This document shows, piece after piece, positions 1 to 64,000 of a DNA stretch of 64,000 nucleotides (position 1 is the first letter of the stretch; each line of letters begins with the position of its first letter). Below the pieces are notes generated by a model. That model ran no database searches, was not told where the DNA came from, and saw only the letters and a program-made list of their open reading frames with translations. Source of the DNA: Halobium salinum (GTDB lineage: Archaea > Halobacteriota > Halobacteria > Halobacteriales > Haloferacaceae); the NCBI RefSeq assembly GCF_026586625.1, contig NZ_JAODIW010000008.1, forward strand, positions 839,793 through 903,792, read 5' to 3'. Position numbers and translations under genes: made by a program.

Positions 1-397
1 CGTCAACGCCGCGCTGGAGGAGGCACCGGGACGCCAACTCAACAAGATTCAGCGCGCCGTGCTGAAGGTGATGCCCCGCGCGAAGTACATGAACGACCCG
101 TTCGGCGGCCACCACGCGCTCAACTTCGACATCTACGGCCACTTCACCTCGCCCATCCGCCGCCTGTCGGACCTCATCAACCACTGGATCGTCCACGAGA
201 ACGACGTGCCCGAGGACCTCGTCGAACTCTGTGACCGTGCCTCGGACAAGCAGAAGGACGCCGAGACGGCGGAACGTCTCTACAAGCAGTTCATGCAGGA
301 GATTCACCTCGACCCGTACGCAGTGAACAGCCGTGGCATCGAGGTCGTCGACGAGGAGGACCTCGACGACGAGGACGGGAACGGTATCGAGTACTGA
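1..397 (+). CDS. RNase R/RNB-family 3'-5' exoribonuclease, C-terminal fragment
   Basis: The reading frame is open from base 2, so the gene begins upstream of the window and only about 131 residues are visible. The segment FTSPIRRLSDLINHW is the conserved end of the RNB catalytic domain of RNase II/R enzymes, which degrade RNA from the 3' end in the cytoplasm. After it comes a helical stretch and a strongly acidic tail (EVVDEEDLDDEDG), typical of halophile proteins. The usual C-terminal S1 domain is not visible in the remaining sequence. The family assignment is firm; the exact substrate is unknown. Confidence 0.85.
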   Translation, partial: VNAALEEAPGRQLNKIQRAVLKVMPRAKYMNDPFGGHHALNFDIYGHFTSPIRRLSDLINHWIVHENDVPEDLVELCDRASDKQKDAETAERLYKQFMQEIHLDPYAVNSRGIEVVDEEDLDDEDGNGIEY

Positions 398-536
398 GCA
401 GAGCGGCGCGTTCTCCACCGAGAGGAGGACGGCCGGCGGCCGAGTCGTCGCCGAGCGACGGGCGTCGGACAACCGACAACTCGTTTCTACGCCTAGACAA
501 GTTGGATTTAATAGGGGTTATCCCGTCGGGGCGAGC

Positions 537-812
537 GTGACTCCGTTGCCGTTCTACGCGACGCTGCTCGCCGCACTGGGGCTGTTCATGCTCCTCGTGC
601 TCCGGTACGAGCTCGGCGTCCCGATGCTCGTCGGCGTGCTCGTCGTCCCGCCGCTCGAAGTCGCCGGGTTCGGACTGGCCTACCTGCTCCACTGGCGGCT
701 GGGGGTGCCGATTCTGCATTCGGTCGGCCTGCTCGCGGTGACGCTCATCGTGCTGACGGCAGGGTACGAGTTCTGGCAGACGGGGCGGAAGGCGAACATC
801 AAGCGGTTTTGA
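537..812 (+). CDS. Small three-helix membrane protein, unknown function
   Basis: The protein has 91 residues with a GTG start and about three hydrophobic segments (roughly residues 5-22, 28-51 and 58-77), ending in a basic tail. Two similar motifs, RYELGVPMLVG and HWRLGVPILHS, suggest an internal duplication. The GTG start is chosen because an A+T-rich TATA-like stretch (tttaata, near 508-514) lies about 27 bases upstream, as for a leaderless transcript. A longer in-frame reading upstream is arginine-rich and does not look coding. I do not recognise the family. Confidence 0.6.
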   Translation: MTPLPFYATLLAALGLFMLLVLRYELGVPMLVGVLVVPPLEVAGFGLAYLLHWRLGVPILHSVGLLAVTLIVLTAGYEFWQTGRKANIKRF

Positions 813-818
813 GTTTTT
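806..818 (+). terminator. T-rich transcription terminator candidate
   Basis: Two T runs (tttt and ttttt) overlap and follow the stop codon of the small membrane protein. Runs of T at the end of a gene are the usual archaeal termination signal. No hairpin is evident. Confidence 0.3.
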
Positions 819-922
819 AAGTCGGTCAACCGGCTTCTAATCGTTCGGTGTCATTGCCCCCGAGCCACCGAGAGCGACCTGACGTATACCTCGGTTGCGA
901 CCACGTTGAACAAGGTTCAGTC

Positions 923-945
923 GTGGGTTCACCGGGATTTGAACC
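923..945 (-). repeat. Partial copy of the tRNA-Ala 3' end
   Basis: On the minus strand this reads like the T-arm and acceptor 3' end of a tRNA. Over 24 bases it matches the 3' end of tRNA-Ala at 1068-1091 at 20 positions, including 14 consecutive identical bases (ggttcaaatcccgg). It lies downstream of that tRNA, where integrated elements commonly leave a duplicated attachment site. The rest of a tRNA is missing, so it is not a functional gene. Confidence 0.6.
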
Positions 946-995
946 ACGGTCGTTCTGCTCGCTACGCTCGCTTCACTCCCTGATTCAAATCCCGG
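932..995. repeat. Inverted T-arm repeats flanking a 40-base spacer
   Basis: The 12-base sequence ccgggatttgaa at 932-943 is repeated exactly in inverted orientation at 984-995 (ttcaaatcccgg). Both are T-arm consensus sequences. The spacer contains a CTCGCTACGCTCGC-like segment. Together with the tRNA-Ala next to it this looks like scarring from past integration or tRNA duplication. No open reading frame here looks coding. Confidence 0.55.
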
Positions 996-1068
996 CTCGT
1001 GGTACACGAACACGCGACACCGGCTCAGTCGCTTCGCTCCTTCGCGTGGTGTCGCTGAGAATCGGTAG

Positions 1069-1140
1069 TGGACTCGCCGGGATTTGAACCCGGGGCCTCT
1101 TCCTTGCGAAGGAAGCGATCTGCCACTGATCTACGAGCCC
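1069..1140 (-). tRNA. tRNA-Ala (anticodon CGC)
   Basis: The minus strand folds as a complete cloverleaf of 72 bases. The acceptor arm GGGCTCG pairs with CGAGTCC (one G-U pair), with discriminator A. The anticodon stem CTTCC/GGAAG encloses the loop TTCGCAA, giving anticodon CGC for the alanine codon GCG. The T-arm contains the GGTTCAAATCC consensus. No intron is seen and CCA is not encoded. Confidence 0.95.
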
Positions 1141-1188
1141 TCGTCTGCACCCGAACCGAGCCGCGCGATTCACTTGTACGTTCCGTTT

Positions 1189-1764
1189 TCAGCGTCGAAC
1201 GCGAAGCAGTCCCACGCGCCCGGCGGCCAGTCCGAGGAGCAAGCCGGTGAAGTGTGCGATGAGCGCCACGCCCGGGGCGGCCGTCGCCAGGGTCACGCCA
1301 GCGGCGACGACGACGAGTAGGACGGCCGTCACCTTCGGCGGGATACGGAGCGTCTGGAACGCCCACTCGGTGGCGACGTTGCTCGCGAGGAGGTAGCCCC
1401 CGAGGGCGAACACGGCACCGCTGGCACCGAGCACGCCGGCCGGTCCTGGCCGGAGCGCCCCACCGACCCAGACCTGCGCGAGGCCGGCGACGACCCCGGA
1501 GGCGAGGAAGAACGCGTGGTAGCGGAGGGCGGTCGTGTCGAACTCGACTGGCACGCCGACGAGCACGAGCGCGACGCTGTTCGCGAGCAGGTGGGCGACG
1601 CCGCCGTGAGCGTAGACGCTCAACACGAGCGGCACGGGGTCGGCGCGACCGGTGAGCACGAACAGCCCACTCAACCCGAGAAACGACAACGGCACCTGCA
1701 CGGCGAACACGGCGACGAAGAGGAGGAGCGTCTGGAGCGTCGGGCTCCGGGCGAGGCGTCCCAT
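1189..1764 (-). CDS. Rhomboid-family intramembrane serine protease
   Basis: This 191-residue membrane protein has about six hydrophobic segments. It carries the rhomboid signatures: HGGVAHLLAN at 53-62 (HxxxN), the catalytic serine in GASG (Ser115), and the catalytic histidine in AHFTG (His171) within the last helix. Rhomboids cleave transmembrane helices of other membrane proteins. The protein is near the minimal six-helix size. Its partner substrate cannot be inferred from the neighbours (tRNA-Ala and rpsJ). Confidence 0.9.
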   Translation of the reverse strand: MGRLARSPTLQTLLLFVAVFAVQVPLSFLGLSGLFVLTGRADPVPLVLSVYAHGGVAHLLANSVALVLVGVPVEFDTTALRYHAFFLASGVVAGLAQVWVGGALRPGPAGVLGASGAVFALGGYLLASNVATEWAFQTLRIPPKVTAVLLVVVAAGVTLATAAPGVALIAHFTGLLLGLAAGRVGLLRVRR

Positions 1765-1914
1765 GGACGGACGACGGAGCGGCGGAGGATGAAGCTGACG
1801 CCGCGGCTCACGACGTGGGTACCGGAACGGAGCGACCGCGAAGCCGTCGGCTCGGCGGTCGAATAAGAGAGAACGGTGAGTGAGTGCAACGCCTTAGCGC
1901 TGCGGTCTCGGTCC

Positions 1915-2223
1915 TCAGTCCTCGAGGACGATCTCGATGGAGACGTCGTTGGGAACCTGGATGCGCATCAGCTGGCGCAGGGCGCGTTCGTCGGCGTCGA
2001 TGTCGATGAGACGCTTGTGGACGCGCATCTCCCAGTGCTCCCAGGTCGCCGTCCCTTCGCCGTCGGGCGACTTGCGGGACGGGACCCCGAGCGTCTTCGT
2101 CGGCAGCGGGATGGGGCCGCTCAGCGCGACACCCGTCTTGTCCGCGATCTCTCGGACGTCGTCGCAGATGTCCTCGAGGTCGTCGGGGCTGGTCCCCGCG
2201 AGGCGGACGCGTGCTTGCTGCAT
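1915..2223 (-). CDS. rpsJ: Small ribosomal subunit protein S10 (uS10)
   Basis: The 102-residue protein is full length for archaeal S10p. It contains the conserved beta-loop region [21 protein letters not shown] and the motif [18 protein letters not shown]. It is part of the 30S head. Its ATG lies directly next to the stop codon of the elongation factor 1A gene upstream, so the two are cotranscribed in the widespread archaeal tuf-rpsJ arrangement. Confidence 0.97.
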
Positions 2224-3489
2224 CTATCGCTCGTTGACCTCGAGCACCTTGCCGGCCGCGATGGTCTGACCCATGTCGCGGATGGCGAAGGAGCCGAGCT
2301 CGGGGATCTCGCCGGACGGCTCGATCGAGAGCGGCTTCTGCGGTCGGATGGTGACGACCGCGGCGTCGCCGGACTTGATGAAGTCCGGGTTCTCCTCGGC
2401 GACCTCACCCGACGCGGGGTCGATCTTCTGGTTGATCTCCTCGACCGTACAGGCGACCTGTGCGGTGTGAGCGTGGAAGACCGGGGTGTAGCCGGCGGTG
2501 ATGACCGACGGGTGCTGCATCACGACGATCTGGGCCTTGAACGTCTCGGCCACCGACGGCGGGTCGTCGGCCGGGCCACAGACGTCGCCGCGGCGGATGT
2601 CGTCCTTGCCGATGCCGCGGACGTTGAACCCGACGTTGTCACCGGGCTCGGCCTGCGGAACCTCCTCGTGGTGCATCTCGATGGTCTTGACCTCGCCGCC
2701 GACGTCGGACGGCTGGAACGAGACGTTCGAGCCGACGTCGAGGGTACCGGTCTCGACACGGCCGACCGGGACCGTACCGATGCCGGAGATGGTGTAGACG
2801 TCCTGAATCGGGAGTCGGAGCGGCGCGTCCGTCGGCGGCTCGACCTCCGCGAGGTCGTTGAGAGCCTCGAGGAGCGTCGGGCCGTCGTACCACGACGTGT
2901 TCTCGGAGCGGTCGGCGATGTTGTCGCCCTCGAACGCCGAGATCGGGATGAACGTGGTCTCGTCGCTGAAGCGGACCTGCTTGAGGAGCTGCTTGACCTC
3001 TTCGGTGACCTCCTCGAAGGTGTCCTCGCTGTAGTCGACGACGTCCATCTTGTTCACGCCGATGATGAGCTCGTTGATACCCAGCGTGCGGGCCAGGAAC
3101 ACGTGCTCTCGGGTCTGCGGCGCGACACCGTCGTCGGCGGCGACGACGAGGACGGCGTTGTCGGCCTGCGAGGCGCCCGTGATCATGTTCTTCACGAAGT
3201 CACGGTGGCCCGGGCAGTCGACGATGGTGAAGTAGTACTTGTCCGTGTCGAACTCCTGGTGGGCGATGTCGATGGTGACCCCGCGCTCGCGCTCCTCTGC
3301 GAGGTTGTCCATGACGTAGGCGAACTCGAATCCGCCCTTGCCCTTCTCTTCGGCTTCCTCGCGGTGCTGCTCGATGACGTGCTCGGGGACGGACCCTGTC
3401 TCGAACAGGAGTCGGCCCACGAGCGTACTCTTGCCGTGGTCGACGTGGCCGATGATGGCCAGGTTCTGGTGCGGTTTGTCTTCGCTCAT
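2224..3489 (-). CDS. tuf: Translation elongation factor 1-alpha (aEF-1A)
   Basis: This GTPase delivers aminoacyl-tRNA to the ribosome. The 421-residue length is the usual haloarchaeal one. The G1 motif GHVDHGKS is at residues 14-21, the switch motif [10 protein letters not shown] follows, then DCPGH and NKMD, and finally the two beta-barrel domains. The start is set at MSEDKPHQN rather than the in-frame codon four residues upstream, because the first matches the family start. A BRE/TATA promoter lies about 60 bases upstream. The gene abuts rpsJ. Confidence 0.97.
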
Positions 3490-3542
3490 GGGTGATGTCA
3501 CGCGCTAAGGCGCTTCTGTGGGTTTCTTTTGGTTGAGCCACC

Positions 3543-3556
3543 TAAAACCATTTCGA
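3543..3556 (-). promoter_or_regulatory. Promoter of the tuf-rpsJ operon (BRE and TATA)
   Basis: On the minus strand a cgaaa element (BRE-like) is followed by ttttagg (TATA-like). The expected transcription start would lie about 30 bases upstream of the aEF-1A ATG, giving a short leader. Confidence 0.55.
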
Positions 3557-3671
3557 ATCGTCCTGCGCGCCAGGTCGGCGCCGTCGTGCGGTTTGTGGGA
3601 TACACCCACGTGCTAGGATGGAACACGGCCGGGCCCACGGCCCGTCGACAGAGTCGGCACTCCCAGCCGAC

Positions 3672-4292
3672 TCAGCGATACCCCTCCAGCATCGACTCGA
3701 CGTACTTCGCCACCACGTCGACCTCGAGGTGGACGGGGTCGCCGACCGCCTTCGACGACAGCGTCGTCAGTTCGTACGTCGTCGGGATGATAGCCACCGC
3801 GAACTCGGCGTCGTCGCGGTCGGCGACGGTGAGGCTGATGCCGTCGACCGTGACGGACCCCTTCTCCACGACGTACGGCGCGAGCGACTCGGGCAGGGCG
3901 AACTCGAAGAACCAGTCGTCGCCGACCGCCTCGACCGCCTCGACCGTCGCCGTCGCGTCGACGTGGCCCTGCACGATGTGACCGTCGAACCGCCCGTCGG
4001 CTCGGAGTGCCCGTTCGAGGTTCACCGCGTCGCCGACGGCGACCTCCCCGAGGTAGGAGCGCTCGACCGTCTCGCGCGCGAGAAACACGTCGAACCAGTT
4101 GGACCCGTGGTCCGACCGGTCCGCCTCCTCGCGAGGGCCGTACGCCTCGACGGTGAGACACACGCCCGAGACGCTGATGGACTGGCCGTGGTGGAGGTCG
4201 TCGAACGTCGTCGCGATTCGCAGTCGTCGTCCGCCCTCGTCTGCCGTCGCGTCGAGCACCTCGCCGGTCTCCTCGACGATGCCGGTGAACAT
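3672..4292 (-). CDS. ribE: Riboflavin synthase, alpha-subunit type
   Basis: The enzyme converts two 6,7-dimethyl-8-ribityllumazine molecules into riboflavin. The protein has 206 residues and starts with the family signature MFTGIVEETG. Two lumazine-binding repeats are visible: ISVSGVCLTV in the first, GHIVQGHVD and VDGISLTV in the second. The in-frame extension upstream of this Met is rejected because the family always begins at MFTGIVE and a TATA-like ctttctt lies about 27 bases upstream. No other riboflavin gene is adjacent. Confidence 0.93.
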   Translation of the reverse strand: MFTGIVEETGEVLDATADEGGRRLRIATTFDDLHHGQSISVSGVCLTVEAYGPREEADRSDHGSNWFDVFLARETVERSYLGEVAVGDAVNLERALRADGRFDGHIVQGHVDATATVEAVEAVGDDWFFEFALPESLAPYVVEKGSVTVDGISLTVADRDDAEFAVAIIPTTYELTTLSSKAVGDPVHLEVDVVAKYVESMLEGYR

Positions 4293-4641
4293 ACCCGTCG
4301 TAGCGGCGGTCGGGAAGAAAGCGTTCCGGAGCGCTCCGGTCGCGTCGCCGGCCGAGAGGAAGTCGGTACGAGGGTTCAAATCCGAGGACGGGACCAGCTC
4401 TAGGTATGCGGTGAGGAATTACCACGGGACGCTGTGACCGGCGCGGGAGCGTCGGTGGTCGGTCGGTCCACGGCGGTCGTCGGGCGGCGACCTGCTCGAC
4501 GCTGCCGCCGACGCCGATACCGACCCGACGAGTGCGGCGACCGTCCCGTGACCGCGCCGTCGCCGCCTGCCCGCCCACGACCCGACCGGGAGTGACACTC
4601 CCTATCGCCGACTTTTTCCTGGCGACGCCGAGAGAGCGGGT
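4293..4641. other. Intergenic region between ribE and the DUF502 gene
   Basis: This 349-base divergent spacer holds the ribE promoter near its left end. A clear TATA-like gactttttcc (about 4610-4619) lies 27 bases before the ATG of the DUF502 gene. The middle is G+C-rich and I see no gene. The short match ggttcaaatcc near 4372 resembles a tRNA T-loop but has no pairing flanks. Confidence 0.6.
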
Positions 4642-5298
4642 ATGAGCCTCCCGACGCGCCTCCGGAACAGCTTCGTCGCCGGGCTGTTTCTCGTCACCCC
4701 GCTCGCGGTGACGGTGTTCGTCCTGCAGTTCGTCTTCGACCGCGTCGCGCTCGCGCTCCGCCCGCTCGTCGTCCGAATCAGCCCGTGGGTCGCGGACGCG
4801 CTCAACTACCAGGGTGACATTGTCTTCCTCGCCCAGTTACTGGCCGCACTCCTGCTCGCGGCGGCCATCACCGCCGTCGGCTTCGTCGCCTCCCGAAGCC
4901 TCGGCCGACGCCTGTTCGGCGGGTTCGAGCGCGGCGTCCGGCTCGTCCCGATGGTCCGCACCGTCTACTTCGGCGTTCGGCAGGTCGCCGAGTCGCTCAC
5001 CGAGCGCTCCGCCCGGTACGAGAGCGTCGTACTCGTCGAGTACCCCCGCGAGGGCGTCTACTCCATCGGCTTCGTCACCAACGAGAGCCCCCGGGTGGCG
5101 AAGGAGGCGACCGGCGCCGACGCGGTGAACGTCTTCTTCCCGAACAGCCCGAACCCGACCGCCGGGCGACTCGCTCTCGTCGACGAGAGCGAGGTGTACG
5201 AGGTCGACATGTCCGTCCGGCGTGGCATCCGACTGCTCGTCACCACGGGGCTGACCGTCGAGGACGTCGACGAGCTCCCGGCGGGCGTCGCCCGCTGA
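4642..5298 (+). CDS. DUF502 family membrane protein
   Basis: The 218-residue protein has a basic N-terminus, a first membrane segment at about residues 10-32 and a second at about 58-85. A soluble domain follows with the conserved pattern VRLVPMVRTVYFGVRQV and later NVFFPNSPNPTAGRL. This two-helix layout with the PNSPNPTAG motif is characteristic of DUF502 (LIKE-COV type) proteins, whose biochemical role is unknown. A TATA-like box places transcription start at the ATG. Confidence 0.85.
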   Translation: MSLPTRLRNSFVAGLFLVTPLAVTVFVLQFVFDRVALALRPLVVRISPWVADALNYQGDIVFLAQLLAALLLAAAITAVGFVASRSLGRRLFGGFERGVRLVPMVRTVYFGVRQVAESLTERSARYESVVLVEYPREGVYSIGFVTNESPRVAKEATGADAVNVFFPNSPNPTAGRLALVDESEVYEVDMSVRRGIRLLVTTGLTVEDVDELPAGVAR

Positions 5299-5335
5299 GG
5301 GCGGGGAGTCGGGGGGGTGGCACCGAGCCGCCCGG

Positions 5336-7180
5336 TCAGCCGGTCGGCTGGAGGCCCCAGAGGAGCGCGATGCCGACTGTCGTCACGACGGCGAGCAACA
5401 GTTGGAGCGGCGCGCCGACCCGGACGTAGTCGGTGAACCGGTAGCCGCCGGGACCGTACACCATGAGGTTCGTCTGGTAGCCGACGGGAGTCATGAACGC
5501 CGTCGACGCCGCGAACGTCACCGCGAGCACGAACGCGAACGGGTCGGCGCCGACGACCGGCGACTCGGCGGTGCGGACGGCGATAGGGAGCAGGAGCACG
5601 ACGCTCGCGACCGGCGTGATGACGTTCGCGAGCAGTCCGGTGAGGACGTAGAACAGCCCGAGGACGACGACCGGTGGGACGACGCCTGCGCTGGCGACGA
5701 CCAGTTCGGCGAGCAGGGCCGCACCGCCGGTCTCTCGCAGGGCGACGCCGAGCGGGATGACGCCCGCGAGCAGGAAGATGACGGTCCAGTTCACCGACTC
5801 GTAGGCGTCGCTCGTCGAGAGGACGCCGGTGGCGACCATGGCGACGACGCCACCGAGCGCGGCGATGACGATGGGGGCGAGCCCCAACGCCGCCGTCGCC
5901 ACCACGGCGCCGACGATGCCGAGGGCGGTGAGCGTCCGGGGGACGTCGAGCGGCTCCATCCCGTCGACGTCGATGAGCTCACTGGTGACGACGAGGTCCG
6001 GCGTCTCGTGGAGGTACGACGCCGTCCCGGCGGTCGTCTGCAGCAAAATTGCATCCCCCGCCCGGAGTTCGACCTCCCGGAACGCCTCGCGGACCAGTTC
6101 GCCGCCGGCCCGTCGAATCGCGAGCACGGTCGCGTCGTAACGCTCGCGGAGTCGGGCGCCCCCGACCGTCTCGCCGACGAGGTCCGAGTTCGAGGGGACG
6201 ACCACCTCGACGAGCGTCCCGGTCGCCGGTCCGCCGAGCTCCTCGTCGCCGACCGCCGCACCCGGGAGGTATCGAAGGTCGGCCAGTCGGCAGAACCGCC
6301 GGATGTCGGTCGGGCTACCGCGGACCGTGAGGATGTCCCGAGCCTCCACGTCGCGGTCGGAGTCGGCGGCGACGAAGTGCTCGGCACCCCGCACCACGTC
6401 GAGAACGTCGAGGTCGAGGTCCCGCTGGACGTCGCCGCTCACCTCGGCGACGGGCGTTCCGACCAACGGCGAGCGCGCCGGGACGAGCACGCGCGCGAGG
6501 TACTCCTCGACGCCGTACCGCTCGGTCCGCCCGCCTGCCGGGACCCGCGAGGGGAGCAGCGCCCGTCCGACCGTCAGGAGGTACGCCCCGCCGACGACGA
6601 GGACGACGGCACCGAGCGCGGTGAACTCGAACATCGAGAACGGACGGCCGATGAGTTGCGCGGAGAGGTCGCTCGCGACGAGGTTCGTCGCGGTGCCGAT
6701 GAGGGTCAGGGTGCCACCGAGCATCGAGGCGTACGACAGCGGAATCAGGAGCTTCGAGGGTGAGACGCCCGCCTCCTCGGCGAGTTCGGACACCATCGGG
6801 ATGAAGACGGCGACGACCGGCGTGTTGTTGATGACGCCCGCGATGGGGCCGGCCAAGGCGATTGTCGCCACGAGGAGCCGGTTCTCGTCGCCTCGCGTCA
6901 CCCGCGCCACCTCGGCGCCCAACCGGCGGACGATTCCCGTCTCCTGAATCCCCCGGCTGAGGACGTACATCGCGAGAATGGTCACCGTCGCGGCGTTCGA
7001 GAACCCGGACAGCGCCACGACGGGTCCGACCTGCGTCCACGGTTCGAAAAGCGCGAGGACGACGATGAGCCCGACGGCCGTCGTGTCCGGCGGCAGGGCC
7101 TCGGTGACGAACAGCACTATCGTCAGGACGACGAGCGCGAAGACGAGTGCCGTCCCGGTCTCCAACCCGAACACGACCAT
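5336..7180 (-). CDS. SLC13/ArsB-type anion permease with two RCK_C (TrkA-C) domains
   Basis: This 614-residue membrane transporter has two hydrophobic halves (about 1-210 and 405-614) separated by a soluble insert. The halves carry paired re-entrant motifs: NNTPVV (118-123) with GTATNL (162-167), and a second copy near the end (TPVGYQTNL). The central part (about 225-395) looks like two TrkA-C/RCK_C domains. This architecture is typical of sodium-coupled di/tricarboxylate or sulfate permeases. The substrate cannot be told from the sequence. Confidence 0.88.
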   Translation of the reverse strand: MVVFGLETGTALVFALVVLTIVLFVTEALPPDTTAVGLIVVLALFEPWTQVGPVVALSGFSNAATVTILAMYVLSRGIQETGIVRRLGAEVARVTRGDENRLLVATIALAGPIAGVINNTPVVAVFIPMVSELAEEAGVSPSKLLIPLSYASMLGGTLTLIGTATNLVASDLSAQLIGRPFSMFEFTALGAVVLVVGGAYLLTVGRALLPSRVPAGGRTERYGVEEYLARVLVPARSPLVGTPVAEVSGDVQRDLDLDVLDVVRGAEHFVAADSDRDVEARDILTVRGSPTDIRRFCRLADLRYLPGAAVGDEELGGPATGTLVEVVVPSNSDLVGETVGGARLRERYDATVLAIRRAGGELVREAFREVELRAGDAILLQTTAGTASYLHETPDLVVTSELIDVDGMEPLDVPRTLTALGIVGAVVATAALGLAPIVIAALGGVVAMVATGVLSTSDAYESVNWTVIFLLAGVIPLGVALRETGGAALLAELVVASAGVVPPVVVLGLFYVLTGLLANVITPVASVVLLLPIAVRTAESPVVGADPFAFVLAVTFAASTAFMTPVGYQTNLMVYGPGGYRFTDYVRVGAPLQLLLAVVTTVGIALLWGLQPTG

Positions 7181-7275
7181 ACCCGCACCACCACCCGCGA
7201 CGGCTTAGCCGTTGTCCGATTTCTCACCGTCGTCACTCGCGGGGCTTATGCCGGCCCACGGAGTACCGGTTCCCG

Positions 7276-7560
7276 ATGGGGCTCGGAATCATCGACACGC
7301 TCGGGGTCGCCGGCTCGCTCGTGTTCGCCATCCCGCTCGGTATCTACGGCATCGACGCACTGCTCTCCGGGCGGACGTTCCTCGGCGGGTTCTGTCTCGC
7401 CGTCGCCGTCGCGATGGTCGCGCTCCCCCACTACCTCACGACGCCGACCGACCTCGTCGGCGGCGCCGCAAAGCGGGTGACGGGGAAGGCGGTGAAGGCG
7501 CCCGAGGAGGACGGCGGTGGGAACGGGAGTGAGAGCGGAACGCGGGAGAACGGGGAGTAG
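7276..7560 (+). CDS. Small membrane protein with two hydrophobic helices
   Basis: The 94-residue protein starts at MGLGIIDTLGVAG. It has hydrophobic segments at about 8-27 and 35-53, then a charged tail ending in a glycine/glutamate-rich run. An upstream in-frame ATG exists, but the added residues are proline/arginine-rich and unlike coding sequence. It stands alone between two convergent or divergent genes. Similar small proteins occur in haloarchaea, but I cannot name the family. Confidence 0.6.
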   Translation: MGLGIIDTLGVAGSLVFAIPLGIYGIDALLSGRTFLGGFCLAVAVAMVALPHYLTTPTDLVGGAAKRVTGKAVKAPEEDGGGNGSESGTRENGE

Positions 7561-7569
7561 CCGGACCGG

Positions 7570-8859
7570 TCAGGGGTCGAAGTCGCGGTATACCGTAGGG
7601 TTCAGCGACCGCGGCAGGTCCACGAGCGTCGTCGTCTCGTCCTCGCCGACGACCAGCAGGTCCGCCACCCGGACGGCTCCCTCCTCGGCGTCCCGGACGG
7701 CGGCGTCGACGGCGACGACCGCCCCGGCCGGCACCGACTCGCCACGCTCGGGAAGCGGCGGTTCGCGGGCCGCGAGTCCGACGCCGTACACGTCGGCGAC
7801 GGCGTCGGTGCCGACGTCGGCGTCGGTGTCGGTGGTGTCGGGTCCGTCTCCGGTCGTCGCTCCGTCTCCACCCGTCCCCGTGCTCGGCGTGAACCCGAAC
7901 GACCCGAGTTCGGCGACGGCCTCCCGCCGGACGGCGTCGGCGTCGACGCCCGGTTCGAGTTCGCCAGCCGCGACTCGGAGCGCCGACGTGACGGCGACGT
8001 GCGCCCGGCGTTCCCACCCGCCTCGGCTGTCGGCGACGAGCGTCCGGACGAACCGTGCGTGGTAACCCGAGGGGAGTCGGGGCGCGAGTTCGACGACGAG
8101 CGGCCGCCGCGGGTCGAGGGGTTCGGTCGATTCGGAGGCGTCGGTCGGCGAGAGCGCCACGCGGTCGACGCCGACCGCCCCAGCGGCGGCGAGCGCCGTC
8201 CGAACGGCCGTCCGGAGCGAGTCGGTGTCCAGGTCGGCGCGGTCATCGTCGTCGGGGTCTACTTTCGAGGCCACCCGACCGAGCCCTCCGGCGGCGACGC
8301 GCTGTGCCTCGCACAGGCGGTCCCGCTCGCCGGGCGTCTTCGAGGCCCGCGCCGTGGCGAGCGCCGGGGTCGACGCGAGGTCGTAGCCGGCGCGGTCGAG
8401 GTAGAGCGCGGCGTCGTGTGGAAGGTCGCGGGGGACGAGAACCGTCCCGCCAACCTCACCCGGGTCGGCCGCGTCATCTCGACCAGTTGGGTCGTCTGCG
8501 TCGCCGCCGAGCAGGTCCGAGAGGAGCGCCGCCGCGTGCCGCCCGACGGGGGTGTCGCCGGTGCGACGAGCGACGGGCAGTGGCGATTCGACCGGGTCGC
8601 CGCCGTCGAACGGCGTGGTCGGCGGAAGGCTCAGGGCCACGTCCGTGGGTGTGAGGACGACCGCACGGTCGCCGACGGTCGCGGACCCGCTCAGGTAGCG
8701 AACGTCGGGCGTGTCGGCGCCGACGGCGACGAAGCCGACGGCTCCCGCGTCGTCGATTTCGTCGCGGAGAAGGTCGACGACGTGGTCGACGGGGGGCGCC
8801 GGGTCGTCACCGGTCGGAGAGGCGTCCGGTTCCGAGTCGGACGGCGCCCCGTCGGTCAC
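7570..8859 (-). CDS. M24 (creatinase/aminopeptidase-fold) homologue lacking the metal site
   Basis: The 429-residue protein begins with GTG two bases after the stop of the helicase gene, so both are in one operon. It shows the Xaa-Pro peptidase layout: a variable N-domain, the linker RASKTPGERDRLCEAQR (171-187), then the pita-bread landmarks VVELAPRLPSGYHARFVRT and VYGVGLAARE. Four of the five metal ligands are changed: Asp to Glu257, Asp to Ala269, His to Tyr358 and the last Glu to Asp385. It is therefore probably a non-catalytic relative. Large acidic low-complexity insertions are present. Confidence 0.75.
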   Translation of the reverse strand: MTDGAPSDSEPDASPTGDDPAPPVDHVVDLLRDEIDDAGAVGFVAVGADTPDVRYLSGSATVGDRAVVLTPTDVALSLPPTTPFDGGDPVESPLPVARRTGDTPVGRHAAALLSDLLGGDADDPTGRDDAADPGEVGGTVLVPRDLPHDAALYLDRAGYDLASTPALATARASKTPGERDRLCEAQRVAAGGLGRVASKVDPDDDDRADLDTDSLRTAVRTALAAAGAVGVDRVALSPTDASESTEPLDPRRPLVVELAPRLPSGYHARFVRTLVADSRGGWERRAHVAVTSALRVAAGELEPGVDADAVRREAVAELGSFGFTPSTGTGGDGATTGDGPDTTDTDADVGTDAVADVYGVGLAAREPPLPERGESVPAGAVVAVDAAVRDAEEGAVRVADLLVVGEDETTTLVDLPRSLNPTVYRDFDP

Positions 8860-8861
8860 GG

Positions 8862-10715
8862 TTACGCTTCGGGTTCGGGCGCGACCGGTTCATCCTGGGC
8901 CGCCTCGAGCATCTCCTCGACGTCGTCCTCGCGGAGTTCGTTGTGGAGGAGGACGCTCACCGGCAGGGTAGGGGCGCCGCTGACGAGGTTCTCGAGGAGG
9001 ACGAGGCGCTCGCGTGCGCGCGACATTCCGACGTAGAACACGCGGCGCTCGTTGTCGGTGAGGACCGGCACGGGGCTGGTGGTCTTGGTGAACTCCTCGA
9101 CACCGTCGACCTCGATGCCCTGCTGGTCGATGGTCGCCGCCATCTGCTCGACGACCTTCTCGGTGAGGTCGGTGGCGACGAACACGTGGTCGGCCTCGCG
9201 ACCCTTCGCGGAGTGGATGGTGCCGACGCGGACGCGGTTCGGGTCCATCCCCTTGTACTGACCGCCGAAGTACGCCTTCACCGTCTTGCGCTGGAAGGAC
9301 GTGACCTTCCGCACCATGTCGCCGGCGGAGGGGCCGTCGGGCATGAACGGCGCGTGCTCTTTGACCTCGTCGGCGGGAATCTCTATCTCCGCGAGGTCGT
9401 CGGTGTCGGCGGACTCCTCGTAGTCCTCGACGAGGTCGAACAGGTCGTCGCGGTCGTTCGAGCCGAACGCGGAGTCCTGCAGCATGTCGGCGAGCCGCCG
9501 GGTCTGCAGGCCGGTGAGGGGCTCGCCGGCCTCCATCGACTCGACCGCGCGGACGTACTCCGTGAGGCGGTCGGTCCACATCCGCTGGTCGGTCATCACC
9601 GAGAACGGGATACCCTCGCCGATGAACTCGTCGATGAACTGGAACATCTGGTAGCGCGCCCGGAAGAGGAGCATCAGGTCGCCGTCGTCCTGCTGGACGG
9701 TGTAGCGGACGTTCCTGACGAGGTCGAGCATCGAGGGGTTCTGGACGGCCTCGACGGCCCCGCCCTCCTTGCGCGGCTTGAGGTCCTTCTCCTGACGCTT
9801 CTCGATGTGTCGAATCTCCTTGTTGACGACGTTGAGGATGCGCGAGGGGAGTCGGTAGGAGTTCGGGAGCACCACGTCCTCCTGGCGCTCGGCGTCGAGC
9901 AGGAGGTTCGGGTCGGCGCCCTGCCACGCGTAGACGACCTGGTCGTCGTCGCCGGCGATGAGCACCTTCTCCACGTTGGGTTTCCACTCCTCGTAGACGC
10001 GGTACTGCAGCGAGGTGATGTCCTGGAACTCGTCGATGATGAGGTAGTCGACGTTCGGCTGGAGCGAGCGCTGGGCGACGCGTTCGAGCATGTCGGCGAA
10101 GCCGACGAGGCTGTGTTCGCCCTTGTAGGCGCGCCAGCCGCGGATGGCCTCGGGGATGTCGACGCGGTCGTCGTCGGAGGGCCACGTCGGCGTGTACTTG
10201 TTCCCCTCCTGGGCGTTGGGGTCGATGTCCGGCGGGAGGCGGACCTCCTCTTCGTTCCACTGGAAGGGCACGTCGTACCAGTCGGCGACCTCGCGGTCGG
10301 TGCGCTGGAGCCACTGGCTCGTCGCGATGACCTTGTTGCCGATGGTCGTCGACCGGGCGGTTCGGCGGCCGGCGCCGCCGTACTCGTCCTCGTACTCGAT
10401 GCCGAACTCCTCACAGAACTCCTGTTTGTCGTTCTCGCCCACCACGTCGCCGCGCGAGAGGTTCAACAGTTCGTAGGCTTTCGCGTGCATCGTCGCGACG
10501 TTCCCCTGTAGGCTCCGTGGGGTCGTATCGAGGCGCTCGGCGAGGCGTTCGCGGACCTCGGCCGCCGCGGCACGGGTGTAGGAGACGACGAGGATGTCCC
10601 GCACGTCCACGTCGTCGTCGTCGAGAATCTCGTCGACCCGGTCGAGCAGGGCGGTCGTCTTCCCGCTCCCGGGACCGCCGAACAGCCGGGTGATGTGAGC
10701 ACCGGATTCGCTCAT
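8862..10715 (-). CDS. UvrD/Rep-family (superfamily 1A) DNA helicase
   Basis: The 617-residue ATPase has the ordered SF1 motifs: Walker A GPGSGKT (14-20), TMHAKAYELL (Ia region), Walker B IIDEFQD, GDDDQVVYAWQGA (III), NSYRLP (IV), GTIHSAKGREADHVF (V) and VFYVGMSRARERLVLL (VI). Such enzymes move 3' to 5' on single-stranded DNA in repair or replication restart. The start MSESGAHITR is chosen because the helicase domain begins right after it; the upstream extension is arginine-rich and non-family. The M24-like gene follows two bases downstream. Confidence 0.93.
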   Translation of the reverse strand: MSESGAHITRLFGGPGSGKTTALLDRVDEILDDDDVDVRDILVVSYTRAAAAEVRERLAERLDTTPRSLQGNVATMHAKAYELLNLSRGDVVGENDKQEFCEEFGIEYEDEYGGAGRRTARSTTIGNKVIATSQWLQRTDREVADWYDVPFQWNEEEVRLPPDIDPNAQEGNKYTPTWPSDDDRVDIPEAIRGWRAYKGEHSLVGFADMLERVAQRSLQPNVDYLIIDEFQDITSLQYRVYEEWKPNVEKVLIAGDDDQVVYAWQGADPNLLLDAERQEDVVLPNSYRLPSRILNVVNKEIRHIEKRQEKDLKPRKEGGAVEAVQNPSMLDLVRNVRYTVQQDDGDLMLLFRARYQMFQFIDEFIGEGIPFSVMTDQRMWTDRLTEYVRAVESMEAGEPLTGLQTRRLADMLQDSAFGSNDRDDLFDLVEDYEESADTDDLAEIEIPADEVKEHAPFMPDGPSAGDMVRKVTSFQRKTVKAYFGGQYKGMDPNRVRVGTIHSAKGREADHVFVATDLTEKVVEQMAATIDQQGIEVDGVEEFTKTTSPVPVLTDNERRVFYVGMSRARERLVLLENLVSGAPTLPVSVLLHNELREDDVEEMLEAAQDEPVAPEPEA

Positions 10716-10922
10716 TACACACGTTCTCGCCGGCATACCCCATAAACGGCATGACTTTCGGCTCCTGTTGTCGGCCGGCTGAAACGACCGGGTCGCGGCG
10801 ACTGTTGTCCGGTCGTCTGCAGTGGCTCCGGATCCGATGGTCGTGTCGAAAACGGGCCGAACCGGGCGGACGGGGTCCACCGCGGTCGGGAAAATCGAGC
10901 GGTCGAGTTCGGGCGGTCGAAC

Positions 10923-11099
10923 TCAGGCGGTCGGATGCCAGCCACAGACCGAGCACTCCACGGCGGCGTCGTCGTGGATGCCGCCGCAGTCGGGGCACTG
11001 TTTCTTGTTATACGACCGGTCCCATCGCTCCGGCTCGGTGGTGTGACCACGGTCGGCGAGGAACTGATCGAGAACGTCGTCGGTCGGTGCTGACGCCAT
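10923..11099 (-). CDS. HVO_0416-type zinc finger protein
   Basis: The 58-residue protein starts at MASAPTDDVLDQFLADRG and ends with two CxxC knuckles (CPDCGG and CSVCGW) that should bind one zinc ion. The sequence matches my recollection of the small haloarchaeal HVO_0416 zinc-finger family. In-frame residues upstream of this Met are not family-like. The function is unknown; small zinc ribbons of this size usually bind nucleic acid or a protein partner. It lies upstream of the helicase gene on the same strand, separated by about 200 bases. Confidence 0.85.
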   Translation of the reverse strand: MASAPTDDVLDQFLADRGHTTEPERWDRSYNKKQCPDCGGIHDDAAVECSVCGWHPTA

Positions 11100-11308
11100 A
11101 CACGTCACGGTATGGCATACCACTACTTAGTTGTGGTGGGTCGAACAGCCGGCCGGTCGGCCTAGTAATCGCGTACGCAACCGAACACGCTCCCGGTAAC
11201 CGGAGCGTACGGCAGAGAAATCCGACGCGAGCACGGGACACGGTGACGAACGCGGCAGAGGGTGACACGCATCGTCGGAGCTAAGTGGGTACACCAAAAC
11301 GAGTAAAT

Positions 11309-11662
11309 ATGGAACAGTCGAACGCGTCGGGTGACGTTCGCGGGGCCCTCTCGGAGCTCCGAGCGGGAACCACGGGCGTGACGGTCGACGGCGAGGGGCC
11401 GTACAACGTTCGTGAGCGTCGGGAGCGGGCGAACTACCACGGAGAGTACGTCGACACCGTCGTCGACCTCATCGGCGAGCGCAGTCGGCTCCGGATTCTC
11501 GCGAACGACCGCGGCGAGCGCGGGAGCGGCGAGCCGACCGCCTTCGAGGTCGACCCCGAAGGGAACCGCGTCTCGGAGGCCCGGACGGTCGGGGCCATCA
11601 CGCTCCACGCGACCATCACTTCGGACGTGACCGTACGCGACTACGTCGAGTCGCTGCGGTAG
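11309..11662 (+). CDS. Conserved-looking acidic protein, unknown function
   Basis: The 117-residue soluble protein has start MEQSNASGD, preceded by an A+T-rich stretch (gagtaaat). A positively charged helix (NVRERRERANYHGEYVDTVVDLIGE) is followed by alternating strands (RLRILAND, AITLHATITSDVTV). Composition and third-position G+C look like a real haloarchaeal gene. I do not recognise a domain. It is divergent from the zinc-finger gene and convergent with the M32 peptidase gene. Confidence 0.65.
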   Translation: MEQSNASGDVRGALSELRAGTTGVTVDGEGPYNVRERRERANYHGEYVDTVVDLIGERSRLRILANDRGERGSGEPTAFEVDPEGNRVSEARTVGAITLHATITSDVTVRDYVESLR

Positions 11663-11686
11663 CCCGCCACCGCCCGGAAGCTGCGT

Positions 11687-13198
11687 TTACAGCCCGTACA
11701 ACGCCCCGAACTTCTCGTCGACGTAATCGAGGAAGTAGTCGGCCGTGAGCGGTTCGCCCGTCGCCACCTCGACGAGCTCGTCGGTCCGGTAGCGCTGGCC
11801 GTGGCGGTGGACGTGTTCGGTCATCCACTCCGCGATGGGTTCGTACTCCCCCTCCCGGACGAGTCCGTCCACGTCCAGGTCCTCCCTGACTGCGGCGTCG
11901 AGCTGGGCGGCGAGCACGCTGCCGACCGTGTAGTTCTGGAAGCTCGCGAAGCCGGTCGACCAGTGGATGTCCTGCAGACATCCTTCGGCGTCGGTGTCGG
12001 GGACGACGCCGAGGTACTCCTCCATCTTCCCGTTCCACAGCTCGGGGATGTCGTCGGCGTCGACCTCGCCGGCGACGAACGCGCTGTCGATTTCGGTCCG
12101 GAGGATGATGTGGAGGTGGTAGGTGAGCTCGTCCGCTTCGACGCGAATCAGGTTCTCGGGGTAGATGCGGTTCACCGCGGCGTACGCCTCGTCGACGGTG
12201 ACGTCGTCGACGCCGTCGAGATGCTCTTTGAGCGTCGGCAGGAACCGTTCCCAGAAGGGTCGCGAGCGACCCACGTGGTTCTCCCAAAATCGGGACTGTG
12301 ACTCGTGGATGCGCCCCACCGACTGCCCCAGCGGGCTCCCGTAGTGCTCCTGAGGGAGCCCGAGCTGGTAGCTCGCGTGGCCGAACTCGTGTATCGTCGC
12401 CGTCAGCGCGTCGAGCGGGTCGTCGGGCGTGAACCGCGTCGTCACGCGCGCGTCGAACTGGTTGCCAGCCATGAACGGGTGGGGCGCGGTGTCGAGCCGA
12501 CCTCTGGAGCGGTCGTAGCCGAGTTCGTCGAGCGCCGCCTCACAGAGCGCGCGCTGGTCGGCCTCGGGGAACTCCCCCGCGAACGGTCGCGGGAGGTCGT
12601 CGCCTCGAGCCTCGATGTCGGCGATGAGCGGCACCAGCTTCTCGCGCAGGCGCTCGAACACGCGTTCGACCGTCGACAGCGGCAGGTCGGGGTCGGTCCC
12701 CTCGTACATCACCTCGTAGGGCGCCTTCCCGGGGTCGATGTGCTCGGCGCGCTCGACGTGGAGTTCGCGTAGCTCCTCCAGCGTGGGCGCGAACGACGCG
12801 AAGTCGTCCTCGGCCTTCGCGTCCTGCCACGTGCGCTGAGAGGCTGTCTGGGCCTCGGTCAGCTCCTCGACCAGCTCGCTCGGCACGTCGACCGCGTGGT
12901 CATACTCCCGTCGAATCTCCCGGACGACCGCCGTCCGCTCGTCGTCCAACTCGCTCGACTCGAGCGTCGAGAGGAGTTCGCCCGTGCGCTCGTCCGTCAG
13001 GTGGTCGTGCCGCGAGGCGAAGAGCGCCGAGAGCTGTTTCCCGCGGGCGGGCGAGCCGCCCTCGGGCATCATCGTCTGCTGGTCCCAACTCAACACCAGC
13101 GCACCCTGCGCGAGGTTCGACACGCGCGCGAAGCGGTCGGTGAGCTCGTCGTAGGCGGCGTCCGGCTCCGGAGCGGATTCAGATGAATCGATTGACAC
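11687..13198 (-). CDS. Metallocarboxypeptidase, peptidase family M32 (Taq type)
   Basis: The 503-residue cytoplasmic enzyme removes C-terminal amino acids. It has the family length and the zinc motif HEFGH (His270, Glu271, His274), followed by the family landmarks GLPQEHYGSPLGQSVGRIHESQSRFWEN (seen in two parts) and the late IHWSTGFASFQNYTVGS region. The N-terminus carries the helical ESFQQTM-like pattern (VLSWDQQTMMPEGG). It is a single-gene unit convergent with the preceding small gene. Confidence 0.95.
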   Translation of the reverse strand: MSIDSSESAPEPDAAYDELTDRFARVSNLAQGALVLSWDQQTMMPEGGSPARGKQLSALFASRHDHLTDERTGELLSTLESSELDDERTAVVREIRREYDHAVDVPSELVEELTEAQTASQRTWQDAKAEDDFASFAPTLEELRELHVERAEHIDPGKAPYEVMYEGTDPDLPLSTVERVFERLREKLVPLIADIEARGDDLPRPFAGEFPEADQRALCEAALDELGYDRSRGRLDTAPHPFMAGNQFDARVTTRFTPDDPLDALTATIHEFGHASYQLGLPQEHYGSPLGQSVGRIHESQSRFWENHVGRSRPFWERFLPTLKEHLDGVDDVTVDEAYAAVNRIYPENLIRVEADELTYHLHIILRTEIDSAFVAGEVDADDIPELWNGKMEEYLGVVPDTDAEGCLQDIHWSTGFASFQNYTVGSVLAAQLDAAVREDLDVDGLVREGEYEPIAEWMTEHVHRHGQRYRTDELVEVATGEPLTADYFLDYVDEKFGALYGL

Positions 13199-13290
13199 GA
13201 AACCATCTGAGCGCCGAGGCCCTATGAAATCGGGTGTTCACCGCGCCGAACTCACCTGTCTGATTAAATTCATCTGATAATCGACAGAAC

Positions 13291-13307
13291 CCTTAAGTTA
13301 AATTTTT
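13291..13307 (+). promoter_or_regulatory. A+T-rich promoter of the 43-residue membrane peptide gene
   Basis: The stretch ccttaagttaaattttt is the most TATA-like sequence in this spacer. It predicts a transcription start at about 13323-13330, only 8-15 bases before the ATG of the small gene at 13338. Confidence 0.5.
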
Positions 13308-13337
13308 CGACAATCGGTGGCACGGAATGAATGCACT

Positions 13338-13469
13338 ATGGCACAGAAGATGTCCGAGTTCCTCCGGGAGCACCCGAAGTTCATGGGCGCACTATTCACG
13401 AGTATCATGCTGCTGTCGCAGGCGGGGGCGGTCGCGGCGAACAACTCGGTTACGATTGGCGGGCCGTAA
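13338..13469 (+). CDS. DUF7503-like 43-residue membrane peptide
   Basis: The peptide reads MAQKMSEFLREHPKFMG, then a hydrophobic helix of about 18 residues (ALFTSIMLLSQAGAVAA) and a short polar tail ending in GGP. This matches my recollection of the haloarchaeal DUF7503 pattern: a charged EHPK segment, one membrane helix or signal-like segment, and a conserved glycine-proline end. It could be membrane anchored or processed after AVAA. The last 20 bases overlap the end of the CHAT gene on the other strand. An out-of-frame ATG 11 bases upstream is not expected to be used. Confidence 0.75.
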   Translation: MAQKMSEFLREHPKFMGALFTSIMLLSQAGAVAANNSVTIGGP

Positions 13470-15642
13470 GCAAAGAGTCAATATCCAGTTCGTCAGACCA
13501 GTAGAGCGAATTCTCGTATCGAACCGGAGTGAGTTCTAACTGGAAGAACTCTCGCAGTTCATCAAAACCCAAGGAGAACGGGCCTGCACTCCCTAAGTAA
13601 TACTGAGAGACATCATCGAGCAACGGGCTCGAGATTGCGCCCAGACCGCGTGTTTCGGAGGGGTAGTAGTCGATACCCACCGTCACCGACTCGTCGTCCG
13701 AAACGGACTCAATTCTGGTGAGTACTGGCGCACCACTGTCGGGGTGGCACAGTGTCATTCCACCGCTTCCGAGAATCGTGTACCGGTACGCCGTCATCAG
13801 TTGGTCTCTGATAATCGACAACGAGGACCGGAGGGTGAACCCGCAGTTCAGCAGGCGTGCGATGGTCCGCCCGAACTCCGTCGCCAGCGTGTTCTCGACC
13901 TCCGCGAGCGTCACCACGCCGGCGTAGCTCCCGCGGTCGATGAGCGCCTGCCCCTGCTCGTAGGACCGACAGGCGTTCAGCAGGAACGCGTCGGCGCCGG
14001 CCTCGAACTCGGTCGCGGTCACGTCGAGGTGGCCGTCAGAACACTGCATCCCGCGCTCGTCGACGTGGCCGATGTAGTGCAGGAAGTCGGTGTCGGTCTC
14101 GAGCACCTGCACGAGTTGGTCGCGGGTGAGGTCGTAGTGGGCCTCGATGTCGAAGGTCAGCAGGTCCCGGAGTCCGTAGAGGTCGGCCACCACGTCCTCC
14201 TCGCGCATCTGCTCGTCGTTGCAGACGACGGTGACGCCGATGCTACTGCGCTGTTTGGGCTCCCGCTCGATTCGCCGACGGTAGGACTGCGCCGTCGCCT
14301 TGTTCGCGCCGAGCGGGTAGCCGTCGCCGACCCAGGCGTGCTCGACGGTGTCGGTCGGGTCCGGGCTGACGATGTTCGAGTGCGTCTCCTCCGAGGAACT
14401 GTCCGCACCGCGGACCAACCCGCTCGTCCCGGCGCTCCGGAAGAAGTCGGTTACCGCCTGGGGTTCGGCGGCGGCCGCCTCCGGCGCCTCGTGGCGGGGA
14501 CACCGGACGAGCGAGAGGTCGTTGGCGACGAACGGGAGCATCTCGACGTTCTCCGCGGTCGGGTCGATGTCGGTCGTCAGACTCCAGTTCGGGAGGTGCG
14601 CTTCGAGCTCCGCGAACGGCACGTCGAGGTACGCCCGCAGGCGGGCCGAGAAGGGGAGGTCGTACAGCCGACCGAAGTCGAGGTCGACCGACGACTCGAC
14701 CGGCCCCCGCTCGTGGAGGTCGACCGGGTACAACCCCTCCGTGCGCGTCAGACAGTCGAGGAAGAACGTCTGTCTGAGCGTCCGCGCCACGCCGCGTTCG
14801 AGCGGCGACGGTTCCCTCATCGCGTCGACCGACCCCGGCGCGGGGACCGACAGCGAGTGGCTCCACCCGTCTCCGGCCAACCGCGGCGTCTCGCCCGGCA
14901 CCACGTCGGCCCCGAGGTAGTACGCGAGCGGCGCGACGGCGAACACGGCGCGTCGCTCGGGCGGGACGACGACCGAGACGCTCGTCTGTGGGCGCTCGAG
15001 GAACGACGGCGCCGAGAACGTCTCGCCGAGTTCGAACAGCGGCGGGTGGCCTCGGAGCGTCGGGAACGACCGCTCGGGCGACGCCGTGGTCAGCGCCGAC
15101 CCCAGCGTCGACACCGCCCGCATCAGCGTCTCCGGGTCGCCGGTCGTCGTCACCGTCCCGGCCGGGCGCTCGTGGAACGACCGGACGCCGACCCGAACCG
15201 TGGTCGTCTCGCCGAAGTCGAGGACGGTGTCGGTCCCCGCGGAGCGGACCGCGAGCGACCCCTCGCCGGCCACGTACAGCTTCACGGGCGCCGTGGTCAC
15301 CTCCACGTCGTACTCGCCGGCCGGGAGCGACACCGCCTCGCGGTTGTCGGAGCGGGCGACGGGGACGCCCGTCGCGTCACGGACGATGGTCGCGGCGATC
15401 TTCGGAAGCGTGAGCGTCCGGGTCTCGACGGCGAAGGCGACGTCCACCGGGAACCGAAGCGCGTCCCCGTCCGTGGGTCGCGGCCTCGCCGTCGCGTCGG
15501 CGAACAGGTCGAAGCGCGCGTTCTCGATGTCGTCGACGATTCGGACGCCGGTCCGCCCCTCGCGTCGGTCCGGAGCCGGTCCACCGGCCGGAGCGTCGGG
15601 CACGGCCTCGAACGGGAGGTAGCGCAACGGCGCCCGGCTCAT
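13450..15642 (-). CDS. CHAT-domain (caspase-like) cysteine protease
   Basis: The 730-residue protein has a C-terminal CHAT domain. The catalytic histidine is His526 (HYIGHVDERG) and the catalytic cysteine Cys558 (LLNACRSYEQG), with the usual following GSYAGVVTLAEVENTLATEF segment; both are intact, so it is likely active. The first 350 residues look like beta-rich unknown domains and there is no TPR. The ATG overlaps the TGA of the upstream DUF7504-like gene by four bases (ATGA), indicating translational coupling. CHAT proteases act in defence and programmed-death circuits in several bacteria; the role here is unknown. Confidence 0.85.
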   Translation of the reverse strand: MSRAPLRYLPFEAVPDAPAGGPAPDRREGRTGVRIVDDIENARFDLFADATARPRPTDGDALRFPVDVAFAVETRTLTLPKIAATIVRDATGVPVARSDNREAVSLPAGEYDVEVTTAPVKLYVAGEGSLAVRSAGTDTVLDFGETTTVRVGVRSFHERPAGTVTTTGDPETLMRAVSTLGSALTTASPERSFPTLRGHPPLFELGETFSAPSFLERPQTSVSVVVPPERRAVFAVAPLAYYLGADVVPGETPRLAGDGWSHSLSVPAPGSVDAMREPSPLERGVARTLRQTFFLDCLTRTEGLYPVDLHERGPVESSVDLDFGRLYDLPFSARLRAYLDVPFAELEAHLPNWSLTTDIDPTAENVEMLPFVANDLSLVRCPRHEAPEAAAAEPQAVTDFFRSAGTSGLVRGADSSSEETHSNIVSPDPTDTVEHAWVGDGYPLGANKATAQSYRRRIEREPKQRSSIGVTVVCNDEQMREEDVVADLYGLRDLLTFDIEAHYDLTRDQLVQVLETDTDFLHYIGHVDERGMQCSDGHLDVTATEFEAGADAFLLNACRSYEQGQALIDRGSYAGVVTLAEVENTLATEFGRTIARLLNCGFTLRSSLSIIRDQLMTAYRYTILGSGGMTLCHPDSGAPVLTRIESVSDDESVTVGIDYYPSETRGLGAISSPLLDDVSQYYLGSAGPFSLGFDELREFFQLELTPVRYENSLYWSDELDIDSLLTARQS

Positions 15643-16499
15643 ATCCGCACCCACTCCGTCGCCCCGTGCTCCGGGAGGTGCCACCGCTGCTCGGGGCCGA
15701 GAGTCGCCCGGCGACGGAGTTCGATTCGAGCGTCGAACAGGGGGGCGACCGTCGCCACCCGCTCGTCGTCGTCCGGGACCGGACAGTGGACGTGACCGAG
15801 GCCGCGGACGCCGCGGACGGTCGCCGTCAGGAGTCGGAGAAACCGAATCGTCCCGGTCGCCTCGCTCGTCCCGACCCCGTCTGACTCGTCGACCGCGCCG
15901 GTCGTGTCCGTCATGTCGACGCCACCGGGGCCCCCAAACGGGGCGAACGACCCGAGCGAGTCGACACAGAGGCGGAGTTCCCCGCGCGTCAGGCCGGCGT
16001 GGTCGACCGCGGCGAGTTCGTCGAACACCGCCTCCGACAGCGACCGGAGGGGAGCGGTCGAACCGGCCTCGCCGGTCCGCTCGCCGTCGGTCCCGGAGCG
16101 CCGGACCGTCGACTCGGAGTCCGTGTCGCCGGCGGTGGACCGACCGCCCGTCGTCTCCGTCTTCCCCGTCTTCCCCGTCGTCTCCGTCTTCCCCCTCGCC
16201 TCCGCCTTTCCCGTCGCTCGCCGGAGGTCCTCGGAGTCGCGTCGGTCGACGACCCGGACCGCCTCGCCGTCCGGAGCGACGCCCGCCGGGAGATGCGTCT
16301 CGACCGCCTCGGCATCGGGCGCGGTGAGGATGACCACGCGCGTTCGGGCCTGCAGCGGGTCGCCGAGGAGTCGGCGAGTGGCCTCCGCGCGGGCGCGGGC
16401 GTCCACGTCACCGGTGACGAGGAGGACACAGCCGTCGCGCTTCAGTCGGCGCAGACGGGCGGCGAGCGCGGCCCCCTCGTCGCCTCCGGACACACCCAT
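15639..16499 (-). CDS. DUF7504-like protein coupled to the CHAT protease
   Basis: The 286-residue protein has a RecA-like beginning: a strand (CVLLVTGDV), a charged helix and a second strand (RVVILTAPDA), but no Walker A lysine. A low-complexity linker (GKTETTGKTGKTETTG) follows, then a C-terminal part with VDSLGSFAPF and FLRLLTATVRGVRGLGHVHCPV. This resembles haloarchaeal DUF7504/HTR-like proteins, from memory. The start is the eighth codon of the open frame because BRE (cgaaa) and TATA (gtttaat) elements at 16526-16538 predict transcription from about 16502; the earlier ATG at 16520 would lie upstream of it. Confidence 0.65.
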   Translation of the reverse strand: MGVSGGDEGAALAARLRRLKRDGCVLLVTGDVDARARAEATRRLLGDPLQARTRVVILTAPDAEAVETHLPAGVAPDGEAVRVVDRRDSEDLRRATGKAEARGKTETTGKTGKTETTGGRSTAGDTDSESTVRRSGTDGERTGEAGSTAPLRSLSEAVFDELAAVDHAGLTRGELRLCVDSLGSFAPFGGPGGVDMTDTTGAVDESDGVGTSEATGTIRFLRLLTATVRGVRGLGHVHCPVPDDDERVATVAPLFDARIELRRRATLGPEQRWHLPEHGATEWVRI

Positions 16500-16525
16500 C
16501 TCCCGCATCATACCTCCCATCGCGG

Positions 16526-16538
16526 ATTAAACGTTTCG
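16526..16538 (-). promoter_or_regulatory. BRE/TATA promoter of the DUF7504-CHAT operon
   Basis: On the minus strand cgaaac is followed directly by gtttaat. The spacing predicts a leaderless transcript beginning at the ATG at 16499. Confidence 0.55.
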
Positions 16539-16666
16539 TGCGGGGTGACGGGCCGACGGTGGAGGGCCAGACGAACGCCGACGACGCGTCGGTCGACCGC
16601 TGACCGGGCGGCGGCGGCGCGACAGGGACCGAACCCCTAAAGGCGGGTGCGTCCGTCGGTCGGGTA

Positions 16667-17623
16667 ATGACCACGCTCGGAAGCGCGAGCGCGGCCCCCG
16701 GCGAGGTCGACTTCGGCCGGCTGGAGGTGGGCGAGTCCAGGGACGGGAGCGCCGTCGGCCTGCCGGTCGCCGTCGTCAACGGGGCGCGCGACGGGAAGAC
16801 GCTCTACGTGCAGGCCGCGAGCGACGGCGACGAACTCAACGGCGTCGGCGTCGTCAACCGTGTCGTCCCCCAGCTCGACCCCGCGGAGATATCCGGCACG
16901 GTGCTCGTCGTCGGCATCGTCAACTACCACGCCTTCCAGGTCGCGGAACACCGCAACCCCATCGACGACACGAAGATGAACCGGGCGTACCCCGGCGACG
17001 CGAGCGGCACCTCGAGCGAGCGCATCGCCCACGCCACCTTCGAGGCCGCGACCCGCGCCGACCTGATTCTCGACCTCCACCAGGGTTCTACCTCTCGAAT
17101 GATCGACGAGGTCCGCGTGCGCTGTGGCACCCGCCACCGCCTCCACCGGGAGTGTCTCGAACTCGCCAAGACGTTCGGCTGCGGCTACGTCCTCGACCAG
17201 AAGGGGCCCGACGGCCAACTCGCCCGCGCCGGCCCCGACGAGGGGATTCCGACGGTCGACCCCGAACTCGGCGGCGCCGTCGGCTGGGACCGGGAGAGCA
17301 TCCGGAAGGGCGTCGACGGCGTCTTCAACGTCCTTCGAGGGTACGGCTTCCTCGACGGCGGGGTCGACGCCGAACCCCAGACCCGCGCCACCGGATTCGA
17401 CCAGTACGGCGCGCCGCGCGGCGGCGTCGTCCGTTTCGAGAAGGAACTCGGCGACGAGGTCCGCGCGGGCGACACCCTCTATCGCATCACCGACGTGTTC
17501 GGCACGACGAAGGCGCGCGTCACCGCCGACAACGACGGCCTCTTCTGGCGCGAGCGGCGCCTCCCGCAGGTCGCCACCGGCGAGTACGTCTGCTCGGTCG
17601 GCACCGGCATCGACACGTACTGA
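16667..17623 (+). CDS. Succinylglutamate desuccinylase/aspartoacylase-family zinc hydrolase
   Basis: The 318-residue protein shows the family order: a strand leading to SDGDELNG (52-59), MNRAYPG (104-110), LDLHQG (136-141) and a C-terminal beta domain. Family enzymes hydrolyse N-acyl amino acids with zinc held by His, Glu and His. Here Glu56 and His138 are present but the first histidine is Asp53. It may be a variant ligand set. The start is preceded by ggtcgggta with little leader. The natural substrate is unknown. Confidence 0.8.
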   Translation: MTTLGSASAAPGEVDFGRLEVGESRDGSAVGLPVAVVNGARDGKTLYVQAASDGDELNGVGVVNRVVPQLDPAEISGTVLVVGIVNYHAFQVAEHRNPIDDTKMNRAYPGDASGTSSERIAHATFEAATRADLILDLHQGSTSRMIDEVRVRCGTRHRLHRECLELAKTFGCGYVLDQKGPDGQLARAGPDEGIPTVDPELGGAVGWDRESIRKGVDGVFNVLRGYGFLDGGVDAEPQTRATGFDQYGAPRGGVVRFEKELGDEVRAGDTLYRITDVFGTTKARVTADNDGLFWRERRLPQVATGEYVCSVGTGIDTY

Positions 17624-18066
17624 CCGACCGACGGCGCCGGACGGCGCCGAGCGGCCGGCGAGACGCACCGACGTCAAGACGGCCGGGTTCGAGAGGTTCT
17701 CCGGCGGACGAATACATATTAGATGCGTTCGCCCTCGACCATAACACAACAACGGGTCACTCTTAGGTACGATACTGTTCTCCGTCGAATCGCTTGGCAC
17801 GCGAACGGGCGGCACGCGCGGGCGGGGGTTCGACACACCACACCACTGGGACGACGGACCACGCACCTAGCACACCACCGCGGACACACCGACACACCAC
17901 CGCGGCGCCACCGTTTTCTCGAGAGTCGAGCCGACGAGCGCCGGCATCGCTCGCCCCGGTGGTCTTCGACGCCCATCGACGGTCCGAGCCGTCGCATCGG
18001 GAGTCGCCCCCTCTTGTGGCCTGCTGGAACCGTCACCTACTGGTTCCGTCCGGCCCACGCCCGGGT
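17624..18066. other. Gene-poor 443-base spacer before the threonine synthase-like gene
   Basis: No reading frame here looks coding. An A+T-rich box (aatacatatta, about 17711-17721) is the strongest promoter-like signal but lies some 345 bases before the next ATG. The middle part (about 17832-17910) is unusually rich in CAC/ACC, with repeated caccaccgcgg. A long leader or a small RNA is possible. Confidence 0.4.
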
Positions 18067-19176
18067 ATGCCCGCGAGTCTCGTCTGTCCCGACTGTGGCG
18101 CCACCTACGACGACCGCTGGCGCTGTTCCTGTGGTGCCCCGCTCGAGTTCGCCGACCCGCCACGACCCGCCCCGACCGGCGAGGAAGGCTCGGCGTCGGC
18201 TCCCGGCCCCTTCGACGCCCGCGCGGGGCTCTGGTCGTTCGATGCGTTTCTCCCGGTCGGCGCCGACCCGGCCGACCGCGTCACGCTCGGCGAGGGGCTG
18301 ACCCCGCTCGTCGACGCCCCGGACTGGGACGCGACGTTCAAACTGGAGTACGTCTTCCCGACGGGGAGTTTCAAGGACCGCGGCGCGACGACGACGCTCA
18401 CGCGGGCGAGCGAACTCGGCGTGGAGCGCGTCGTCGAAGACTCCTCCGGCAACGCCGGCGCAGCGGTCGCGACCTACGCCGCACGGGCCGGTATCGACGC
18501 CGAGATATACGTCCCCGCGGGGGTCAAGGACTCGAAGCTCCGGGCCATCGAACGCGCCGGGGCGACACCCGTCCGCGTCGAGGGGTCCCGCGAGGACGTG
18601 ACCGACGCCTGCCTCGACGCCGTCCGCGAGGGCGATGCGTGGTACGCCAGCCACGCGTGGAACCCCGCGTTCTTCGCCGGAACGGCGACGGTCGCCTACG
18701 AGGTCGCCCTCCAGCGGGACTGGTCCGTCCCGGACGCGGTCGTCACGCCGCTCGGCCACGGGACGCTCTTCCTCGGCGCCTATCGCGGGTTCCGCGCGCT
18801 GTACGAGGCGGGGTGGACCGACTCGATGCCGAGGCTGCTCGGCGCGCAGGCGGCGGGGTACGCCCCCATCGCGGCCGAACTCCACGGCGAGGCGGCCGCC
18901 GACGGCGACAACGACGCCGCCGACGGCATCCGGATTCGCGACCCGGTCCAGCGGGAGGCGATTCTGGAGGCGGTCGAGGACACCGACGGCGACGCAATCG
19001 CCCTCGGGAGCCACGCAGTGGAGGCCGAACTCGACCGGCTCCACCGGGCGGGGTTCTACACCGAACCGACCTGTGCGGTCGCGCCGGCGGCGCTCCGCGA
19101 GTACCGCGAGCGCGGCGTGCTCGACGAGTCGGACGACGTGGTCGTCCCGCTCACGGGGAGCGGGCTGAAGGGGTAG
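18067..19176 (+). CDS. thrC: Threonine synthase-like PLP enzyme
   Basis: The enzyme family converts O-phosphohomoserine to threonine with pyridoxal phosphate. The 369-residue protein opens with a zinc-ribbon-like segment (CPDCGATY and CSCG). The PLP lysine lies in PTGSFKDRGA, the phosphate-contacting SSGNAGAAVA follows, and the C-terminal glycine loop is GSGLKG. The start is at the zinc ribbon; the long in-frame upstream stretch is histidine/threonine-rich and non-family. Haloarchaea often have several thrC paralogues, so it may be a divergent member. Confidence 0.8.
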   Translation: MPASLVCPDCGATYDDRWRCSCGAPLEFADPPRPAPTGEEGSASAPGPFDARAGLWSFDAFLPVGADPADRVTLGEGLTPLVDAPDWDATFKLEYVFPTGSFKDRGATTTLTRASELGVERVVEDSSGNAGAAVATYAARAGIDAEIYVPAGVKDSKLRAIERAGATPVRVEGSREDVTDACLDAVREGDAWYASHAWNPAFFAGTATVAYEVALQRDWSVPDAVVTPLGHGTLFLGAYRGFRALYEAGWTDSMPRLLGAQAAGYAPIAAELHGEAAADGDNDAADGIRIRDPVQREAILEAVEDTDGDAIALGSHAVEAELDRLHRAGFYTEPTCAVAPAALREYRERGVLDESDDVVVPLTGSGLKG

Positions 19177-19276
19177 CGGGAGTAGGGTAGTCACTGAGAC
19201 CGTGGAGAAAGGATGGATGGGAAGGAAACCGCAGGACGGCTGGCACCGCCGCCGGTCGGGCAGGTCGCCGCCCGAC

Positions 19277-19495
19277 TCACCGGGCGTCGTCGAGGGTGAC
19301 GAAGTCCCCCTCGGCCGCGGTAATCCACGTGGTCAACATCTGTTCCTCGTCGGCGTTGCGGGGGTAGAACGTGCACTGGTCGTCGCCGAGGTCCGTCGAC
19401 TCCAGGACGAACTCGACGTCGAACACCGGCCACCGGTTCAGGCCGTCACGGTACGCACCAGTCGTGTCGACCCCACTATTGTCGGACGTGCTCAT
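19277..19495 (-). CDS. DUF7511-like small acidic protein
   Basis: The 72-residue soluble protein ends with CTFYPRNADEEQMLTTWITA and FVTLDDAR. This matches my recollection of the haloarchaeal DUF7511 pattern (C-x-x-YP ... TTWI ... V-x-L). The function is unknown. It is isolated between the threonine synthase-like gene and tiaS. Confidence 0.7.
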   Translation of the reverse strand: MSTSDNSGVDTTGAYRDGLNRWPVFDVEFVLESTDLGDDQCTFYPRNADEEQMLTTWITAAEGDFVTLDDAR

Positions 19496-19669
19496 GGTAG
19501 ATCACTCCGGCCACCCACTGTCGAGGCCGGCTTCACGGATAGTCCGAAGCGTTCTCACCCCTTTGCTATGCGTTCTCTAACGGAACGCTGGCACTGCCTT
19601 TCGAACGTATAGGCCCCCCATTCTCCGGTTATTCGGACGTTAACGGGTGGACGTCGCCGTCGTCCGCGC

Positions 19670-20977
19670 CTATCGCTCGGGGTGAGTCGGCCCGTCGAAC
19701 CCCCCGCGGACGAGCGGCTTCGCGACGTGACGCCGGGCACAGGGGGGCACCTCGTACCAGCCGAGGTCGAGGTCGCGCTCGACGGGGCGGTCGACCTTCC
19801 CCGACGCCGCCGTCCCGCAGTCGCGACAGCGGTACCCCTGATTTCGCCCGGCGCTTCCCATCGCCCGCCCACAGTCCGGACAGGTCGGCGTCGCCGGCTC
19901 GGTTCGAACGAGTTCCCGGACGGCGAACTTCTCCAGTTTGAGCGTCCCGTCTCCGACCTCGCCACAGACGAGGAGGCGGTCGCCGGGGCGGAGCGCTCGG
20001 ACTCGGTCGCGGAACCGTTTGGTGGGCTCGAAGGCGACGCAGTCGAGTTCGGGACCGGGCGCGTCGCCGTCGCCCCCCACCGGTCGCACCGACACGAACA
20101 CGTGTCCCCCGCGGCGGGTCTCGGGGTCGCTCGCGACGACCCCCGTGACGCGATAGGCGCGACCGTCGCGAAGCTCCTCGAACCCGACGCGGTCGTCGAC
20201 GACCGCCTCCCGGAGGTGGGCGTCGGTGCCCTGGTTCGTCCGGAACAGCGAGACCCGTTCGACGGACTCCGAGTCGATTGCGTCGGCGACGGCACGAACC
20301 GAACGGGAGTCGTCACCCCGGATTCCGTAGAGAATCGGCCCCGGTGCGTTCGGGACGCAGACGGTCTCCCCCTCGACGCGGTCGACGGTGTCCCACACCG
20401 CCGGATATCCGGTCTCGGCGGCCGCGAACACCGACTCGTCGTCGACCTCGCGTGGGGTTCCACACCGGGTGAAGTCGCGGTAGGCGACGAACTCGTAGGT
20501 CCAGTCCGCGAAGGCGGCGTCGGCGCCGACCGCGGCGAGCGCGCCGATGCGGCCCCGGCCACCGGCCCAGCCGCGGTGGCGATAGCCGTGTGTCTCGGCG
20601 AGGGCCACGGCGCCGTCGGTCGTGTGGAAGTCGCGGACGGCGTCGCGGGCGAAGTCGGCGACGGCGGCGGGAACGTCGTCGGGACCGCCGGGGGCGACGA
20701 CGACTCCGGGGCTGGTCCGCGGGTCCTCGACCTCGGCGAGCGGGTCGAGTTCGGCGCAGGCGAGGTCGAAGGCGGCCTCGGGGGCCAGGTCGACGTGGAG
20801 GGCGAGGGCGGCGTTGCCCCGGGTCTTCTGCTCGACGGCGGGGTTGAGCCGGACGAGCAGTCGGTCGTGGACCGCCCCGTTCCGGGCTTCGACCGCCTCG
20901 GCGATGCGCGCGGCGAGGTACGTCGTACACATCCCCCGCTCGCGCGAGTCGGTGTCGTCGAGGCCGATGAGCGTCAC
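19670..20977 (-). CDS. tiaS: tRNA(Ile2) 2-agmatinylcytidine synthetase
   Basis: TiaS attaches agmatine to C34 of the CAU-anticodon tRNA-Ile so that it reads AUA. The protein (435 residues) begins with the family hallmark IGLDDTDSRERGMCTTYLA. It carries an OB-fold-like segment (YRVTGVVASDPETRRGGHVF) and a C-terminal zinc ribbon (CPDCGRAM ... CRDCG). The GTG start is preferred over the TTG nine codons upstream because the family begins immediately before this motif. A TATA-like gaaaac also lies about 30 bases upstream. Confidence 0.93.
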   Translation of the reverse strand: MTLIGLDDTDSRERGMCTTYLAARIAEAVEARNGAVHDRLLVRLNPAVEQKTRGNAALALHVDLAPEAAFDLACAELDPLAEVEDPRTSPGVVVAPGGPDDVPAAVADFARDAVRDFHTTDGAVALAETHGYRHRGWAGGRGRIGALAAVGADAAFADWTYEFVAYRDFTRCGTPREVDDESVFAAAETGYPAVWDTVDRVEGETVCVPNAPGPILYGIRGDDSRSVRAVADAIDSESVERVSLFRTNQGTDAHLREAVVDDRVGFEELRDGRAYRVTGVVASDPETRRGGHVFVSVRPVGGDGDAPGPELDCVAFEPTKRFRDRVRALRPGDRLLVCGEVGDGTLKLEKFAVRELVRTEPATPTCPDCGRAMGSAGRNQGYRCRDCGTAASGKVDRPVERDLDLGWYEVPPCARRHVAKPLVRGGFDGPTHPER

Positions 20978-21167
20978 GTCCCCCACTCGACGGTCGTCGG
21001 GCAAGGCGTTTTCGCGTCGACTCGGGGAGCCTCCGGGCCTTCACGACCCCGCCAAAGCCGGCGATTTCGAATATATAACTCCTCCGACCATCTACGGAGT
21101 GAATCGGGGGACGTAGCGGGGGGCGTGGACGAAACGGTTATGTGTCGGGAATCGCTTATTACCCCCT

Positions 21168-22139
21168 ATGTCGCGGTCCGCACTGGTGGGTAACGTCACC
21201 GCGATGCTCGAGGACGCCGGGTTCATGGTGAGCGAACGCGCCACCGTCCGACCCAAGAGCTTCGACCTCGCCGCCCGGCGTGGAGAGGACCTGCTGCTAC
21301 TGAAGGTACTCGGCAACGTCGACGCCTTCGACGGCGTCACCGGCGCCGAGATGCGGCGGCTCGGCTCGTATCTCTCGGCGACGCCGCTCGTCGTCGGGCT
21401 GCGTACGCGCGACGAGGAGCTCAAACCGGGCGTCGTCTACTTCCGCCACGGCGTCCCGGTGTTGAACCCGGACACGGCGCTCGACCTGTTCGTCGAGGAG
21501 GTGCCGCCGCTCATCTACGCGGCGCCGGGCGGCCTCTACGTGAACATCGACGGCGACCTGCTCGCCGACGAGCGCGAACGCCGGGATTGGAGCCTCGGTC
21601 GTCTCGCGACCGAACTCGGCGTCTCGCGCCGGACGGTGTCGAAGTACGAGGACGGGATGAACGCCTCCATCGAGGTGGCCATCCAGCTCGAGGAGGTGTT
21701 CGACCAGCCGTTCTCCTCGCCGGTCGAGGTGCTGGACGGCGCCGAGGCGGTCAGGGACGCCGACCCGACGCCCGAGGACCCCGAACCCGAGGACGACGAC
21801 GCCCACGTCGTCACCGTGCTCACCCGCGCCGGGTTCACCGTCCACCCGACGGCCCGCGCCCCCTTCAAGGCGGTCAGCGAGGACGACGACGGTCGCGAGG
21901 TGAACGTCCTCACCGGCCACTCGCCGTTCACCCGGAGCGCCGAGAAGCGCGCCCGCATCATGTCCTCCATCGGCGAGGTCACGCGCACGCGTTCGGTGTA
22001 CTTCACCGAGGAGACCTCGAAGCGCGAATCCGTCGAGGGGACTGCGCTCGTCTCCTGTGAGGAGCTCGCCGAGGTCGACGACCCGGACGTCATCCGCGAC
22101 CTCATCCGCGAGCGCACCCGCGAGCCCGCCGAGTCGTAA
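21168..22139 (+). CDS. HTH-type (Cro/CI-like) transcriptional regulator, archaeal family
   Basis: The 323-residue protein has an N-terminal nuclease/RecB-like fold segment ([18 protein letters not shown] ... [17 protein letters not shown]). A helix-turn-helix follows at about 133-158 ([24 protein letters not shown]), then a second copy of the first domain ([21 protein letters not shown]). This duplicated layout is typical of the widespread archaeal putative HTH-type regulator family. Its targets are unknown. A TATA-like ggttatg lies 27 bases before the ATG, suggesting a leaderless transcript. It is divergent from tiaS. Confidence 0.88.
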
Positions 22140-22267
22140 CGCCGGCGCCTCTCGCCCGAGGCGGCGGCCGCGTCGTCCCGGACCGACGCCGACCCCCGGC
22201 CGGCTGACCGGTCCCGCCGCTGGCCCGTCGAATCACGTTCTTCGTCTTCGGACGCCTACTGAGCGGT

Positions 22268-22621
22268 ATGCAGGGGAGTTCGCAGTGGGAGAGGGGCACG
22301 ACGGTGACGGTTTCGACGCTGCGGGACGCCGTGGCCGCGGCCGTCGCAGAGTGGCCCGGCGTCACGACGAAGCGCACGTTCGGCTGTCCCGCCTTTCTCG
22401 CGCGGGGCGAGGTGTTCGCGCTCGTGAGCGAGCAGGGGCTCACGCTCACGCGACTCGACGCCGACGACCGTCGTCTGCTCGCCGAGACCCGAGACGCCCG
22501 ACCGTTCCGCGCGAGCGGGCTCGAGTTCGGACGCTGGGTGACCGTCCCGGTCGAATCCGGCGATTTGGAGGGGATACAGGTCCTACTCAGAGCGAGCTAC
22601 GAGGCGACGCTCCGGGAGTGA
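22268..22621 (+). CDS. MmcQ/YjbR or TfoX-N-like small protein
   Basis: The 117-residue protein has the pattern RTFGCPAFLARGEVFALVSEQGLTL, followed by FRASGLEFGRWVTVPV and a final helix with SYEATL. This resembles the TfoX-N/MmcQ-YjbR fold, whose members have no clear biochemical role. It is preceded by about 130 bases of spacer and followed by a convergent glutaredoxin gene. Confidence 0.6.
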   Translation: MQGSSQWERGTTVTVSTLRDAVAAAVAEWPGVTTKRTFGCPAFLARGEVFALVSEQGLTLTRLDADDRRLLAETRDARPFRASGLEFGRWVTVPVESGDLEGIQVLLRASYEATLRE

Positions 22622-22667
22622 GTCAGAAGGTGGAAGCTTCGGAGCGGTCCAGTCGAGTCGGCCGAAC

Positions 22668-22934
22668 TCAGGCCGCCGCGCCGTCACCGTAGGTCTGTTC
22701 GAGGTAGTCGACGATGTCGTCGCTCTCGGGCATCCCCTCGACGCCGTGCTCGGGGTCGACGAGCACCGGGACGCCCGTCTGGCCGCTGACCTCCTCGACC
22801 TCGGTCCGCTCGCCGTGCGAGCGTGGAACCTCGTGGGAGACGTACTCCAGACCGAGTTCGTCCAGCTTGCTCTTCACCTTCGCGCAGTACGGACAGCCGG
22901 GCAGGTCGTAGAGTTCGATCGACGTGGACGTCAT
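22668..22934 (-). CDS. Glutaredoxin-like protein
   Basis: The 88-residue thioredoxin-fold protein has the CPYC redox site (Cys14-Cys17) in LYDLPGCPYCAKVKSKLDELG. The cis-proline motif GVPVLVD and the helix SDDIVDYLEQTYG close the fold. It is expected to reduce disulfides in the cytoplasm. Its length and motifs are standard. Confidence 0.92.
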   Translation of the reverse strand: MTSTSIELYDLPGCPYCAKVKSKLDELGLEYVSHEVPRSHGERTEVEEVSGQTGVPVLVDPEHGVEGMPESDDIVDYLEQTYGDGAAA

Positions 22935-23076
22935 CGGGTCGGGAGTAGTCGACCCAACGTAATGAACGCGATGGTGGTGTGTGGCGCGAACACCCGGTCG
23001 TGGCCGTCGACGGGTCGGTCGTGGCGCCGGGGTGGACCGGTCGCTCCGGAGAACTCGTCCCCCGAGAACGACCCCC

Positions 23077-23619
23077 TCAGTCGGCGCCGGACCGACTCCG
23101 CACGGGCGACTCAGCGGGGCGACTCGTCAGCGTCGCGACAAGTCCGCCGAGCACCGCAGCCGCGACGAACGTCCCGAGCGCTGGGACGAGGGGCGCCGTC
23201 GGGGAGCGCTGGAGGACCAGCACCGCGAGTAGCGCCGCGATGGCCGCGAGCAACCGGGGCGTGGGGTCCGCCGCGTCGTTCGCCCGCGCCCGTTCGAGAC
23301 CGAACCCGACCGCGGCGGGGACGACGAGAAACAGGAGCGGTCCGAGCGCACCGAAGCCGGCGGCGCTCGCGCCGACGCCGGCGCCGACGAGGAGCGCGAC
23401 CGGAGTCGCCGTCCGTCGGAGCGCCGCGCCGTCGACGCCGAGTCGGACCGCGAGGGGACCGGCGAGTGGGCGCAAGAGCGCGCGACAGGTGAGGGCGACG
23501 ACGGCGCCGACGGCGAGACCAATCGCGACTGTGACGGCGAACCGGGAGACGACGTCAAGCGGTATCCACGCCCCGACGAACCACCAGTCGGGACCGGATT
23601 CGAGTTGGAGGGGCGACAT
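23077..23619 (-). CDS. Multi-helix membrane protein, unknown function
   Basis: The 180-residue protein is alanine/leucine/valine-rich with about five membrane helices, and its C-terminus is arginine/serine-rich. The start MSPLQLESGPDWWF is chosen because an A+T-poor, arginine-rich stretch upstream does not look coding and a TATA-like agttatg lies about 27 bases before it. A longer TTG-started version beginning at 23853 is possible. The family is not recognised. Confidence 0.6.
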   Translation of the reverse strand: MSPLQLESGPDWWFVGAWIPLDVVSRFAVTVAIGLAVGAVVALTCRALLRPLAGPLAVRLGVDGAALRRTATPVALLVGAGVGASAAGFGALGPLLFLVVPAAVGFGLERARANDAADPTPRLLAAIAALLAVLVLQRSPTAPLVPALGTFVAAAVLGGLVATLTSRPAESPVRSRSGAD

Positions 23620-23991
23620 CTCGACTACGAGGGTGACCTCTCGGCACATAACTGTTCGGGAGGTGACCGGAAGGGGAGTTGGCTGGAAGAGATGACCGAC
23701 GGGCCGTCCGTCGGTCACCGAGCGTGTCGCTCGGCCGGTCGAGAATCGGGAGGGGGAGAGGGAGGGTTCTCCGACGAGGGAGGTCGCCGGGAACTGAAAC
23801 GCGGTCCGGTCACCGTCCGACCCAGGTCCGGCGGCGAACCGCATCTGAACCAACGGGAGCGACCCTCATAGTTAATCCGTATTTAAATCAGCCCGATACG
23901 ACGGGTAGGATACACCCTCCGAGCCCGCCGAGGCCGTACATCGCCACGTCTCGTCGGTATCGAGGAGTCGTCCCGGTCGAGGGACAGGGGG
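23620..23991. other. Spacer with a strong unassigned promoter-like box
   Basis: This 372-base region holds ttaatccgtatttaaatc near 23872-23889, a very A+T-rich palindromic-looking box for this genome. On the minus strand it could drive transcription starting near 23856 toward the membrane protein gene. I see no convincing gene in the region itself. Confidence 0.4.
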
Positions 23992-24246
23992 TTACGACTT
24001 CTCGACGTACCGGACCAGGGCCTTCCCGACCGCACCGACGAGCATGAGGAACGATCCGACGATGAAGGTGTAGATATCGAGTCGCGTCACCGACTCGAAC
24101 AGGAACAGGACGCTCCCGACGAAGAACAGAACGTTGCCGAGGATACCGAGGCTCAGGTGTATCCACTCGTACTCTTGGACGAGTACTCTCAACGCGCTCG
24201 CGTGGCTGTTCGAGGACTTGTCACTTCTCTGGACGTTCTCGGGCAT
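23992..24246 (-). CDS. YrhK-like two-helix membrane protein
   Basis: The 84-residue protein has two hydrophobic helices: ILGNVLFFVGSVLFLF (about 33-48) and FIVGSFLMLVGAVGKAL (about 60-76). The pattern of tryptophan/isoleucine, glycine and FxxGS between them resembles YrhK domains. The start MPENVQRSDK is tentative; a longer GTG-started form adds 37 residues that look less coding. The function is unknown. The gene ends about 150 bases from tRNA-Gly on the same strand. Confidence 0.55.
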   Translation of the reverse strand: MPENVQRSDKSSNSHASALRVLVQEYEWIHLSLGILGNVLFFVGSVLFLFESVTRLDIYTFIVGSFLMLVGAVGKALVRYVEKS

Positions 24247-24396
24247 AGTATCTGGAACGTTCGCGGGTCGCCCCGGTACCGACTCGTCGGTCGGGTCGGG
24301 GCTCGGAACCGTTTCGAACGAAGAAGGGCGGCCGAATAAGCGTTCAGGCCACCGCACGGTGCGGTCGCTCCGGGGTCGGTGGCAGCGTTAAGAGAG

Positions 24397-24467
24397 TGCG
24401 CCGGCCGGGAGTCGAACCCGGGCTATTGGCTTGGGAAGCCAATGTCCTACCACTGGACCACCGGCGC
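24397..24467 (-). tRNA. tRNA-Gly (anticodon CCC)
   Basis: The minus strand gives a complete 71-base cloverleaf. The acceptor GCGCCGG pairs with CCGGCGC, with discriminator A. The anticodon stem TTGGC/GCCAA encloses TTCCCAA, giving anticodon CCC for glycine codon GGG. The T-arm GGTTCGACTCC is standard. No intron is seen and CCA is not encoded. Confidence 0.95.
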
Positions 24468-24778
24468 TCGTTTCAGTCGCGCCGTACCCCCGTTCGCGTC
24501 GTCCACGGGGACACCGGCGCTCGAATCGGCGTACCACCACGTACCCCACCCGCTCACTTCAACGTGCCGCTTCCCTCCGGCGAAGAGCGCGCGAGTCGTA
24601 CCGGAACGGAGGGTAAATCTCCGCCTACGAGGGTGTTCTCGGCCGAGTAGGGTGCAACTGACAGAAGTCCCACGACGTACTGAAGGCGTTGCTAACGGGT
24701 GGAACGTCGGGTGGACGAACGTCCACCGTCCGGCGACGACGCGTGCCTATTTGTTCGAGGCGGTTCTACCAGCGTTCG
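24468..24778. other. Spacer between tRNA-Gly and nadE
   Basis: No gene is visible in these 311 bases. An 11-base copy of the tRNA 5' end (accggcgctcg) recurs near 24513. The nadE promoter (cctatttg, 24746-24753) lies at the right end. Confidence 0.5.
24746..24753 (+). promoter_or_regulatory. TATA-like box of nadE
   Basis: The sequence cctatttg is centred about 29 bases before the nadE ATG, which fits a leaderless transcript and supports the chosen start. Confidence 0.5.
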
Positions 24779-25627
24779 ATGAGCGTGGACACGGACGCGG
24801 ACTTCTCCGTTCTCGACGACGACGCACCGCTCGACCTCCGACTCTCCGCCGAGGAGCTGGGGCGACACCACGAGCACATCGTGTCGTTCGTCCGCGAGAC
24901 GGTCGAGAGCGCCGGCGCCGACGGGGCCGTGCTCGGCCTCTCGGGCGGTATCGACTCGACGACGACGGCGTACCTCACCGTCGAAGCACTGGGGACGGAG
25001 GGGCTGCACGGACTCGTGATGCCGAGCGCCGTCAACAGCGAGGAGAACATGAGCGACGCCGAGCGCGTCGCCGAGGAGTTGGGCATCGAGTACGACGTGA
25101 TCGAGATCGGCCCTATCGCCGACGCGTTCGCCGAGGCGATGCCCGAGGCGGCCGAGGACACCGAGGCGCTCGGGAACGTGTACGTCCGGACGCGAGCGGT
25201 GCTCAACTACTTCGCCGCGAACCACGAGAACCGCATCGTGCTCGGCACCGGCAACCGGAGCGAGGCGATGACCGGCTACTACACGAAGTACGGCGACGGC
25301 GCCGTCGACTGTCACCCCATCGGCAACCTCTACAAGCAGCAGGTGCGCCAGCTCGCCGCCCACGTCGGCGTCCCCGAGGACCTCGTGATGAAGACCCCCT
25401 CCGCCGAGATGTGGGAGGGCCAGACCGACGAGGGGGAGATGGGCGTCGGCTACGACCACGTGGACGCGATACTCGCGCTCCACGTCGACGGACCGCTGTC
25501 GAAGTCGGCGACGGTCCGCGCCCTCGACGGCGTCACCGAGGCGCAGGTCGAACGCGTGGTCGAGCTGGTCGAACGCAGCGAGCACAAGCGCGCGATGCCG
25601 CCTGCGCCGTCCGAACTGCGGGTGTAG
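24779..25627 (+). CDS. nadE: NAD+ synthetase (ammonia-type)
   Basis: NadE amidates nicotinic acid adenine dinucleotide using ATP in the last step of NAD synthesis. The 282-residue protein carries the pyrophosphatase loop SGGIDS (55-60), the deamido-NAD region VLGTGNRSEAMTGYYTKYGDGA (seen in two parts), and LYKQQVRQLA. It lacks a glutaminase domain, so it should use free ammonia. The 30-residue in-frame upstream extension is rejected because it is arginine-rich and lies upstream of the predicted transcription start. Confidence 0.95.
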   Translation: MSVDTDADFSVLDDDAPLDLRLSAEELGRHHEHIVSFVRETVESAGADGAVLGLSGGIDSTTTAYLTVEALGTEGLHGLVMPSAVNSEENMSDAERVAEELGIEYDVIEIGPIADAFAEAMPEAAEDTEALGNVYVRTRAVLNYFAANHENRIVLGTGNRSEAMTGYYTKYGDGAVDCHPIGNLYKQQVRQLAAHVGVPEDLVMKTPSAEMWEGQTDEGEMGVGYDHVDAILALHVDGPLSKSATVRALDGVTEAQVERVVELVERSEHKRAMPPAPSELRV

Positions 25628-25650
25628 GCCGGGGCCGAAATGGGATGGCG

Positions 25651-26358
25651 CTACTCCCCGCCCGACCGGTCCGCCGCGATGTCGTCGGCGTAGCGCTCGA
25701 CGAGCGTCGCGAACGCGGCCGCCTCCGCCTGCTCGCGTCTCGCCTGTGAACGCGGGTCCCGCAGTAACTCCTTCACCGCGGTCAGCGCGTCGGCTCTGTT
25801 GGCGGCGACCTCCTCGGCCACCTCGCGGGGGTCGGAGACGACCCGGGAGACCAGTCCGAGGCGCTTCGCCTCGTCGGCGGCGACGACCCGTCCGGAGAGT
25901 GCGAGGTCCATCGCGTCGCCCTCGCCGAGGACGCGCGGGAGGCGGACGGTGCCGCCCCACGCGCCGAAGAGACCGAACCTGACGCCGGGTTCGGCGAAGG
26001 TGGCGTCGGGGGTCGCGACCCGCACGTCGCAGGCGAGTGCGAGTTCGACGCCGCCGCCGCGGGCCGCTCCGTCGATTCCGGCGACGACGACCGGCTCGGC
26101 GGACTCGACGGCGTTCGCCACCCGCTGGCCGTGGCGGGCGAACTCGCGGGCCTCGTCGCGGGAGAGGTCGGCGACGGTGTCGAGGTCGGCGCCGGCACAG
26201 AAGGCGTCGCCGTCGCCGTGGAGGTAGACGACCGGCTCGTCGGCGTCGGTGACCGCTTCCTCCAGGTCGTCGAGGTCGGCGGGGCGAAGCGCGTTGCGCC
26301 GGGCGGGGCGGTCGAGGGTGACGACGCGGACCGACCCGGCCGCCGTCGTGCGAACCAT
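25651..26358 (-). CDS. Enoyl-CoA hydratase/isomerase family protein
   Basis: The 235-residue crotonase-fold protein has an oxyanion-hole pattern (GDGDAFCAGADLD, and AARGGGVELALACDVRVA). The conserved glutamate in GGGVEL is present, as is AEPGVRFGLFGAWGGTVRL. It is expected to hydrate or isomerise enoyl-CoA thioesters. It is slightly shorter than typical members, with a short C-terminal helical region. No other fatty-acid gene is adjacent, so the substrate is open. Confidence 0.88.
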   Translation of the reverse strand: MVRTTAAGSVRVVTLDRPARRNALRPADLDDLEEAVTDADEPVVYLHGDGDAFCAGADLDTVADLSRDEAREFARHGQRVANAVESAEPVVVAGIDGAARGGGVELALACDVRVATPDATFAEPGVRFGLFGAWGGTVRLPRVLGEGDAMDLALSGRVVAADEAKRLGLVSRVVSDPREVAEEVAANRADALTAVKELLRDPRSQARREQAEAAAFATLVERYADDIAADRSGGE

Positions 26359-26417
26359 GGCGGGTCGTCGCTTCGGTTTCCAAAGGTCTTTGCCCTTGCC
26401 GTCGCTAGAGCGACGTA

Positions 26418-27110
26418 ATGGACGATGCCGTGCGGACCCGCGACGCCGCGCGCGAGGCCCTCGCCGACGTCGAACCGCCCGCCCTGGGTGGCACCCTCGA
26501 CGACCGGCTGGCCGACGCCCCGATGACGCCGGGCGCGCTCGCGTTGCTGTGTGCCCGGAGTCTGAACCCGGGCGTCGACCCCGACGCCGTGGCGGAGCGG
26601 GCCGCCGGCGTCCAGCTCATCTACGAAGGCCTGCGACTCACCCGTTACCTCGCCCACGAGGAGCCGTGGACTACGGAGCCGGAGTCGGACATCGACGCCG
26701 ACCTCGACATCGTCGCCGCCGACGTGCTCGTCGCCCGCGGGTTCTACCTCCTCGCGCGGACGGGCGCCGCCGAGCAGGCGGTCGAGACCGTCCGCCGGTT
26801 CGGCCGCGACCAGACGCTCCGCCGCGCCGAGGGCGCCGACCCCGTCGCGCTCGACCGCAACCTCGAAGCCGACGTGTTCGAACTCGCGGTCGTCGCCGGC
26901 GTCGACGTGGGCGGCGACACCCCGTCGGCCGCCCTGCGGGAGTACGCCGCCGGACTGGCCCGCGGGTTCGACCCGGTCGACGGCGAGGCGCTCCCACCGG
27001 CCGCGGCCGCGCTCCCCGAGACGGTGGCCGACCGCATCGTCGCCCTCTCGGCGAATAGCGACGTAGAGAGCGCCGGCGACCGGGTTCCCTCCTCCGCGAC
27101 CGACCCCTGA
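26418..27110 (+). CDS. Haloarchaeal helical protein, possibly polyprenyl-synthase-like
   Basis: The 230-residue protein is almost entirely helical. A segment LIYEGLRLTRYLAHEEPW is followed by DIDADLDIVAADVLVARGFYLLARTG, which recalls the isoprenyl diphosphate synthase helical bundle. No DDxxD motifs are present. It may be a catalytically inactive relative (I think of the DUF7114 group, but am not sure). The ATG lies a short distance after the divergent enoyl-CoA hydratase start. Confidence 0.55.
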   Translation: MDDAVRTRDAAREALADVEPPALGGTLDDRLADAPMTPGALALLCARSLNPGVDPDAVAERAAGVQLIYEGLRLTRYLAHEEPWTTEPESDIDADLDIVAADVLVARGFYLLARTGAAEQAVETVRRFGRDQTLRRAEGADPVALDRNLEADVFELAVVAGVDVGGDTPSAALREYAAGLARGFDPVDGEALPPAAAALPETVADRIVALSANSDVESAGDRVPSSATDP

Positions 27111-27187
27111 GTCCGCTCCCGCTTTCGGCGGCCGGGCGGCCGACCGCGCTCCACATCGTTTAGTACGACACCGACCGAGAGACGGGT

Positions 27188-27631
27188 ATGCCGAGCGTCT
27201 CCAGCAACTGGGAGAAGGAGTCGAGCGGGTTCGAACGGCGCGACGAGGTGGCCGTCGGGGTGTACGTCACCCCCGCCGACGTGCACTACCACGGCGACGA
27301 CGTCCACGCCCGGCCCGGCGTGCCGAGCGCCGAGGCCAACGCCTACCAGGTGTTCGCGGTCACCGACCTCGGCGGCGATGAGTCCCGCATCCCCCTGATT
27401 CACTACGCCGACGTGAACGACGCCGTCGCGTTCGCGGCGCTCGTCACCCGGTACGTCGACGCGCGCGACTCGCCGGTGGCTATCGAGGAGATTGGAGAGC
27501 AGGAGCCGGGGTACGAGGACGACTGGTGGCCCGAGGGCGTCGTCGACGCCGACGACCACCCGCCGCGCGAGGCGTTGTCGGCGATGCTGGGGACCTACGC
27601 GGAGGTGCTGGCGGAGGCGCTGTCGTCCTGA
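27188..27631 (+). CDS. Acidic hypothetical protein
   Basis: The 147-residue soluble protein is tryptophan- and acid-rich, with a mixed alpha/beta pattern and IPLIHYADVNDAVAFAALVTRYV as the most regular segment. The start MPSVSSNWEK follows a spacer containing gtttagtacga, a possible TATA-like element about 27 bases upstream. I do not recognise the family. It lies just before tRNA-Thr. Confidence 0.6.
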   Translation: MPSVSSNWEKESSGFERRDEVAVGVYVTPADVHYHGDDVHARPGVPSAEANAYQVFAVTDLGGDESRIPLIHYADVNDAVAFAALVTRYVDARDSPVAIEEIGEQEPGYEDDWWPEGVVDADDHPPREALSAMLGTYAEVLAEALSS

Positions 27632-27742
27632 GTGGGGTGTCGGTCGTGGGTGTGTGTCCGGCCGACGGAGCCGTGTTCCCCCCTGCCACGGACGCGTCTG
27701 AATCGAAACGCCTAAAGACAAATCGGGCAAAGACGAAAACGC

Positions 27743-27814
27743 GCCTGGGTAGCTTAGCGGTAAAGCGCGTCCTTGGTAAGGACGAGAGCCCGGGTTCAAA
27801 TCCCGGCCTAGGCT
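27743..27814 (+). tRNA. tRNA-Thr (anticodon GGT)
   Basis: The sequence folds as a 72-base cloverleaf. The acceptor GCCTGGG pairs with CCTAGGC (with a G-U pair), with discriminator T. The anticodon stem GTCC/GGAC closes the loop TTGGTAA, giving anticodon GGT for threonine codon ACC. The T-arm contains GGTTCAAATCC. CCA is not encoded. Confidence 0.95.
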
Positions 27815-27891
27815 TTCTCCGAGAGACACCCTGACGAGCGAACGCGCTCCCGAGACCGGCGACCGTCGAGCCCGACCGTCACCGACGCCCG

Positions 27892-28335
27892 CTACGCGGT
27901 CGGCGGCTCGACGACGCCCAACTGTGCGAATAACCCCATGAAGTCGTCGAGGAACCAGTCCTCCTTGCGCATCCCGTCCTCGAAGCGGAGGAACGCCATC
28001 CCCGACATCACGACCTCCTTCCCGGTCGGCTCGATGCCGAGGAGTTCGCCCTCGTGAGTCGCGCGCCAGCGGTATCTGGTCGCGAGGGTGTCGCCGTCCG
28101 CAACGGTGCCCTCACAGGAGATTGCCATGTCGGGGAACGCCGACCGGAGCATGCCGACGTACTCCTTGAACCCCTCCGGACCGTGGAACCCCTGAGGCCG
28201 AGCCGGGTTGTGGAGGACGTAGTCGTCCGCGAAGCGCTCGTCGACGAAGGACAGGTCGCCCTCCATCCAGATTCGGTCGAGCGCTTCGGCGAGGGCGGCC
28301 TTGTTTCGTTCAGCAGTAGTTTTGGTTGCACTCAT
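27892..28335 (-). CDS. SnoaL-like ester cyclase family protein
   Basis: The 147-residue protein has the NTF2-like cone fold. The signatures are RIWMEGDLSFVDERFADDYVLHNP, GPEGFKEYVGMLRSAFPDM and the later GKEVVMSGMAFLRFEDG. Members cyclise polyketides or hydrolyse small molecules, or have no known substrate. A TATA-like catttaac about 35 bases upstream supports the ATG. Confidence 0.82.
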   Translation of the reverse strand: MSATKTTAERNKAALAEALDRIWMEGDLSFVDERFADDYVLHNPARPQGFHGPEGFKEYVGMLRSAFPDMAISCEGTVADGDTLATRYRWRATHEGELLGIEPTGKEVVMSGMAFLRFEDGMRKEDWFLDDFMGLFAQLGVVEPPTA

Positions 28336-28443
28336 TTACTCTCACATTTTCAGTAGTGTAGTGAGGGGTTAAATGTATGCGTCGGGTTCGGTCGAGAAGA
28401 GCATCGAAGCGGAGCGCGACACACTGGCCGATGTGACGACCGC

Positions 28444-28944
28444 TCAGTCCGTCTCGTGAACCGCCACGTCCAACTCCCCGTCCGCTACGTCCGCCGTCAT
28501 CATCGTCGCCGCCTCGGCCGGGTCCGCCCCGGTGACGCTCCCGGGGTTCAGTAGCCGAACGCCGTCGTGGTCCGTGTCCGTCACCGAGTGGGTGTGGCCG
28601 GCCACGCCGACCGCGTCCTCGCCTCCCTCCTCGCGGGCGATGTCGGCGACGCGGTCGGCCCAGCCCTCGTGACTGCCGGTGCCGTGGGCGACGACGAAGG
28701 TGACCCCTCCGGCGTCGAGCGTCGTGACCGCGGGCAGGTCGAGATGTTGTGGGTCGAGATTGCCGAAGACGGCGGTCAGCTTCCCGTCGGCGAGCGTCTC
28801 GAACTCGTCGAGGGTCTCCGGCGAGGTGAAGTCGCCAGCGTGGACGACGCGGTCGGCGTCGGCGACTCGCTCCCGGAACGACTCGGGAATCTCGTCTTCG
28901 CGGTCCGGTACGTGGGAGTCGCTGACGATCGCGATTCGCGGCAT
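28444..28944 (-). CDS. YfcE/MJ0936-type metallophosphoesterase
   Basis: The 166-residue protein has the calcineurin-like metal motifs in order: DSHVPDRE, HAGDFTSP, GNLDP, and HGTG ... GHTHS. These bind two metal ions and cleave phosphodiesters or monoesters. The start MPRIAIVSDSH is fixed by the first motif. It follows the phosphate transporter gene by 50 bases on the same strand and probably shares its transcript. Confidence 0.92.
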   Translation of the reverse strand: MPRIAIVSDSHVPDREDEIPESFRERVADADRVVHAGDFTSPETLDEFETLADGKLTAVFGNLDPQHLDLPAVTTLDAGGVTFVVAHGTGSHEGWADRVADIAREEGGEDAVGVAGHTHSVTDTDHDGVRLLNPGSVTGADPAEAATMMTADVADGELDVAVHETD

Positions 28945-28994
28945 GGCTCCGGATACGACCTCCGAACCCGAAAGCGCTCGGGCGGTGGCCGGGA

Positions 28995-30182
28995 CTACCA
29001 CCAGTAAGTGAACAGCGCCCAAAACGCCGCGTACGACCCGACAGTGGAGACGAGCGGGACGACGTTCTGCAGGAGGATGACGCGACCGGTCGTCTCGGGG
29101 TCGAACAGGTCGACCGCGTCGGAGGTGTCCGCCGGGGTCTCCCCTCCGCGGTCCGCCTCACCGGTTCGCAGGGTACCACCGTCGAGCCCCTTCGGGGTCG
29201 ACCGGTCTACCGGGCCGTCCAACGTCTCGTCCGGGACGCCCGCCGCGAGCGTCACCGACCGGGAGGCCCGACCCCAGCCGAGGCCGACGATGGACATCGT
29301 CGCGATGATGACGAACGAGGCGGGGATGCCGACGGCGGAGAGCCCGACGACGATGCCGGAGGAGACGACGGCGACCACGAGCGCCGCGGTCAGCGGGAGG
29401 TCCGTGAGGTCGTTGCCGAGAGTGTCGAGCGTCCGGCGGGCGATGGTGAGTGCGCCGACCGCGACCGCGGCGCAGGCGAGCAGGATGAGCGGGTTCATCG
29501 CGACGCCGGCGCCGTACAACGGGGCGATGGCGTTCGCGACGTTCGACGTGCCCGAGGAGAACGCCATCAGACAGCCGATGACGACGACGAGCGCCGCGCC
29601 GACGAGTTCCCTGTCGGTGGTGTTCGGCCCGGCGCGGGGTCTCGGGAGGGTTCCCGAGCGGTCGACCTCCACCAGCGGACCCTCGCTACTCCGTGCGTCG
29701 ACCCAGCGGTCGATGCGCGGGTAGAGATAGCGCCCGACGACGCCGGAGACCCAGAAGCCGAGGATGGGCGCGACGAGCCACCAGACGACGATTTCGCCCA
29801 TGACGGCCCAGTCGAGGGTCCCGGACGCGACGCCGAGACCGGCGATGGCGCCCACGGCCGTCATCGACGTGGAGGCGGGGACGCCGGCGTAGTTGCCGAC
29901 GAACAGCCCCGCACCGATGAAGAAGAGCACGACGATGCTGGACTCGATGGTGAAGACGCCCGGTTCGGTGACGAGGTCCCGCCCCAGCGTGTCGACGACG
30001 CGCCGGCCGATGGTCCACGCGCCGACGAAGAAGAAGACGGCCATGAGGGCGCCGGCGGCGGCCTTCGAGAGCACCCCCGACCCGACCGCGGGACCGAAGG
30101 CGGGCCCCGTCGTCGACCCGCCGATGTTGTAGCCGACGAATAGCGAGACGGAGAGGCCGACGAGAAGTAAGGCACCGATCAT
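28995..30182 (-). CDS. pitA: PiT-family inorganic phosphate transporter
   Basis: The 395-residue membrane protein has two related halves, each containing a PiT signature: GYNIGGSTTGPAFGPAVG near the start and SSGTSNVANAIAPLYGAG in the middle. A hydrophilic loop of about 50 residues precedes the last helix. Members import phosphate with a cation. The start MIGALLLVG is chosen because it places the first helix at the N-terminus; the longer frame adds 43 proline/arginine-rich residues. The YfcE phosphoesterase follows. Confidence 0.88.
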   Translation of the reverse strand: MIGALLLVGLSVSLFVGYNIGGSTTGPAFGPAVGSGVLSKAAAGALMAVFFFVGAWTIGRRVVDTLGRDLVTEPGVFTIESSIVVLFFIGAGLFVGNYAGVPASTSMTAVGAIAGLGVASGTLDWAVMGEIVVWWLVAPILGFWVSGVVGRYLYPRIDRWVDARSSEGPLVEVDRSGTLPRPRAGPNTTDRELVGAALVVVIGCLMAFSSGTSNVANAIAPLYGAGVAMNPLILLACAAVAVGALTIARRTLDTLGNDLTDLPLTAALVVAVVSSGIVVGLSAVGIPASFVIIATMSIVGLGWGRASRSVTLAAGVPDETLDGPVDRSTPKGLDGGTLRTGEADRGGETPADTSDAVDLFDPETTGRVILLQNVVPLVSTVGSYAAFWALFTYWW

Positions 30183-30298
30183 GTCGACACCGACGGACGG
30201 CCGCGTAATGAACCCCAGCGGAAGTCCGGCGGCGGGGCGAACCGGACCAGGCGGGGCCGGGAGAAAACTCATGGCGGACGGGTCGAAACGGAGGCGAC

Positions 30299-30586
30299 AT
30301 GGTCCCTCCATCGGACTCGAACCACAGCACCGGTCCCGTCACCGACCGCGATGCCGACCCCGCTACCGACCGCGGCACCGACCCCGCCGAGCGCGGCTGT
30401 CCGAAGTGCGGCCACACCGGCACCGACGTGGGGACGATATCCACCACGGGCGGCGGCCTCTCGAAGCTGTTCGACATCCAGACGAACTCGTTCAAGGTCG
30501 TCTCCTGCACGAACTGCGGCTACTCGGAACTGTACCGCGACAGCACGCCGGGGTCGAGCGACATCGTCGACGTGTTCCTCGGCTGA
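30299..30586 (+). CDS. Zinc-ribbon nucleic acid-binding-type protein (PF09855-like)
   Basis: The 95-residue protein has a disordered acidic N-terminus (about 1-32) and then a complete zinc ribbon: CPKCGHTG ... CTNCGYSELYR, with the ending SSDIVDVFLG. This matches the small zinc-ribbon family PF09855 as I remember it. The stop TGA overlaps the next ATG by one base (TGATG), so translation of the two is coupled. The start codon follows the divergent phosphate transporter promoter region. Confidence 0.85.
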   Translation: MVPPSDSNHSTGPVTDRDADPATDRGTDPAERGCPKCGHTGTDVGTISTTGGGLSKLFDIQTNSFKVVSCTNCGYSELYRDSTPGSSDIVDVFLG

Positions 30587-30753
30587 TGCCCGGCGTCGGA
30601 CTCGGCTTCGCGGTCGTCTTCCTGTTCGCGCTCGCCCTCCCGCTCGTCCTGTACGCCCTCGTCCGGGCCGAACGCGGCGGACGCGAAGAGATGGACCGCG
30701 AGACGGCAGAACGGGTCGCGCGGCGCGACACGCCCGACCGGGACAACCGCTGA
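30586..30753 (+). CDS. 55-residue single-helix membrane protein
   Basis: The protein is MPGVGLGFAVVFLFALALP-type, with one membrane helix at about residues 5-25, then a charged region (ERGGREEMDRETAERVARRD). It begins one base inside the stop of the zinc-ribbon gene, which strongly supports coding. The function is unknown. Confidence 0.6.
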   Translation: MPGVGLGFAVVFLFALALPLVLYALVRAERGGREEMDRETAERVARRDTPDRDNR

Positions 30754-30888
30754 ACCACGGCCGGACGACCGCTGAACCGTGACGAAGAGGCCATCGACCC
30801 GCGACGAGGCGACGGAGCCGGCCGCCCCGGCCTGACGGGGCTCGACACCGCGCCGTCGCCGGGCGAACGGTGTGGCGCTACCACACTT

Positions 30889-32190
30889 ATGCCGGACCCG
30901 CTCGACACCCGCGTCGTGACTCTCGCCGCCGGCGACCCGGCGCTGACGCGCTTCGCGCTCCAACTGTTCGTCGTCCTCGTCGTCGCCCGCCTCCTCGGGG
31001 AGTTGGCGGGCCGAGCGGGCTTCGCGCCGGTCGTCGGCGAACTGCTCACCGGCCTCGTTCTCGGCCCCTCCCTACTGGGGTGGGTCGCCCCCGACGTCTT
31101 CGCGGGGCTGTTCCCCGCCGGCGCCGACGACGCGGTCGCCCTCGACGCCGTCGGGACGCTCGGGCTCCTCATGCTCCTCGTCCTCGCCGGCCTGGAGACC
31201 GACGTGGGGCTCGTCCGCCGCCGGTTGGGGGCGACGACGACCGTCGCCGCCGGAAGCATCGCCGTCCCCTTCGCCGGCGGGTTCGCGCTCGGCTGGTTCG
31301 TCCCCGCGCGCTTCCTCGCCGATTCGGGAAACAGAGTCGTCTTCGCGCTCTTTCTCGCCACCGCGCTGTCCATCTCCGCGGTGCCCGTCATCGCCCGCGT
31401 CCTCCTCGACCTCGGCGTGCTCGGCGACGACGCCCCGCAGGTGCTGCTCGCGGCCGCACTGGTCAACGACGCGCTCGGGTGGCTCCTGCTCTCGGTCGTC
31501 GCCGGGATGGCGGGCCGCGGCGCCGTCGACCTCGTCGGCGCCGCCGTCACCGTCGCGGCGCTCGTCCTGTTCCTGCTGGGCGCCGTCACCGTCGGCCAGT
31601 GGCTCGTCGACGCCGTCTACGCCCGGACGAAGCCCGGTCCGCCCATCGGCCACTTCTCGACGCTCGTCCTCCTCGCGCTCGGTGCCGCGGCCCTCGCGGC
31701 CGAACTCCGCATCGAGGCTTTTCTCGGCGCGTTCGTCCTCGGCGTGCTCGTCGGCCGGACGGGGCGGCTCGACCCCCACGTTCGGGAGACGTTCGAGACG
31801 GTCACCATCGCCGTGCTCGCCCCCGTCTTCTTCGCGACCGCGGGGCTCCGGGCCGACCTGACGGCGCTCGTCGACCCCGAAGTCGCCGTCCTCGCGCTCG
31901 TCACCCTCGCCGTCGCCGTCGGCGGGAAGTTCCTCGGCGCCGCCGCGGGCGCGCGAGTCGCCGGGTTCGACCGACGGGACGCCTTCGGGATGGGTGCCGG
32001 CCTCAACGCCCGCGGCGCGCTCGAACTCGTCGTCGCCAGCGTCGGCCTCTCGCTCGGCGTGCTGACGGGCGCGACGTACGCCGTCGTCGTCCTCGTCGCC
32101 GTCGTCACGTCGGTGATGGCCGCGCCGCTGTTGCGCTGGGCGTTCGCGTCGGGCGACGGGGCCGCCGGTGGCGACGGCGCCGGCGCGTGA
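30889..32190 (+). CDS. Kef/CPA2-type sodium (or potassium)/proton antiporter
   Basis: The 433-residue membrane protein has about twelve helices. Landmarks are VVGELLTGLVLGPSLLG (first helices), ALSISAVPVIARVLLDLG (cation-binding region) and the later GMGAGLNARGALELVVASVGL. It has no RCK domain. The 135-base spacer before it contains no gene. The TATA-like signal is weak. It likely exchanges monovalent cations for protons in the cytoplasmic membrane. Confidence 0.88.
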   Translation: MPDPLDTRVVTLAAGDPALTRFALQLFVVLVVARLLGELAGRAGFAPVVGELLTGLVLGPSLLGWVAPDVFAGLFPAGADDAVALDAVGTLGLLMLLVLAGLETDVGLVRRRLGATTTVAAGSIAVPFAGGFALGWFVPARFLADSGNRVVFALFLATALSISAVPVIARVLLDLGVLGDDAPQVLLAAALVNDALGWLLLSVVAGMAGRGAVDLVGAAVTVAALVLFLLGAVTVGQWLVDAVYARTKPGPPIGHFSTLVLLALGAAALAAELRIEAFLGAFVLGVLVGRTGRLDPHVRETFETVTIAVLAPVFFATAGLRADLTALVDPEVAVLALVTLAVAVGGKFLGAAAGARVAGFDRRDAFGMGAGLNARGALELVVASVGLSLGVLTGATYAVVVLVAVVTSVMAAPLLRWAFASGDGAAGGDGAGA

Positions 32191-32267
32191 CGGGGCCCGA
32201 GCGGCTACCTCGCCGGGGGCGAAAGCTACTGGGCCGAGCGGGGAGAACTGACGGGAACGGCGAACCA

Positions 32268-33221
32268 ATGCTCACAGATACGCCGGGCATCCACCACATC
32301 ACGGGTATCGTCCGCGACGCGCAGGCGAACGTCGACTTCTACACCGGCGTGCTGGGACTTCGCCTCGTCAAGTCGACCGTGAATTTCAACGAGAAGTTCA
32401 CGCGCCACCTCTTCTACGGCGACGGGACCGGCACCCCGGGGACCGGACTGACGTTCTTTCCGTACCCCGCCGAGGACGACGGACGGGCCGGGAAGCCGCA
32501 GATTCGGACCGCGGCGCTCGTCGTCCCGCCGGGGTCACTCGACTTCTGGTACGAGCGACTCACCGAACGCGGTGTCGACGTGGAGGGGCCCTTCGAACGG
32601 TTCGACGAGCGCGTCCTGCGGCTGTCGGACCCCGACGGCACCGAGCTCGAACTCGTTACCGGGGAGTCGTCGGTCGAGCCGTGGACGGACGGACCGGTTC
32701 CGGCCCGCCACGCGATTCGGGGAATCCACGGCGTGACCCTGCTCTCGGCGAGCCCATTCGTCACCGCCGGGCTCCTCGAGACGCTCGGGTTCGACCTCGA
32801 AGCCCAGGAGGGCGACCGCGTGCGCTACCGCGCCCCGGGCGACCGCGCGACCGTCGTCGACCTCCTCGACCGCGACGCCGAGTTCGGGCGCGAGGGTGCC
32901 GGCTCTATCCACCACGTCGCGGTGCGCGTCCCCGACGAGGAACAGTTGTACGAGTGGCACAGCCTCCTCCGCGAGCGCGACTACGACGTTTCGCGGGTGA
33001 AAGACCGCCACTTCTTCCACTCGCTGTACGTCAGAGAACCGGGCGGCATCCTGTTCGAGTTGGCGACCGACTACGAGGGGCTCGCAGGGGAGACAGATGA
33101 TATCGACGCCGACGCCCCCGCCCAGTCACTGTTCCTCCCACCGTGGCTGGAGGAGGACCGCGAGATGATAGAGGGTCAACTCCCGCCCCTCGACCTCCCA
33201 TTCGAGTCCGGGAGCGACTGA
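32268..33221 (+). CDS. VOC-fold ring-cleaving dioxygenase (MhqO/CatE-like)
   Basis: The 317-residue protein contains two vicinal-oxygen-chelate halves. The metal-ligand motifs are GIHHITGI and ELELVTG in the first, and SIHHVAVRV with ILFELATD in the second. The central LTFFPYP and C-terminal SLFLPPWLEE are typical of the MhqO group. Its stop overlaps the ATG of the following esterase by one base. Bacterial mhqO/mhqD pairs respond to quinones, so the same may hold here; this is inference. Confidence 0.85.
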   Translation: MLTDTPGIHHITGIVRDAQANVDFYTGVLGLRLVKSTVNFNEKFTRHLFYGDGTGTPGTGLTFFPYPAEDDGRAGKPQIRTAALVVPPGSLDFWYERLTERGVDVEGPFERFDERVLRLSDPDGTELELVTGESSVEPWTDGPVPARHAIRGIHGVTLLSASPFVTAGLLETLGFDLEAQEGDRVRYRAPGDRATVVDLLDRDAEFGREGAGSIHHVAVRVPDEEQLYEWHSLLRERDYDVSRVKDRHFFHSLYVREPGGILFELATDYEGLAGETDDIDADAPAQSLFLPPWLEEDREMIEGQLPPLDLPFESGSD

Positions 33222-33883
33222 TGTCCTGGGACCCGAGCCTGTTCGAAGCGGGGGAGAACCCGAACCGGGACCACCCCATCGAAACCGCCGGAGCGCCGCC
33301 CGTGGCGGCCGAGGCGGCCGTCGTGATGCTCCACGGGCGAGGGTCGACCGGGAAGCAGATACTCAGACTCGCCGACGAGTTTCTCCGCCACGGCGCGATG
33401 TATCTCGCCCCGCAGGCCGCCGGCAGGTCGTGGTACCCCTGGTCGGCCGCCGCCCCGCGCGAGGAGAACGAACCGTGGGTCTCGGCGGCGCTCGAACGAG
33501 TGGCCGACGCCGTCGACCGCGCCCGCGACGCCGGCGTCCCACCCGAGCGGACGCTCCTGTTCGGCTTCTCCCAGGGCGCCTGCCTCGCCGCCGAGTTCGT
33601 CGCCCGGAACCCGCGCCGGTACGGCGGGGTCGTCGTTCTCTCGGGGGGTCTGCTCGGCCCGGACCCGGGCGCCGGGTACGACGGGTCGCTGGCGGGGACG
33701 CCGGTCTTTCTCGGCTGTGGCAGCGACGACCCCCACGTCGGCGCCGACCGCGCCGAGGCGTCCGCGGGGGCGTTCGAGCGACTCGGCGGCGACGTGACCT
33801 GCCGGTGCTACGACGACCTGGGTCACGAGATAAACGACGACGAAGTTCGGGAGACGGACGCGCTCTTGGGGCGCCTGGTGTGA
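33221..33883 (+). CDS. Alpha/beta-hydrolase, phospholipase/carboxylesterase type (MhqD-like)
   Basis: The 220-residue hydrolase has the oxyanion segment VVMLHGRGSTG, the nucleophile elbow GFSQGACLA, the acid region in LGCGSDDPHV and the catalytic histidine in LGHEINDDE. It begins one base inside the stop of the VOC gene, so it is translated from the same mRNA. The pair resembles the quinone-detoxifying mhqO/mhqD operon of Bacillus. Confidence 0.87.
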   Translation: MSWDPSLFEAGENPNRDHPIETAGAPPVAAEAAVVMLHGRGSTGKQILRLADEFLRHGAMYLAPQAAGRSWYPWSAAAPREENEPWVSAALERVADAVDRARDAGVPPERTLLFGFSQGACLAAEFVARNPRRYGGVVVLSGGLLGPDPGAGYDGSLAGTPVFLGCGSDDPHVGADRAEASAGAFERLGGDVTCRCYDDLGHEINDDEVRETDALLGRLV

Positions 33884-33924
33884 GAGTTGAGCGAGCAGGG
33901 GTTTATTTCAGCCGTGATACGTGC

Positions 33925-33943
33925 GACTCAGCTTCTAGAGACG
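33925..33943 (+). repeat. Left copy of a 19-base diverged inverted repeat
   Basis: The sequence gactcagcttctagagacg matches the inverse complement of 34367-34385 at 17 of 19 positions. A further direct, more diverged copy occurs at 34437-34457. Confidence 0.55.
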
Positions 33944-33999
33944 TGCCGCGTATCTAGCGAGCGACTCCTGACTGAAGTACGATACAGTCCCGGTGGTCG

Positions 34000-34013
34000 T
34001 GCTGAATACAGAG
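34000..34013 (+). repeat. 14-base perfect inverted repeat, left arm
   Basis: The sequence tgctgaatacagag is repeated exactly in inverse orientation at 34300-34313. An 8-base element (ggtggtcg, 33992-33999) is also repeated inverted at 34329-34336. The arms bracket the small membrane protein gene at 34048-34221. Confidence 0.75.
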
Positions 34014-34047
34014 GTATGTTCAGCAGAAGTTGCGCAGTCTGATTCAG

Positions 34048-34221
34048 CTATTGTCTTTTCAGAGCTTTTCGGACTTCTCGGCTGACCAGATACACTCCGC
34101 CCAGAAAGAATAGTAACGTAGTCACAAGCATACCGTTAATTGCGATTAGTACCGTAGAACCAATCAACAACGCCGCTCCCACTACAACATTCACAATATC
34201 TGTTTTCGGCTCATCATCCAT
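34048..34221 (-). CDS. 57-residue two-helix membrane protein
   Basis: The peptide begins MDDEPKTDIVNVVVG. It has two hydrophobic helices (about 10-28 and 31-46) and a basic tail ending in KALKRQ. It is too short for standard gene calls but is supported by a TATA-like box (gtataaac, 34247-34254, read as gtttatac on the minus strand) centred 28 bases before the ATG, as for leaderless transcripts. Codon choice is A+T-rich compared with the neighbours. It sits between the inverted repeats. The function is unknown; a small membrane toxin or regulator is possible. Confidence 0.6.
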   Translation of the reverse strand: MDDEPKTDIVNVVVGAALLIGSTVLIAINGMLVTTLLFFLGGVYLVSREVRKALKRQ

Positions 34222-34246
34222 TGTTTGATACTTATGCCAGAATGTA

Positions 34247-34254
34247 GTATAAAC
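34247..34254 (-). promoter_or_regulatory. TATA-like box of the 57-residue membrane protein gene
   Basis: On the minus strand this reads gtttatac. Its centre is about 28 bases from the ATG at 34221. Confidence 0.5.
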
Positions 34255-34299
34255 TTCTCATGGTCATAAAGCTGTCAGAAGACCTGTGCAGAATATGCG

Positions 34300-34313
34300 C
34301 TCTGTATTCAGCA
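34300..34313 (-). repeat. 14-base perfect inverted repeat, right arm
   Basis: This is the inverse complement of 34000-34013. The spacing between arms is about 286 bases. Confidence 0.75.
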
Positions 34314-34366
34314 GAGATATACTGACAGCGACCACCCAGTTCTGAACAGCAAACATAGACACGCTC

Positions 34367-34385
34367 TGTCTCTAGGAGCTGAGTC
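34367..34385 (-). repeat. Right copy of the 19-base diverged inverted repeat
   Basis: It matches the inverse complement of 33925-33943 at 17 of 19 positions. A related direct copy (gactcggctccaggagacgtg) lies at 34437-34457. Confidence 0.55.
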
Positions 34386-34551
34386 AGACCGAACTACACT
34401 GGAAGAAAGGTAGTTTGTTCCGACCGGACTCGACGTGACTCGGCTCCAGGAGACGTGGCAGGTGTCCGCGGTCGAAGTGGCATGACGGAGGGTAAACTGC
34501 TGCACTTCAGGACTAACAAGTGATATGTGAACAGCACTTTTACCAGATAGC

Positions 34552-34761
34552 ATGCCGAATGACGCTCGGATTTCCGCTGTCGATACGGATGATTCTCGTG
34601 TTCGAGCAGCCGCAATTGTGCTGATGGGTTCGTGCTTCTCCCTGTTCCTGTTTCTCGATGCTCCTGACTTCGCGAGCCCGTACTACGTTTTCGCCGTTGG
34701 AACGATGGTTTTCGCCGTCCTCTTCGCGGGTGCTATGCTCGCCTCTGTGTCCCGAGAGTAG
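34552..34761 (+). CDS. 69-residue membrane protein of the A+T-rich islet
   Basis: The protein starts MPNDARISAVDTDDSRVR and has two hydrophobic segments (about 20-35 and 44-64), ending in SVSRE. A TATA-like tgatatg (about 34521-34527) lies near -28. The codon use is less G+C-rich than in surrounding genes. I do not recognise the family. Confidence 0.55.
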   Translation: MPNDARISAVDTDDSRVRAAAIVLMGSCFSLFLFLDAPDFASPYYVFAVGTMVFAVLFAGAMLASVSRE

Positions 34762-34860
34762 ACCCGCGCTCCGAGTCCGGAAGTTGCGTCGTCGCGACCG
34801 GTGGTCGAAGAAAGTCACACGCCCACTGTCACCGACACGAGAGCCGACGACCGAGTCCGA

Positions 34861-35469
34861 TTACTTGAACTCCTCGGGGTCGAGGAAGCGCGCCGGCACC
34901 AGGTCGACGACGTGCGCCGGAAGCGCGTCGACGACGCGCTCTGCGGCCCACACCATCGGCTTTCGCAACACGACGTAGACGAACGAGACGCCGAGGGCGA
35001 GGAGCACCAGCGTCTCGGCGAGTCCCGAGAGGACGGCGTAGGCGGGGAGTCCGAACACGCCCGCCAGTAGCAGGTCCTCGGGGGCGCCGTCGTAGCGAAT
35101 CCAGCGCCGCGGGGCGATCCAGCGTCCCCGGAAGTGGTCGTAGACGGCGCGGTCGGAGTTCCCCTCCCACGGCCGAAGCTCCAGCCCACCCCCTAGCGCG
35201 TCCATGGCAGAGTGAATTCCCGCGGCCGCGAGGAACAGCGCGGCCGCGAGCGTCGCGGGACCGGGCGAGACGAGCGCGACGACGGCCGCGAGGGCGGCGG
35301 CGAGCGGGAAGTACACCGGGAAGTGGAGCGTCTTTCGGTGGCCGGCGTAGAGGTCGAAGTCGGGGAACAGCCCCCCGAGCGCGCCGGCGGCCACCGGCAC
35401 GAGCCCGCCGTCGGGAGCCACGAGCAGCGCGAGGGCCACCCCGACGAGGGCGTGCGTGGTCGCCATCAT
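34861..35469 (-). CDS. YdjM/DUF457-like membrane-bound metal-dependent hydrolase
   Basis: The 202-residue membrane protein has the family landmarks TTHALVGVALALL at the N-terminus, GGLFPDFD (about 33-40) and RKTLHFPVYF, then an amphipathic middle and about four further helices. Family members are annotated as membrane-bound metal-dependent hydrolases on the basis of the His/Asp motifs. The start is the first of two adjacent ATGs, because a TATA-like catttattc lies 27 bases upstream. Confidence 0.85.
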   Translation of the reverse strand: MMATTHALVGVALALLVAPDGGLVPVAAGALGGLFPDFDLYAGHRKTLHFPVYFPLAAALAAVVALVSPGPATLAAALFLAAAGIHSAMDALGGGLELRPWEGNSDRAVYDHFRGRWIAPRRWIRYDGAPEDLLLAGVFGLPAYAVLSGLAETLVLLALGVSFVYVVLRKPMVWAAERVVDALPAHVVDLVPARFLDPEEFK

Positions 35470-35623
35470 ATGGAGTCGTCGGTAGGAGAGTTCCGAATAA
35501 ATGCGTGTCGTGTGTGAGGTTATCACGCACGGGGCGACGGAGCCGGCTCCCGACCGGGCCGCGTCGATTCGCCTCCGGACGTGCGGCGAGGGGTTTAGCC
35601 CTCGGCGGCCGTACGCACCGAGT

Positions 35624-36253
35624 ATGGGCACTCGACTGGTCCCCTCGGGCCGAACGGCGACGCGGCTGTTACAGGCCGCCATCGGGGTCGTGCTGGTCGA
35701 AGGCCTCCTCCTGCAGAACCCCGGGGTCGTCGTCAACGCCCTCCTCTCGCTCGGCGTGACGTTCCTGCCGCCGGTGCTCGCCCGCGACTGGGAGGTCCGC
35801 CTCGACACCCGACTCACCCTCTACATCGCCGTCGCCGTCTTCCTGCACTCGGTCGGGATGCTCGGGTTCTACGAGTCGGTCTGGTGGTACGACCACCTCA
35901 CCCACACGCTCTCGGCGACGGTCGTCGCCGGCGTCGGCTACGCGACGGCGAAGGCGTTCGACGAGCACTCCGACGCCGTCCACTTCCCGGGGAGCTTCCT
36001 CGCGCTGTACGTCCTCCTGTTCACGCTCGCGCTGGGCGTGTTCTGGGAGGTACTCGAGTTCGGTGCACGACTCCTCGCTACCGCGGTCGGCATGGACCCC
36101 ATCCTGTTCCAGTACGGCATCGACGACACCCTGCTCGACCTCGTGTTCAACACCGCCGGGGCGGTGTTGGTGGCGCTGTTCGGCTCGGGCGCCCTGCGCC
36201 CGCTCGTCGAGTCGCTGACGACCCGCTTCGACCGGAGCTTCGGCGAACGGTAG
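35624..36253 (+). CDS. DUF2238/YjdF-like membrane protein
   Basis: The 209-residue protein has about six membrane helices. Conserved polar motifs are WYDHLTHTLSATVVAG, FWEVLEFGA and YGIDDTLLDLVFNTAGA, which resemble DUF2238. The function is unknown. The ATG is supported by a TATA-like ggtttagcc about 28 bases upstream. It is divergent from the DUF457-like gene. Confidence 0.75.
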   Translation: MGTRLVPSGRTATRLLQAAIGVVLVEGLLLQNPGVVVNALLSLGVTFLPPVLARDWEVRLDTRLTLYIAVAVFLHSVGMLGFYESVWWYDHLTHTLSATVVAGVGYATAKAFDEHSDAVHFPGSFLALYVLLFTLALGVFWEVLEFGARLLATAVGMDPILFQYGIDDTLLDLVFNTAGAVLVALFGSGALRPLVESLTTRFDRSFGER

Positions 36254-36369
36254 CCGAAGGCGGGGTCCGCCCGAGGGAACCGACAGCCGCCCGACGGCAG
36301 GCGGGCCGTCGCCGACCGCGACCCGGGACGGGGACGCATCTTTTTACCGGGGCACGCGGAAAGGGAGGT

Positions 36370-37047
36370 ATGCGATTCGTCATCGTGGGGTACGGACGCG
36401 TCGGCGCCCGCACCGCCCGCATCCTGCAGGAGGAGGGTCACGACCTCGTCGTCGTCGAGAACGACCGCGACAAGGCCGAGCGCGCCCTCGAAGCCGGCTT
36501 CGAGGTCGTCGAGGGGGACGGGAGCGTCGAGACCGTGCTCGTCGAGGCCGGCGTCGAGGACGCCGACGCCGTCGGCGGGCTCACCGGCGACCCCAACGTC
36601 AACTTCGCGGCCTGTATGCTCGGCAAGGAGTACGGCTGTCGGACCGTCCTGCGCATCGACGAGGACTACCGCAAGGAGATTTACGAGCAGTACGCCGAGG
36701 ACGTCGACGAGATCGTCTACCCCGAGCGCCTCGGCGCCGCGGGCGCCAAGACCGCGCTCCTCGGCGGGAACTTCAACGCCCTCGGTGACCTCACCGAACG
36801 CCTCCAGCTCTCGGTCGTTCGCATCCCCGAGGGGTCACCCTCGGTCGGCAAGCGGGTCACCGAGGTCGCGCTTCCCGAGGAGGCGCGCATCTACGCGCAC
36901 GGCCGCGGGCGCGAGGCCATGACCATCCCGCTCCCCGGCACCGAAATCGAGGCCGGCGACCACCTCGCGCTCATCATCGAACGCGAGGTGCTCGACGAGG
37001 TGCGGGAAGCACTCCTCGGCGACGTCGACGCGGACCTGACGGTCTGA
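36370..37047 (+). CDS. trkA: TrkA-type potassium channel/transport regulatory subunit
   Basis: The 225-residue cytoplasmic protein has an RCK_N Rossmann domain (VIVGYGRVGARTARIL, with the acidic ribose ligand in VVEND) and a C-terminal RCK_C domain (about 140-215). It senses NAD(H) or nucleotides and gates a potassium transporter. A TATA-like cttttta lies 27 bases upstream. No Trk/Ktr membrane subunit is adjacent, so its partner is elsewhere. Confidence 0.9.
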   Translation: MRFVIVGYGRVGARTARILQEEGHDLVVVENDRDKAERALEAGFEVVEGDGSVETVLVEAGVEDADAVGGLTGDPNVNFAACMLGKEYGCRTVLRIDEDYRKEIYEQYAEDVDEIVYPERLGAAGAKTALLGGNFNALGDLTERLQLSVVRIPEGSPSVGKRVTEVALPEEARIYAHGRGREAMTIPLPGTEIEAGDHLALIIEREVLDEVREALLGDVDADLTV

Positions 37048-37103
37048 GTCGGGTTCGGCGCGAGCGCGCGAACACGTCGACGTACGGTCGGGAGAACTGC
37101 CCC

Positions 37104-37262
37104 TCAGTCGTCCTGTTCCTTCAGCCACTCGTCGAGCAGGGTGCGAATCGCCGCGTCGCGGTTGTCGCGGTGGTCACTGAACGCCATCTCCTCGACGAGT
37201 TCGAGCTCTTCCTCGGCGAGCTCGATGGTCACGTCCTCCCCCTCGAACTGGTCCTGCCTCAT
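37104..37262 (-). CDS. 52-residue ribbon-helix-helix-like protein
   Basis: The protein reads MRQDQFEGEDVTIELAEEE, then two predicted helices (ELELVEEMAFSD and RDAAIRTLLDEWLKEQDD). A strand followed by two helices is the ribbon-helix-helix/CopG layout, so DNA binding is likely. It is too short for ordinary gene calls. Support comes from a TATA-like box gtatttgta (minus strand, 37287-37295) about 29 bases before the ATG and good haloarchaeal codon use. It lies between trkA and tsr3. Confidence 0.65.
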   Translation of the reverse strand: MRQDQFEGEDVTIELAEEELELVEEMAFSDHRDNRDAAIRTLLDEWLKEQDD

Positions 37263-37286
37263 CCGGCGTCGACTCGGGACTGGCGG

Positions 37287-37295
37287 TACAAATAC
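37287..37295 (-). promoter_or_regulatory. TATA-like box of the ribbon-helix-helix gene
   Basis: On the minus strand it reads gtatttgta, centred 29 bases upstream of the ATG at 37262. Confidence 0.5.
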
Positions 37296-37355
37296 GTTAG
37301 TCAGACGGGTGTCGGGCGCGCGTTCGTCTCCGGGACTCCCCGTCGGGAACGGAGC

Positions 37356-37859
37356 CTACTCGCCGCGGTCGAGATACTCTCCCTGGACCGCGACGACCGC
37401 CGAGGAGTCCGCGCAGTCGGCGTACCGTCGGAGGGGTTCCTCGTTGAGTTCGAGAAACGTCTCCCCCCAGCGGAACTTCGCGAGGATTCGTTCGGCGTGC
37501 TCGCGCTCTCCGAGGATACAGAGCGCCGCCGCGAGCGCTTCGACGGTCGTCAGACGCATCGGCCGGCCGAAGTTGACCGGGTTGGCGGCGACGAGGTAGG
37601 GCAACGCGCGGTGCTCGCCCGGCAGCGAGAACATGGCCTCGCCCGCCGACTCCCACGAGCAGTCGAGCGCGACGAGCGCCCGCTCCGCCTCCTCGCGGTC
37701 GGCGGGCGACAGCGCCCGCTCGGCGTGGGGGTTGAGTACGACCCCGTACGGCGTGGCGCGGTCCGAGCGGTGGAGTTCCGCGAGGTCGAACCGCGCCAGC
37801 TTCCGGGCCGTGCACTTCTTCGGGTCGTCGTCGCCCTCGTACCGGACGTGCAGGTCCAC
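37356..37859 (-). CDS. tsr3: tRNA/rRNA-type aminocarboxypropyltransferase Tsr3 (DUF367)
   Basis: Tsr3 transfers the aminocarboxypropyl group of SAM to a hypermodified uridine of small-subunit rRNA. The 167-residue protein carries [16 protein letters not shown] at the N-terminus, [23 protein letters not shown] and [13 protein letters not shown], which are the family landmarks. The GTG start is supported by a TATA-like gcttttgc about 27 bases upstream; the longer in-frame version adds a non-family region. Confidence 0.92.
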
Positions 37860-37973
37860 GGTCGAGGTAGCCCGGAGACCGGCAAAAGCGACACGGTGCG
37901 GTCCTCGGCCGGCTCGTCCCGGGCCGCCGGCGCCACGCTCTTCTCCCCGCCGTGTGACGGTCGAGGCACGACT

Positions 37974-38363
37974 ATGAGCGTTCCCGACGCCGTCACGACC
38001 TACTACGACGCCCTCGACGACGGCGACTACGAAGCCCTGCGCGAGGTGCTCGCCCCCGACTTCGCCCAACGCCGTCCCGACCGGACCTTCGAGGGGCGGG
38101 AGGCGTTCGTCCGGTTCATGCGCGACGACCGCCCGCGGACCGACACCGTCCACGCCGTCGACCGGGTGTACCGCGCGGGCGACGCCGACGCACGAGGTAT
38201 CGGTAACGGCGGCGGGTCGAACGACGAGGACCGCGGCGGTCTGGAGGTCGCGGTCCGGGGGCGACTGCTCACCGCGGACGACAGGGAGGAGCTCGTCGCG
38301 TTCGTCGACGTGTTCCGCGTCGTCGACGAGCGAATCGGCGAGTTACGGACCTACACCGGCTGA
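37974..38363 (+). CDS. SnoaL-like NTF2-fold protein
   Basis: The 129-residue protein begins [22 protein letters not shown] and shows the SnoaL pattern [21 protein letters not shown] with a late strand ([23 protein letters not shown]). An insertion rich in glycine and aspartate (about 75-87) interrupts the middle. The substrate is unknown. The long upstream in-frame frame overlaps tsr3 and is antisense, so it is not used. Confidence 0.7.
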
Positions 38364-38415
38364 TTCGACCGGAGGAGGCCGGAGGCGAACAGTTATCCTC
38401 CTGCGGCGTTTTGCC

Positions 38416-39408
38416 GTGAACGACTCCTCGTGGCCGGAGCCGCGGCACCGCGCCGCGCCCGGCCGGCAGCCACCCGTCACGTGGCGCACGCCGATGCAAC
38501 AGGACGTTCACGACGCGCTCGCGTCACGGTTCGACACGCATAGAGTCGTTCGAGCGCTCCGCGCCGTCCCGCCACACGAGGTCTGGGAGGTCGGGGTCGA
38601 CGGCCGCCGCGCCGTTCTCAAACGCGACACCGGCCCGACGGGGAACGCTGCCGTCGAGGGACGCGTGACCGCCTTCGTCGGCGACCGGACGTCGGTTCCG
38701 GTGCCCGAGGTACTGCACGTCGGCGACGACTGCTACGTCGCCGCGTGGCATCCGGACGCTCCGGCCCCCGACGCCGCGGAGACCGCGGGGAGGTCCTGGG
38801 CACGGGCGGCGGGCCGCGGGCTGGCGACGCTCCACGAGGAGACGGAGTCGCTGGTCGGTCGCTACGGCAGGTTCGACGGTGCCGGGGGCGTCCTCTCTGT
38901 CGACGGAGATGCCGACTGGCACGCCGCCGCGGTCGACTACGTTCGTCGGCGCCGGCCCGCGATGGACGAACACGGACACGGCGCCGTCGCCGACGCCGTC
39001 GTCGACTTCCTCGTCGACCGCCCCGACGCCTTCGCTGGCGCCGACGGTCCCGTCTGCTGTCACGGCTGGGCGACCCCGGAACACGTCGCCGTCGACGACG
39101 GCGAGGTCGCCTGCGTCGTCGACTTCGAACACGCGCTCGCGGCACCCGGCGAGTTCGACTACTGGCGGACCGTCCTCCCGACCTTCCAAGGCGACGAGGC
39201 GGGGCGCCGGGCGTTCCGCGAGGGGTACGAGTCGGTGCGGACGCTCCCGTCGGGGTTCGGGCACCGACGACCGCTGTACGTGCTGTTGAACGAGGTGTAC
39301 TACGTCGAATCGCTGTACGTGCAGAACCGCCTCGGCGCCGAGGAGAAGCGAGAACGCGCCGCGTGGCTCGAAGACCGCATCCGTGAGACGGTGGAACGTC
39401 TCCGCTGA
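38416..39408 (+). CDS. Aminoglycoside-phosphotransferase-like protein with an altered catalytic loop
   Basis: The 330-residue protein has the protein-kinase-like fold: Lys69 in AVLKRD, Glu81 in the alphaC helix and Asp236 in VVDFEHA are in place. The catalytic loop, normally HGDxxxxN, reads HGWATPEHV: the base Asp is Trp218 and the Asn is His223. Transfer of phosphate is therefore doubtful. The GTG start gives a 26-residue proline-rich extension; Met27 (38494) is the alternative. Confidence 0.75.
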   Translation: MNDSSWPEPRHRAAPGRQPPVTWRTPMQQDVHDALASRFDTHRVVRALRAVPPHEVWEVGVDGRRAVLKRDTGPTGNAAVEGRVTAFVGDRTSVPVPEVLHVGDDCYVAAWHPDAPAPDAAETAGRSWARAAGRGLATLHEETESLVGRYGRFDGAGGVLSVDGDADWHAAAVDYVRRRRPAMDEHGHGAVADAVVDFLVDRPDAFAGADGPVCCHGWATPEHVAVDDGEVACVVDFEHALAAPGEFDYWRTVLPTFQGDEAGRRAFREGYESVRTLPSGFGHRRPLYVLLNEVYYVESLYVQNRLGAEEKRERAAWLEDRIRETVERLR

Positions 39409-39432
39409 GTCCCGAGGGCCGGGGCGGTGGCG

Positions 39433-39750
39433 TCAGACGGCGTCCTGGCGAACCGTCTCCCGGCCGCGTTCCCGCTCGCGGAGGAGTTCCATGGCGAGGG
39501 CGTACAGCAAGTAGCCGACCGCGAACGGCGCGAGTGCGAGCGCGACCCAGAGGAGGACGGTGGGCAGGGGGACGCCGAAGCCGAACTCGAACCCCGGACC
39601 GGCGACGGGGCCGTGCGGTCCCATCCCGACCGCCCCCCACATCGAGAACCGCCAGACTACGCCGACGACGCCGGCGAACAGGGTGGTGGCGAGGAGCGCC
39701 GCGAGGAACCCGGTTGCGGTACGGGCGAGGGTGGTGGTCGTCTGGCTCAT
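39433..39750 (-). CDS. Small membrane protein, tandem copy 1
   Basis: The 105-residue protein has two hydrophobic helices (about 11-35 and 62-82) and a charged tail. Its C-terminal APFAVGYLLYALAMELLRERERGRE matches APFLAGYLLYSLAMEAVKRRERREA of the next gene, so they look like tandem paralogues. It is near the 3' side of serS on the same strand. The function is unknown. Confidence 0.6.
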   Translation of the reverse strand: MSQTTTTLARTATGFLAALLATTLFAGVVGVVWRFSMWGAVGMGPHGPVAGPGFEFGFGVPLPTVLLWVALALAPFAVGYLLYALAMELLRERERGRETVRQDAV

Positions 39751-39829
39751 ACGAGAGCGTAGGGCCGGAGCCGACATCCCTCCCGCGGGTGGTTCTCAGC
39801 CGACGGGAACGTCGGGAACCCTCGGCCCG

Positions 39830-40036
39830 TCAGACGGCCCCCGCCGCTTGCGACGCTCCGGCCTCGCGTCGCTCCCGCCGCTTGACGGCCTCCATCGCGA
39901 GGCTGTAGAGGAGGTAGCCGGCGAGGAACGGCGCGACGACGAGGGCGACCCGCAGGAGGAGCGTCCCGAGGGAGAGCCCCGAGTCGACGGCGGCGGCGGT
40001 CGTCGTGTTTCGCAGAGGGACGAGTACTCGGTGCAT
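39830..40036 (-). CDS. Small membrane protein, tandem copy 2
   Basis: The 68-residue protein starts MHRVLVPLRNTTTAAAVD and has one or two membrane helices, with the shared YLLYSLAMEAVKRRERRE ending. It is shorter than copy 1 because the first helix region is reduced. An upstream in-frame extension begins at 40063 but is arginine/proline-rich. Confidence 0.6.
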   Translation of the reverse strand: MHRVLVPLRNTTTAAAVDSGLSLGTLLLRVALVVAPFLAGYLLYSLAMEAVKRRERREAGASQAAGAV

Positions 40037-40147
40037 GGGTGGCGGTACGCGCCGAGGGGACAATCAGTTACCGGTGCGAACACGGGTGGTTCGGCTCACT
40101 CCCGTTCGCCGGCACCACGGTCGCTACCGGTCACTGACGCAGGCTCG

Positions 40148-41527
40148 CTACTCGCGTTCGCCTGCGCCAACCGCGCTCTCGCCGACCTTCTCGCCGCCCT
40201 CGATGCGCTCTTTACCGTTCATGTACGGCTGGAGCGCCTCGGGCACGTCGACGGTGCCGTCCTCGTTCTGGTAGTACTCGAGTACCGCGACCATCACGCG
40301 GCCGACGGCGGTGCCCGAAGCGTTGAGCGTGTGGAGGTACTCCGCCGACTCGTGGCGCTCCGGCCGGTAGCGCAGGCCGGCGCGCCGGGCCTGGAAGTCC
40401 TCGAAATTCGACGCCGACGACACCTCGAGCCAGCGGCCGCCCTCCTCGGGCCCCTCGTCGCTCTCGGTGCCGGGCGCCCACACTTCGAGGTCGTAAGTCT
40501 TCGCGGCGGCGAAGCCGAGGTCGCCGGTACAGAGGTTCAGCACGCGGTAGGGGAGCCCGAGCCGGTCGAGTACCTCGGCCGCCTCCTCGAGGAGCGCGTC
40601 GAGGCGGTCGTACGACCCCTCGGGTTCGACGAAGTTGACGAGTTCGACCTTGTTGAACTGGTGGACGCGGACGATGCCGCGCGTCTCGGTGCCGTGTTCG
40701 CCTGCTTCGCGTCGGAAGTTCGGGGTGTACGCCTGGTGCTTCAGCGGGAGGTCCTCCTTCAGCATGATTTCGTCGCGGTACATGTTGGTGACGGGCACCT
40801 CCGCCGTGGGACAGAGCCAGAGGTCGTCGTCCTCGTACTCGTCGTGCTCCGCGCCGCCGATGCGGTAGGCGTCCTCGTTGAACTTCGGAAGCTGACCGGT
40901 CCCCGTCATCGACGTGCTCGTGACCGGAATCGGCGGGAAGAGGTCGACGTACTCCTGCTCGCGGTGCACGTCGAGCATGAACTGCACGAGCGCGTGTTCG
41001 AGCATCGCGCCCTCGCCCTTGAGGAAGTAGAAGCCCGACCCGGTCGTCTTCGCAGCGCGAGCCTCGTCGATGATGTCCAGGTCCTCCCCGAGTTCGAAGT
41101 GCGGCGTCACCTCGTCGGGGAGGTCGCGGCGGTCCTCCCATCCCACACGACGGACCTCCTCGTTGTCGGCCTCGTCCTGCCCCTCCGGGACGCTCTCGTG
41201 GGGAATCTGCGGGAGTTCGAGCAGGGCGTCCTCCAGTTCCGATTCGAGGTCCGCGGCGCGCTCTTCGAGGTCCGCGAGTTCGGCCTTCAGTTCGCTCGAC
41301 CGGTCGATGGCCGCCTGCGCCTCGTCGTCCTTCCCCTCGGCTTTGAGCTGGCCGATTTCGCTGCTGACCTCGTTTCGCTCGTGGCGGAGTTCGTCGCCGC
41401 GTCCCTTCAGCGAGCGCCACTCCTCGTCGGTCTCCAGCAGCCGGTCGAGGTCGACGTCGTAGCCGCGGGCGTCGAGCGACTCGCGAACCGTCTCCGGGTT
41501 CTCGCGGAGGAACTGCCGTGGAATCAT
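40148..41527 (-). CDS. serS: Seryl-tRNA synthetase
   Basis: SerRS charges tRNA-Ser and tRNA-Sec-type RNAs with serine. The 459-residue enzyme has a long N-terminal coiled coil (about 28-105), class II motif 2 (NFRREAGEHGTETRGIVRVHQF) and motif 3 (GTAVGRVMVAVLEYYQ). It starts MIPRQFLRENPETV, the family start; the upstream GTG is ignored. This is the bacterial/common-type SerRS found in halophiles, not the rare methanogen type. Confidence 0.95.
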   Translation of the reverse strand: MIPRQFLRENPETVRESLDARGYDVDLDRLLETDEEWRSLKGRGDELRHERNEVSSEIGQLKAEGKDDEAQAAIDRSSELKAELADLEERAADLESELEDALLELPQIPHESVPEGQDEADNEEVRRVGWEDRRDLPDEVTPHFELGEDLDIIDEARAAKTTGSGFYFLKGEGAMLEHALVQFMLDVHREQEYVDLFPPIPVTSTSMTGTGQLPKFNEDAYRIGGAEHDEYEDDDLWLCPTAEVPVTNMYRDEIMLKEDLPLKHQAYTPNFRREAGEHGTETRGIVRVHQFNKVELVNFVEPEGSYDRLDALLEEAAEVLDRLGLPYRVLNLCTGDLGFAAAKTYDLEVWAPGTESDEGPEEGGRWLEVSSASNFEDFQARRAGLRYRPERHESAEYLHTLNASGTAVGRVMVAVLEYYQNEDGTVDVPEALQPYMNGKERIEGGEKVGESAVGAGERE

Positions 41528-41815
41528 ACTCACGAGTGGTGTCCGCGCTCGGGAAAACGGTATCGGAGGCGTGCCGGTCGATGACGGGGACGGACGAGAC
41601 GAGTTCGACTCGCACGACCCCGGAAGGAGGCCCTGCGCGGTCGGCGCGCGCTGGCGAGCGGGCTCGTCCGCTCGTCAGTAGCGTGCGGGGGCTTCCGGGA
41701 GACACGGACCCGGGGACAAACTCGTCGACGAGGCCGACGCCCGACACACCGAAGACGAAGAACGCGAACACCGACACCCCCGAACCCTTTTACCCGACCC
41801 CGACACCCATCCGCC

Positions 41816-42745
41816 ATGGCTATCGGCGACGTGAATCCGGTCCCCGACAGCAGCGACGTCTACTATCTCGACACCGGGATGTACGACACGGAGGCGTACG
41901 GCTCCGTCTACATCGTCGACGCCGAGCGCCCGGCGCTCGTCGACGCCGGCATCGGGACGAACCGGGACCTGCTGTTCGACGCCCTCGACCAAGTCGGGGT
42001 CGACCGCGACGAACTCGCCTACGTCCTCCCGACGCACGTCCACCTCGACCACGCCGGCGGCGCCGGCTTCCTCGCCGCCGAGTACCCGAACGCCACCGTC
42101 ATGACCCACGAGACCGGCGTCCCGCACCTGGTCGACCCCTCGCGGCTCGTGGCGGGGACGAAGAGCGCCGTCGAGGACCAGTGGCAGTTCTACGTCGAAC
42201 CCGAACCCGTCCCCGAGGACCGCATCGAACCCCTCGAAGACGGCGACACCGTCGACCTCGGCGACCGCGAACTCGACGTGGTGGGCGCCCCCGGCCACGC
42301 CCCACACCAGGTGATGTTCCACGACCGCGCCGACGACGTGCTGTTCACCGGCGACGCGGCGGGTATCTGGGTGCCGAGCGAGCGGAAGGTCCGCCAGACC
42401 ACCCCGCCCTCGCAGTTCGACCTCGAGAAGTGTCTCGCCGACGCGAACCGCATCACCGAACTGGACCCCGACACGCTCTGCTTCGGCCACTTCGGCCCGC
42501 GGGAGTTCGCCCCCGAACTGATGGAGGCGTACAAGCGCACCCTCGTCGAGTGGGTCGAGGCCGTCCGGGCCAAGCGCGAAGAACTCGGCGACGACGAGGC
42601 CGTCATCGCGCACTTCCAGGAGCACACTGACATGGTCGGGACGTGGAACGAGACGAAGGCCCTCGCCGAGGAGCGCCTCAACGTGAAGGGCGTCCTCGGA
42701 TATCTGGACTACCGAGCGAAGCAGGAGACAGCGAGCGGAGAGTAG
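41816..42745 (+). CDS. Metallo-beta-lactamase-fold hydrolase
   Basis: The 309-residue protein carries the zinc motif THVHLDHAGG (His74, His76, Asp78, His79), the second histidine region GAPGHAPHQV and the later LFTGDAAG. The C-terminus is helical (about 225-309). This glyoxalase-II-like fold usually hydrolyses thioesters or esters. A TATA-like cttttac lies 27 bases before the ATG. The substrate is unknown. Confidence 0.9.
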   Translation: MAIGDVNPVPDSSDVYYLDTGMYDTEAYGSVYIVDAERPALVDAGIGTNRDLLFDALDQVGVDRDELAYVLPTHVHLDHAGGAGFLAAEYPNATVMTHETGVPHLVDPSRLVAGTKSAVEDQWQFYVEPEPVPEDRIEPLEDGDTVDLGDRELDVVGAPGHAPHQVMFHDRADDVLFTGDAAGIWVPSERKVRQTTPPSQFDLEKCLADANRITELDPDTLCFGHFGPREFAPELMEAYKRTLVEWVEAVRAKREELGDDEAVIAHFQEHTDMVGTWNETKALAEERLNVKGVLGYLDYRAKQETASGE

Positions 42746-42814
42746 CCGACGCCCGGGAGAGTCCACTACTCACCGACCGGGAACGAACCGCTCGCGGTCG
42801 AACGCGGCCCGCGG

Positions 42815-43222
42815 CTACACCATGTCGGAGCCGCCGGTGTAGGAGTAGTGCGCCGTGAGGTCCATCGTCGACAGCATACCGACGACGTCCCCCTCCTCGT
42901 CGGTCACGGGGAGGTGGTGAATCCCGTGGCGCATCATCTTGGCGGCGGCTTCGCGAAGCGACTGCTGTGTTCCGACGGTCACCACTTCCTCCGTCATGTA
43001 CTCCGCGACCCTCGCGTCGTCCCCCGACCGCGCGGCGACGAAGTCGGCGAGGTCGGTGGTCGTGAACATCCCCGTCGGCCGGTCGTCCCCGTCGACGACG
43101 ACGAGCGACCCGACCTCCTCCTCCAGCAGGGCCGCAGCGGCGTCCGCGACGAGGGCGTCCTCGGGGACGGTCAGCACGCCGACGGTCATCAACTGCGTGA
43201 TTGGAGTGCTACGCTGTTCCAT
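42815..43222 (-). CDS. Protein with two CBS domains
   Basis: The 135-residue protein consists of two CBS motifs in tandem (about 10-60: VPEDALVADAAAALLEEEVGSLVVVDGDDRPTGMFTTTDL in parts; about 78-130: VGTQQSLREAAAKMMRHGIHHLPV). CBS pairs bind adenosine nucleotides and regulate enzymes or channels. The ATG (MEQRSTPITQ) is used rather than the upstream GTG. Confidence 0.9.
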   Translation of the reverse strand: MEQRSTPITQLMTVGVLTVPEDALVADAAAALLEEEVGSLVVVDGDDRPTGMFTTTDLADFVAARSGDDARVAEYMTEEVVTVGTQQSLREAAAKMMRHGIHHLPVTDEEGDVVGMLSTMDLTAHYSYTGGSDMV

Positions 43223-43390
43223 ACCCCGATACACACGCGTGGATTGTTAACGGTTGTTGCCGGCGGCTCCCGTCGGTCCGAGCGCGGCCGTCGGTCGGCG
43301 GCGCTGGCGCCTCGACGGACGCCGACTCGACGGCGGAGAACCCCTCGGCGCGAATAAACTGCGGACTGGGGGCTCCGTGTTCTCCCTCAT

Positions 43391-43397
43391 TTTATAT
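43391..43397 (+). promoter_or_regulatory. TATA-like box of the acyl-CoA synthetase gene
   Basis: The sequence tttatat lies 27 bases upstream of the ATG at 43422, fitting a leaderless transcript. Confidence 0.5.
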
Positions 43398-43421
43398 TCC
43401 GAACCGCCGTAGGGCGCGGAT

Positions 43422-45458
43422 ATGGACTGGCGGGAGGCGGAAGCCGACTTCGAGAGCCTGGTGCTCGGACGGGACACCATCCCCCGAGCGTTCGAGGCCA
43501 GCGCCGAGCGGAACGCGAACCGCATCGCCCAGCGCTACAAAGGGGGCATCTACGACCGGTCGCTCGTCGCGGGCGGCATACTCGACGCCGCGCCGGACGG
43601 CGACTACGCCGACGTGGGGTACACGCGGATGCGCGACCTCGTCCGCAACCTCGCGGCCGGCTTTCGCGAGTTGGGCGTCGTCGCCGACGACCGCGTCGGC
43701 CTGCTCTCTCACACCCGGATGGAGTGGGCGCTGTGTGACTTCGCCCTTCTCGCGGCGGGCGGGGTCGTCACCACCGTGTACACCTCCTCCTCCGAGCGTC
43801 AGGTGAGCTACCTCCTCTCGGACCCCGACGCCGACGGCGTCGTCGTCGAGACCGGCGAGGACCTGAAGCGCGTGCTCGCCGTCGAGGACGACCTCGACCT
43901 CGAGTTCGTCGTCGTGATGGACGAGGTCGCGGACGGCTCCGGCGCCGCGGGCGTCGTCCGCGACCGCGACGACGTCTACTCGCTCGCGGAGGTCCACGAC
44001 CTCGGCGCGGCGGCGTTCGACGAGACCGCCTACTGGGACTGGCTCAACGCCCGCGACCCCGACGACCTCGCGAGCCTCATCTACACCTCCGGAACGACCG
44101 GTCAGCCGAAAGGCGTGCGCCTCAGCCACGCGAACTTCAAGGCGAACGTCGACCAGTGTTACCGACGCTTCGGCCCCCGACCGGACAAGGGCGACACGCC
44201 CGTCATCGGCCCGCGCTCGGTCACCCTCTCCTTCCTCCCGCTCGCACACGTGTTCGAACGTCTGGCGGGCCACTTCCTCATGTACGCGGCCGGGGCCACC
44301 GTCGCCTACGCCGAGAGCCCGGACACGCTCCGCGAGGACTTCTCGCTCGTGCGCCCCACCGTCGGGACGAGCGTCCCCCGCGTCTACGAGAAACTGTACG
44401 ACGCCATCCGTGGGCAGGCGGCCGACTCCGCCGTGAGCGAGCGAATCTTCGGGTGGGCGACCGGCGTCGGCCGGGAGTACCACGAGGCCGACGACCCCGG
44501 GGCGCTCCTCTCCGCCAAGCACCGCGTGGCCGACCGCCTCGTCTTCTCGAAGGTCCGGGACGCACTCGGCGGGCGAATCGACTTCCTCATCAGCGGCGGC
44601 GGGAGCCTCTCGCCGGAGTTGTGTGCGCTGTATCACGGGATGGGCCTCCCCATCCTCGAGGGGTACGGCCTCACGGAGACCAGCCCCGTCGTCGCCGCGA
44701 ACCCGCCCGAGCGCCCGCAGGTCGGCACCATCGGCCCGCCGGTCCACGACCAGGAGGTCGACCTCGACACTTCGGTCGGCGCCGCCGGCGGGTCGCAGTT
44801 CGGCGGCGACGTGGGCGAACTGCTCGTGCGCGGCCCCAACGTCTCCGAGGGGTACTGGAACCGCCCCGAGGAGACGGAGGCGTCGTTCGTCGACGCCGCG
44901 GACGGGGCGAGCGGAGGCACGGCCGGGGCGTCGGACGGCACGTGGTTCCGCACCGGCGACGTGGTCGAACTCCGCCCCGACGGCTACATCGCCTTCCGCG
45001 AGCGGGCGAAGCAGATTATGGTGTTGTCGACGGGGAAGAACGTCCCCCCGGGTCCCATCGAGGACGCGTTCGCGTCGAGTCCGCTCGTCGAGCAGGCGAT
45101 GGTGCTCGGCGACGGCCAGAAGTTCGTCAGCGCGCTCATCGTCCCCAACTTCGAGGGGGTCCGCGAGTGGGCCGCCCGCGAGGGGTACGACCTCCCCGAG
45201 AGCATCGACGCGGTCTGCCGGGACGAGCGCGTCCGCGAGCGCATCGACGACGAGGTCGAGCGCGTGAACGAGAACTTCGAGTCCTACGAGCGCATCAAGC
45301 GCTTCCGACTCGTCCCCGAGGAGTTCACCGAGGACAACGACCTGCTGACGCCGACGATGAAGAAGAAACGCCGGAACATCCTCGACCGCTACGCCGACGA
45401 CGTGAACATGCTGTACGACGGCGAACGCGAGGAGTCGACGGCAGCGACACGGCGCTAG
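43422..45458 (+). CDS. AMP-dependent acyl-CoA synthetase (long-chain fatty acid type)
   Basis: The 678-residue enzyme activates carboxylic acids with ATP and CoA. The P-loop-like motif IYTSGTTGQPKG is at about residue 220, the ADP-binding motif GYGLTETSP follows, and WFRTGDVVEL and the catalytic lysine region near the C-terminus complete the ANL fold. It is longer than average, consistent with long-chain acyl-CoA ligases. Its TAG shares bases with the TAG of the convergent HAD gene (overlapping ctag). Confidence 0.92.
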   Translation: MDWREAEADFESLVLGRDTIPRAFEASAERNANRIAQRYKGGIYDRSLVAGGILDAAPDGDYADVGYTRMRDLVRNLAAGFRELGVVADDRVGLLSHTRMEWALCDFALLAAGGVVTTVYTSSSERQVSYLLSDPDADGVVVETGEDLKRVLAVEDDLDLEFVVVMDEVADGSGAAGVVRDRDDVYSLAEVHDLGAAAFDETAYWDWLNARDPDDLASLIYTSGTTGQPKGVRLSHANFKANVDQCYRRFGPRPDKGDTPVIGPRSVTLSFLPLAHVFERLAGHFLMYAAGATVAYAESPDTLREDFSLVRPTVGTSVPRVYEKLYDAIRGQAADSAVSERIFGWATGVGREYHEADDPGALLSAKHRVADRLVFSKVRDALGGRIDFLISGGGSLSPELCALYHGMGLPILEGYGLTETSPVVAANPPERPQVGTIGPPVHDQEVDLDTSVGAAGGSQFGGDVGELLVRGPNVSEGYWNRPEETEASFVDAADGASGGTAGASDGTWFRTGDVVELRPDGYIAFRERAKQIMVLSTGKNVPPGPIEDAFASSPLVEQAMVLGDGQKFVSALIVPNFEGVREWAAREGYDLPESIDAVCRDERVRERIDDEVERVNENFESYERIKRFRLVPEEFTEDNDLLTPTMKKKRRNILDRYADDVNMLYDGEREESTAATRR

Positions 45459-46345
45459 TCGGTCCCCAAGGAGGTCCCCGGCGGGGCCGCGACGCGGCCC
45501 TGGTCAGGCCGACCTGCCCCGGACGGGTGGACCCGCACCCGACCGGCAGCGACCTCGAAGCGACGACCCAACGCCGGAGCCGCCGACGCCGCGTCCGGTT
45601 CTGTCCCGTCGAGGAGCGTGGGCAGCGCCTCCAGGCTCTCGACCTCGTAGGTCGGCTCGACCGGGAGGTCGTAGTCGGCGCGGTGTGACCGACGGACGAA
45701 CGCGGAGTCGACGCCGGCGCGCTCGGCGGCGAGCACGTCCACGTCGCTGTCGCCGACGTACAGCGCCTCGCTCGGGTCGACGTCGAGGGTGGCGAGCGCC
45801 GCCGTGAGGTTGTGCGGCGAGGGCTTCCGCTCGCGCACTCCGTCCGGCGAGAAGTCGGCCCCACGAACGACTTCGAAGCGGTCCGCGAGCGTCGACTGGC
45901 GGAGCGCGACCGAGACGACCCGCCGATGGTTGTTGGTGACGACTCCGAGAGCGAGCCCTCGCCGCGCGAGGGTGTGAAGGGCGCCGGCGTCGTCGTACAG
46001 CGAACGGACTCCCCGGTCGAACGCCCCACACTGCGTGCGCACCACCTCACGGACCGTCCGTCGACAGAACGTCCGGAGGTCGACCCCGTTGCGTCGACAT
46101 CTCGGCTCGAACACGTCGACATTACCGGCCAACAGCGCCCGGACGTCCGCTGCGGACGGGTCCGGGAGGTCGAACGCCGCGAACGCGCGAGCGACCGCCG
46201 CGGCGAGTCGCTGTCGGTCCGGACGTTCGACCAGCACCCCGTCGCTGTCGAACAGCACTGCCCGGTACTGGTTGGTAGCTACGCTCCCCCCACATCGAAT
46301 CGTGTTGTTCCCCCCCATCTGCGTCGAGAAGACAATCATACCCAT
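45455..46345 (-). CDS. HAD-superfamily phosphatase/phosphoglycolate phosphatase-like
   Basis: The 296-residue protein has HAD motif I FDSDGVLVE (Asp33 nucleophile, Asp35), motif II VVTNN, motif III ERKPSPHN and motif IV GDSDVD. The C1 helical cap lies between I and II. The C-terminal 45 residues are proline/alanine-rich and non-family. The start is uncertain: Met1, Met3 or Met10 (46318) could be used. The 3' end overlaps that of the acyl-CoA synthetase gene. Confidence 0.8.
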   Translation of the reverse strand: MGMIVFSTQMGGNNTIRCGGSVATNQYRAVLFDSDGVLVERPDRQRLAAAVARAFAAFDLPDPSAADVRALLAGNVDVFEPRCRRNGVDLRTFCRRTVREVVRTQCGAFDRGVRSLYDDAGALHTLARRGLALGVVTNNHRRVVSVALRQSTLADRFEVVRGADFSPDGVRERKPSPHNLTAALATLDVDPSEALYVGDSDVDVLAAERAGVDSAFVRRSHRADYDLPVEPTYEVESLEALPTLLDGTEPDAASAAPALGRRFEVAAGRVRVHPSGAGRPDQGRVAAPPGTSLGTD

Positions 46346-46507
46346 TGATGAATCTGTCCATCACCCAGGTCGCGAAGTCGACCGAGCGGCGCAGCCGGCC
46401 GGACACCGATATCCGAACAATCGGCCACTGTTTCTGCCGAAACGGCTCCCGGATGACGAACCTTATCAGCGGCCCCGACGAAGTTTGGAAGCGATGGAGG
46501 TGTCTCG

Positions 46508-48379
46508 GTGGCCGCGTCGGCGTCCTCGCTGATCGCACTCGTCGCGCTGGTGATCGGCGTCGGCGTCGTGGCGCAGGTGCTGGCGGACCGGTTCCAGGTG
46601 CCGAGTGTCATCTTCCTCATCGCGGCCGGCATCCTGCTCGGCCCCGAGGTCGCCGGGATACTCGGCCCGGACTCCTTCGGCGACGCGCTCCCCGCCATCG
46701 TGGGGCTGTCGGTCGCCATCATCGTCTTCGAGGGGGCGTTCCACCTCCACGTCGACAAACTCCGGTCGGCGCCGTCGGCGACGCTGAAGCTCGTCACCGT
46801 CGGGGCCGTCATCTCGCTGGTCGGGACCGCCCTCGCCGTCCACTACATCCTCGGCGGCGCGTGGTTCGTCTCGTTCCTCATCGGGGCGCTGCTGGTGGCG
46901 ACGGGGCCGACGGTCATCGCCCCCATCCTCGAGGTCGTCCCCGCCCGCGACCGGGTGGAGGCCGCCCTCGAGACGGAGGGTATCGTCAACGACGTGACCG
47001 CCGCCATCCTCGCGGTCGTCATCTTCGAGGCCGTCGTCAACGAAGTCACCTCGCCGGGCGCCTTCGCCGCGCTGTTCGTCGAGAAACTCGGCATCGGCGT
47101 GCTCGTCGGCGGCGTCGTCGCCGCCGTCGTCTACTGGTCGCTCCGGTACGTCGACCTCTCGCCGGGGAACGCCCCGCAGAACGCTCGCCTGCTCGTGCTG
47201 GCGGGTGCGCTCGTGGCCTACGCGGGCGCGGAGACGTTTGCGACCGAGTCCGGCATCGCCGCCGCGGCGACCGCCGGGATGCTGCTCGGCAACGCCGACG
47301 TGCCCTACGAGGAGGACATCACCGACTTCAAGGGTGACATCACGCTGCTCGTGCTCTCGTTCGTGTTCATCGCCCTCGCGGCGCTGCTTCGGTTCGACTA
47401 CCTGCTCGAAATCGGTGCCCGTGGGCTCCTCGTCGTCGGCATCGTCGCGCTCGTGCTCCGACCCCTGCTCGTCTTCGTCTCGACGTGGGGGGACCGCTTC
47501 ACCCGGGGCGAGCAGTGGTTCGTCAGCCTGGTCGGCCCGCGGGGCATCATCCCGGCGTCGGTCGCGACGCTGTTCGCCTTCGAACTGCAGGCCGAGGGGT
47601 TCGGTCCGGAGGCGAACCTGCTGGTCGGCACCGTCTTCCTCGCCATCCTGCTGACCGTCGTGTTCGAGGCCGGCCTCGCGCGGCAGATCGCCGAATACCT
47701 GGACGTCATACCAATGCGTGTACTCGTCATCGGAGGCGGTAAGGTGGGCCGTGCGCTCGCCGAACGCCTCGAAGAACGCGGAGAGAACGTCGTACTGATA
47801 GAGAACGACTCGGAAATCGTCGAGAAGGCCCGCGACGCCGGGTTCACGGTCCACGTCGGCGACGGCACGAGCGTGGACGTCCTCCGGTCGGCCGGCGTCG
47901 AGAACGCCAAGATAGTCGTCGCCGCGACCGGGGACGACGACGCGAACCTCCTCGTCGCCCAGCTCGCGGCGTCGAAGTTCGACCCCGAGACCATCCTCGC
48001 CCGCGCCAACAACCCGGACAACGTGGAGGCGTTCGAGGAGCTCGGCGTCCGCACCATCTCGACGACCCTCGCTACCGCCCAGGCCATCGACAACTACATC
48101 GAACGGCCCGCGCTCGCCAACTGGATGGGCGAAATCGGCCGCACCGGCGACGTCCAGGAGACAGAGATCACCTCCGAGGACCTCGTCGGCCAGACCGTGC
48201 GCGAAATCGGTCCGCAGCTCCCCGACGGCTGTCTCATCGCGCTGGTCGCCAGGAACGGGACGACCGAGGTCCCCGACGCCGACTTCACCCTCCAGCACGG
48301 CGACCGCATCACCCTCATCGGCCGCCACGAGTCCGTGCGCGAGGCGATGGACTGGTGCCATCCGACGGCGGAGCCGTAG
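46508..48379 (+). CDS. NhaP/CPA1-type sodium-proton antiporter fused to a TrkA domain
   Basis: The 623-residue protein has a CPA1 antiporter half (about 1-400; PRGIIPASVATL is a signature) and a C-terminal RCK regulatory half starting at about residue 402 (MRVLVIGGGKVGRALAERL, acidic ligand in LIEND), followed by RCK_C (ITSEDLVGQTVREI region). It should exchange sodium for protons under nucleotide control. The GTG start has a Shine-Dalgarno-like ggaggtg five bases upstream. Confidence 0.9.
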   Translation: MAASASSLIALVALVIGVGVVAQVLADRFQVPSVIFLIAAGILLGPEVAGILGPDSFGDALPAIVGLSVAIIVFEGAFHLHVDKLRSAPSATLKLVTVGAVISLVGTALAVHYILGGAWFVSFLIGALLVATGPTVIAPILEVVPARDRVEAALETEGIVNDVTAAILAVVIFEAVVNEVTSPGAFAALFVEKLGIGVLVGGVVAAVVYWSLRYVDLSPGNAPQNARLLVLAGALVAYAGAETFATESGIAAAATAGMLLGNADVPYEEDITDFKGDITLLVLSFVFIALAALLRFDYLLEIGARGLLVVGIVALVLRPLLVFVSTWGDRFTRGEQWFVSLVGPRGIIPASVATLFAFELQAEGFGPEANLLVGTVFLAILLTVVFEAGLARQIAEYLDVIPMRVLVIGGGKVGRALAERLEERGENVVLIENDSEIVEKARDAGFTVHVGDGTSVDVLRSAGVENAKIVVAATGDDDANLLVAQLAASKFDPETILARANNPDNVEAFEELGVRTISTTLATAQAIDNYIERPALANWMGEIGRTGDVQETEITSEDLVGQTVREIGPQLPDGCLIALVARNGTTEVPDADFTLQHGDRITLIGRHESVREAMDWCHPTAEP

Positions 48380-48524
48380 TCGGGGGCGAGGGTCGAGTCC
48401 GAAGCCGGTCCCCGGGGTCAAGTCCGGATGATTCGGAGTGTCGATGTCGAGACCCAGTTTCCGGCCGGCTTACACAAATTCCGTTCAGCGAACGTTGAAG
48501 TCGCTCCCCGTGAGACACCGAAAC

Positions 48525-49556
48525 ATGGTTCTCGTCGGCAGCGACGACGGCGTGTATCGCGTTCCGACGTCCGAGGTGGCCGGGACCGCCGACCCCGTTG
48601 AGGCCACGAAGACCCTCGACTCCGGCCGGGTGATGCGGCTCCGCCGCTTCGACGGCGTATCGGGTGCGTTCGCGGCGACGACGACCGGGCTCTACCGGTA
48701 CGACGGCGACCGTTGGACGGGCCTCGGAGTCCCCCGCGAGCGGGTGTACGCAGTCGGGGCCGCCGCGGACGGCGACCGACTCTACGCCGGAACCAGGCCT
48801 GCACACGTCTACGTCGCCGACGTCGACGGGCGAGGGACGCCGACGGAAGCGTCCGACTGGCGCGAACTGTGGGGGTTCCAGGAGCTCCCCTCGCGCGACG
48901 AGTGGCAGCTTCCCCGCCACGACGACCTCGCGCAGGTCCGCGACCTCCACGCGGACCCCGAGACCTCGGACCGGGTCGTCGCCGGCGTGGAGGTCGGTGG
49001 GGTCCACGTGAGCGACGACGGGGGCGAGACGTGGACCGAGCGGCGCGACGGCGTCGACGACGACGTCCACGAACTCCACGTCACCGGGGCCGGGGAGTAC
49101 GTCGCCGCCACCGGGTTCGGCCTCTTCCGGACGAGCGACGCCGGCCGGAACTGGACGCGACTGGACGAGGACGTTCCTCAGCGGTACTTCAGGGCGGTAT
49201 TCGCCCTCGATGGGACCACCTACGCGGCCGGGGCGCTCGCACACTCGGCGACGTGGGACGACGACGACGCCGACCCGGCCCTGTTCGCCGTTCGTGACGA
49301 CGCCATCGGCGTCGCTGAATCCGGCGGCGCGAGCGACGACGGCGACAGCGAGGGCGGAACACTCGAACGCCTGCCCCTCCCGCGGGACGACGAGACGGTC
49401 ACCGGGATGACGGCCGTCGGCGACGACCTCCTCGTCGCGACCCACCGGGGGAGCCTGTTCGTCCGCCGGGCGGACGGGTGGGGCGACGCCGGAGCGTTCC
49501 CGGTGGACGACTCGGTCACCGGCCGCTATACGCCGCTCGTCGCGGAGTCGACGTGA
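48525..49556 (+). CDS. Beta-propeller (BNR/VPS10-like) protein
   Basis: The 343-residue protein is a repeat of beta strands with Asp-box (BNR) motifs, such as VSDDGGETW and TSDAGRNW. It has GVYRVP-type strand starts and no signal peptide, so it is probably cytoplasmic or binds another protein. The start MVLVGSDDGVYRV begins the first blade; the earlier ATG adds a basic non-family stretch. The substrate or partner is unknown. Confidence 0.8.
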   Translation: MVLVGSDDGVYRVPTSEVAGTADPVEATKTLDSGRVMRLRRFDGVSGAFAATTTGLYRYDGDRWTGLGVPRERVYAVGAAADGDRLYAGTRPAHVYVADVDGRGTPTEASDWRELWGFQELPSRDEWQLPRHDDLAQVRDLHADPETSDRVVAGVEVGGVHVSDDGGETWTERRDGVDDDVHELHVTGAGEYVAATGFGLFRTSDAGRNWTRLDEDVPQRYFRAVFALDGTTYAAGALAHSATWDDDDADPALFAVRDDAIGVAESGGASDDGDSEGGTLERLPLPRDDETVTGMTAVGDDLLVATHRGSLFVRRADGWGDAGAFPVDDSVTGRYTPLVAEST

Positions 49557-49634
49557 CCGGCCGGAGCCGTTTCGCTACTAAAACTCGCTTCAGGGAGCGC
49601 TTTTGGGGCCGTCCGCCGTGGGTTCGTCCGGACT

Positions 49635-50918
49635 ATGCCGCCCGCTGCCGACCCCGCACGTTCGGTCGACGCCGGGGGTGACTCACGTCTCGTAACCAAG
49701 TTCTACGCCCTCCAGGCGACCCGTTCGACCGGGTTCGTCTCGCCGGTCTTCGCCCTGTTCGTCCTCCGTGACGTGACGTTCGCCGAGTTCGGCGTCCTCT
49801 CGGCCGTCCTCGGCGTCGTCGTGGTCGGCGGCGAGGTGCCGACGGGGTACGTCGGCGACCGCTACGGTCGGAAGACGAGCCTCGCGCTCTCGGTCGCGTT
49901 CACGGTCGTCTCACTGCTCGGCTTCGTCGTCGCGCAGGGGTTCGTCCCCTACCTCCTCCTCTACGTCCTCTGGGCGTTCGCGCTGACGTTCGCCTCCGGG
50001 AGCGTCGACGCGTGGCTGTACGAACTGCTCGAGGAGCGGCTCTCGGCGGACCGGTACACGACCATCCGGGGCCGTGGCGCGTCGGTGATGCGCCTGACCT
50101 CCGTCGTGACGATGGTCGGCGGCGGGGCCCTGTACGTCGTCGACCCGGTCTACCCGTTTCTCGCCGCCGCGGCGCTCAGCGCGCTCGGGTTGGTCGTCCT
50201 GTGGTCGATGCCGGAGAGCCGCGGCGGGGACACCGCCGGACGGGGAGTCGAACGGAATCGGCAGGTCGGCCCCCGGGAGGCGCTCGAGGTCGTCCGGCAC
50301 GACCTCACCGCCCCGCCGCTGCGCTGGCTCGCGCTGTACGCCGGGCTCTTCTTCGCCGTCGTGAGTGCGGCCACGAGCTACGTCCAGCCGGTGGCCGAGG
50401 CGGCCGTCCGGGACGGGCTCGACGCCGCCTCGGTGGAGCTCCTGGGGACGGCGCTTCCCCTCGGTCTCCTGTTGGGACTCCTCTACGCGAGTTTCACGGC
50501 CGTCTCGGCGGTCGCGAGCTACTACGCCGGCGACGTGGAGGCCCGAGTCGGCCTGTCGCGAACGCTTCTGCTCGTCCCGCTCGCGACTGCGGGCCTGCTG
50601 GTCGCCCCGCGGTTCGTCCCGCTGCTCGCGTTCCCGATGTTCGTCGCGCTGAAGGGGTCGTGGGCGCTGTTGTTCCCGATGGTGTCCGGGCGGCTCAACG
50701 ACGGGCTCGGCTCGACGGGCCGGGCGACGGCGCTCAGCGCCTTCTCGATGCTGTACCAGCTGGCGAAGGTGCCGCTGGTGCTCGCCGCGGGCGTCGTCGC
50801 CGGCGGGATGGGGCCGACGGCGGCGACCGCACTTCTGGGCGGCGTGTTCCTCGTCGGCGCAACGGTCGCGTGGGCGGTCGGCGGGCCGGTAGCCAGGCCG
50901 GCGTCCGAGACGGCGTGA
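49635..50918 (+). CDS. Major facilitator superfamily transporter
   Basis: The 427-residue protein has about twelve membrane helices, with the MFS loop motif GYVGDRYGRKTSL (about 73-85) between helices 2 and 3. The central cytoplasmic loop is charged (about 195-215). The substrate is unknown; drug or sugar efflux-type relatives exist. Confidence 0.87.
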   Translation: MPPAADPARSVDAGGDSRLVTKFYALQATRSTGFVSPVFALFVLRDVTFAEFGVLSAVLGVVVVGGEVPTGYVGDRYGRKTSLALSVAFTVVSLLGFVVAQGFVPYLLLYVLWAFALTFASGSVDAWLYELLEERLSADRYTTIRGRGASVMRLTSVVTMVGGGALYVVDPVYPFLAAAALSALGLVVLWSMPESRGGDTAGRGVERNRQVGPREALEVVRHDLTAPPLRWLALYAGLFFAVVSAATSYVQPVAEAAVRDGLDAASVELLGTALPLGLLLGLLYASFTAVSAVASYYAGDVEARVGLSRTLLLVPLATAGLLVAPRFVPLLAFPMFVALKGSWALLFPMVSGRLNDGLGSTGRATALSAFSMLYQLAKVPLVLAAGVVAGGMGPTAATALLGGVFLVGATVAWAVGGPVARPASETA

Positions 50919-50947
50919 GTCGGCGCGAAGAGGAGTGGGACGTCGGC

Positions 50948-51152
50948 CGTCGTGGCGCTCAGTCGTCCCTCCGCGTCAGCGAGGCGGCCGCGCACGAACG
51001 CGCGGCCGTCGTGGCGCTTAATCGTCCCTCCGCGCCAGCGATTCGCGGACGGAACGAGCCCGTCCGCGTCGTGGCGCTCCGGCTAGTCCAGTCCGCCGGA
51101 CCACCGCGTCAGCGAGGCGGCCGCGCACGAACGCGCGGCCGTCGTGGCGCTC
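50948..51152. repeat. Tandem hairpin repeat of about 60 bases
   Basis: The sequence cgtcgtggcgct recurs at 50948, 51007, 51067 and 51140 (spacings 59, 60 and 73). Between these lie hairpins such as ggccgcgc-acgaac-gcgcggcc and, in the second unit, gcggacgg-aacgag-ccgtccgc style stems with different but still paired bases. The array fills the spacer between the convergent MFS and DUF5781-like genes. It could terminate transcription in both directions. Confidence 0.8.
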
Positions 51153-51918
51153 AGTCCGCGGCCTGCTGACCCGACCCCGACCCCGGCGCCAGTACGTAGT
51201 CGCGAGCGACCCCCACCAACTCCTTCCGATAGTCGGACTCGGTGGGGTCGGCGGCGAGGGACTTGAACCGGCAGTTGAACCGCTCGAAGTCGACGCCGGG
51301 GGCGTCGTCGGCGGCGGCGTGCGCGAGGTCGTAGAGGCGGTGGTCGTCGTCGACGAGGCCGTGACGCTCGACGAGCGCGAGCGCGAACGCGGCGTTGACC
51401 GCGGTGATGTCGGGGTCGGAGCCGGCGGTGAGGCGGGTCCAGTCGTCCGGGCGGGCGGTGGGGCGGTCGGCGACCGCGGCGGCGAGACGCGACTCGAGGA
51501 AGGCGAGCAGTTTGTCCGCCGGCGCCACCGAGAGCGTGATGTCGTCGGCGTAGATATCCTTCATGTGGTTGGCTATCTGGTAGCAGTGCGCGAGCTTGCG
51601 TCGCTCGACCGACCGGCCGGAGAACGCCAGAAACAGCGCCTCGTCGGTGGACTGCGTGTGGGAGGCGTGCGCCTCTTCGTACCGGGCCATGTGTGAGAAC
51701 TCGTGGAGCGCGAGCTCCCGGGCCATGGCGCTCGTGGCGGCCTGTCGGGAGATGTTCAACACGTGTCGGTTCGGATAGTGGCCGGCCCACGTTCGCTCGT
51801 CGGGGTCCTCCCGTACTTGCACCACGACCGGGAGCGAGAGCTCGTGTTCGGTCTCGAACAGGTCCGCGGCGGAGAGGAACGGGTCGGGGGCCGCGGCACC
51901 CTGCACGTGAACGTCCAT
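51151..51918 (-). CDS. DUF5781-like protein with a metallopeptidase HExxH motif
   Basis: The 255-residue protein has HEFSHMARY (His72, Glu73, His76), the HExxH pattern of zinc metallopeptidases, in an alpha-rich context, then a helical second half. It resembles the haloarchaeal DUF5781 family, as I recall. The start MDVHVQGAAAPDP is used; the first residues of the longer frame are not family-like. Its end lies in the tail of the hairpin array. Confidence 0.7.
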   Translation of the reverse strand: MDVHVQGAAAPDPFLSAADLFETEHELSLPVVVQVREDPDERTWAGHYPNRHVLNISRQAATSAMARELALHEFSHMARYEEAHASHTQSTDEALFLAFSGRSVERRKLAHCYQIANHMKDIYADDITLSVAPADKLLAFLESRLAAAVADRPTARPDDWTRLTAGSDPDITAVNAAFALALVERHGLVDDDHRLYDLAHAAADDAPGVDFERFNCRFKSLAADPTESDYRKELVGVARDYVLAPGSGSGQQAAD

Positions 51919-52091
51919 GCGTAGCAGTACCACGGGCCGGGCGGGTATCACTGTTGTGACCCTACCCCGGCAGTAATCACCGCCTTCTTCCCCAACGGGG
52001 GTGGCCCGGCGGCCGACCGGCTCTCCCCCGCGAGTGCTAGAGATTCAGTAACGTCCAATCGGCCGAAACGGGCCGCCTCTCGCCTTCACGG

Positions 52092-52109
52092 CGAAACACT
52101 ACCCTTTTG
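52092..52109 (+). promoter_or_regulatory. BRE/TATA promoter of aEF-2
   Basis: The sequence contains cgaaac (BRE-like) and, about ten bases on, cttttga (TATA-like) centred 27 bases before the ATG at 52135. This fits a leaderless transcript. Confidence 0.55.
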
Positions 52110-52134
52110 ACCCTCCTATAGAAAGAGGACTGTA

Positions 52135-54318
52135 ATGGGCCGACGAAAGAAAATCGTCCAAGAGTGTGAACGGCTGATGGACAAGCCGGAGAACATCCGG
52201 AACATCGCCATCGCCGCACACGTCGACCACGGTAAGACGACCCTCTCGGACAACCTCCTCGCGGGCGCCGGCATGATCTCCGACGAGACGGCCGGCCAGC
52301 AGCTCGCGATGGACACCGAGGAGGACGAGCAGGAGCGTGGGATCACCATCGACGCGGCGAACGTCTCGATGACCCACGAGTGGAACGACAAGAACCACCT
52401 CATCAACCTCATCGACACCCCGGGCCACGTCGACTTCGGTGGCGACGTGACCCGAGCGATGCGCGCCGTCGACGGTGCGCTCGTGGTGGTCGACGCCGTC
52501 GAGGGCGCGATGCCTCAGACGGAGACGGTGCTTCGGCAGGCGCTCCGCGAGGGCGTCAAGCCGGCGCTGTTCATCAACAAGGTCGACCGCCTCATCAACG
52601 AGCTCCAGGAGGGGCCCGAGGAGATGCAGCGGCGCCTGCTCGACGTCATCGACGACGTCAACGAGCTCATCCGCGGCATGCTCGAGGAGGAGGACTACGA
52701 CTGGTCCGTCTCCGTCGAGGACGGCACCGTCGCCTTCGGTTCCGCCCTCTACAAGTGGGGCGTCTCGATGCCGTCGATGGAGGAGACCGGTATCTCCTTC
52801 GGCGACATCATCGAGATGGAGCGCAACGACGAGCGCCAGGAGCTCCACGAGCGGACGCCGCTCTCGGACGTCGTGCTCGACATGGTCGCCGAGCACTTCC
52901 CGAACCCGCTCCAGGCACAGCCGAGCCGTGTCCCGCGCATCTGGCGCGGCGACGCCGAGTCCGACCTCGCCCACCAGATGCGAGATGTCGAGGACGAGGG
53001 CGACGTCGTCTTCATGGTCACCGACATCGGGATGGACCCCCACGCCGGCGAAATCGCCACCGGGCGCGTCTTCTCCGGCACCATCAAGAAGGGGCAGGAG
53101 CTGTTCGTCTCCGGTACGGCCGGGAAGAACCGCGTCCAGTCCGTGGGTATCTTCATGGGCGGCGAGCGCGAGGAGCTCGACCGCGGCGTCCCGGCCGGCA
53201 ACATCGCGGCCGTCACCGGCCTGCGTGACGCCATCGCCGGGTCGACCGTCTCCTCCGTCGAAATGACGCCGTTCGAGTCCATCGAGCACATCTCCGAGCC
53301 CGTCATCACGAAGTCCGTCGAGGCGAAGAGCATGGACGACCTGCCGAAGCTCATCCAGACGCTCCAGCAGGTCGCAAAGGAGGACCCGACCATCCGCGTG
53401 GAGATCAACGAGGACACCGGCGAGCACCTCATCAGCGGCCAGGGTGAGCTCCACCTCGAAGTCATCACCACGCGTATCGAGAAGAACCAGGGTATCCCGG
53501 TCAAGACCGGTGAACCCATCGTCGTCTACCGCGAGGCACCCCAGGGGGCGTCCCGCGAGGTCGAGGGTGTCTCCCCGAACCGCCACAACAAGTTCTACAT
53601 CAGCGTCGAGCCGCTGAGCCAGGACATCGTCGACGCCATCCAGCTCGGCGAAATCTCCAACGACATGCCCGAACTGGAGCGCCGCGAGGCGCTGCAGGAG
53701 GCCGGCATGGACAAGGACACCTCGCAGAACTTCGAGCACCTGTTCGGTACCAACATCCTCATCGACGACACGAAGGGTATCCAGCACCTCAACGAGACGA
53801 TGGAGCTCGTCATCGAGGGGATGGAGGAGGCGCTCAACGACGGGCCGCTCGCCGCCGAGCCGGTGCAGGGTGCGCTGCTGCGCCTGCACGACGCCCGCCT
53901 GCACGAGGACACCATCCACCGCGGTCCGGCGCAGGTCATCCCCGCCGCCCGCGAGGCCGTCCACCGTGCGCTCATCGACTCCGAAGTCCGCCTGATGGAG
54001 CCCATCCAGGATGTCCGCATCGACGTCCCCTCGGAGTACATGGGTTCGGCGTCCGGCGAGATTCAGGGTCGACGCGGCCGCGTCGACGACATGTTCCAGG
54101 AGGGCGACCTCATGGTCATCGAGGGCATCGCGCCCGTCGAGGAGATGATCGGCTTCTCCAGCGACATCCGCTCCGCGACCGAGGGTCGCGCGTCGTGGAA
54201 CACCGAGAACGCCGGCTTCCGCGTGCTGGTCGACAACCTCCAGCGCGAGAAAATCGGCGAAATCCGCGAGCGCAAGGGCATGAAGCAGGAGCTCTCGCCC
54301 GCCATCGACTACATCTAA
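52135..54318 (+). CDS. fusA: Translation elongation factor 2 (aEF-2)
   Basis: aEF-2 moves tRNA and mRNA through the ribosome using GTP. The 727-residue protein has the G1 motif AHVDHGKT (28-35), the DTPGHVDF motif and NKVD. The His595 position in the segment [11 protein letters not shown] is the site that archaea and eukaryotes convert to diphthamide. Length and domain order are normal. A hairpin terminator follows (54391-54421). Confidence 0.98.
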
Positions 54319-54390
54319 CGAGGCGAGGAATCGTCGGCCAGAGGGCTGACACCCGTGCGGTCTCTCGCTGTTCTCTCTTCGCGTTCTCAC

Positions 54391-54421
54391 ACCCCCGAGC
54401 GGCGCGTCGATGCTCGGGGGT
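54391..54421 (+). terminator. Hairpin terminator candidate after aEF-2
   Basis: The stem acccccgagc (54391-54400) pairs perfectly with gctcgggggt (54412-54421) around an 11-base loop. It lies 73 bases after the aEF-2 stop and is followed by a second T. This suits an end-of-transcript structure. Confidence 0.55.
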
Positions 54422-54600
54422 TGAGTCGCCGTTCGAGACGAAACGTTGGGGTTCGCTCTCGATACTCTCCGGAGCCGAATGGAGCCGACGTCGCAGCCTC
54501 TTGTACCGGTCGGATGTCTCACCCACCGTACAAGCGACCCGCACTCGGGACGAGGGCGGCGAGCGCCGGGGACCGCGGCCACACTTGCGACCGACGGAGA

Positions 54601-54608
54601 CTTATAGC
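54601..54608 (+). promoter_or_regulatory. TATA-like box of the ACT-hom operon
   Basis: The sequence cttatagc is centred about 27 bases before the ATG at 54631 (the putative leader ORF), not before the ACT-gene ATG at 54756. This implies a transcript starting close to 54631. Confidence 0.5.
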
Positions 54609-54630
54609 AGCGTCGGCGACGTGACTGCGT

Positions 54631-54759
54631 ATGCACAGGGGTCCGCACGCCTCGAGTCGCATCGGCACGGAGTTCGCGAGCGCACACGCCGCGCCGACAG
54701 GAACAGGCGTGCGCGCCCAGTCGACGGGTTCGGGGACCGAAACGGAGGGAGCACGATGA
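54631..54759 (+). CDS. Candidate 42-residue leader ORF of the ACT-hom operon
   Basis: An ATG lies exactly 27 bases after a TATA-like box. The frame runs 42 codons and ends in a TGA that overlaps the ACT-protein ATG (ATGA). The peptide contains six threonines (two in a TGTG segment near its middle, others towards the end). Homoserine dehydrogenase, two genes downstream, leads to threonine. This may be a leader peptide that senses translation, or only a chance frame. No attenuator hairpin was found. Confidence 0.4.
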   Translation: MHRGPHASSRIGTEFASAHAAPTGTGVRAQSTGSGTETEGAR

Positions 54760-55328
54760 CCGGCGTCGACGCCGGGACCGAGCCCGAGGAGATGGAGGCC
54801 GACGGGAGCGGCGACGGACCGCAGGCTCACACCGTCCGCCTCGAACTCGTCGACGAGCCGGGGGAGCTGCTGGCCGCGCTCCACCCTATCGCCGACAACG
54901 GCGGCAACCTGCTCTCCATCCTCCACGAGCGGGGGAACCTCACGCCCCGGGGCCACATCCCGGTCGAGGTGGACTTCGAGTGTCCGCCGGACCGGTTCGA
55001 CACCATCGTCGAGGCGCTCCGCGACGGCGGCGTCAACGTCATCCAGGCCGGCGCGGAGCGCTACGGCGAGGAGGTGGTCGTCCTCCTGACGGGCGACCTC
55101 GTCGACGCCGACCTCTCGGACGTAGTCCGAAGCGTCGAGTCGGGGGCGCAGGCGACCGTCACCGACCTCTCGTTGTCGGCGCCGGAGGGGCCGGACGAGG
55201 CCGCGAGCGCCCGCCTCCGGCTGGGGACGCGCTCCGGCCGGACCGAGGCGACGCTGGCGACGGTCCGCGAGGTGGCCTCGGCGAAGAACCTGCACGTCGT
55301 CGAACCGCTCACGGAGGGGTCGGCGTGA
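54756..55328 (+). CDS. ACT-domain amino-acid-binding protein
   Basis: The 190-residue protein has an N-terminal acidic disordered region, then ACT-fold strands VRLELVDEPGELLAALHPIADNGGNLLSILHERG (in parts) and a second ACT-like segment at about 110-185. ACT domains bind amino acids and regulate enzymes. A Shine-Dalgarno-like ggagg lies seven bases upstream of the ATG. Its stop overlaps the homoserine dehydrogenase start (GTGA), so the two are coupled; it is probably the regulatory partner of that enzyme. Confidence 0.85.
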   Translation: MTGVDAGTEPEEMEADGSGDGPQAHTVRLELVDEPGELLAALHPIADNGGNLLSILHERGNLTPRGHIPVEVDFECPPDRFDTIVEALRDGGVNVIQAGAERYGEEVVVLLTGDLVDADLSDVVRSVESGAQATVTDLSLSAPEGPDEAASARLRLGTRSGRTEATLATVREVASAKNLHVVEPLTEGSA

Positions 55329-56266
55329 GACTCGCCGTCCTCGGCGCCGGCGCGGTCGGCCGGAGCGTCCTCGACCTCGCCGACGACTACGGTCACTCCG
55401 TCACCGCGTTCGCCGACTCGGGGAGCGCCGCCGTCGACCCCGGCGGGCTCGTCCCGGACCCGGTGCTCCGGCGCAAGGAGCGCGACGACGTCGTCGGTGA
55501 CGACGACCCCGAGGCCGTCTTCGACGCCGACTACGACGTACTGGTGGAGGCCACCCCGACGACGCTCGGCGACGCCGAACCCGGCTTCACGCACGTCCGA
55601 CGTGCCCTCGAAGCGGACCGCCACGTCGTCCTCGCGAACAAGGGACCCGTCGCGGAACGCTACGACGACCTCCGCGCGCTCGAACGCGAGAGCGCCGGCG
55701 AGGTACGCTTCGAAGCGACCGTCGGCGGCGCCATCCCGGTTCTGTCGGCGATTCACGACTTCGGGCCCGACCACATCACCGCCGCCCGCGGCGTGCTCAA
55801 CGGGACGGCGAACTTCGTCCTCTCGCGGATGGCCGCCGAAGGGCTGGACTACGAGCACGTCCTCCGCGAGGCACAGGACCTCGGCGTCGCCGAAGCCGAC
55901 CCTACCTTCGACGTGGAGGGGACCGACGCCGCGCTGAAGTGTGTCATCCTCGCGAACGTGCTCAACGGCGGCGGGTTCTCGCTCGACGACGCCGAGGTGG
56001 AGGGCATCACGACGGTGCCGACCAGCGCGCTCGACCTCGCCGCCGAGGACGGCCGGACGGTGCGGCTCATCGGCGAGGCCCGTCCCGACGGCGTCCGCGT
56101 CGGCCCCCGGCTCGTCCCCCAGCACGGCACGCTCGCCGTTTCGGGCACGCAGAACATCGTCCAACTAGAGACGACCCACGCCGGTCGTCTGAACATCTCC
56201 GGTCGGGGCGCCGGCGGTCCGGAGACGGCGACGGCGGTGCTCTCTGACGTGAGTCGGCTGGAATAG
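55325..56266 (+). CDS. hom: Homoserine dehydrogenase
   Basis: The enzyme reduces aspartate semialdehyde to homoserine with NAD(P)H, at the branch to threonine and methionine. The 313-residue protein has GAGAVGRSV (7-15) for nucleotide binding, ARGVLNGTANFVL (substrate region) and the catalytic ADPTFDVEGTDAALK segment. It has no C-terminal ACT domain, which fits the separate ACT protein encoded upstream. The GTG start overlaps that gene by four bases. Confidence 0.94.
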   Translation: MRLAVLGAGAVGRSVLDLADDYGHSVTAFADSGSAAVDPGGLVPDPVLRRKERDDVVGDDDPEAVFDADYDVLVEATPTTLGDAEPGFTHVRRALEADRHVVLANKGPVAERYDDLRALERESAGEVRFEATVGGAIPVLSAIHDFGPDHITAARGVLNGTANFVLSRMAAEGLDYEHVLREAQDLGVAEADPTFDVEGTDAALKCVILANVLNGGGFSLDDAEVEGITTVPTSALDLAAEDGRTVRLIGEARPDGVRVGPRLVPQHGTLAVSGTQNIVQLETTHAGRLNISGRGAGGPETATAVLSDVSRLE

Positions 56267-56567
56267 ACAGACCGTCCGCGGGCGCTTTCTCGTCGCGACA
56301 CACCGTGCTCCGAGTCGACGACGATTCCCGACCGACCGTAGGGTGGGCCTTCGGAAGGGGCCGGCCGCTGGGCGAAGCACGACGACGGAAGCACCGCAGG
56401 AAGGAACGAGCGGAGCGAGTGACCGACGAGGAGCGCAACGAGTCGCGCGACCCGAGAGGCCGGGGGCTTTCGGGAGACACCGACTCGACGTCGACTCTCG
56501 GCCGACCCTACACCAAACACGACCGGAACACGACGCGCTTAGGAACGCCGGTCGAGAACCACCGACG

Positions 56568-57104
56568 ATGACCAGTTCGCTCGACTTCCGTCGCCCGCCG
56601 GGCGCCGACGACGAGACGCCCGTCCAGTACGTGTGGTCCGACCTCGACTGCTACGGCTGTGGTCCCGCGAACCCCGACGGGTTCGGCTTGGAGAGCTACC
56701 GCGTCGACGACGCGCTCGTGGCGGAGCTGGACCCTGCACCGACCCACACCTCGGGGGGACCGAACGCGATGTACGGCGGCCTGCTCGCGGCACTCGTCGA
56801 CTGTCAGTCGATATGGACCGCGATGGTCGCCGCCGCGGAGCGCGAGGAGCGGCCCCTGGAAACCGTGGCCGAGCATCCCTGCGTCACCGGTGACCTCCAC
56901 CTCAGCTATCGGGCGCCGACGCCGCTCGACCGCCCGATTCGGGTCGTCTCCGAGGTCGACGGCGAGGTCGGCGACCGGACCGAGGTCGCGACGGCGGTGT
57001 TCGCGGTCGACGAGCTGGGCGGTGCGGAGTCGGAACCGACCGTCACCGCCGAGGTCGCCGCGTTCCGTGTACCGCCGGAGCGCTTCGGCGAGCGTCACGG
57101 GTAG
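56568..57104 (+). CDS. PaaI-type hotdog thioesterase
   Basis: The 178-residue protein has the motif CYGCGPANPDGFGL (about 28-41) and HTSGGPNAMYGGLLAALVDC, the hotdog helix with the conserved aspartate. Enzymes of this type hydrolyse acyl-CoA thioesters, often aromatic ones. A TATA-like gcttagg lies 28 bases upstream. The substrate is unknown. Confidence 0.85.
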   Translation: MTSSLDFRRPPGADDETPVQYVWSDLDCYGCGPANPDGFGLESYRVDDALVAELDPAPTHTSGGPNAMYGGLLAALVDCQSIWTAMVAAAEREERPLETVAEHPCVTGDLHLSYRAPTPLDRPIRVVSEVDGEVGDRTEVATAVFAVDELGGAESEPTVTAEVAAFRVPPERFGERHG

Positions 57105-57193
57105 TCCACCGTCCGACCGGAGACAACTGACAGTATACGAATAGAAGCGAGTTTCTGCGGAGGCTTATGCGGCCGCCGGACCGTGAGTGAGGT

Positions 57194-58054
57194 ATGAACT
57201 CGGAGCCGACCCCGCCGGCGGGGTGGCCGACACCCGACCGCGAGGGGCAGGTCGAGGTGCTGCTCCTCGGGACGTACCACATGGACAACCCCGGGCTCGA
57301 CGAGGTGAACGTCGACGCCGACGACGTACTCGCCGAGGCCCGGCAGGCGGAGCTTCGGGACCTCGTCGACCGACTCGCCGAGTGGGAGCCGGACCGCATC
57401 GCCGTCGAACGCCCGTACGACCGGGACGACGAGCTCAACGACCGGTACGAGGAGTACCGGTCGGGCGAGCGCGCGTACGACCGCGAGGAGGCGTTCCCCT
57501 CGCCAGACGGCGAGCGTGACGGGCCGGCCACCGAGTGCCGGAGCGAGGTCGTGCAGGTCGGCTTCCGGCTCGCGGACCGCCTCGGCCACGACCGGGTCGC
57601 CGCCGTCGACGAACACCCCGAGAAGTCGCGGTACGAGCCGGACCCGTTCGCGGGGCGCGGCGTCGACTCAGCGCGAAAGACCGACGTGCCGCTCGCGGAC
57701 CCCGAGGAGATGGGTCGGACGGCCGACGAGCGCCTCGCCTCGTCGACGCTCGTCGAGTACCACCGCTGGCTCAATCGGGGAGAACTCGGCCGCGACAACC
57801 ACGACCTGATGTTCGACAGCGGGGTTCGGGCGGCCGTCGAGGAGCCGTTCGGGAGCCCCACCGCGCTCGCGTACTGGTACGACCGCAACGTCCGGATAGT
57901 CCACCACGTCTGGCGGACGATGGACGCCGACGACGACCGAGTCCTCGTCGTCGTGGGCAACGGCCACGTTCGAGCCCTCCGGCACCTGTTCACGGAGGCG
58001 CCGATGTTCCACCCCGTGAGCCCCCTGCCGCTGCTCGAAAGCGAAGGGGAGTAG
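57194..58054 (+). CDS. DUF5694-like protein
   Basis: The 286-residue protein starts with LLLGTYHMDNPG (24-35) and ends with VLVVVGNGHVRALRHLF, the conserved GTYH and GNGH landmarks of the DUF5694 family. The fold is thought to be related to TraB/erythromycin-esterase-type proteins; the reaction is unknown. A TATA-like gcttatg lies 27 bases upstream. Confidence 0.75.
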   Translation: MNSEPTPPAGWPTPDREGQVEVLLLGTYHMDNPGLDEVNVDADDVLAEARQAELRDLVDRLAEWEPDRIAVERPYDRDDELNDRYEEYRSGERAYDREEAFPSPDGERDGPATECRSEVVQVGFRLADRLGHDRVAAVDEHPEKSRYEPDPFAGRGVDSARKTDVPLADPEEMGRTADERLASSTLVEYHRWLNRGELGRDNHDLMFDSGVRAAVEEPFGSPTALAYWYDRNVRIVHHVWRTMDADDDRVLVVVGNGHVRALRHLFTEAPMFHPVSPLPLLESEGE

Positions 58055-58061
58055 CGGCGGA

Positions 58062-58799
58062 CTACAACTTCTCCGGAATCCAGCCGCCGTCGACCTCGAC
58101 GTTCTCGCCGCTGATGTACTCGCTCCCCTCGTCGAGGAAGAACAGCATGGCCTGCTGCATGTCTTCGAACTGCGCCGGTCGGCCGCGGGGGAGGTCGTCC
58201 GGGAACTCGTCGGAGTTCTCGACGACGTAGGGTGAGACGGCGTTGACCGTAATGCCCTCGTCCTGGGTGTCGGCGGCGAGCATCCGGGTGAACATCAGGA
58301 CGCCCGTCTTGGCGACGAAGTAGGGGAAGTTCTTCGCGTTCGCGAGGGCCTTCTCGCTGCCCGCGTAGCCGACGTTGACGATACGACCCCACCCCTCCTC
58401 GCGCATCCCGGGGAGCGCACGCTTCGCACAGAAGGCGGTGCCGTTGAAGTTGGTCTTCAGTACGCGCATCCAGGTGTCGTGGTCGATGTCCTCCCAGTGG
58501 GAGGGTGCGAAGTCGCCGACGTTGTTGACGAGCACGTCGACGGTCCCCAGTTCCGACTCCACCTGCGAGAACAGGTCGTCCACGGAGTCGGGGTCGGTGA
58601 CGTCCCCCTGGACCGTCGTCGCCTCGACGCCGCGGTCGCGGGCCTCCTCGGCCGCCGCCGCGGCCTCGTCCTCGCTCGAGTGGTAGTGGACCGCCACGTC
58701 GGCGCCGGCGTCGGCGACGGCGAGTGCGAGCGCGCGGCCGATGCCCTTCGCGCTGCCGGTGACGAGTGCGGTGCGTCCGGAGAGGTCCGGGTCGAGCAT
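58062..58799 (-). CDS. Short-chain dehydrogenase/reductase
   Basis: The 246-residue enzyme has GSAKGIG (15-21), NNVG, and YFVAK (the Tyr-x3-Lys pair), with the C-terminal VDGGWIPEKL. The usual catalytic serine position is less clear: IVNVGYAGSEK has Tyr where Ser is common, and the nearby Ser may serve. The start MLDPDLSGRTALVTG is taken near the Rossmann motif. It is divergent from the UspA pair; the substrate is unknown. Confidence 0.85.
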   Translation of the reverse strand: MLDPDLSGRTALVTGSAKGIGRALALAVADAGADVAVHYHSSEDEAAAAAEEARDRGVEATTVQGDVTDPDSVDDLFSQVESELGTVDVLVNNVGDFAPSHWEDIDHDTWMRVLKTNFNGTAFCAKRALPGMREEGWGRIVNVGYAGSEKALANAKNFPYFVAKTGVLMFTRMLAADTQDEGITVNAVSPYVVENSDEFPDDLPRGRPAQFEDMQQAMLFFLDEGSEYISGENVEVDGGWIPEKL

Positions 58800-58951
58800 G
58801 GTCGAGACTGAGGAGCGGGTGGACATAGCCGTCGTGGCCGTGTCGGCGACTCCGAACCCGGCCCCGTCTCCGCCCCCGGCCCCGCCGACCGCCCGAACGG
58901 GCGGAACGGTAAAGTCGTGTGCCATGAGAACAATGAACAGGTCGTACACCA

Positions 58952-59410
58952 ATGGGACTCGAAACCGTTCTCGTCGCCGTCGACGCGACCGACGCGGGCC
59001 GCGTGGACCGACTCATCGAAGAGGCCATCGACGTCGCCGAACCCAGCGGCGCCACCGTCGTGTTGGCACACGTGTTCAGCGAGGAAGAGTACGCGGAGAA
59101 CCGCGAGCGCCTCGACTTCGCCCGGGACAGCGAGGTGACCCCGGACGTGGTCGCTCGTCGCCACACGGCGCTCCGGGAAATCGCGAAGGCGTTCGAGGAG
59201 GCGGACCTCGACTACGAGGTCCGGGGCACGGTCAGTGAGAAACGCGGCGAGGCCATCGTCGAGATGGCGGACGAGGTCGGCGCCGACCGCGTCCTCGTCG
59301 GCGGCCGCAAGCGCTCGCCGGCCGGGAAAGCCGTCTTCGGCAGCACGGCACAGGAGGTGTTGCTCTCCTCGCCCTGTCCGGTGACGTTCGTCCGCGAGGA
59401 CACCGAGTGA
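58952..59410 (+). CDS. Universal stress protein (UspA family), copy 1
   Basis: The 152-residue protein has the UspA fold: VLVAVDATDAGRVD at the N-terminus, LVGGRKRSPAGKAVFGSTAQEVLLSS as the C-terminal ATP-binding motif (G-x2-G-x9-G-S/T). It shares most residues with the second copy downstream, with the same ending PCPVTFVREDTE. Together they are a tandem duplication. Its spacer contains the SDR gene start on the opposite strand. Confidence 0.92.
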   Translation: MGLETVLVAVDATDAGRVDRLIEEAIDVAEPSGATVVLAHVFSEEEYAENRERLDFARDSEVTPDVVARRHTALREIAKAFEEADLDYEVRGTVSEKRGEAIVEMADEVGADRVLVGGRKRSPAGKAVFGSTAQEVLLSSPCPVTFVREDTE

Positions 59411-59567
59411 GACACGGGTGCCCCAGAGAGTCCGTCTCGAACCCGTCTCCTTCACCCATCCACCTTCTCCGTAACCAGTGGCAACACGACACCGCCGTGT
59501 GTGAGGAACCGGCAATCCGTGAGGAATCGTGATTTGTTATTCAGAATCGAGTAAATTCTCGCGACAG

Positions 59568-59574
59568 ATTTAAG
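59568..59574 (+). promoter_or_regulatory. TATA-like box of UspA copy 2
   Basis: The sequence atttaag lies about 31 bases before the ATG at 59602, so this copy has its own promoter. Confidence 0.45.
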
Positions 59575-59601
59575 ACGACGGGGCGGCAAGCAGGAAGTAC
59601 A

Positions 59602-60087
59602 ATGAGCACGACAGCCCAGAAGCAGCGGACGACCGGTCTCGAAACTGTCCTCGTCGCCGTCGGCGCGAGCGACGAGAACCGCGTGGACCGCATCGTCGAG
59701 GAAGCGATCGACGTGGCCGGCCCGGCCGACGCGACGGTCGTTCTGGCGCACGTCTTCAGCGAGGAGGAGTACGCGGAGAACCGCGAGCGACTCGACTTCA
59801 GCCGGGACAGCGAGGCGACGCCCGACGTGGTCGCCCGCCGGCACTCGACCCTGCGCGAACTCGCGAAGCAACTGGAGGATGCGGGCGTCGAGTACGAGGT
59901 CCGCGGCATCGTCGGCGACAGGGGGAAGGCCATCGTCGACCTCGCCGGCGAGACCGAGGCCGACCGCGTCCTCGTCGGCGGCCGCAAGCGCTCGCCGACC
60001 GGGAAGGCCGTCTTCGGCAGCACGGCACAGGAGGTCATCCTCTCCTCGCCGTGTCCCGTGACGTTCGTCCGCGCCGACACCGAATAG
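59602..60087 (+). CDS. Universal stress protein (UspA family), copy 2
   Basis: The 161-residue protein has a nine-residue N-terminal extension compared with copy 1 (MSTTAQKQRTTG) and the same fold, with LVGGRKRSPTGKAVFGSTAQEVILSS. UspA proteins bind ATP or act as stress-response chaperones. The A+T-rich spacer before it carries its own promoter, so the copies may be expressed separately. Confidence 0.92.
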   Translation: MSTTAQKQRTTGLETVLVAVGASDENRVDRIVEEAIDVAGPADATVVLAHVFSEEEYAENRERLDFSRDSEATPDVVARRHSTLRELAKQLEDAGVEYEVRGIVGDRGKAIVDLAGETEADRVLVGGRKRSPTGKAVFGSTAQEVILSSPCPVTFVRADTE

Positions 60088-60145
60088 GCACGTAACCGAC
60101 TGACCAACCCATCTGCGCTCTGCGGGCTGTGGCCCACTCCGCTCT

Positions 60146-60240
60146 CGTCGGCTCTTCCCGCCTTCCTCGGCTCTCCCCGTCTTCGTCGGCCCTCTCCGGT
60201 TCTGTCGATGTCGCCCCGCTTCGGCGCTGTCCTCCCGTCG
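60146..60240 (+). repeat. Five-copy imperfect 19-base tandem repeat
   Basis: Units of 19 bases start at 60146, 60165, 60184, 60203 and 60222. They are pyrimidine-rich, with a conserved core like cgtcggctct-cccg-ctt. The array has no coding frame and lies between the UspA gene and the glyoxalase-like gene. Confidence 0.6.
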
Positions 60241-60334
60241 GTTTCTCACACCGTATTCCCCCGTCGTCCCCTGTCACACTTCCGCGAGCGTTATCGTGCG
60301 TCGTCGCTTCGAGGGGAGACGAGAGACCGTCACG

Positions 60335-60766
60335 ATGTCATCCGACCACGACGTCTACCCGATGCCGCTGTTCCCCCGACTGACCGTCGCCGACGTCGAG
60401 CGCTCCACGGACTGGTACGAGGCGCTCGGCTTCGCGGTCGTGTTCTCGATGCCGGGGGTGGTTCACCTCCGTTACCGGAAGTACGCCGACGTGATGCTCG
60501 TCCGGGAGGACGGGCCGGCCACCGACCCACGCGGGACCGGCGTCGAGGTGTATCTCACGCTCGAAGACGAGTCCGTAGAGGACGTCGCCGCCCGTGCCGG
60601 GGCAGTCGGTGACGATGCGGAGCCGCCGACACCGACGGAGACCGCGTGGAACACCCGCGAACTCTCCGTCCGCGACCCGGACGGGTACGAACTCGTCTTC
60701 TCGGCGGTCGTCGACGCCGAACGGCCCTTCGAGGACGTGATGGGCGGCCCGGCGGACCGGTCGTAG
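60335..60766 (+). CDS. VOC-family protein (glyoxalase/bleomycin-resistance type)
   Basis: The 143-residue protein has the VOC layout: PMPLFPRLTVADVERSTDWYEALGF, GVVHLRYRKYADVML and ELSVRDPDGYELVFS. The late Glu in the ELVFS segment is a typical metal ligand. It is a single-domain VOC fold. A longer GTG-started form adds 13 basic residues and is less likely. The substrate is unknown. Confidence 0.83.
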   Translation: MSSDHDVYPMPLFPRLTVADVERSTDWYEALGFAVVFSMPGVVHLRYRKYADVMLVREDGPATDPRGTGVEVYLTLEDESVEDVAARAGAVGDDAEPPTPTETAWNTRELSVRDPDGYELVFSAVVDAERPFEDVMGGPADRS

Positions 60767-60890
60767 TCGGCGACCCGGTCGAATCGCCGCCCGACCCATC
60801 CCGTCCCGCGCCGCCTCGTCCTGCCTCCCCCGTCCCGCTAACCGTTACCGACCTCCGGGAACCGGAGTAACGTACATCTCCTCGCCCGAC

Positions 60891-61592
60891 GTGTCGACAC
60901 TCGTGCGACACGAAATCGACCACCGACCCTCCTTCGCCCTCCTGACCGTCCACCTCGACGCCGACGAGCGCGTCCGCGCCGAGGCCGGCGCCATGGTGAG
61001 CTACACCGGCGGCGTCGACGTGGAGACGGCCGCGAGCGGCGGCATCCTCGGCTCGCTCAAACGGAGCGTGCTCGGCGGGGAGTCGTTCTTCCAGAACACG
61101 TTCGTCGCCCGCGAGGCCGGCCACGTCACGCTCGCGCCGGCGCTCCCGGGTGACGTAGTGCGTCACGACCTCGAGGACGAGACCCTGCTCGTCCAGTCCG
61201 GGTCGTACCTCGCCTCGGGCGACGGCGTCGACCTCGACACGAAGTTCGGCGGGGGCCGGACGTTCTTCGGTGGAGAAGGGTTCTTCCTGCTGGAGATGAC
61301 CGGGACGGGGCCGGCCTTTCTCTCCAGTTACGGCGCCATCCAGGAGGTGGACCTCGCCGACGGCGAGCGCTACACCGTCGACACCGGCCACGTCGTCGCC
61401 TTCGAGGGGAGCGCGTCGTTCGACGTGCGGCGCGTCGGCGGCCTGCGCTCGACGCTGTTCTCCGGCGAGGGGCTGGTGTGTGAGTTCACCGGTCCCGGGC
61501 GGGTGTGGCTCCAGTCGCGCTCCCCCGACGCGTTCCTCGCGTGGCTGATACCGAAACTGCCACAGCCCGCCCCGAGCGCTGGTGGCCAGTGA
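60891..61592 (+). CDS. AIM24-family (TIGR00266-type) protein
   Basis: The 233-residue protein has the repetitive beta-sandwich of AIM24: ADERVRAEAGAMVSYTGGVDV, ILGSLKRSVLGGESFFQNTF and GDVVRHDLEDETLLVQSGSYLASG. Bacterial and mitochondrial relatives have little known biochemistry. It starts with GTG. A small A+T-rich patch (cggagtaacg) lies about 20-25 bases upstream. Confidence 0.88.
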   Translation: MSTLVRHEIDHRPSFALLTVHLDADERVRAEAGAMVSYTGGVDVETAASGGILGSLKRSVLGGESFFQNTFVAREAGHVTLAPALPGDVVRHDLEDETLLVQSGSYLASGDGVDLDTKFGGGRTFFGGEGFFLLEMTGTGPAFLSSYGAIQEVDLADGERYTVDTGHVVAFEGSASFDVRRVGGLRSTLFSGEGLVCEFTGPGRVWLQSRSPDAFLAWLIPKLPQPAPSAGGQ

Positions 61593-61681
61593 CACGGTAG
61601 GGCGCCGAACATAGCCGTTCCGGCCCGTCACGGAACGCGAGAGGAGTGTAGTTAAGTGCCGTCCGGGCGGGTGTCTCTGTA

Positions 61682-62650
61682 ATGGCCTACTACGTGGGCA
61701 TCGACCTCGGGGCGACCAACCTCCGTGCGGCCGTCGCGAACGGGAACGCCGAAATCCTCGCGAAGAGCACGACGGGGACCCCCCGCGGGCCGACGGGCAT
61801 CGCGGTCACCGAGGCGGTGCTGTCGTGCGTCCGGGAGGCGTGTGAGGAGGCCGGCGTCGACCCCGAGGATGCGGTCGCCGCGGGCATCGCCTCCATCGGG
61901 CCGCTCGACCTCGCCGAGGGTGCCGTGGAGAACCCGGCGAACCTGCCGGACACCATCGACCGCATCCCGCTTACGGGTCCGGTGTCGAAGCTCCTCGACA
62001 CCGACGAAGTGTACCTGCACAACGACACCGTCGCCGGCTGTATCGGCGAACGCTTCCACAGCGACCGCAACCCCGACGACATGGTGTACCTCACCATCTC
62101 CTCGGGTGTCGGCGCCGGCGTCTGCGTCGACGGGAACGTCCTCGAAGGGTGGGACGGCAACGCCGGCGAGGTCGGCCACATGACCATCGACCCGCACGGC
62201 CAGCGCACCTGTGGCTGTGGCCTCGACGGCCACTGGGAGGCGTACTGCTCGGGTAACAACATCCCCGAGTACGCGAAGGACCTCCACGCCGAGGACCCGG
62301 TCGACACCGTCCTCGACGTGGAGGACCCCGACTTCTCTGCCGTCGACGTGTTCGAACACGCCGGCGACGACGAGTTCGCCGACTTCGTCGTCGACCAGGT
62401 GGCCCACTGGAACGCGATGGGTGTCGCGAACGTCATCCACGCCTACGCGCCGCTCATCGTCTTCGTCGGCGGCGCCGTCGCGCTCAACAACCCCGAACTC
62501 ACCCTCGACCCCGTCCGCGAGAAGCTGGAGGAGATGGTGTTCATCAACGTCCCCGAGATTCAGCTGACGACGCTCGGCGACGAAGTCGTCATCGAGGGGG
62601 CCGTGGCGAGCGCATTGACCGGTGGCACCGGTGACAGGAGCCGGCTGTAG
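61682..62650 (+). CDS. ROK-family glucokinase-like sugar kinase
   Basis: The 322-residue protein has an ASKHA-type start (GIDLGATNLRAAV), the ROK signature ending HGQRTCGCGLDGHWEAY (zinc-binding CxCG-x-x-G) and NAGEVGHMTIDP. The catalytic aspartate lies in HNDTVAG. It should phosphorylate glucose or a related sugar with ATP. A TATA-like tagttaag lies 27 bases upstream. Confidence 0.9.
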   Translation: MAYYVGIDLGATNLRAAVANGNAEILAKSTTGTPRGPTGIAVTEAVLSCVREACEEAGVDPEDAVAAGIASIGPLDLAEGAVENPANLPDTIDRIPLTGPVSKLLDTDEVYLHNDTVAGCIGERFHSDRNPDDMVYLTISSGVGAGVCVDGNVLEGWDGNAGEVGHMTIDPHGQRTCGCGLDGHWEAYCSGNNIPEYAKDLHAEDPVDTVLDVEDPDFSAVDVFEHAGDDEFADFVVDQVAHWNAMGVANVIHAYAPLIVFVGGAVALNNPELTLDPVREKLEEMVFINVPEIQLTTLGDEVVIEGAVASALTGGTGDRSRL

Positions 62651-62680
62651 AAAGAATCGCGCCCGGCGGCGACGACCCGC

Positions 62681-63169
62681 TCAGGACAGCGAGTCGTAGT
62701 CGTAGTTATCGGCCATCTCCGCGAGGCGGTCGAGACTCTCCTCGTCCTCCTCGAGGTTCGACCGGAGCAGGTCGGCGGCCTCGTCCTTCCCCTGTTGCTC
62801 AGCGAGTGCAACGAGGCTCTCGTAGGCCGACTGCTCGTAACGCTCGGTCTTCATCAGCGTCACGAGGTTGTAGTAGTCCATGATGGGACCCGGCTCGTTC
62901 TCCTCGGCGAACTCTTCCCACTCCGCAAGCAGCCCCTCGATACCCTCACACTCCTCCGTCTGGGGCGCCTCGCCCATCGTCTCGAAGACGTCGACGAGCC
63001 GCTCGATGTGCGTCCCGGTCTCCTCGATGTGGGACTCGACGAACTCCTTCAGCTCCTCGTCTTCGACTTGCTCGGCGATTCGCTCGTAGGACTCCGTGAG
63101 CTCGTGCTCGGCGAAGTAGATGTCTTCCAGTTCGTGCTCGAACAGGTCCTCGATGGTCTGGGCCGACAT
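62681..63169 (-). CDS. DUF892 (YciE/YciF-type) ferritin-like protein
   Basis: The 162-residue protein is a four-helix bundle: TIEDLFEHELEDIYFAEHELTE, FVESHIEETGTHIERLVDVFE and MKTERYEQSAYESLVALAEQQG carry the glutamate/histidine metal-ligand pattern. DUF892 proteins are thought to act in stress response, possibly binding iron. It is convergent with the kinase gene and divergent from the nucleotidase gene. Confidence 0.9.
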   Translation of the reverse strand: MSAQTIEDLFEHELEDIYFAEHELTESYERIAEQVEDEELKEFVESHIEETGTHIERLVDVFETMGEAPQTEECEGIEGLLAEWEEFAEENEPGPIMDYYNLVTLMKTERYEQSAYESLVALAEQQGKDEAADLLRSNLEEDEESLDRLAEMADNYDYDSLS

Positions 63170-63353
63170 TGCATCAATGGTTCAGGAGGCTGCCAGGAAT
63201 ACCGTTGTGGCCGCTCTGGAGCTATCGGCGAGACGTTTCCGAGGGCTAACCAGTACCACTCCGTACTGCAACTCGTTTCACGGAATCGAACCGATACGCC
63301 AAGTACTGGTCGGCAATTAAGTTTATTCGGGTACTCCACAGTTCTCCATCCGC

Positions 63354-64000
63354 ATGCGACGTGCACTCGTCCCCCTCGTCGCCGTCTTCCTCGTGACGGC
63401 CGGGTTCGCCCCGGTCGTCGGGACGGCGCTCGCGGGGACCCCAACCCCAGCATCCCCAGTGACGACTCCGACCGCGATTTCACCCGACGCCTCACTGCAG
63501 GTCGACGGCGCGGCCGCGAACGACACGAATTCGACGACGAACGCGACCGACGAACCGAACGCGAGCGGTCCGACGACGGTGACGCTGCTCACGTACAACG
63601 ACGTCCAGACCGCCGCCGCCGAGGACGGCAACTTCTCGCGGCTCGTGACGCTCATCGAGGAGCGACGCCAGGCCCACGAGAACCCGACCGTCGTGGCCGG
63701 CGCGGGCGACCAGATCGGTCCGCACGCGCTCTCCCCGGTGAGCCAGTGGCGCGCCCCCGTCGCCGTGCTCAACGAGGTCGACCCCGACGCCGACGTCGTC
63801 GGCAACCACGAGTTCGACTACGGCTACGACGAGATAGACAACGTCACCGAGGCCTCCGAGTTCCCGTGGCTCGCGACGAACGTCGTCAACAACTCTACCG
63901 GCGAGACGTTCGACGGCACGGAGAACTTCACCATCGTCGAGCGTGACGGCGTCCGCGTCGGCTTCATCGGCCTCGTCGACCGCGGCGCGACCTACGGGAA
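63354..64000 (+). CDS. Secreted 5'-nucleotidase/2',3'-cyclic phosphodiesterase, N-terminal fragment
   Basis: The frame is open to the right edge (about 215 residues visible). It begins with a signal peptide (residues 1-28: MRRALVPLVAVFLVTAGFAPVV, cut near TALA). A threonine/asparagine-rich linker follows, with four N-glycosylation sequons (NDT, NST, NAT, NAS). The metallophosphatase motifs are YNDVQ, GDQIGPHALS and GNHEFDYG. The first motif usually reads D-x-H; here the histidine is Gln. A TATA-like gtttattc lies 27-30 bases upstream. Confidence 0.85.
   Translation, partial: MRRALVPLVAVFLVTAGFAPVVGTALAGTPTPASPVTTPTAISPDASLQVDGAAANDTNSTTNATDEPNASGPTTVTLLTYNDVQTAAAEDGNFSRLVTLIEERRQAHENPTVVAGAGDQIGPHALSPVSQWRAPVAVLNEVDPDADVVGNHEFDYGYDEIDNVTEASEFPWLATNVVNNSTGETFDGTENFTIVERDGVRVGFIGLVDRGATYG

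Follow-up and report, generated by a model that had tools for sequence, protein, structure and literature searches.

A convergent CHAT protease-peptide gene pair in haloarchaea with a shared hypervariable block and a possible role in peptide recognition

Why should the gene of a 43-residue peptide run tail to tail into the gene of a caspase-like protease, and what might the two products have to do with each other? The locus that raises this question lies in a 64,000-nucleotide stretch of the Halobium salinum genome (the window). A sequence-only reading of it had described a CHAT protease gene coupled to a DUF7504-like gene and opposed by a small membrane peptide, had judged the opposing layout to be selected rather than random, and had proposed the peptide as a substrate, sensor or membrane effector of the protease with the DUF7504 protein as a regulator.

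Gene layout and pairing across haloarchaea

The features of the locus are collected in Table 1. The peptide scored 65.8 bits against PF24335 and the DUF7504 protein 123.3 bits against PF24336, the curated cut-off being 27 in each case. The bases ATGA at 15639-15642 served as both the DUF7504 stop and the CHAT start, as the sequence-only reading had it. The 20-nt overlap of the peptide gene with the CHAT gene (13450-13469), also part of that reading, was present in the window and was not conserved among homologs; some peptide-CHAT pairs overlapped and others stood more than 200 bp apart, and conserved gene overlap was rejected as a feature of the pair. The separate promoter claimed for the peptide was borne out by an AT-rich box kept in 104 loci. 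A second AT-rich stretch, at about -75 to -58 of the peptide genes in many loci, is a possible regulator site. No known RNA element was found at the locus with Rfam.

Table 1. Features of the CHAT-peptide locus, in window coordinates
Feature	Position	Strand	Basis
DUF7503 peptide precursor, 43 aa (MAQKMSEFLREHPKFMGALFTSIMLLSQAGAVAANNSVTIGGP)	13338..13469	+	PF24335, E 2.6e-18
Peptide leader: HPK, hydrophobic stretch, AVAA	13338..13439	+	Conserved, ungapped alignment of 102 homologs
Peptide tail, hypervariable, Gly-Pro end; predicted mature peptide NNSVTIGGP	13440..13466	+	
AT-rich promoter box of the peptide gene	13293..13307	+	AT 0.8-0.93 at most positions -42 to -27, 104 loci
CHAT-family caspase-fold protease gene, 730 aa, His526/Cys558	13450..15642	-	Foldseek and invariant catalytic pair
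CHAT gene 3' end, ~95 codons: hypervariable C-terminal domain, low GC3	13450..13740	-	
DUF7504 gene, optional partner	15639..16499	-	PF24336, E 1.9e-35

An AstE/AspA-like gene (window 16667-17623) and then a threonine synthase gene (ORF ending at 19176) adjoined CHAT in the window, and both also adjoined it at a Halorubrum locus (L049, 1674-3874), indicating an old chromosomal position. The left neighbour was an M32 (Taq-type) carboxypeptidase gene (window 11690-13198). This neighbour was seen in just one fetched locus besides the window and is therefore probably a coincidence; to our knowledge, M32 carboxypeptidases do not take off a C-terminal proline such as that of the GP tail.

Pairing was sampled in 97 haloarchaeal genomes, and convergence was counted within 300 bp. 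There were 105 DUF7503 matches in 80 of the genomes, and CHAT homologs were present in 86. Every genome with DUF7503 also held CHAT (80/80), and six genomes had CHAT without DUF7503. Of the 105 peptides, 103 were convergent with a CHAT homolog at a distance of 300 bp or less; 101 of these faced a listed CHAT, most of them no more than 125 bp away, and two faced weaker CHAT matches. Two peptides considered as orphans (G032 and G023-C5) were rejected as such, since CHAT adjoined each. One of the remaining two was convergent and 1 kb from CHAT, and the other lay on the same strand at 1.4 kb. Tail-to-tail orientation and short spacing were the properties kept among the pairs. These counts support a real, class-wide pairing of CHAT and peptide and a selected opposing layout, in agreement with the earlier judgement that the arrangement is not random. 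Of the haloarchaeal genomes sampled, about 85% (250/292) contained DUF7503, Haloferax volcanii being among them as a control match.

CHAT copies were carried by 25 haloarchaeal plasmids. No CHAT relative was found on IMG/VR contigs, and a virus-borne origin was rejected. Pairing outside the haloarchaea was rejected as well: a further family of this phylum had CHAT homologs with no convergent GP peptide, and in four genomes of that family the match to the homolog stopped where the C-terminal domain begins. One CHAT homolog outside the haloarchaea (L172) no longer had the His and Cys motifs of the catalytic pair. At another locus (L170, 2008-2297), one CHAT was faced by two DUF7503 peptides in tandem that shared the tail SNTSSISGP.

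The occurrence of the peptide only in genomes with CHAT, together with the plasmid copies, would fit a toxin-antitoxin-like pair, with the peptide as a small membrane toxin that CHAT neutralises or destroys via its C-terminus. However, six genomes keep CHAT alone, the peptide has its own promoter, and a pore toxin would not usually have a single tail for each CHAT and an unvarying GP end. We regard this explanation as very unlikely.

Haloarchaeal CHATs split into two large clades (A and B). Each of the 97 genomes held 1-15 copies of DUF7504. Of 40 paired loci sampled, 19 had it next to CHAT, in orientations that varied. It lay directly upstream of CHAT in the 12 named clade-A loci outside Halorubrum where it was recognised, and it was beside CHAT in none of the sampled Halorubrum loci. 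An essential role as partner was rejected in favor of that of an optional neighbour, and the third component of the sequence-only reading was not obligatory. Conserved adjacency and orientation held for CHAT with DUF7503 and failed for DUF7504, which was in every genome but did not constantly adjoin them. The AlphaFold model of DUF7504 (pLDDT 82) gave Foldseek matches to RecA, KaiC, FlaH and BcsE, and the window copy had no P-loop. The model points to a degenerate RecA/KaiC/FlaH/BcsE-like fold, and in some lineages the protein has probably been recruited as a partner for signalling or as a scaffold.

The protease fold and the peptide leader

The window CHAT protein alone had no match in a Pfam search (PF12770 none at E 1), and PF12770 was matched weakly by 10 of 18 CHAT homologs, with a best value of 3e-4. 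A PDB sequence search with the CHAT profile gave nothing useful. The AlphaFold model (mean pLDDT 69, higher in the catalytic region) matched RgpB gingipain, SAVED-CHAT 8tl0, separase and Csx29 in Foldseek with E values of 1e-5 to 4e-4 and a probability of 1.0, confirming at the level of the predicted structure a caspase-hemoglobinase fold (clan CD). The motifs H[YF][IV]GH and LN[AG]C were invariant in the aligned haloarchaeal homologs spanning the region. The 730-residue protein with His526 and Cys558 was present as first read, and its residue pair proved invariant among the aligned homologs; the gene product is a putative cytosolic caspase-fold protease. A WSDEL-like motif was conserved in the C-terminal domain, which remained alignable. 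In genomes of one family (f2), tandem CHAT pairs or triples (L118, L119, L122 and L128) had LNGC, not LNAC, and no detectable peptide.

The leaders of 102 non-identical peptides aligned free of gaps from 8 residues before HP[RK] to +22. HP[RK], with its basic residue ahead of the hydrophobic stretch, was found in 101 of the 102, a leader proline in all of them, and Gly+5 and Phe+8 in 101. At the putative cut, position -3 was Ala or Val in 101 peptides (Ser once) and position -1 was Ala or Gly in 102, showing that the signal-peptidase -3/-1 rule was satisfied in practically all; a helix breaker (Gly, Ala or Pro) preceded the cut. The 5-6 positions after it had an entropy of about 3 bits each, and 98 of the 102 peptides had a Gly-Pro end. 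From these residue patterns, the DUF7503 peptide looks like an export precursor and not a plain membrane helix. It would be cleaved by signal peptidase, and a cut at HP[RK] is possible. No importer was recognised in the locus. The earlier proposal of a substrate or membrane effector was modified accordingly, as the export-type leader and the co-varying tail described below point to recognition instead.

The leader is stricter than a plain signal peptide requires and may do more than direct export. This strictness counts in favor of a peptide that remains membrane-anchored as a single helix, on which CHAT would dock or which would serve CHAT as a guard or as a substrate, cleaved for instance behind HP[RK]. 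The pair would then form a switch for cell death or antiviral defence, and its variable ends would be the product of an arms race with viral inhibitors. The work of CHAT relatives in defence, namely Csx29 (PMC10028731) and SAVED-CHAT, speaks for it as well. However, the -3/-1 rule and the helix breaker suit a cleaved leader, and the charge pattern suggests an N-inside orientation, which would put the variable tail outside, away from the cytosolic protease. PADLOC models gave no match at E 1 for the peptide, CHAT or DUF7504 proteins, IMG/VR held no relative, and the same housekeeping genes flank the locus in Halobium salinum and Halorubrum. We regard a membrane-anchored partner as somewhat unlikely.

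A hypervariable block at the touching gene ends

One hypervariable block took in the final ~90 codons of CHAT together with the final ~8 of the peptide gene. In Halorubrum, the CHAT amino-acid difference rose from 0.03-0.13 across the catalytic region to 0.43-0.58 in the C-terminal ~90 residues; the 8 codons at the end of the peptide gene, GP excepted, varied as much, and the leader was nearly identical. Nucleotide identity in this genus went from ~0.90 in CHAT to ~0.5 in the last ~270 bp and the 8 peptide codons and back to 0.86-0.97 in the leader, with sharp boundaries at both sides. The C-terminal rise in CHAT was repeated in six genus-level groups and was weakest in one genus (g25) and in a tight Halorubrum subgroup. 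No comparable jump was seen in AstE, threonine synthase or other neighbour genes. The peptide-less CHATs of genus g25, the closest peptide-less group, had no jump, and the C-terminal regions of other peptide-less CHAT groups were moderately or broadly variable.

Four-fold divergence at the invariant Gly and Pro codons of the tail was 0.58-0.67, compared with 0.04-0.28 at leader Ala and Pro codons just upstream, the block value being inflated by relaxed codon bias. In the final 85 codons of CHAT, GC3 dropped from 0.83 to 0.575, and 107 of 113 loci had a lower value there; in the window CHAT, GC3 fell from about 0.95 to 0.55-0.72 toward the 3' end. AstE and threonine synthase beside CHAT had no C-terminal GC3 drop, nor did the C2 paralog in the Halobium salinum genome or the clade-B pairs. 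Diversifying selection was not demonstrable by dN/dS, which was about 0.2 in the tail, and positive selection was not demonstrated because the synonymous sites of the tail are saturated. No silent donor cassette with the 98-residue C-terminus was found in the Halobium salinum genome, where just two intact paralogs matched.

Tail distance was compared with CHAT C-terminal distance in partial Mantel tests from which core and leader distances had been removed. The partial r was 0.36 in Halorubrum (26 loci), 0.16 elsewhere (55 loci) and 0.21 for all loci together, with p=0.0005 in every case. Where the two loci of a pair had near-identical cores, the mean tail difference grew from 0.12 to 0.56 as the C-terminal difference grew, showing that tail and CHAT C-terminus are co-inherited. 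The core of locus L037 was 98% identical to that of L042; its C-terminus and tail were nearer to those of the L044 group, a pattern that the exchange of a cassette would leave. The co-variation could reflect molecular matching; it may also come from physical linkage alone.

Fast-evolving, weakly constrained gene ends around a shared terminator, with no role in recognition and with the pairing kept for transcript-level (antisense) regulation, would be consistent with the saturated synonymous change and low GC3 of the block and with tails of small, linker-like residues. However, the terminal GP hardly varies, the C-terminal domain of CHAT can still be aligned and keeps its WSDEL-like motif, and the block ends sharply at both sides and is absent from the neighbours and the g25 peptide-less paralogs. 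The range of spacing, with some pairs overlapping and others separated by over 200 bp, indicates that transcript overlap is not a constant feature. A variable block with no role in recognition appears quite improbable.

A candidate recognition module, known systems and a second peptide family

We assign a probability of about 0.45 to a two-gene cognate peptide-protease recognition module, in which the specificity ends are exchanged together and the caspase-fold protease is the receptor. Its observed basis is the pairing, the layout, the catalytic pair and fold, the signal-peptidase-type leader, the variable block and the co-variation. The conserved leader of the DUF7503 precursor would direct export, and signal peptidase would probably cut after AxA to release a ~9-residue peptide (here NNSVTIGGP) with a variable core and a Gly-Pro end. 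Following re-import or contact, the variable C-terminal domain of the cytosolic CHAT protease would recognise the matching tail by direct binding, and this recognition would either keep the protease off or turn it on. Cell death, kin or self recognition and a density response are candidate outputs. A single recombination event could swap both touching, specificity-determining gene ends, and the placement of both in one exchangeable stretch would explain why the tail-to-tail order is kept across the class. More tentatively, the pair may be a genetically encoded archaeal system of peptide communication or self-recognition in most haloarchaea, with a caspase-fold receptor and matched ends swapped between species as a cassette.

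In the staphylococcal agr system, polymorphism and the layout of the pherotype cassettes join peptide and receptor ends in a variable stretch. The polymorphism of ComQXP in Bacillus is likewise confined to a contiguous stretch joining the peptide and receptor ends (PMC4408185). The haloarchaeal pair resembles both in having a short variable-core precursor beside its candidate recogniser and a contiguous, co-varying block that joins the peptide end to the CHAT end, here the putative receptor. It differs from them in its caspase-fold candidate receptor, its convergent genes and its archaeal host. Neither a modifying enzyme nor a histidine kinase was found among the three module genes and the flanking gene on each side in the window.

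RRNPP systems (Rap-Phr, PlcR-PapR and arbitrium AimR-AimP) use a precursor of ~40 aa with an export leader and a short C-terminal peptide with a conserved end. DUF7503 appears similar in precursor length, in its export-type leader and in its short tail with a conserved end. However, no TPR or HTH receptor was found in the haloarchaeal module, CHAT had no match to a TPR receptor in Pfam or the structure search, and the genes are not co-directional. Csx29/Craspase and SAVED-CHAT have the protease fold and the His/Cys pair in common with the haloarchaeal CHAT, but the latter has a tiny leader peptide in place of a recognised CRISPR, SAVED or TPR partner and is mostly found at an old chromosomal locus.

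The literature search found no mention of DUF7503 or DUF7504, no work joining the CHAT domain with haloarchaea and no description of a CHAT-peptide module; the analysis suggests that the pair may be a system, not described before, that recognises peptides or self. In archaea, signalling by peptides is not an established phenomenon, and the module bears on that question; if our reading is true, a caspase-fold enzyme would be the recogniser in a polymorphic recognition system. A 2025 study of quorum sensing in Haloferax volcanii named just three previous cases from archaea; the signal was unknown in two, and in none was it given as a peptide (PMC12240190). The disk-forming quorum signal of H. 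volcanii resists proteinase K (PMC12240190), and for this reason no link to it as an output of the module is claimed. Caspase-type activity has been reported in H. volcanii with no known gene (PMC3615174); CHAT, being haloarchaeal and of caspase type, is at most a candidate source. Because DUF7503 occurs in about 85% of the sampled genomes, that of H. volcanii among them, both archaeal peptide signalling and the gene behind the caspase-like activity become testable.

A longer, Pfam-negative peptide faces some CHATs of clade B, among them one on contig C9 in the Halobium salinum genome. Three aligned peptides of this second family had invariant HPR, QGTVxA and C-terminal TGP, and a profile built from them was run on the 97 genomes. 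Seven of its eight matches at E<1e-6 were convergent with a mapped CHAT, and the eighth (G088) was not mapped; a weaker match (G026) was also convergent with CHAT. Many clade-B CHATs, including those of the Natrialba type, had no second-family peptide. Besides the locus in the window, the Halobium salinum genome contained a CHAT paired with a second-family peptide (L107, G000:C9:162557-164847) and a further CHAT-DUF7503 pair with the tail GFATTCGGP (L108, G000:C2:230866-233258), so that three different tails coexist in one genome.
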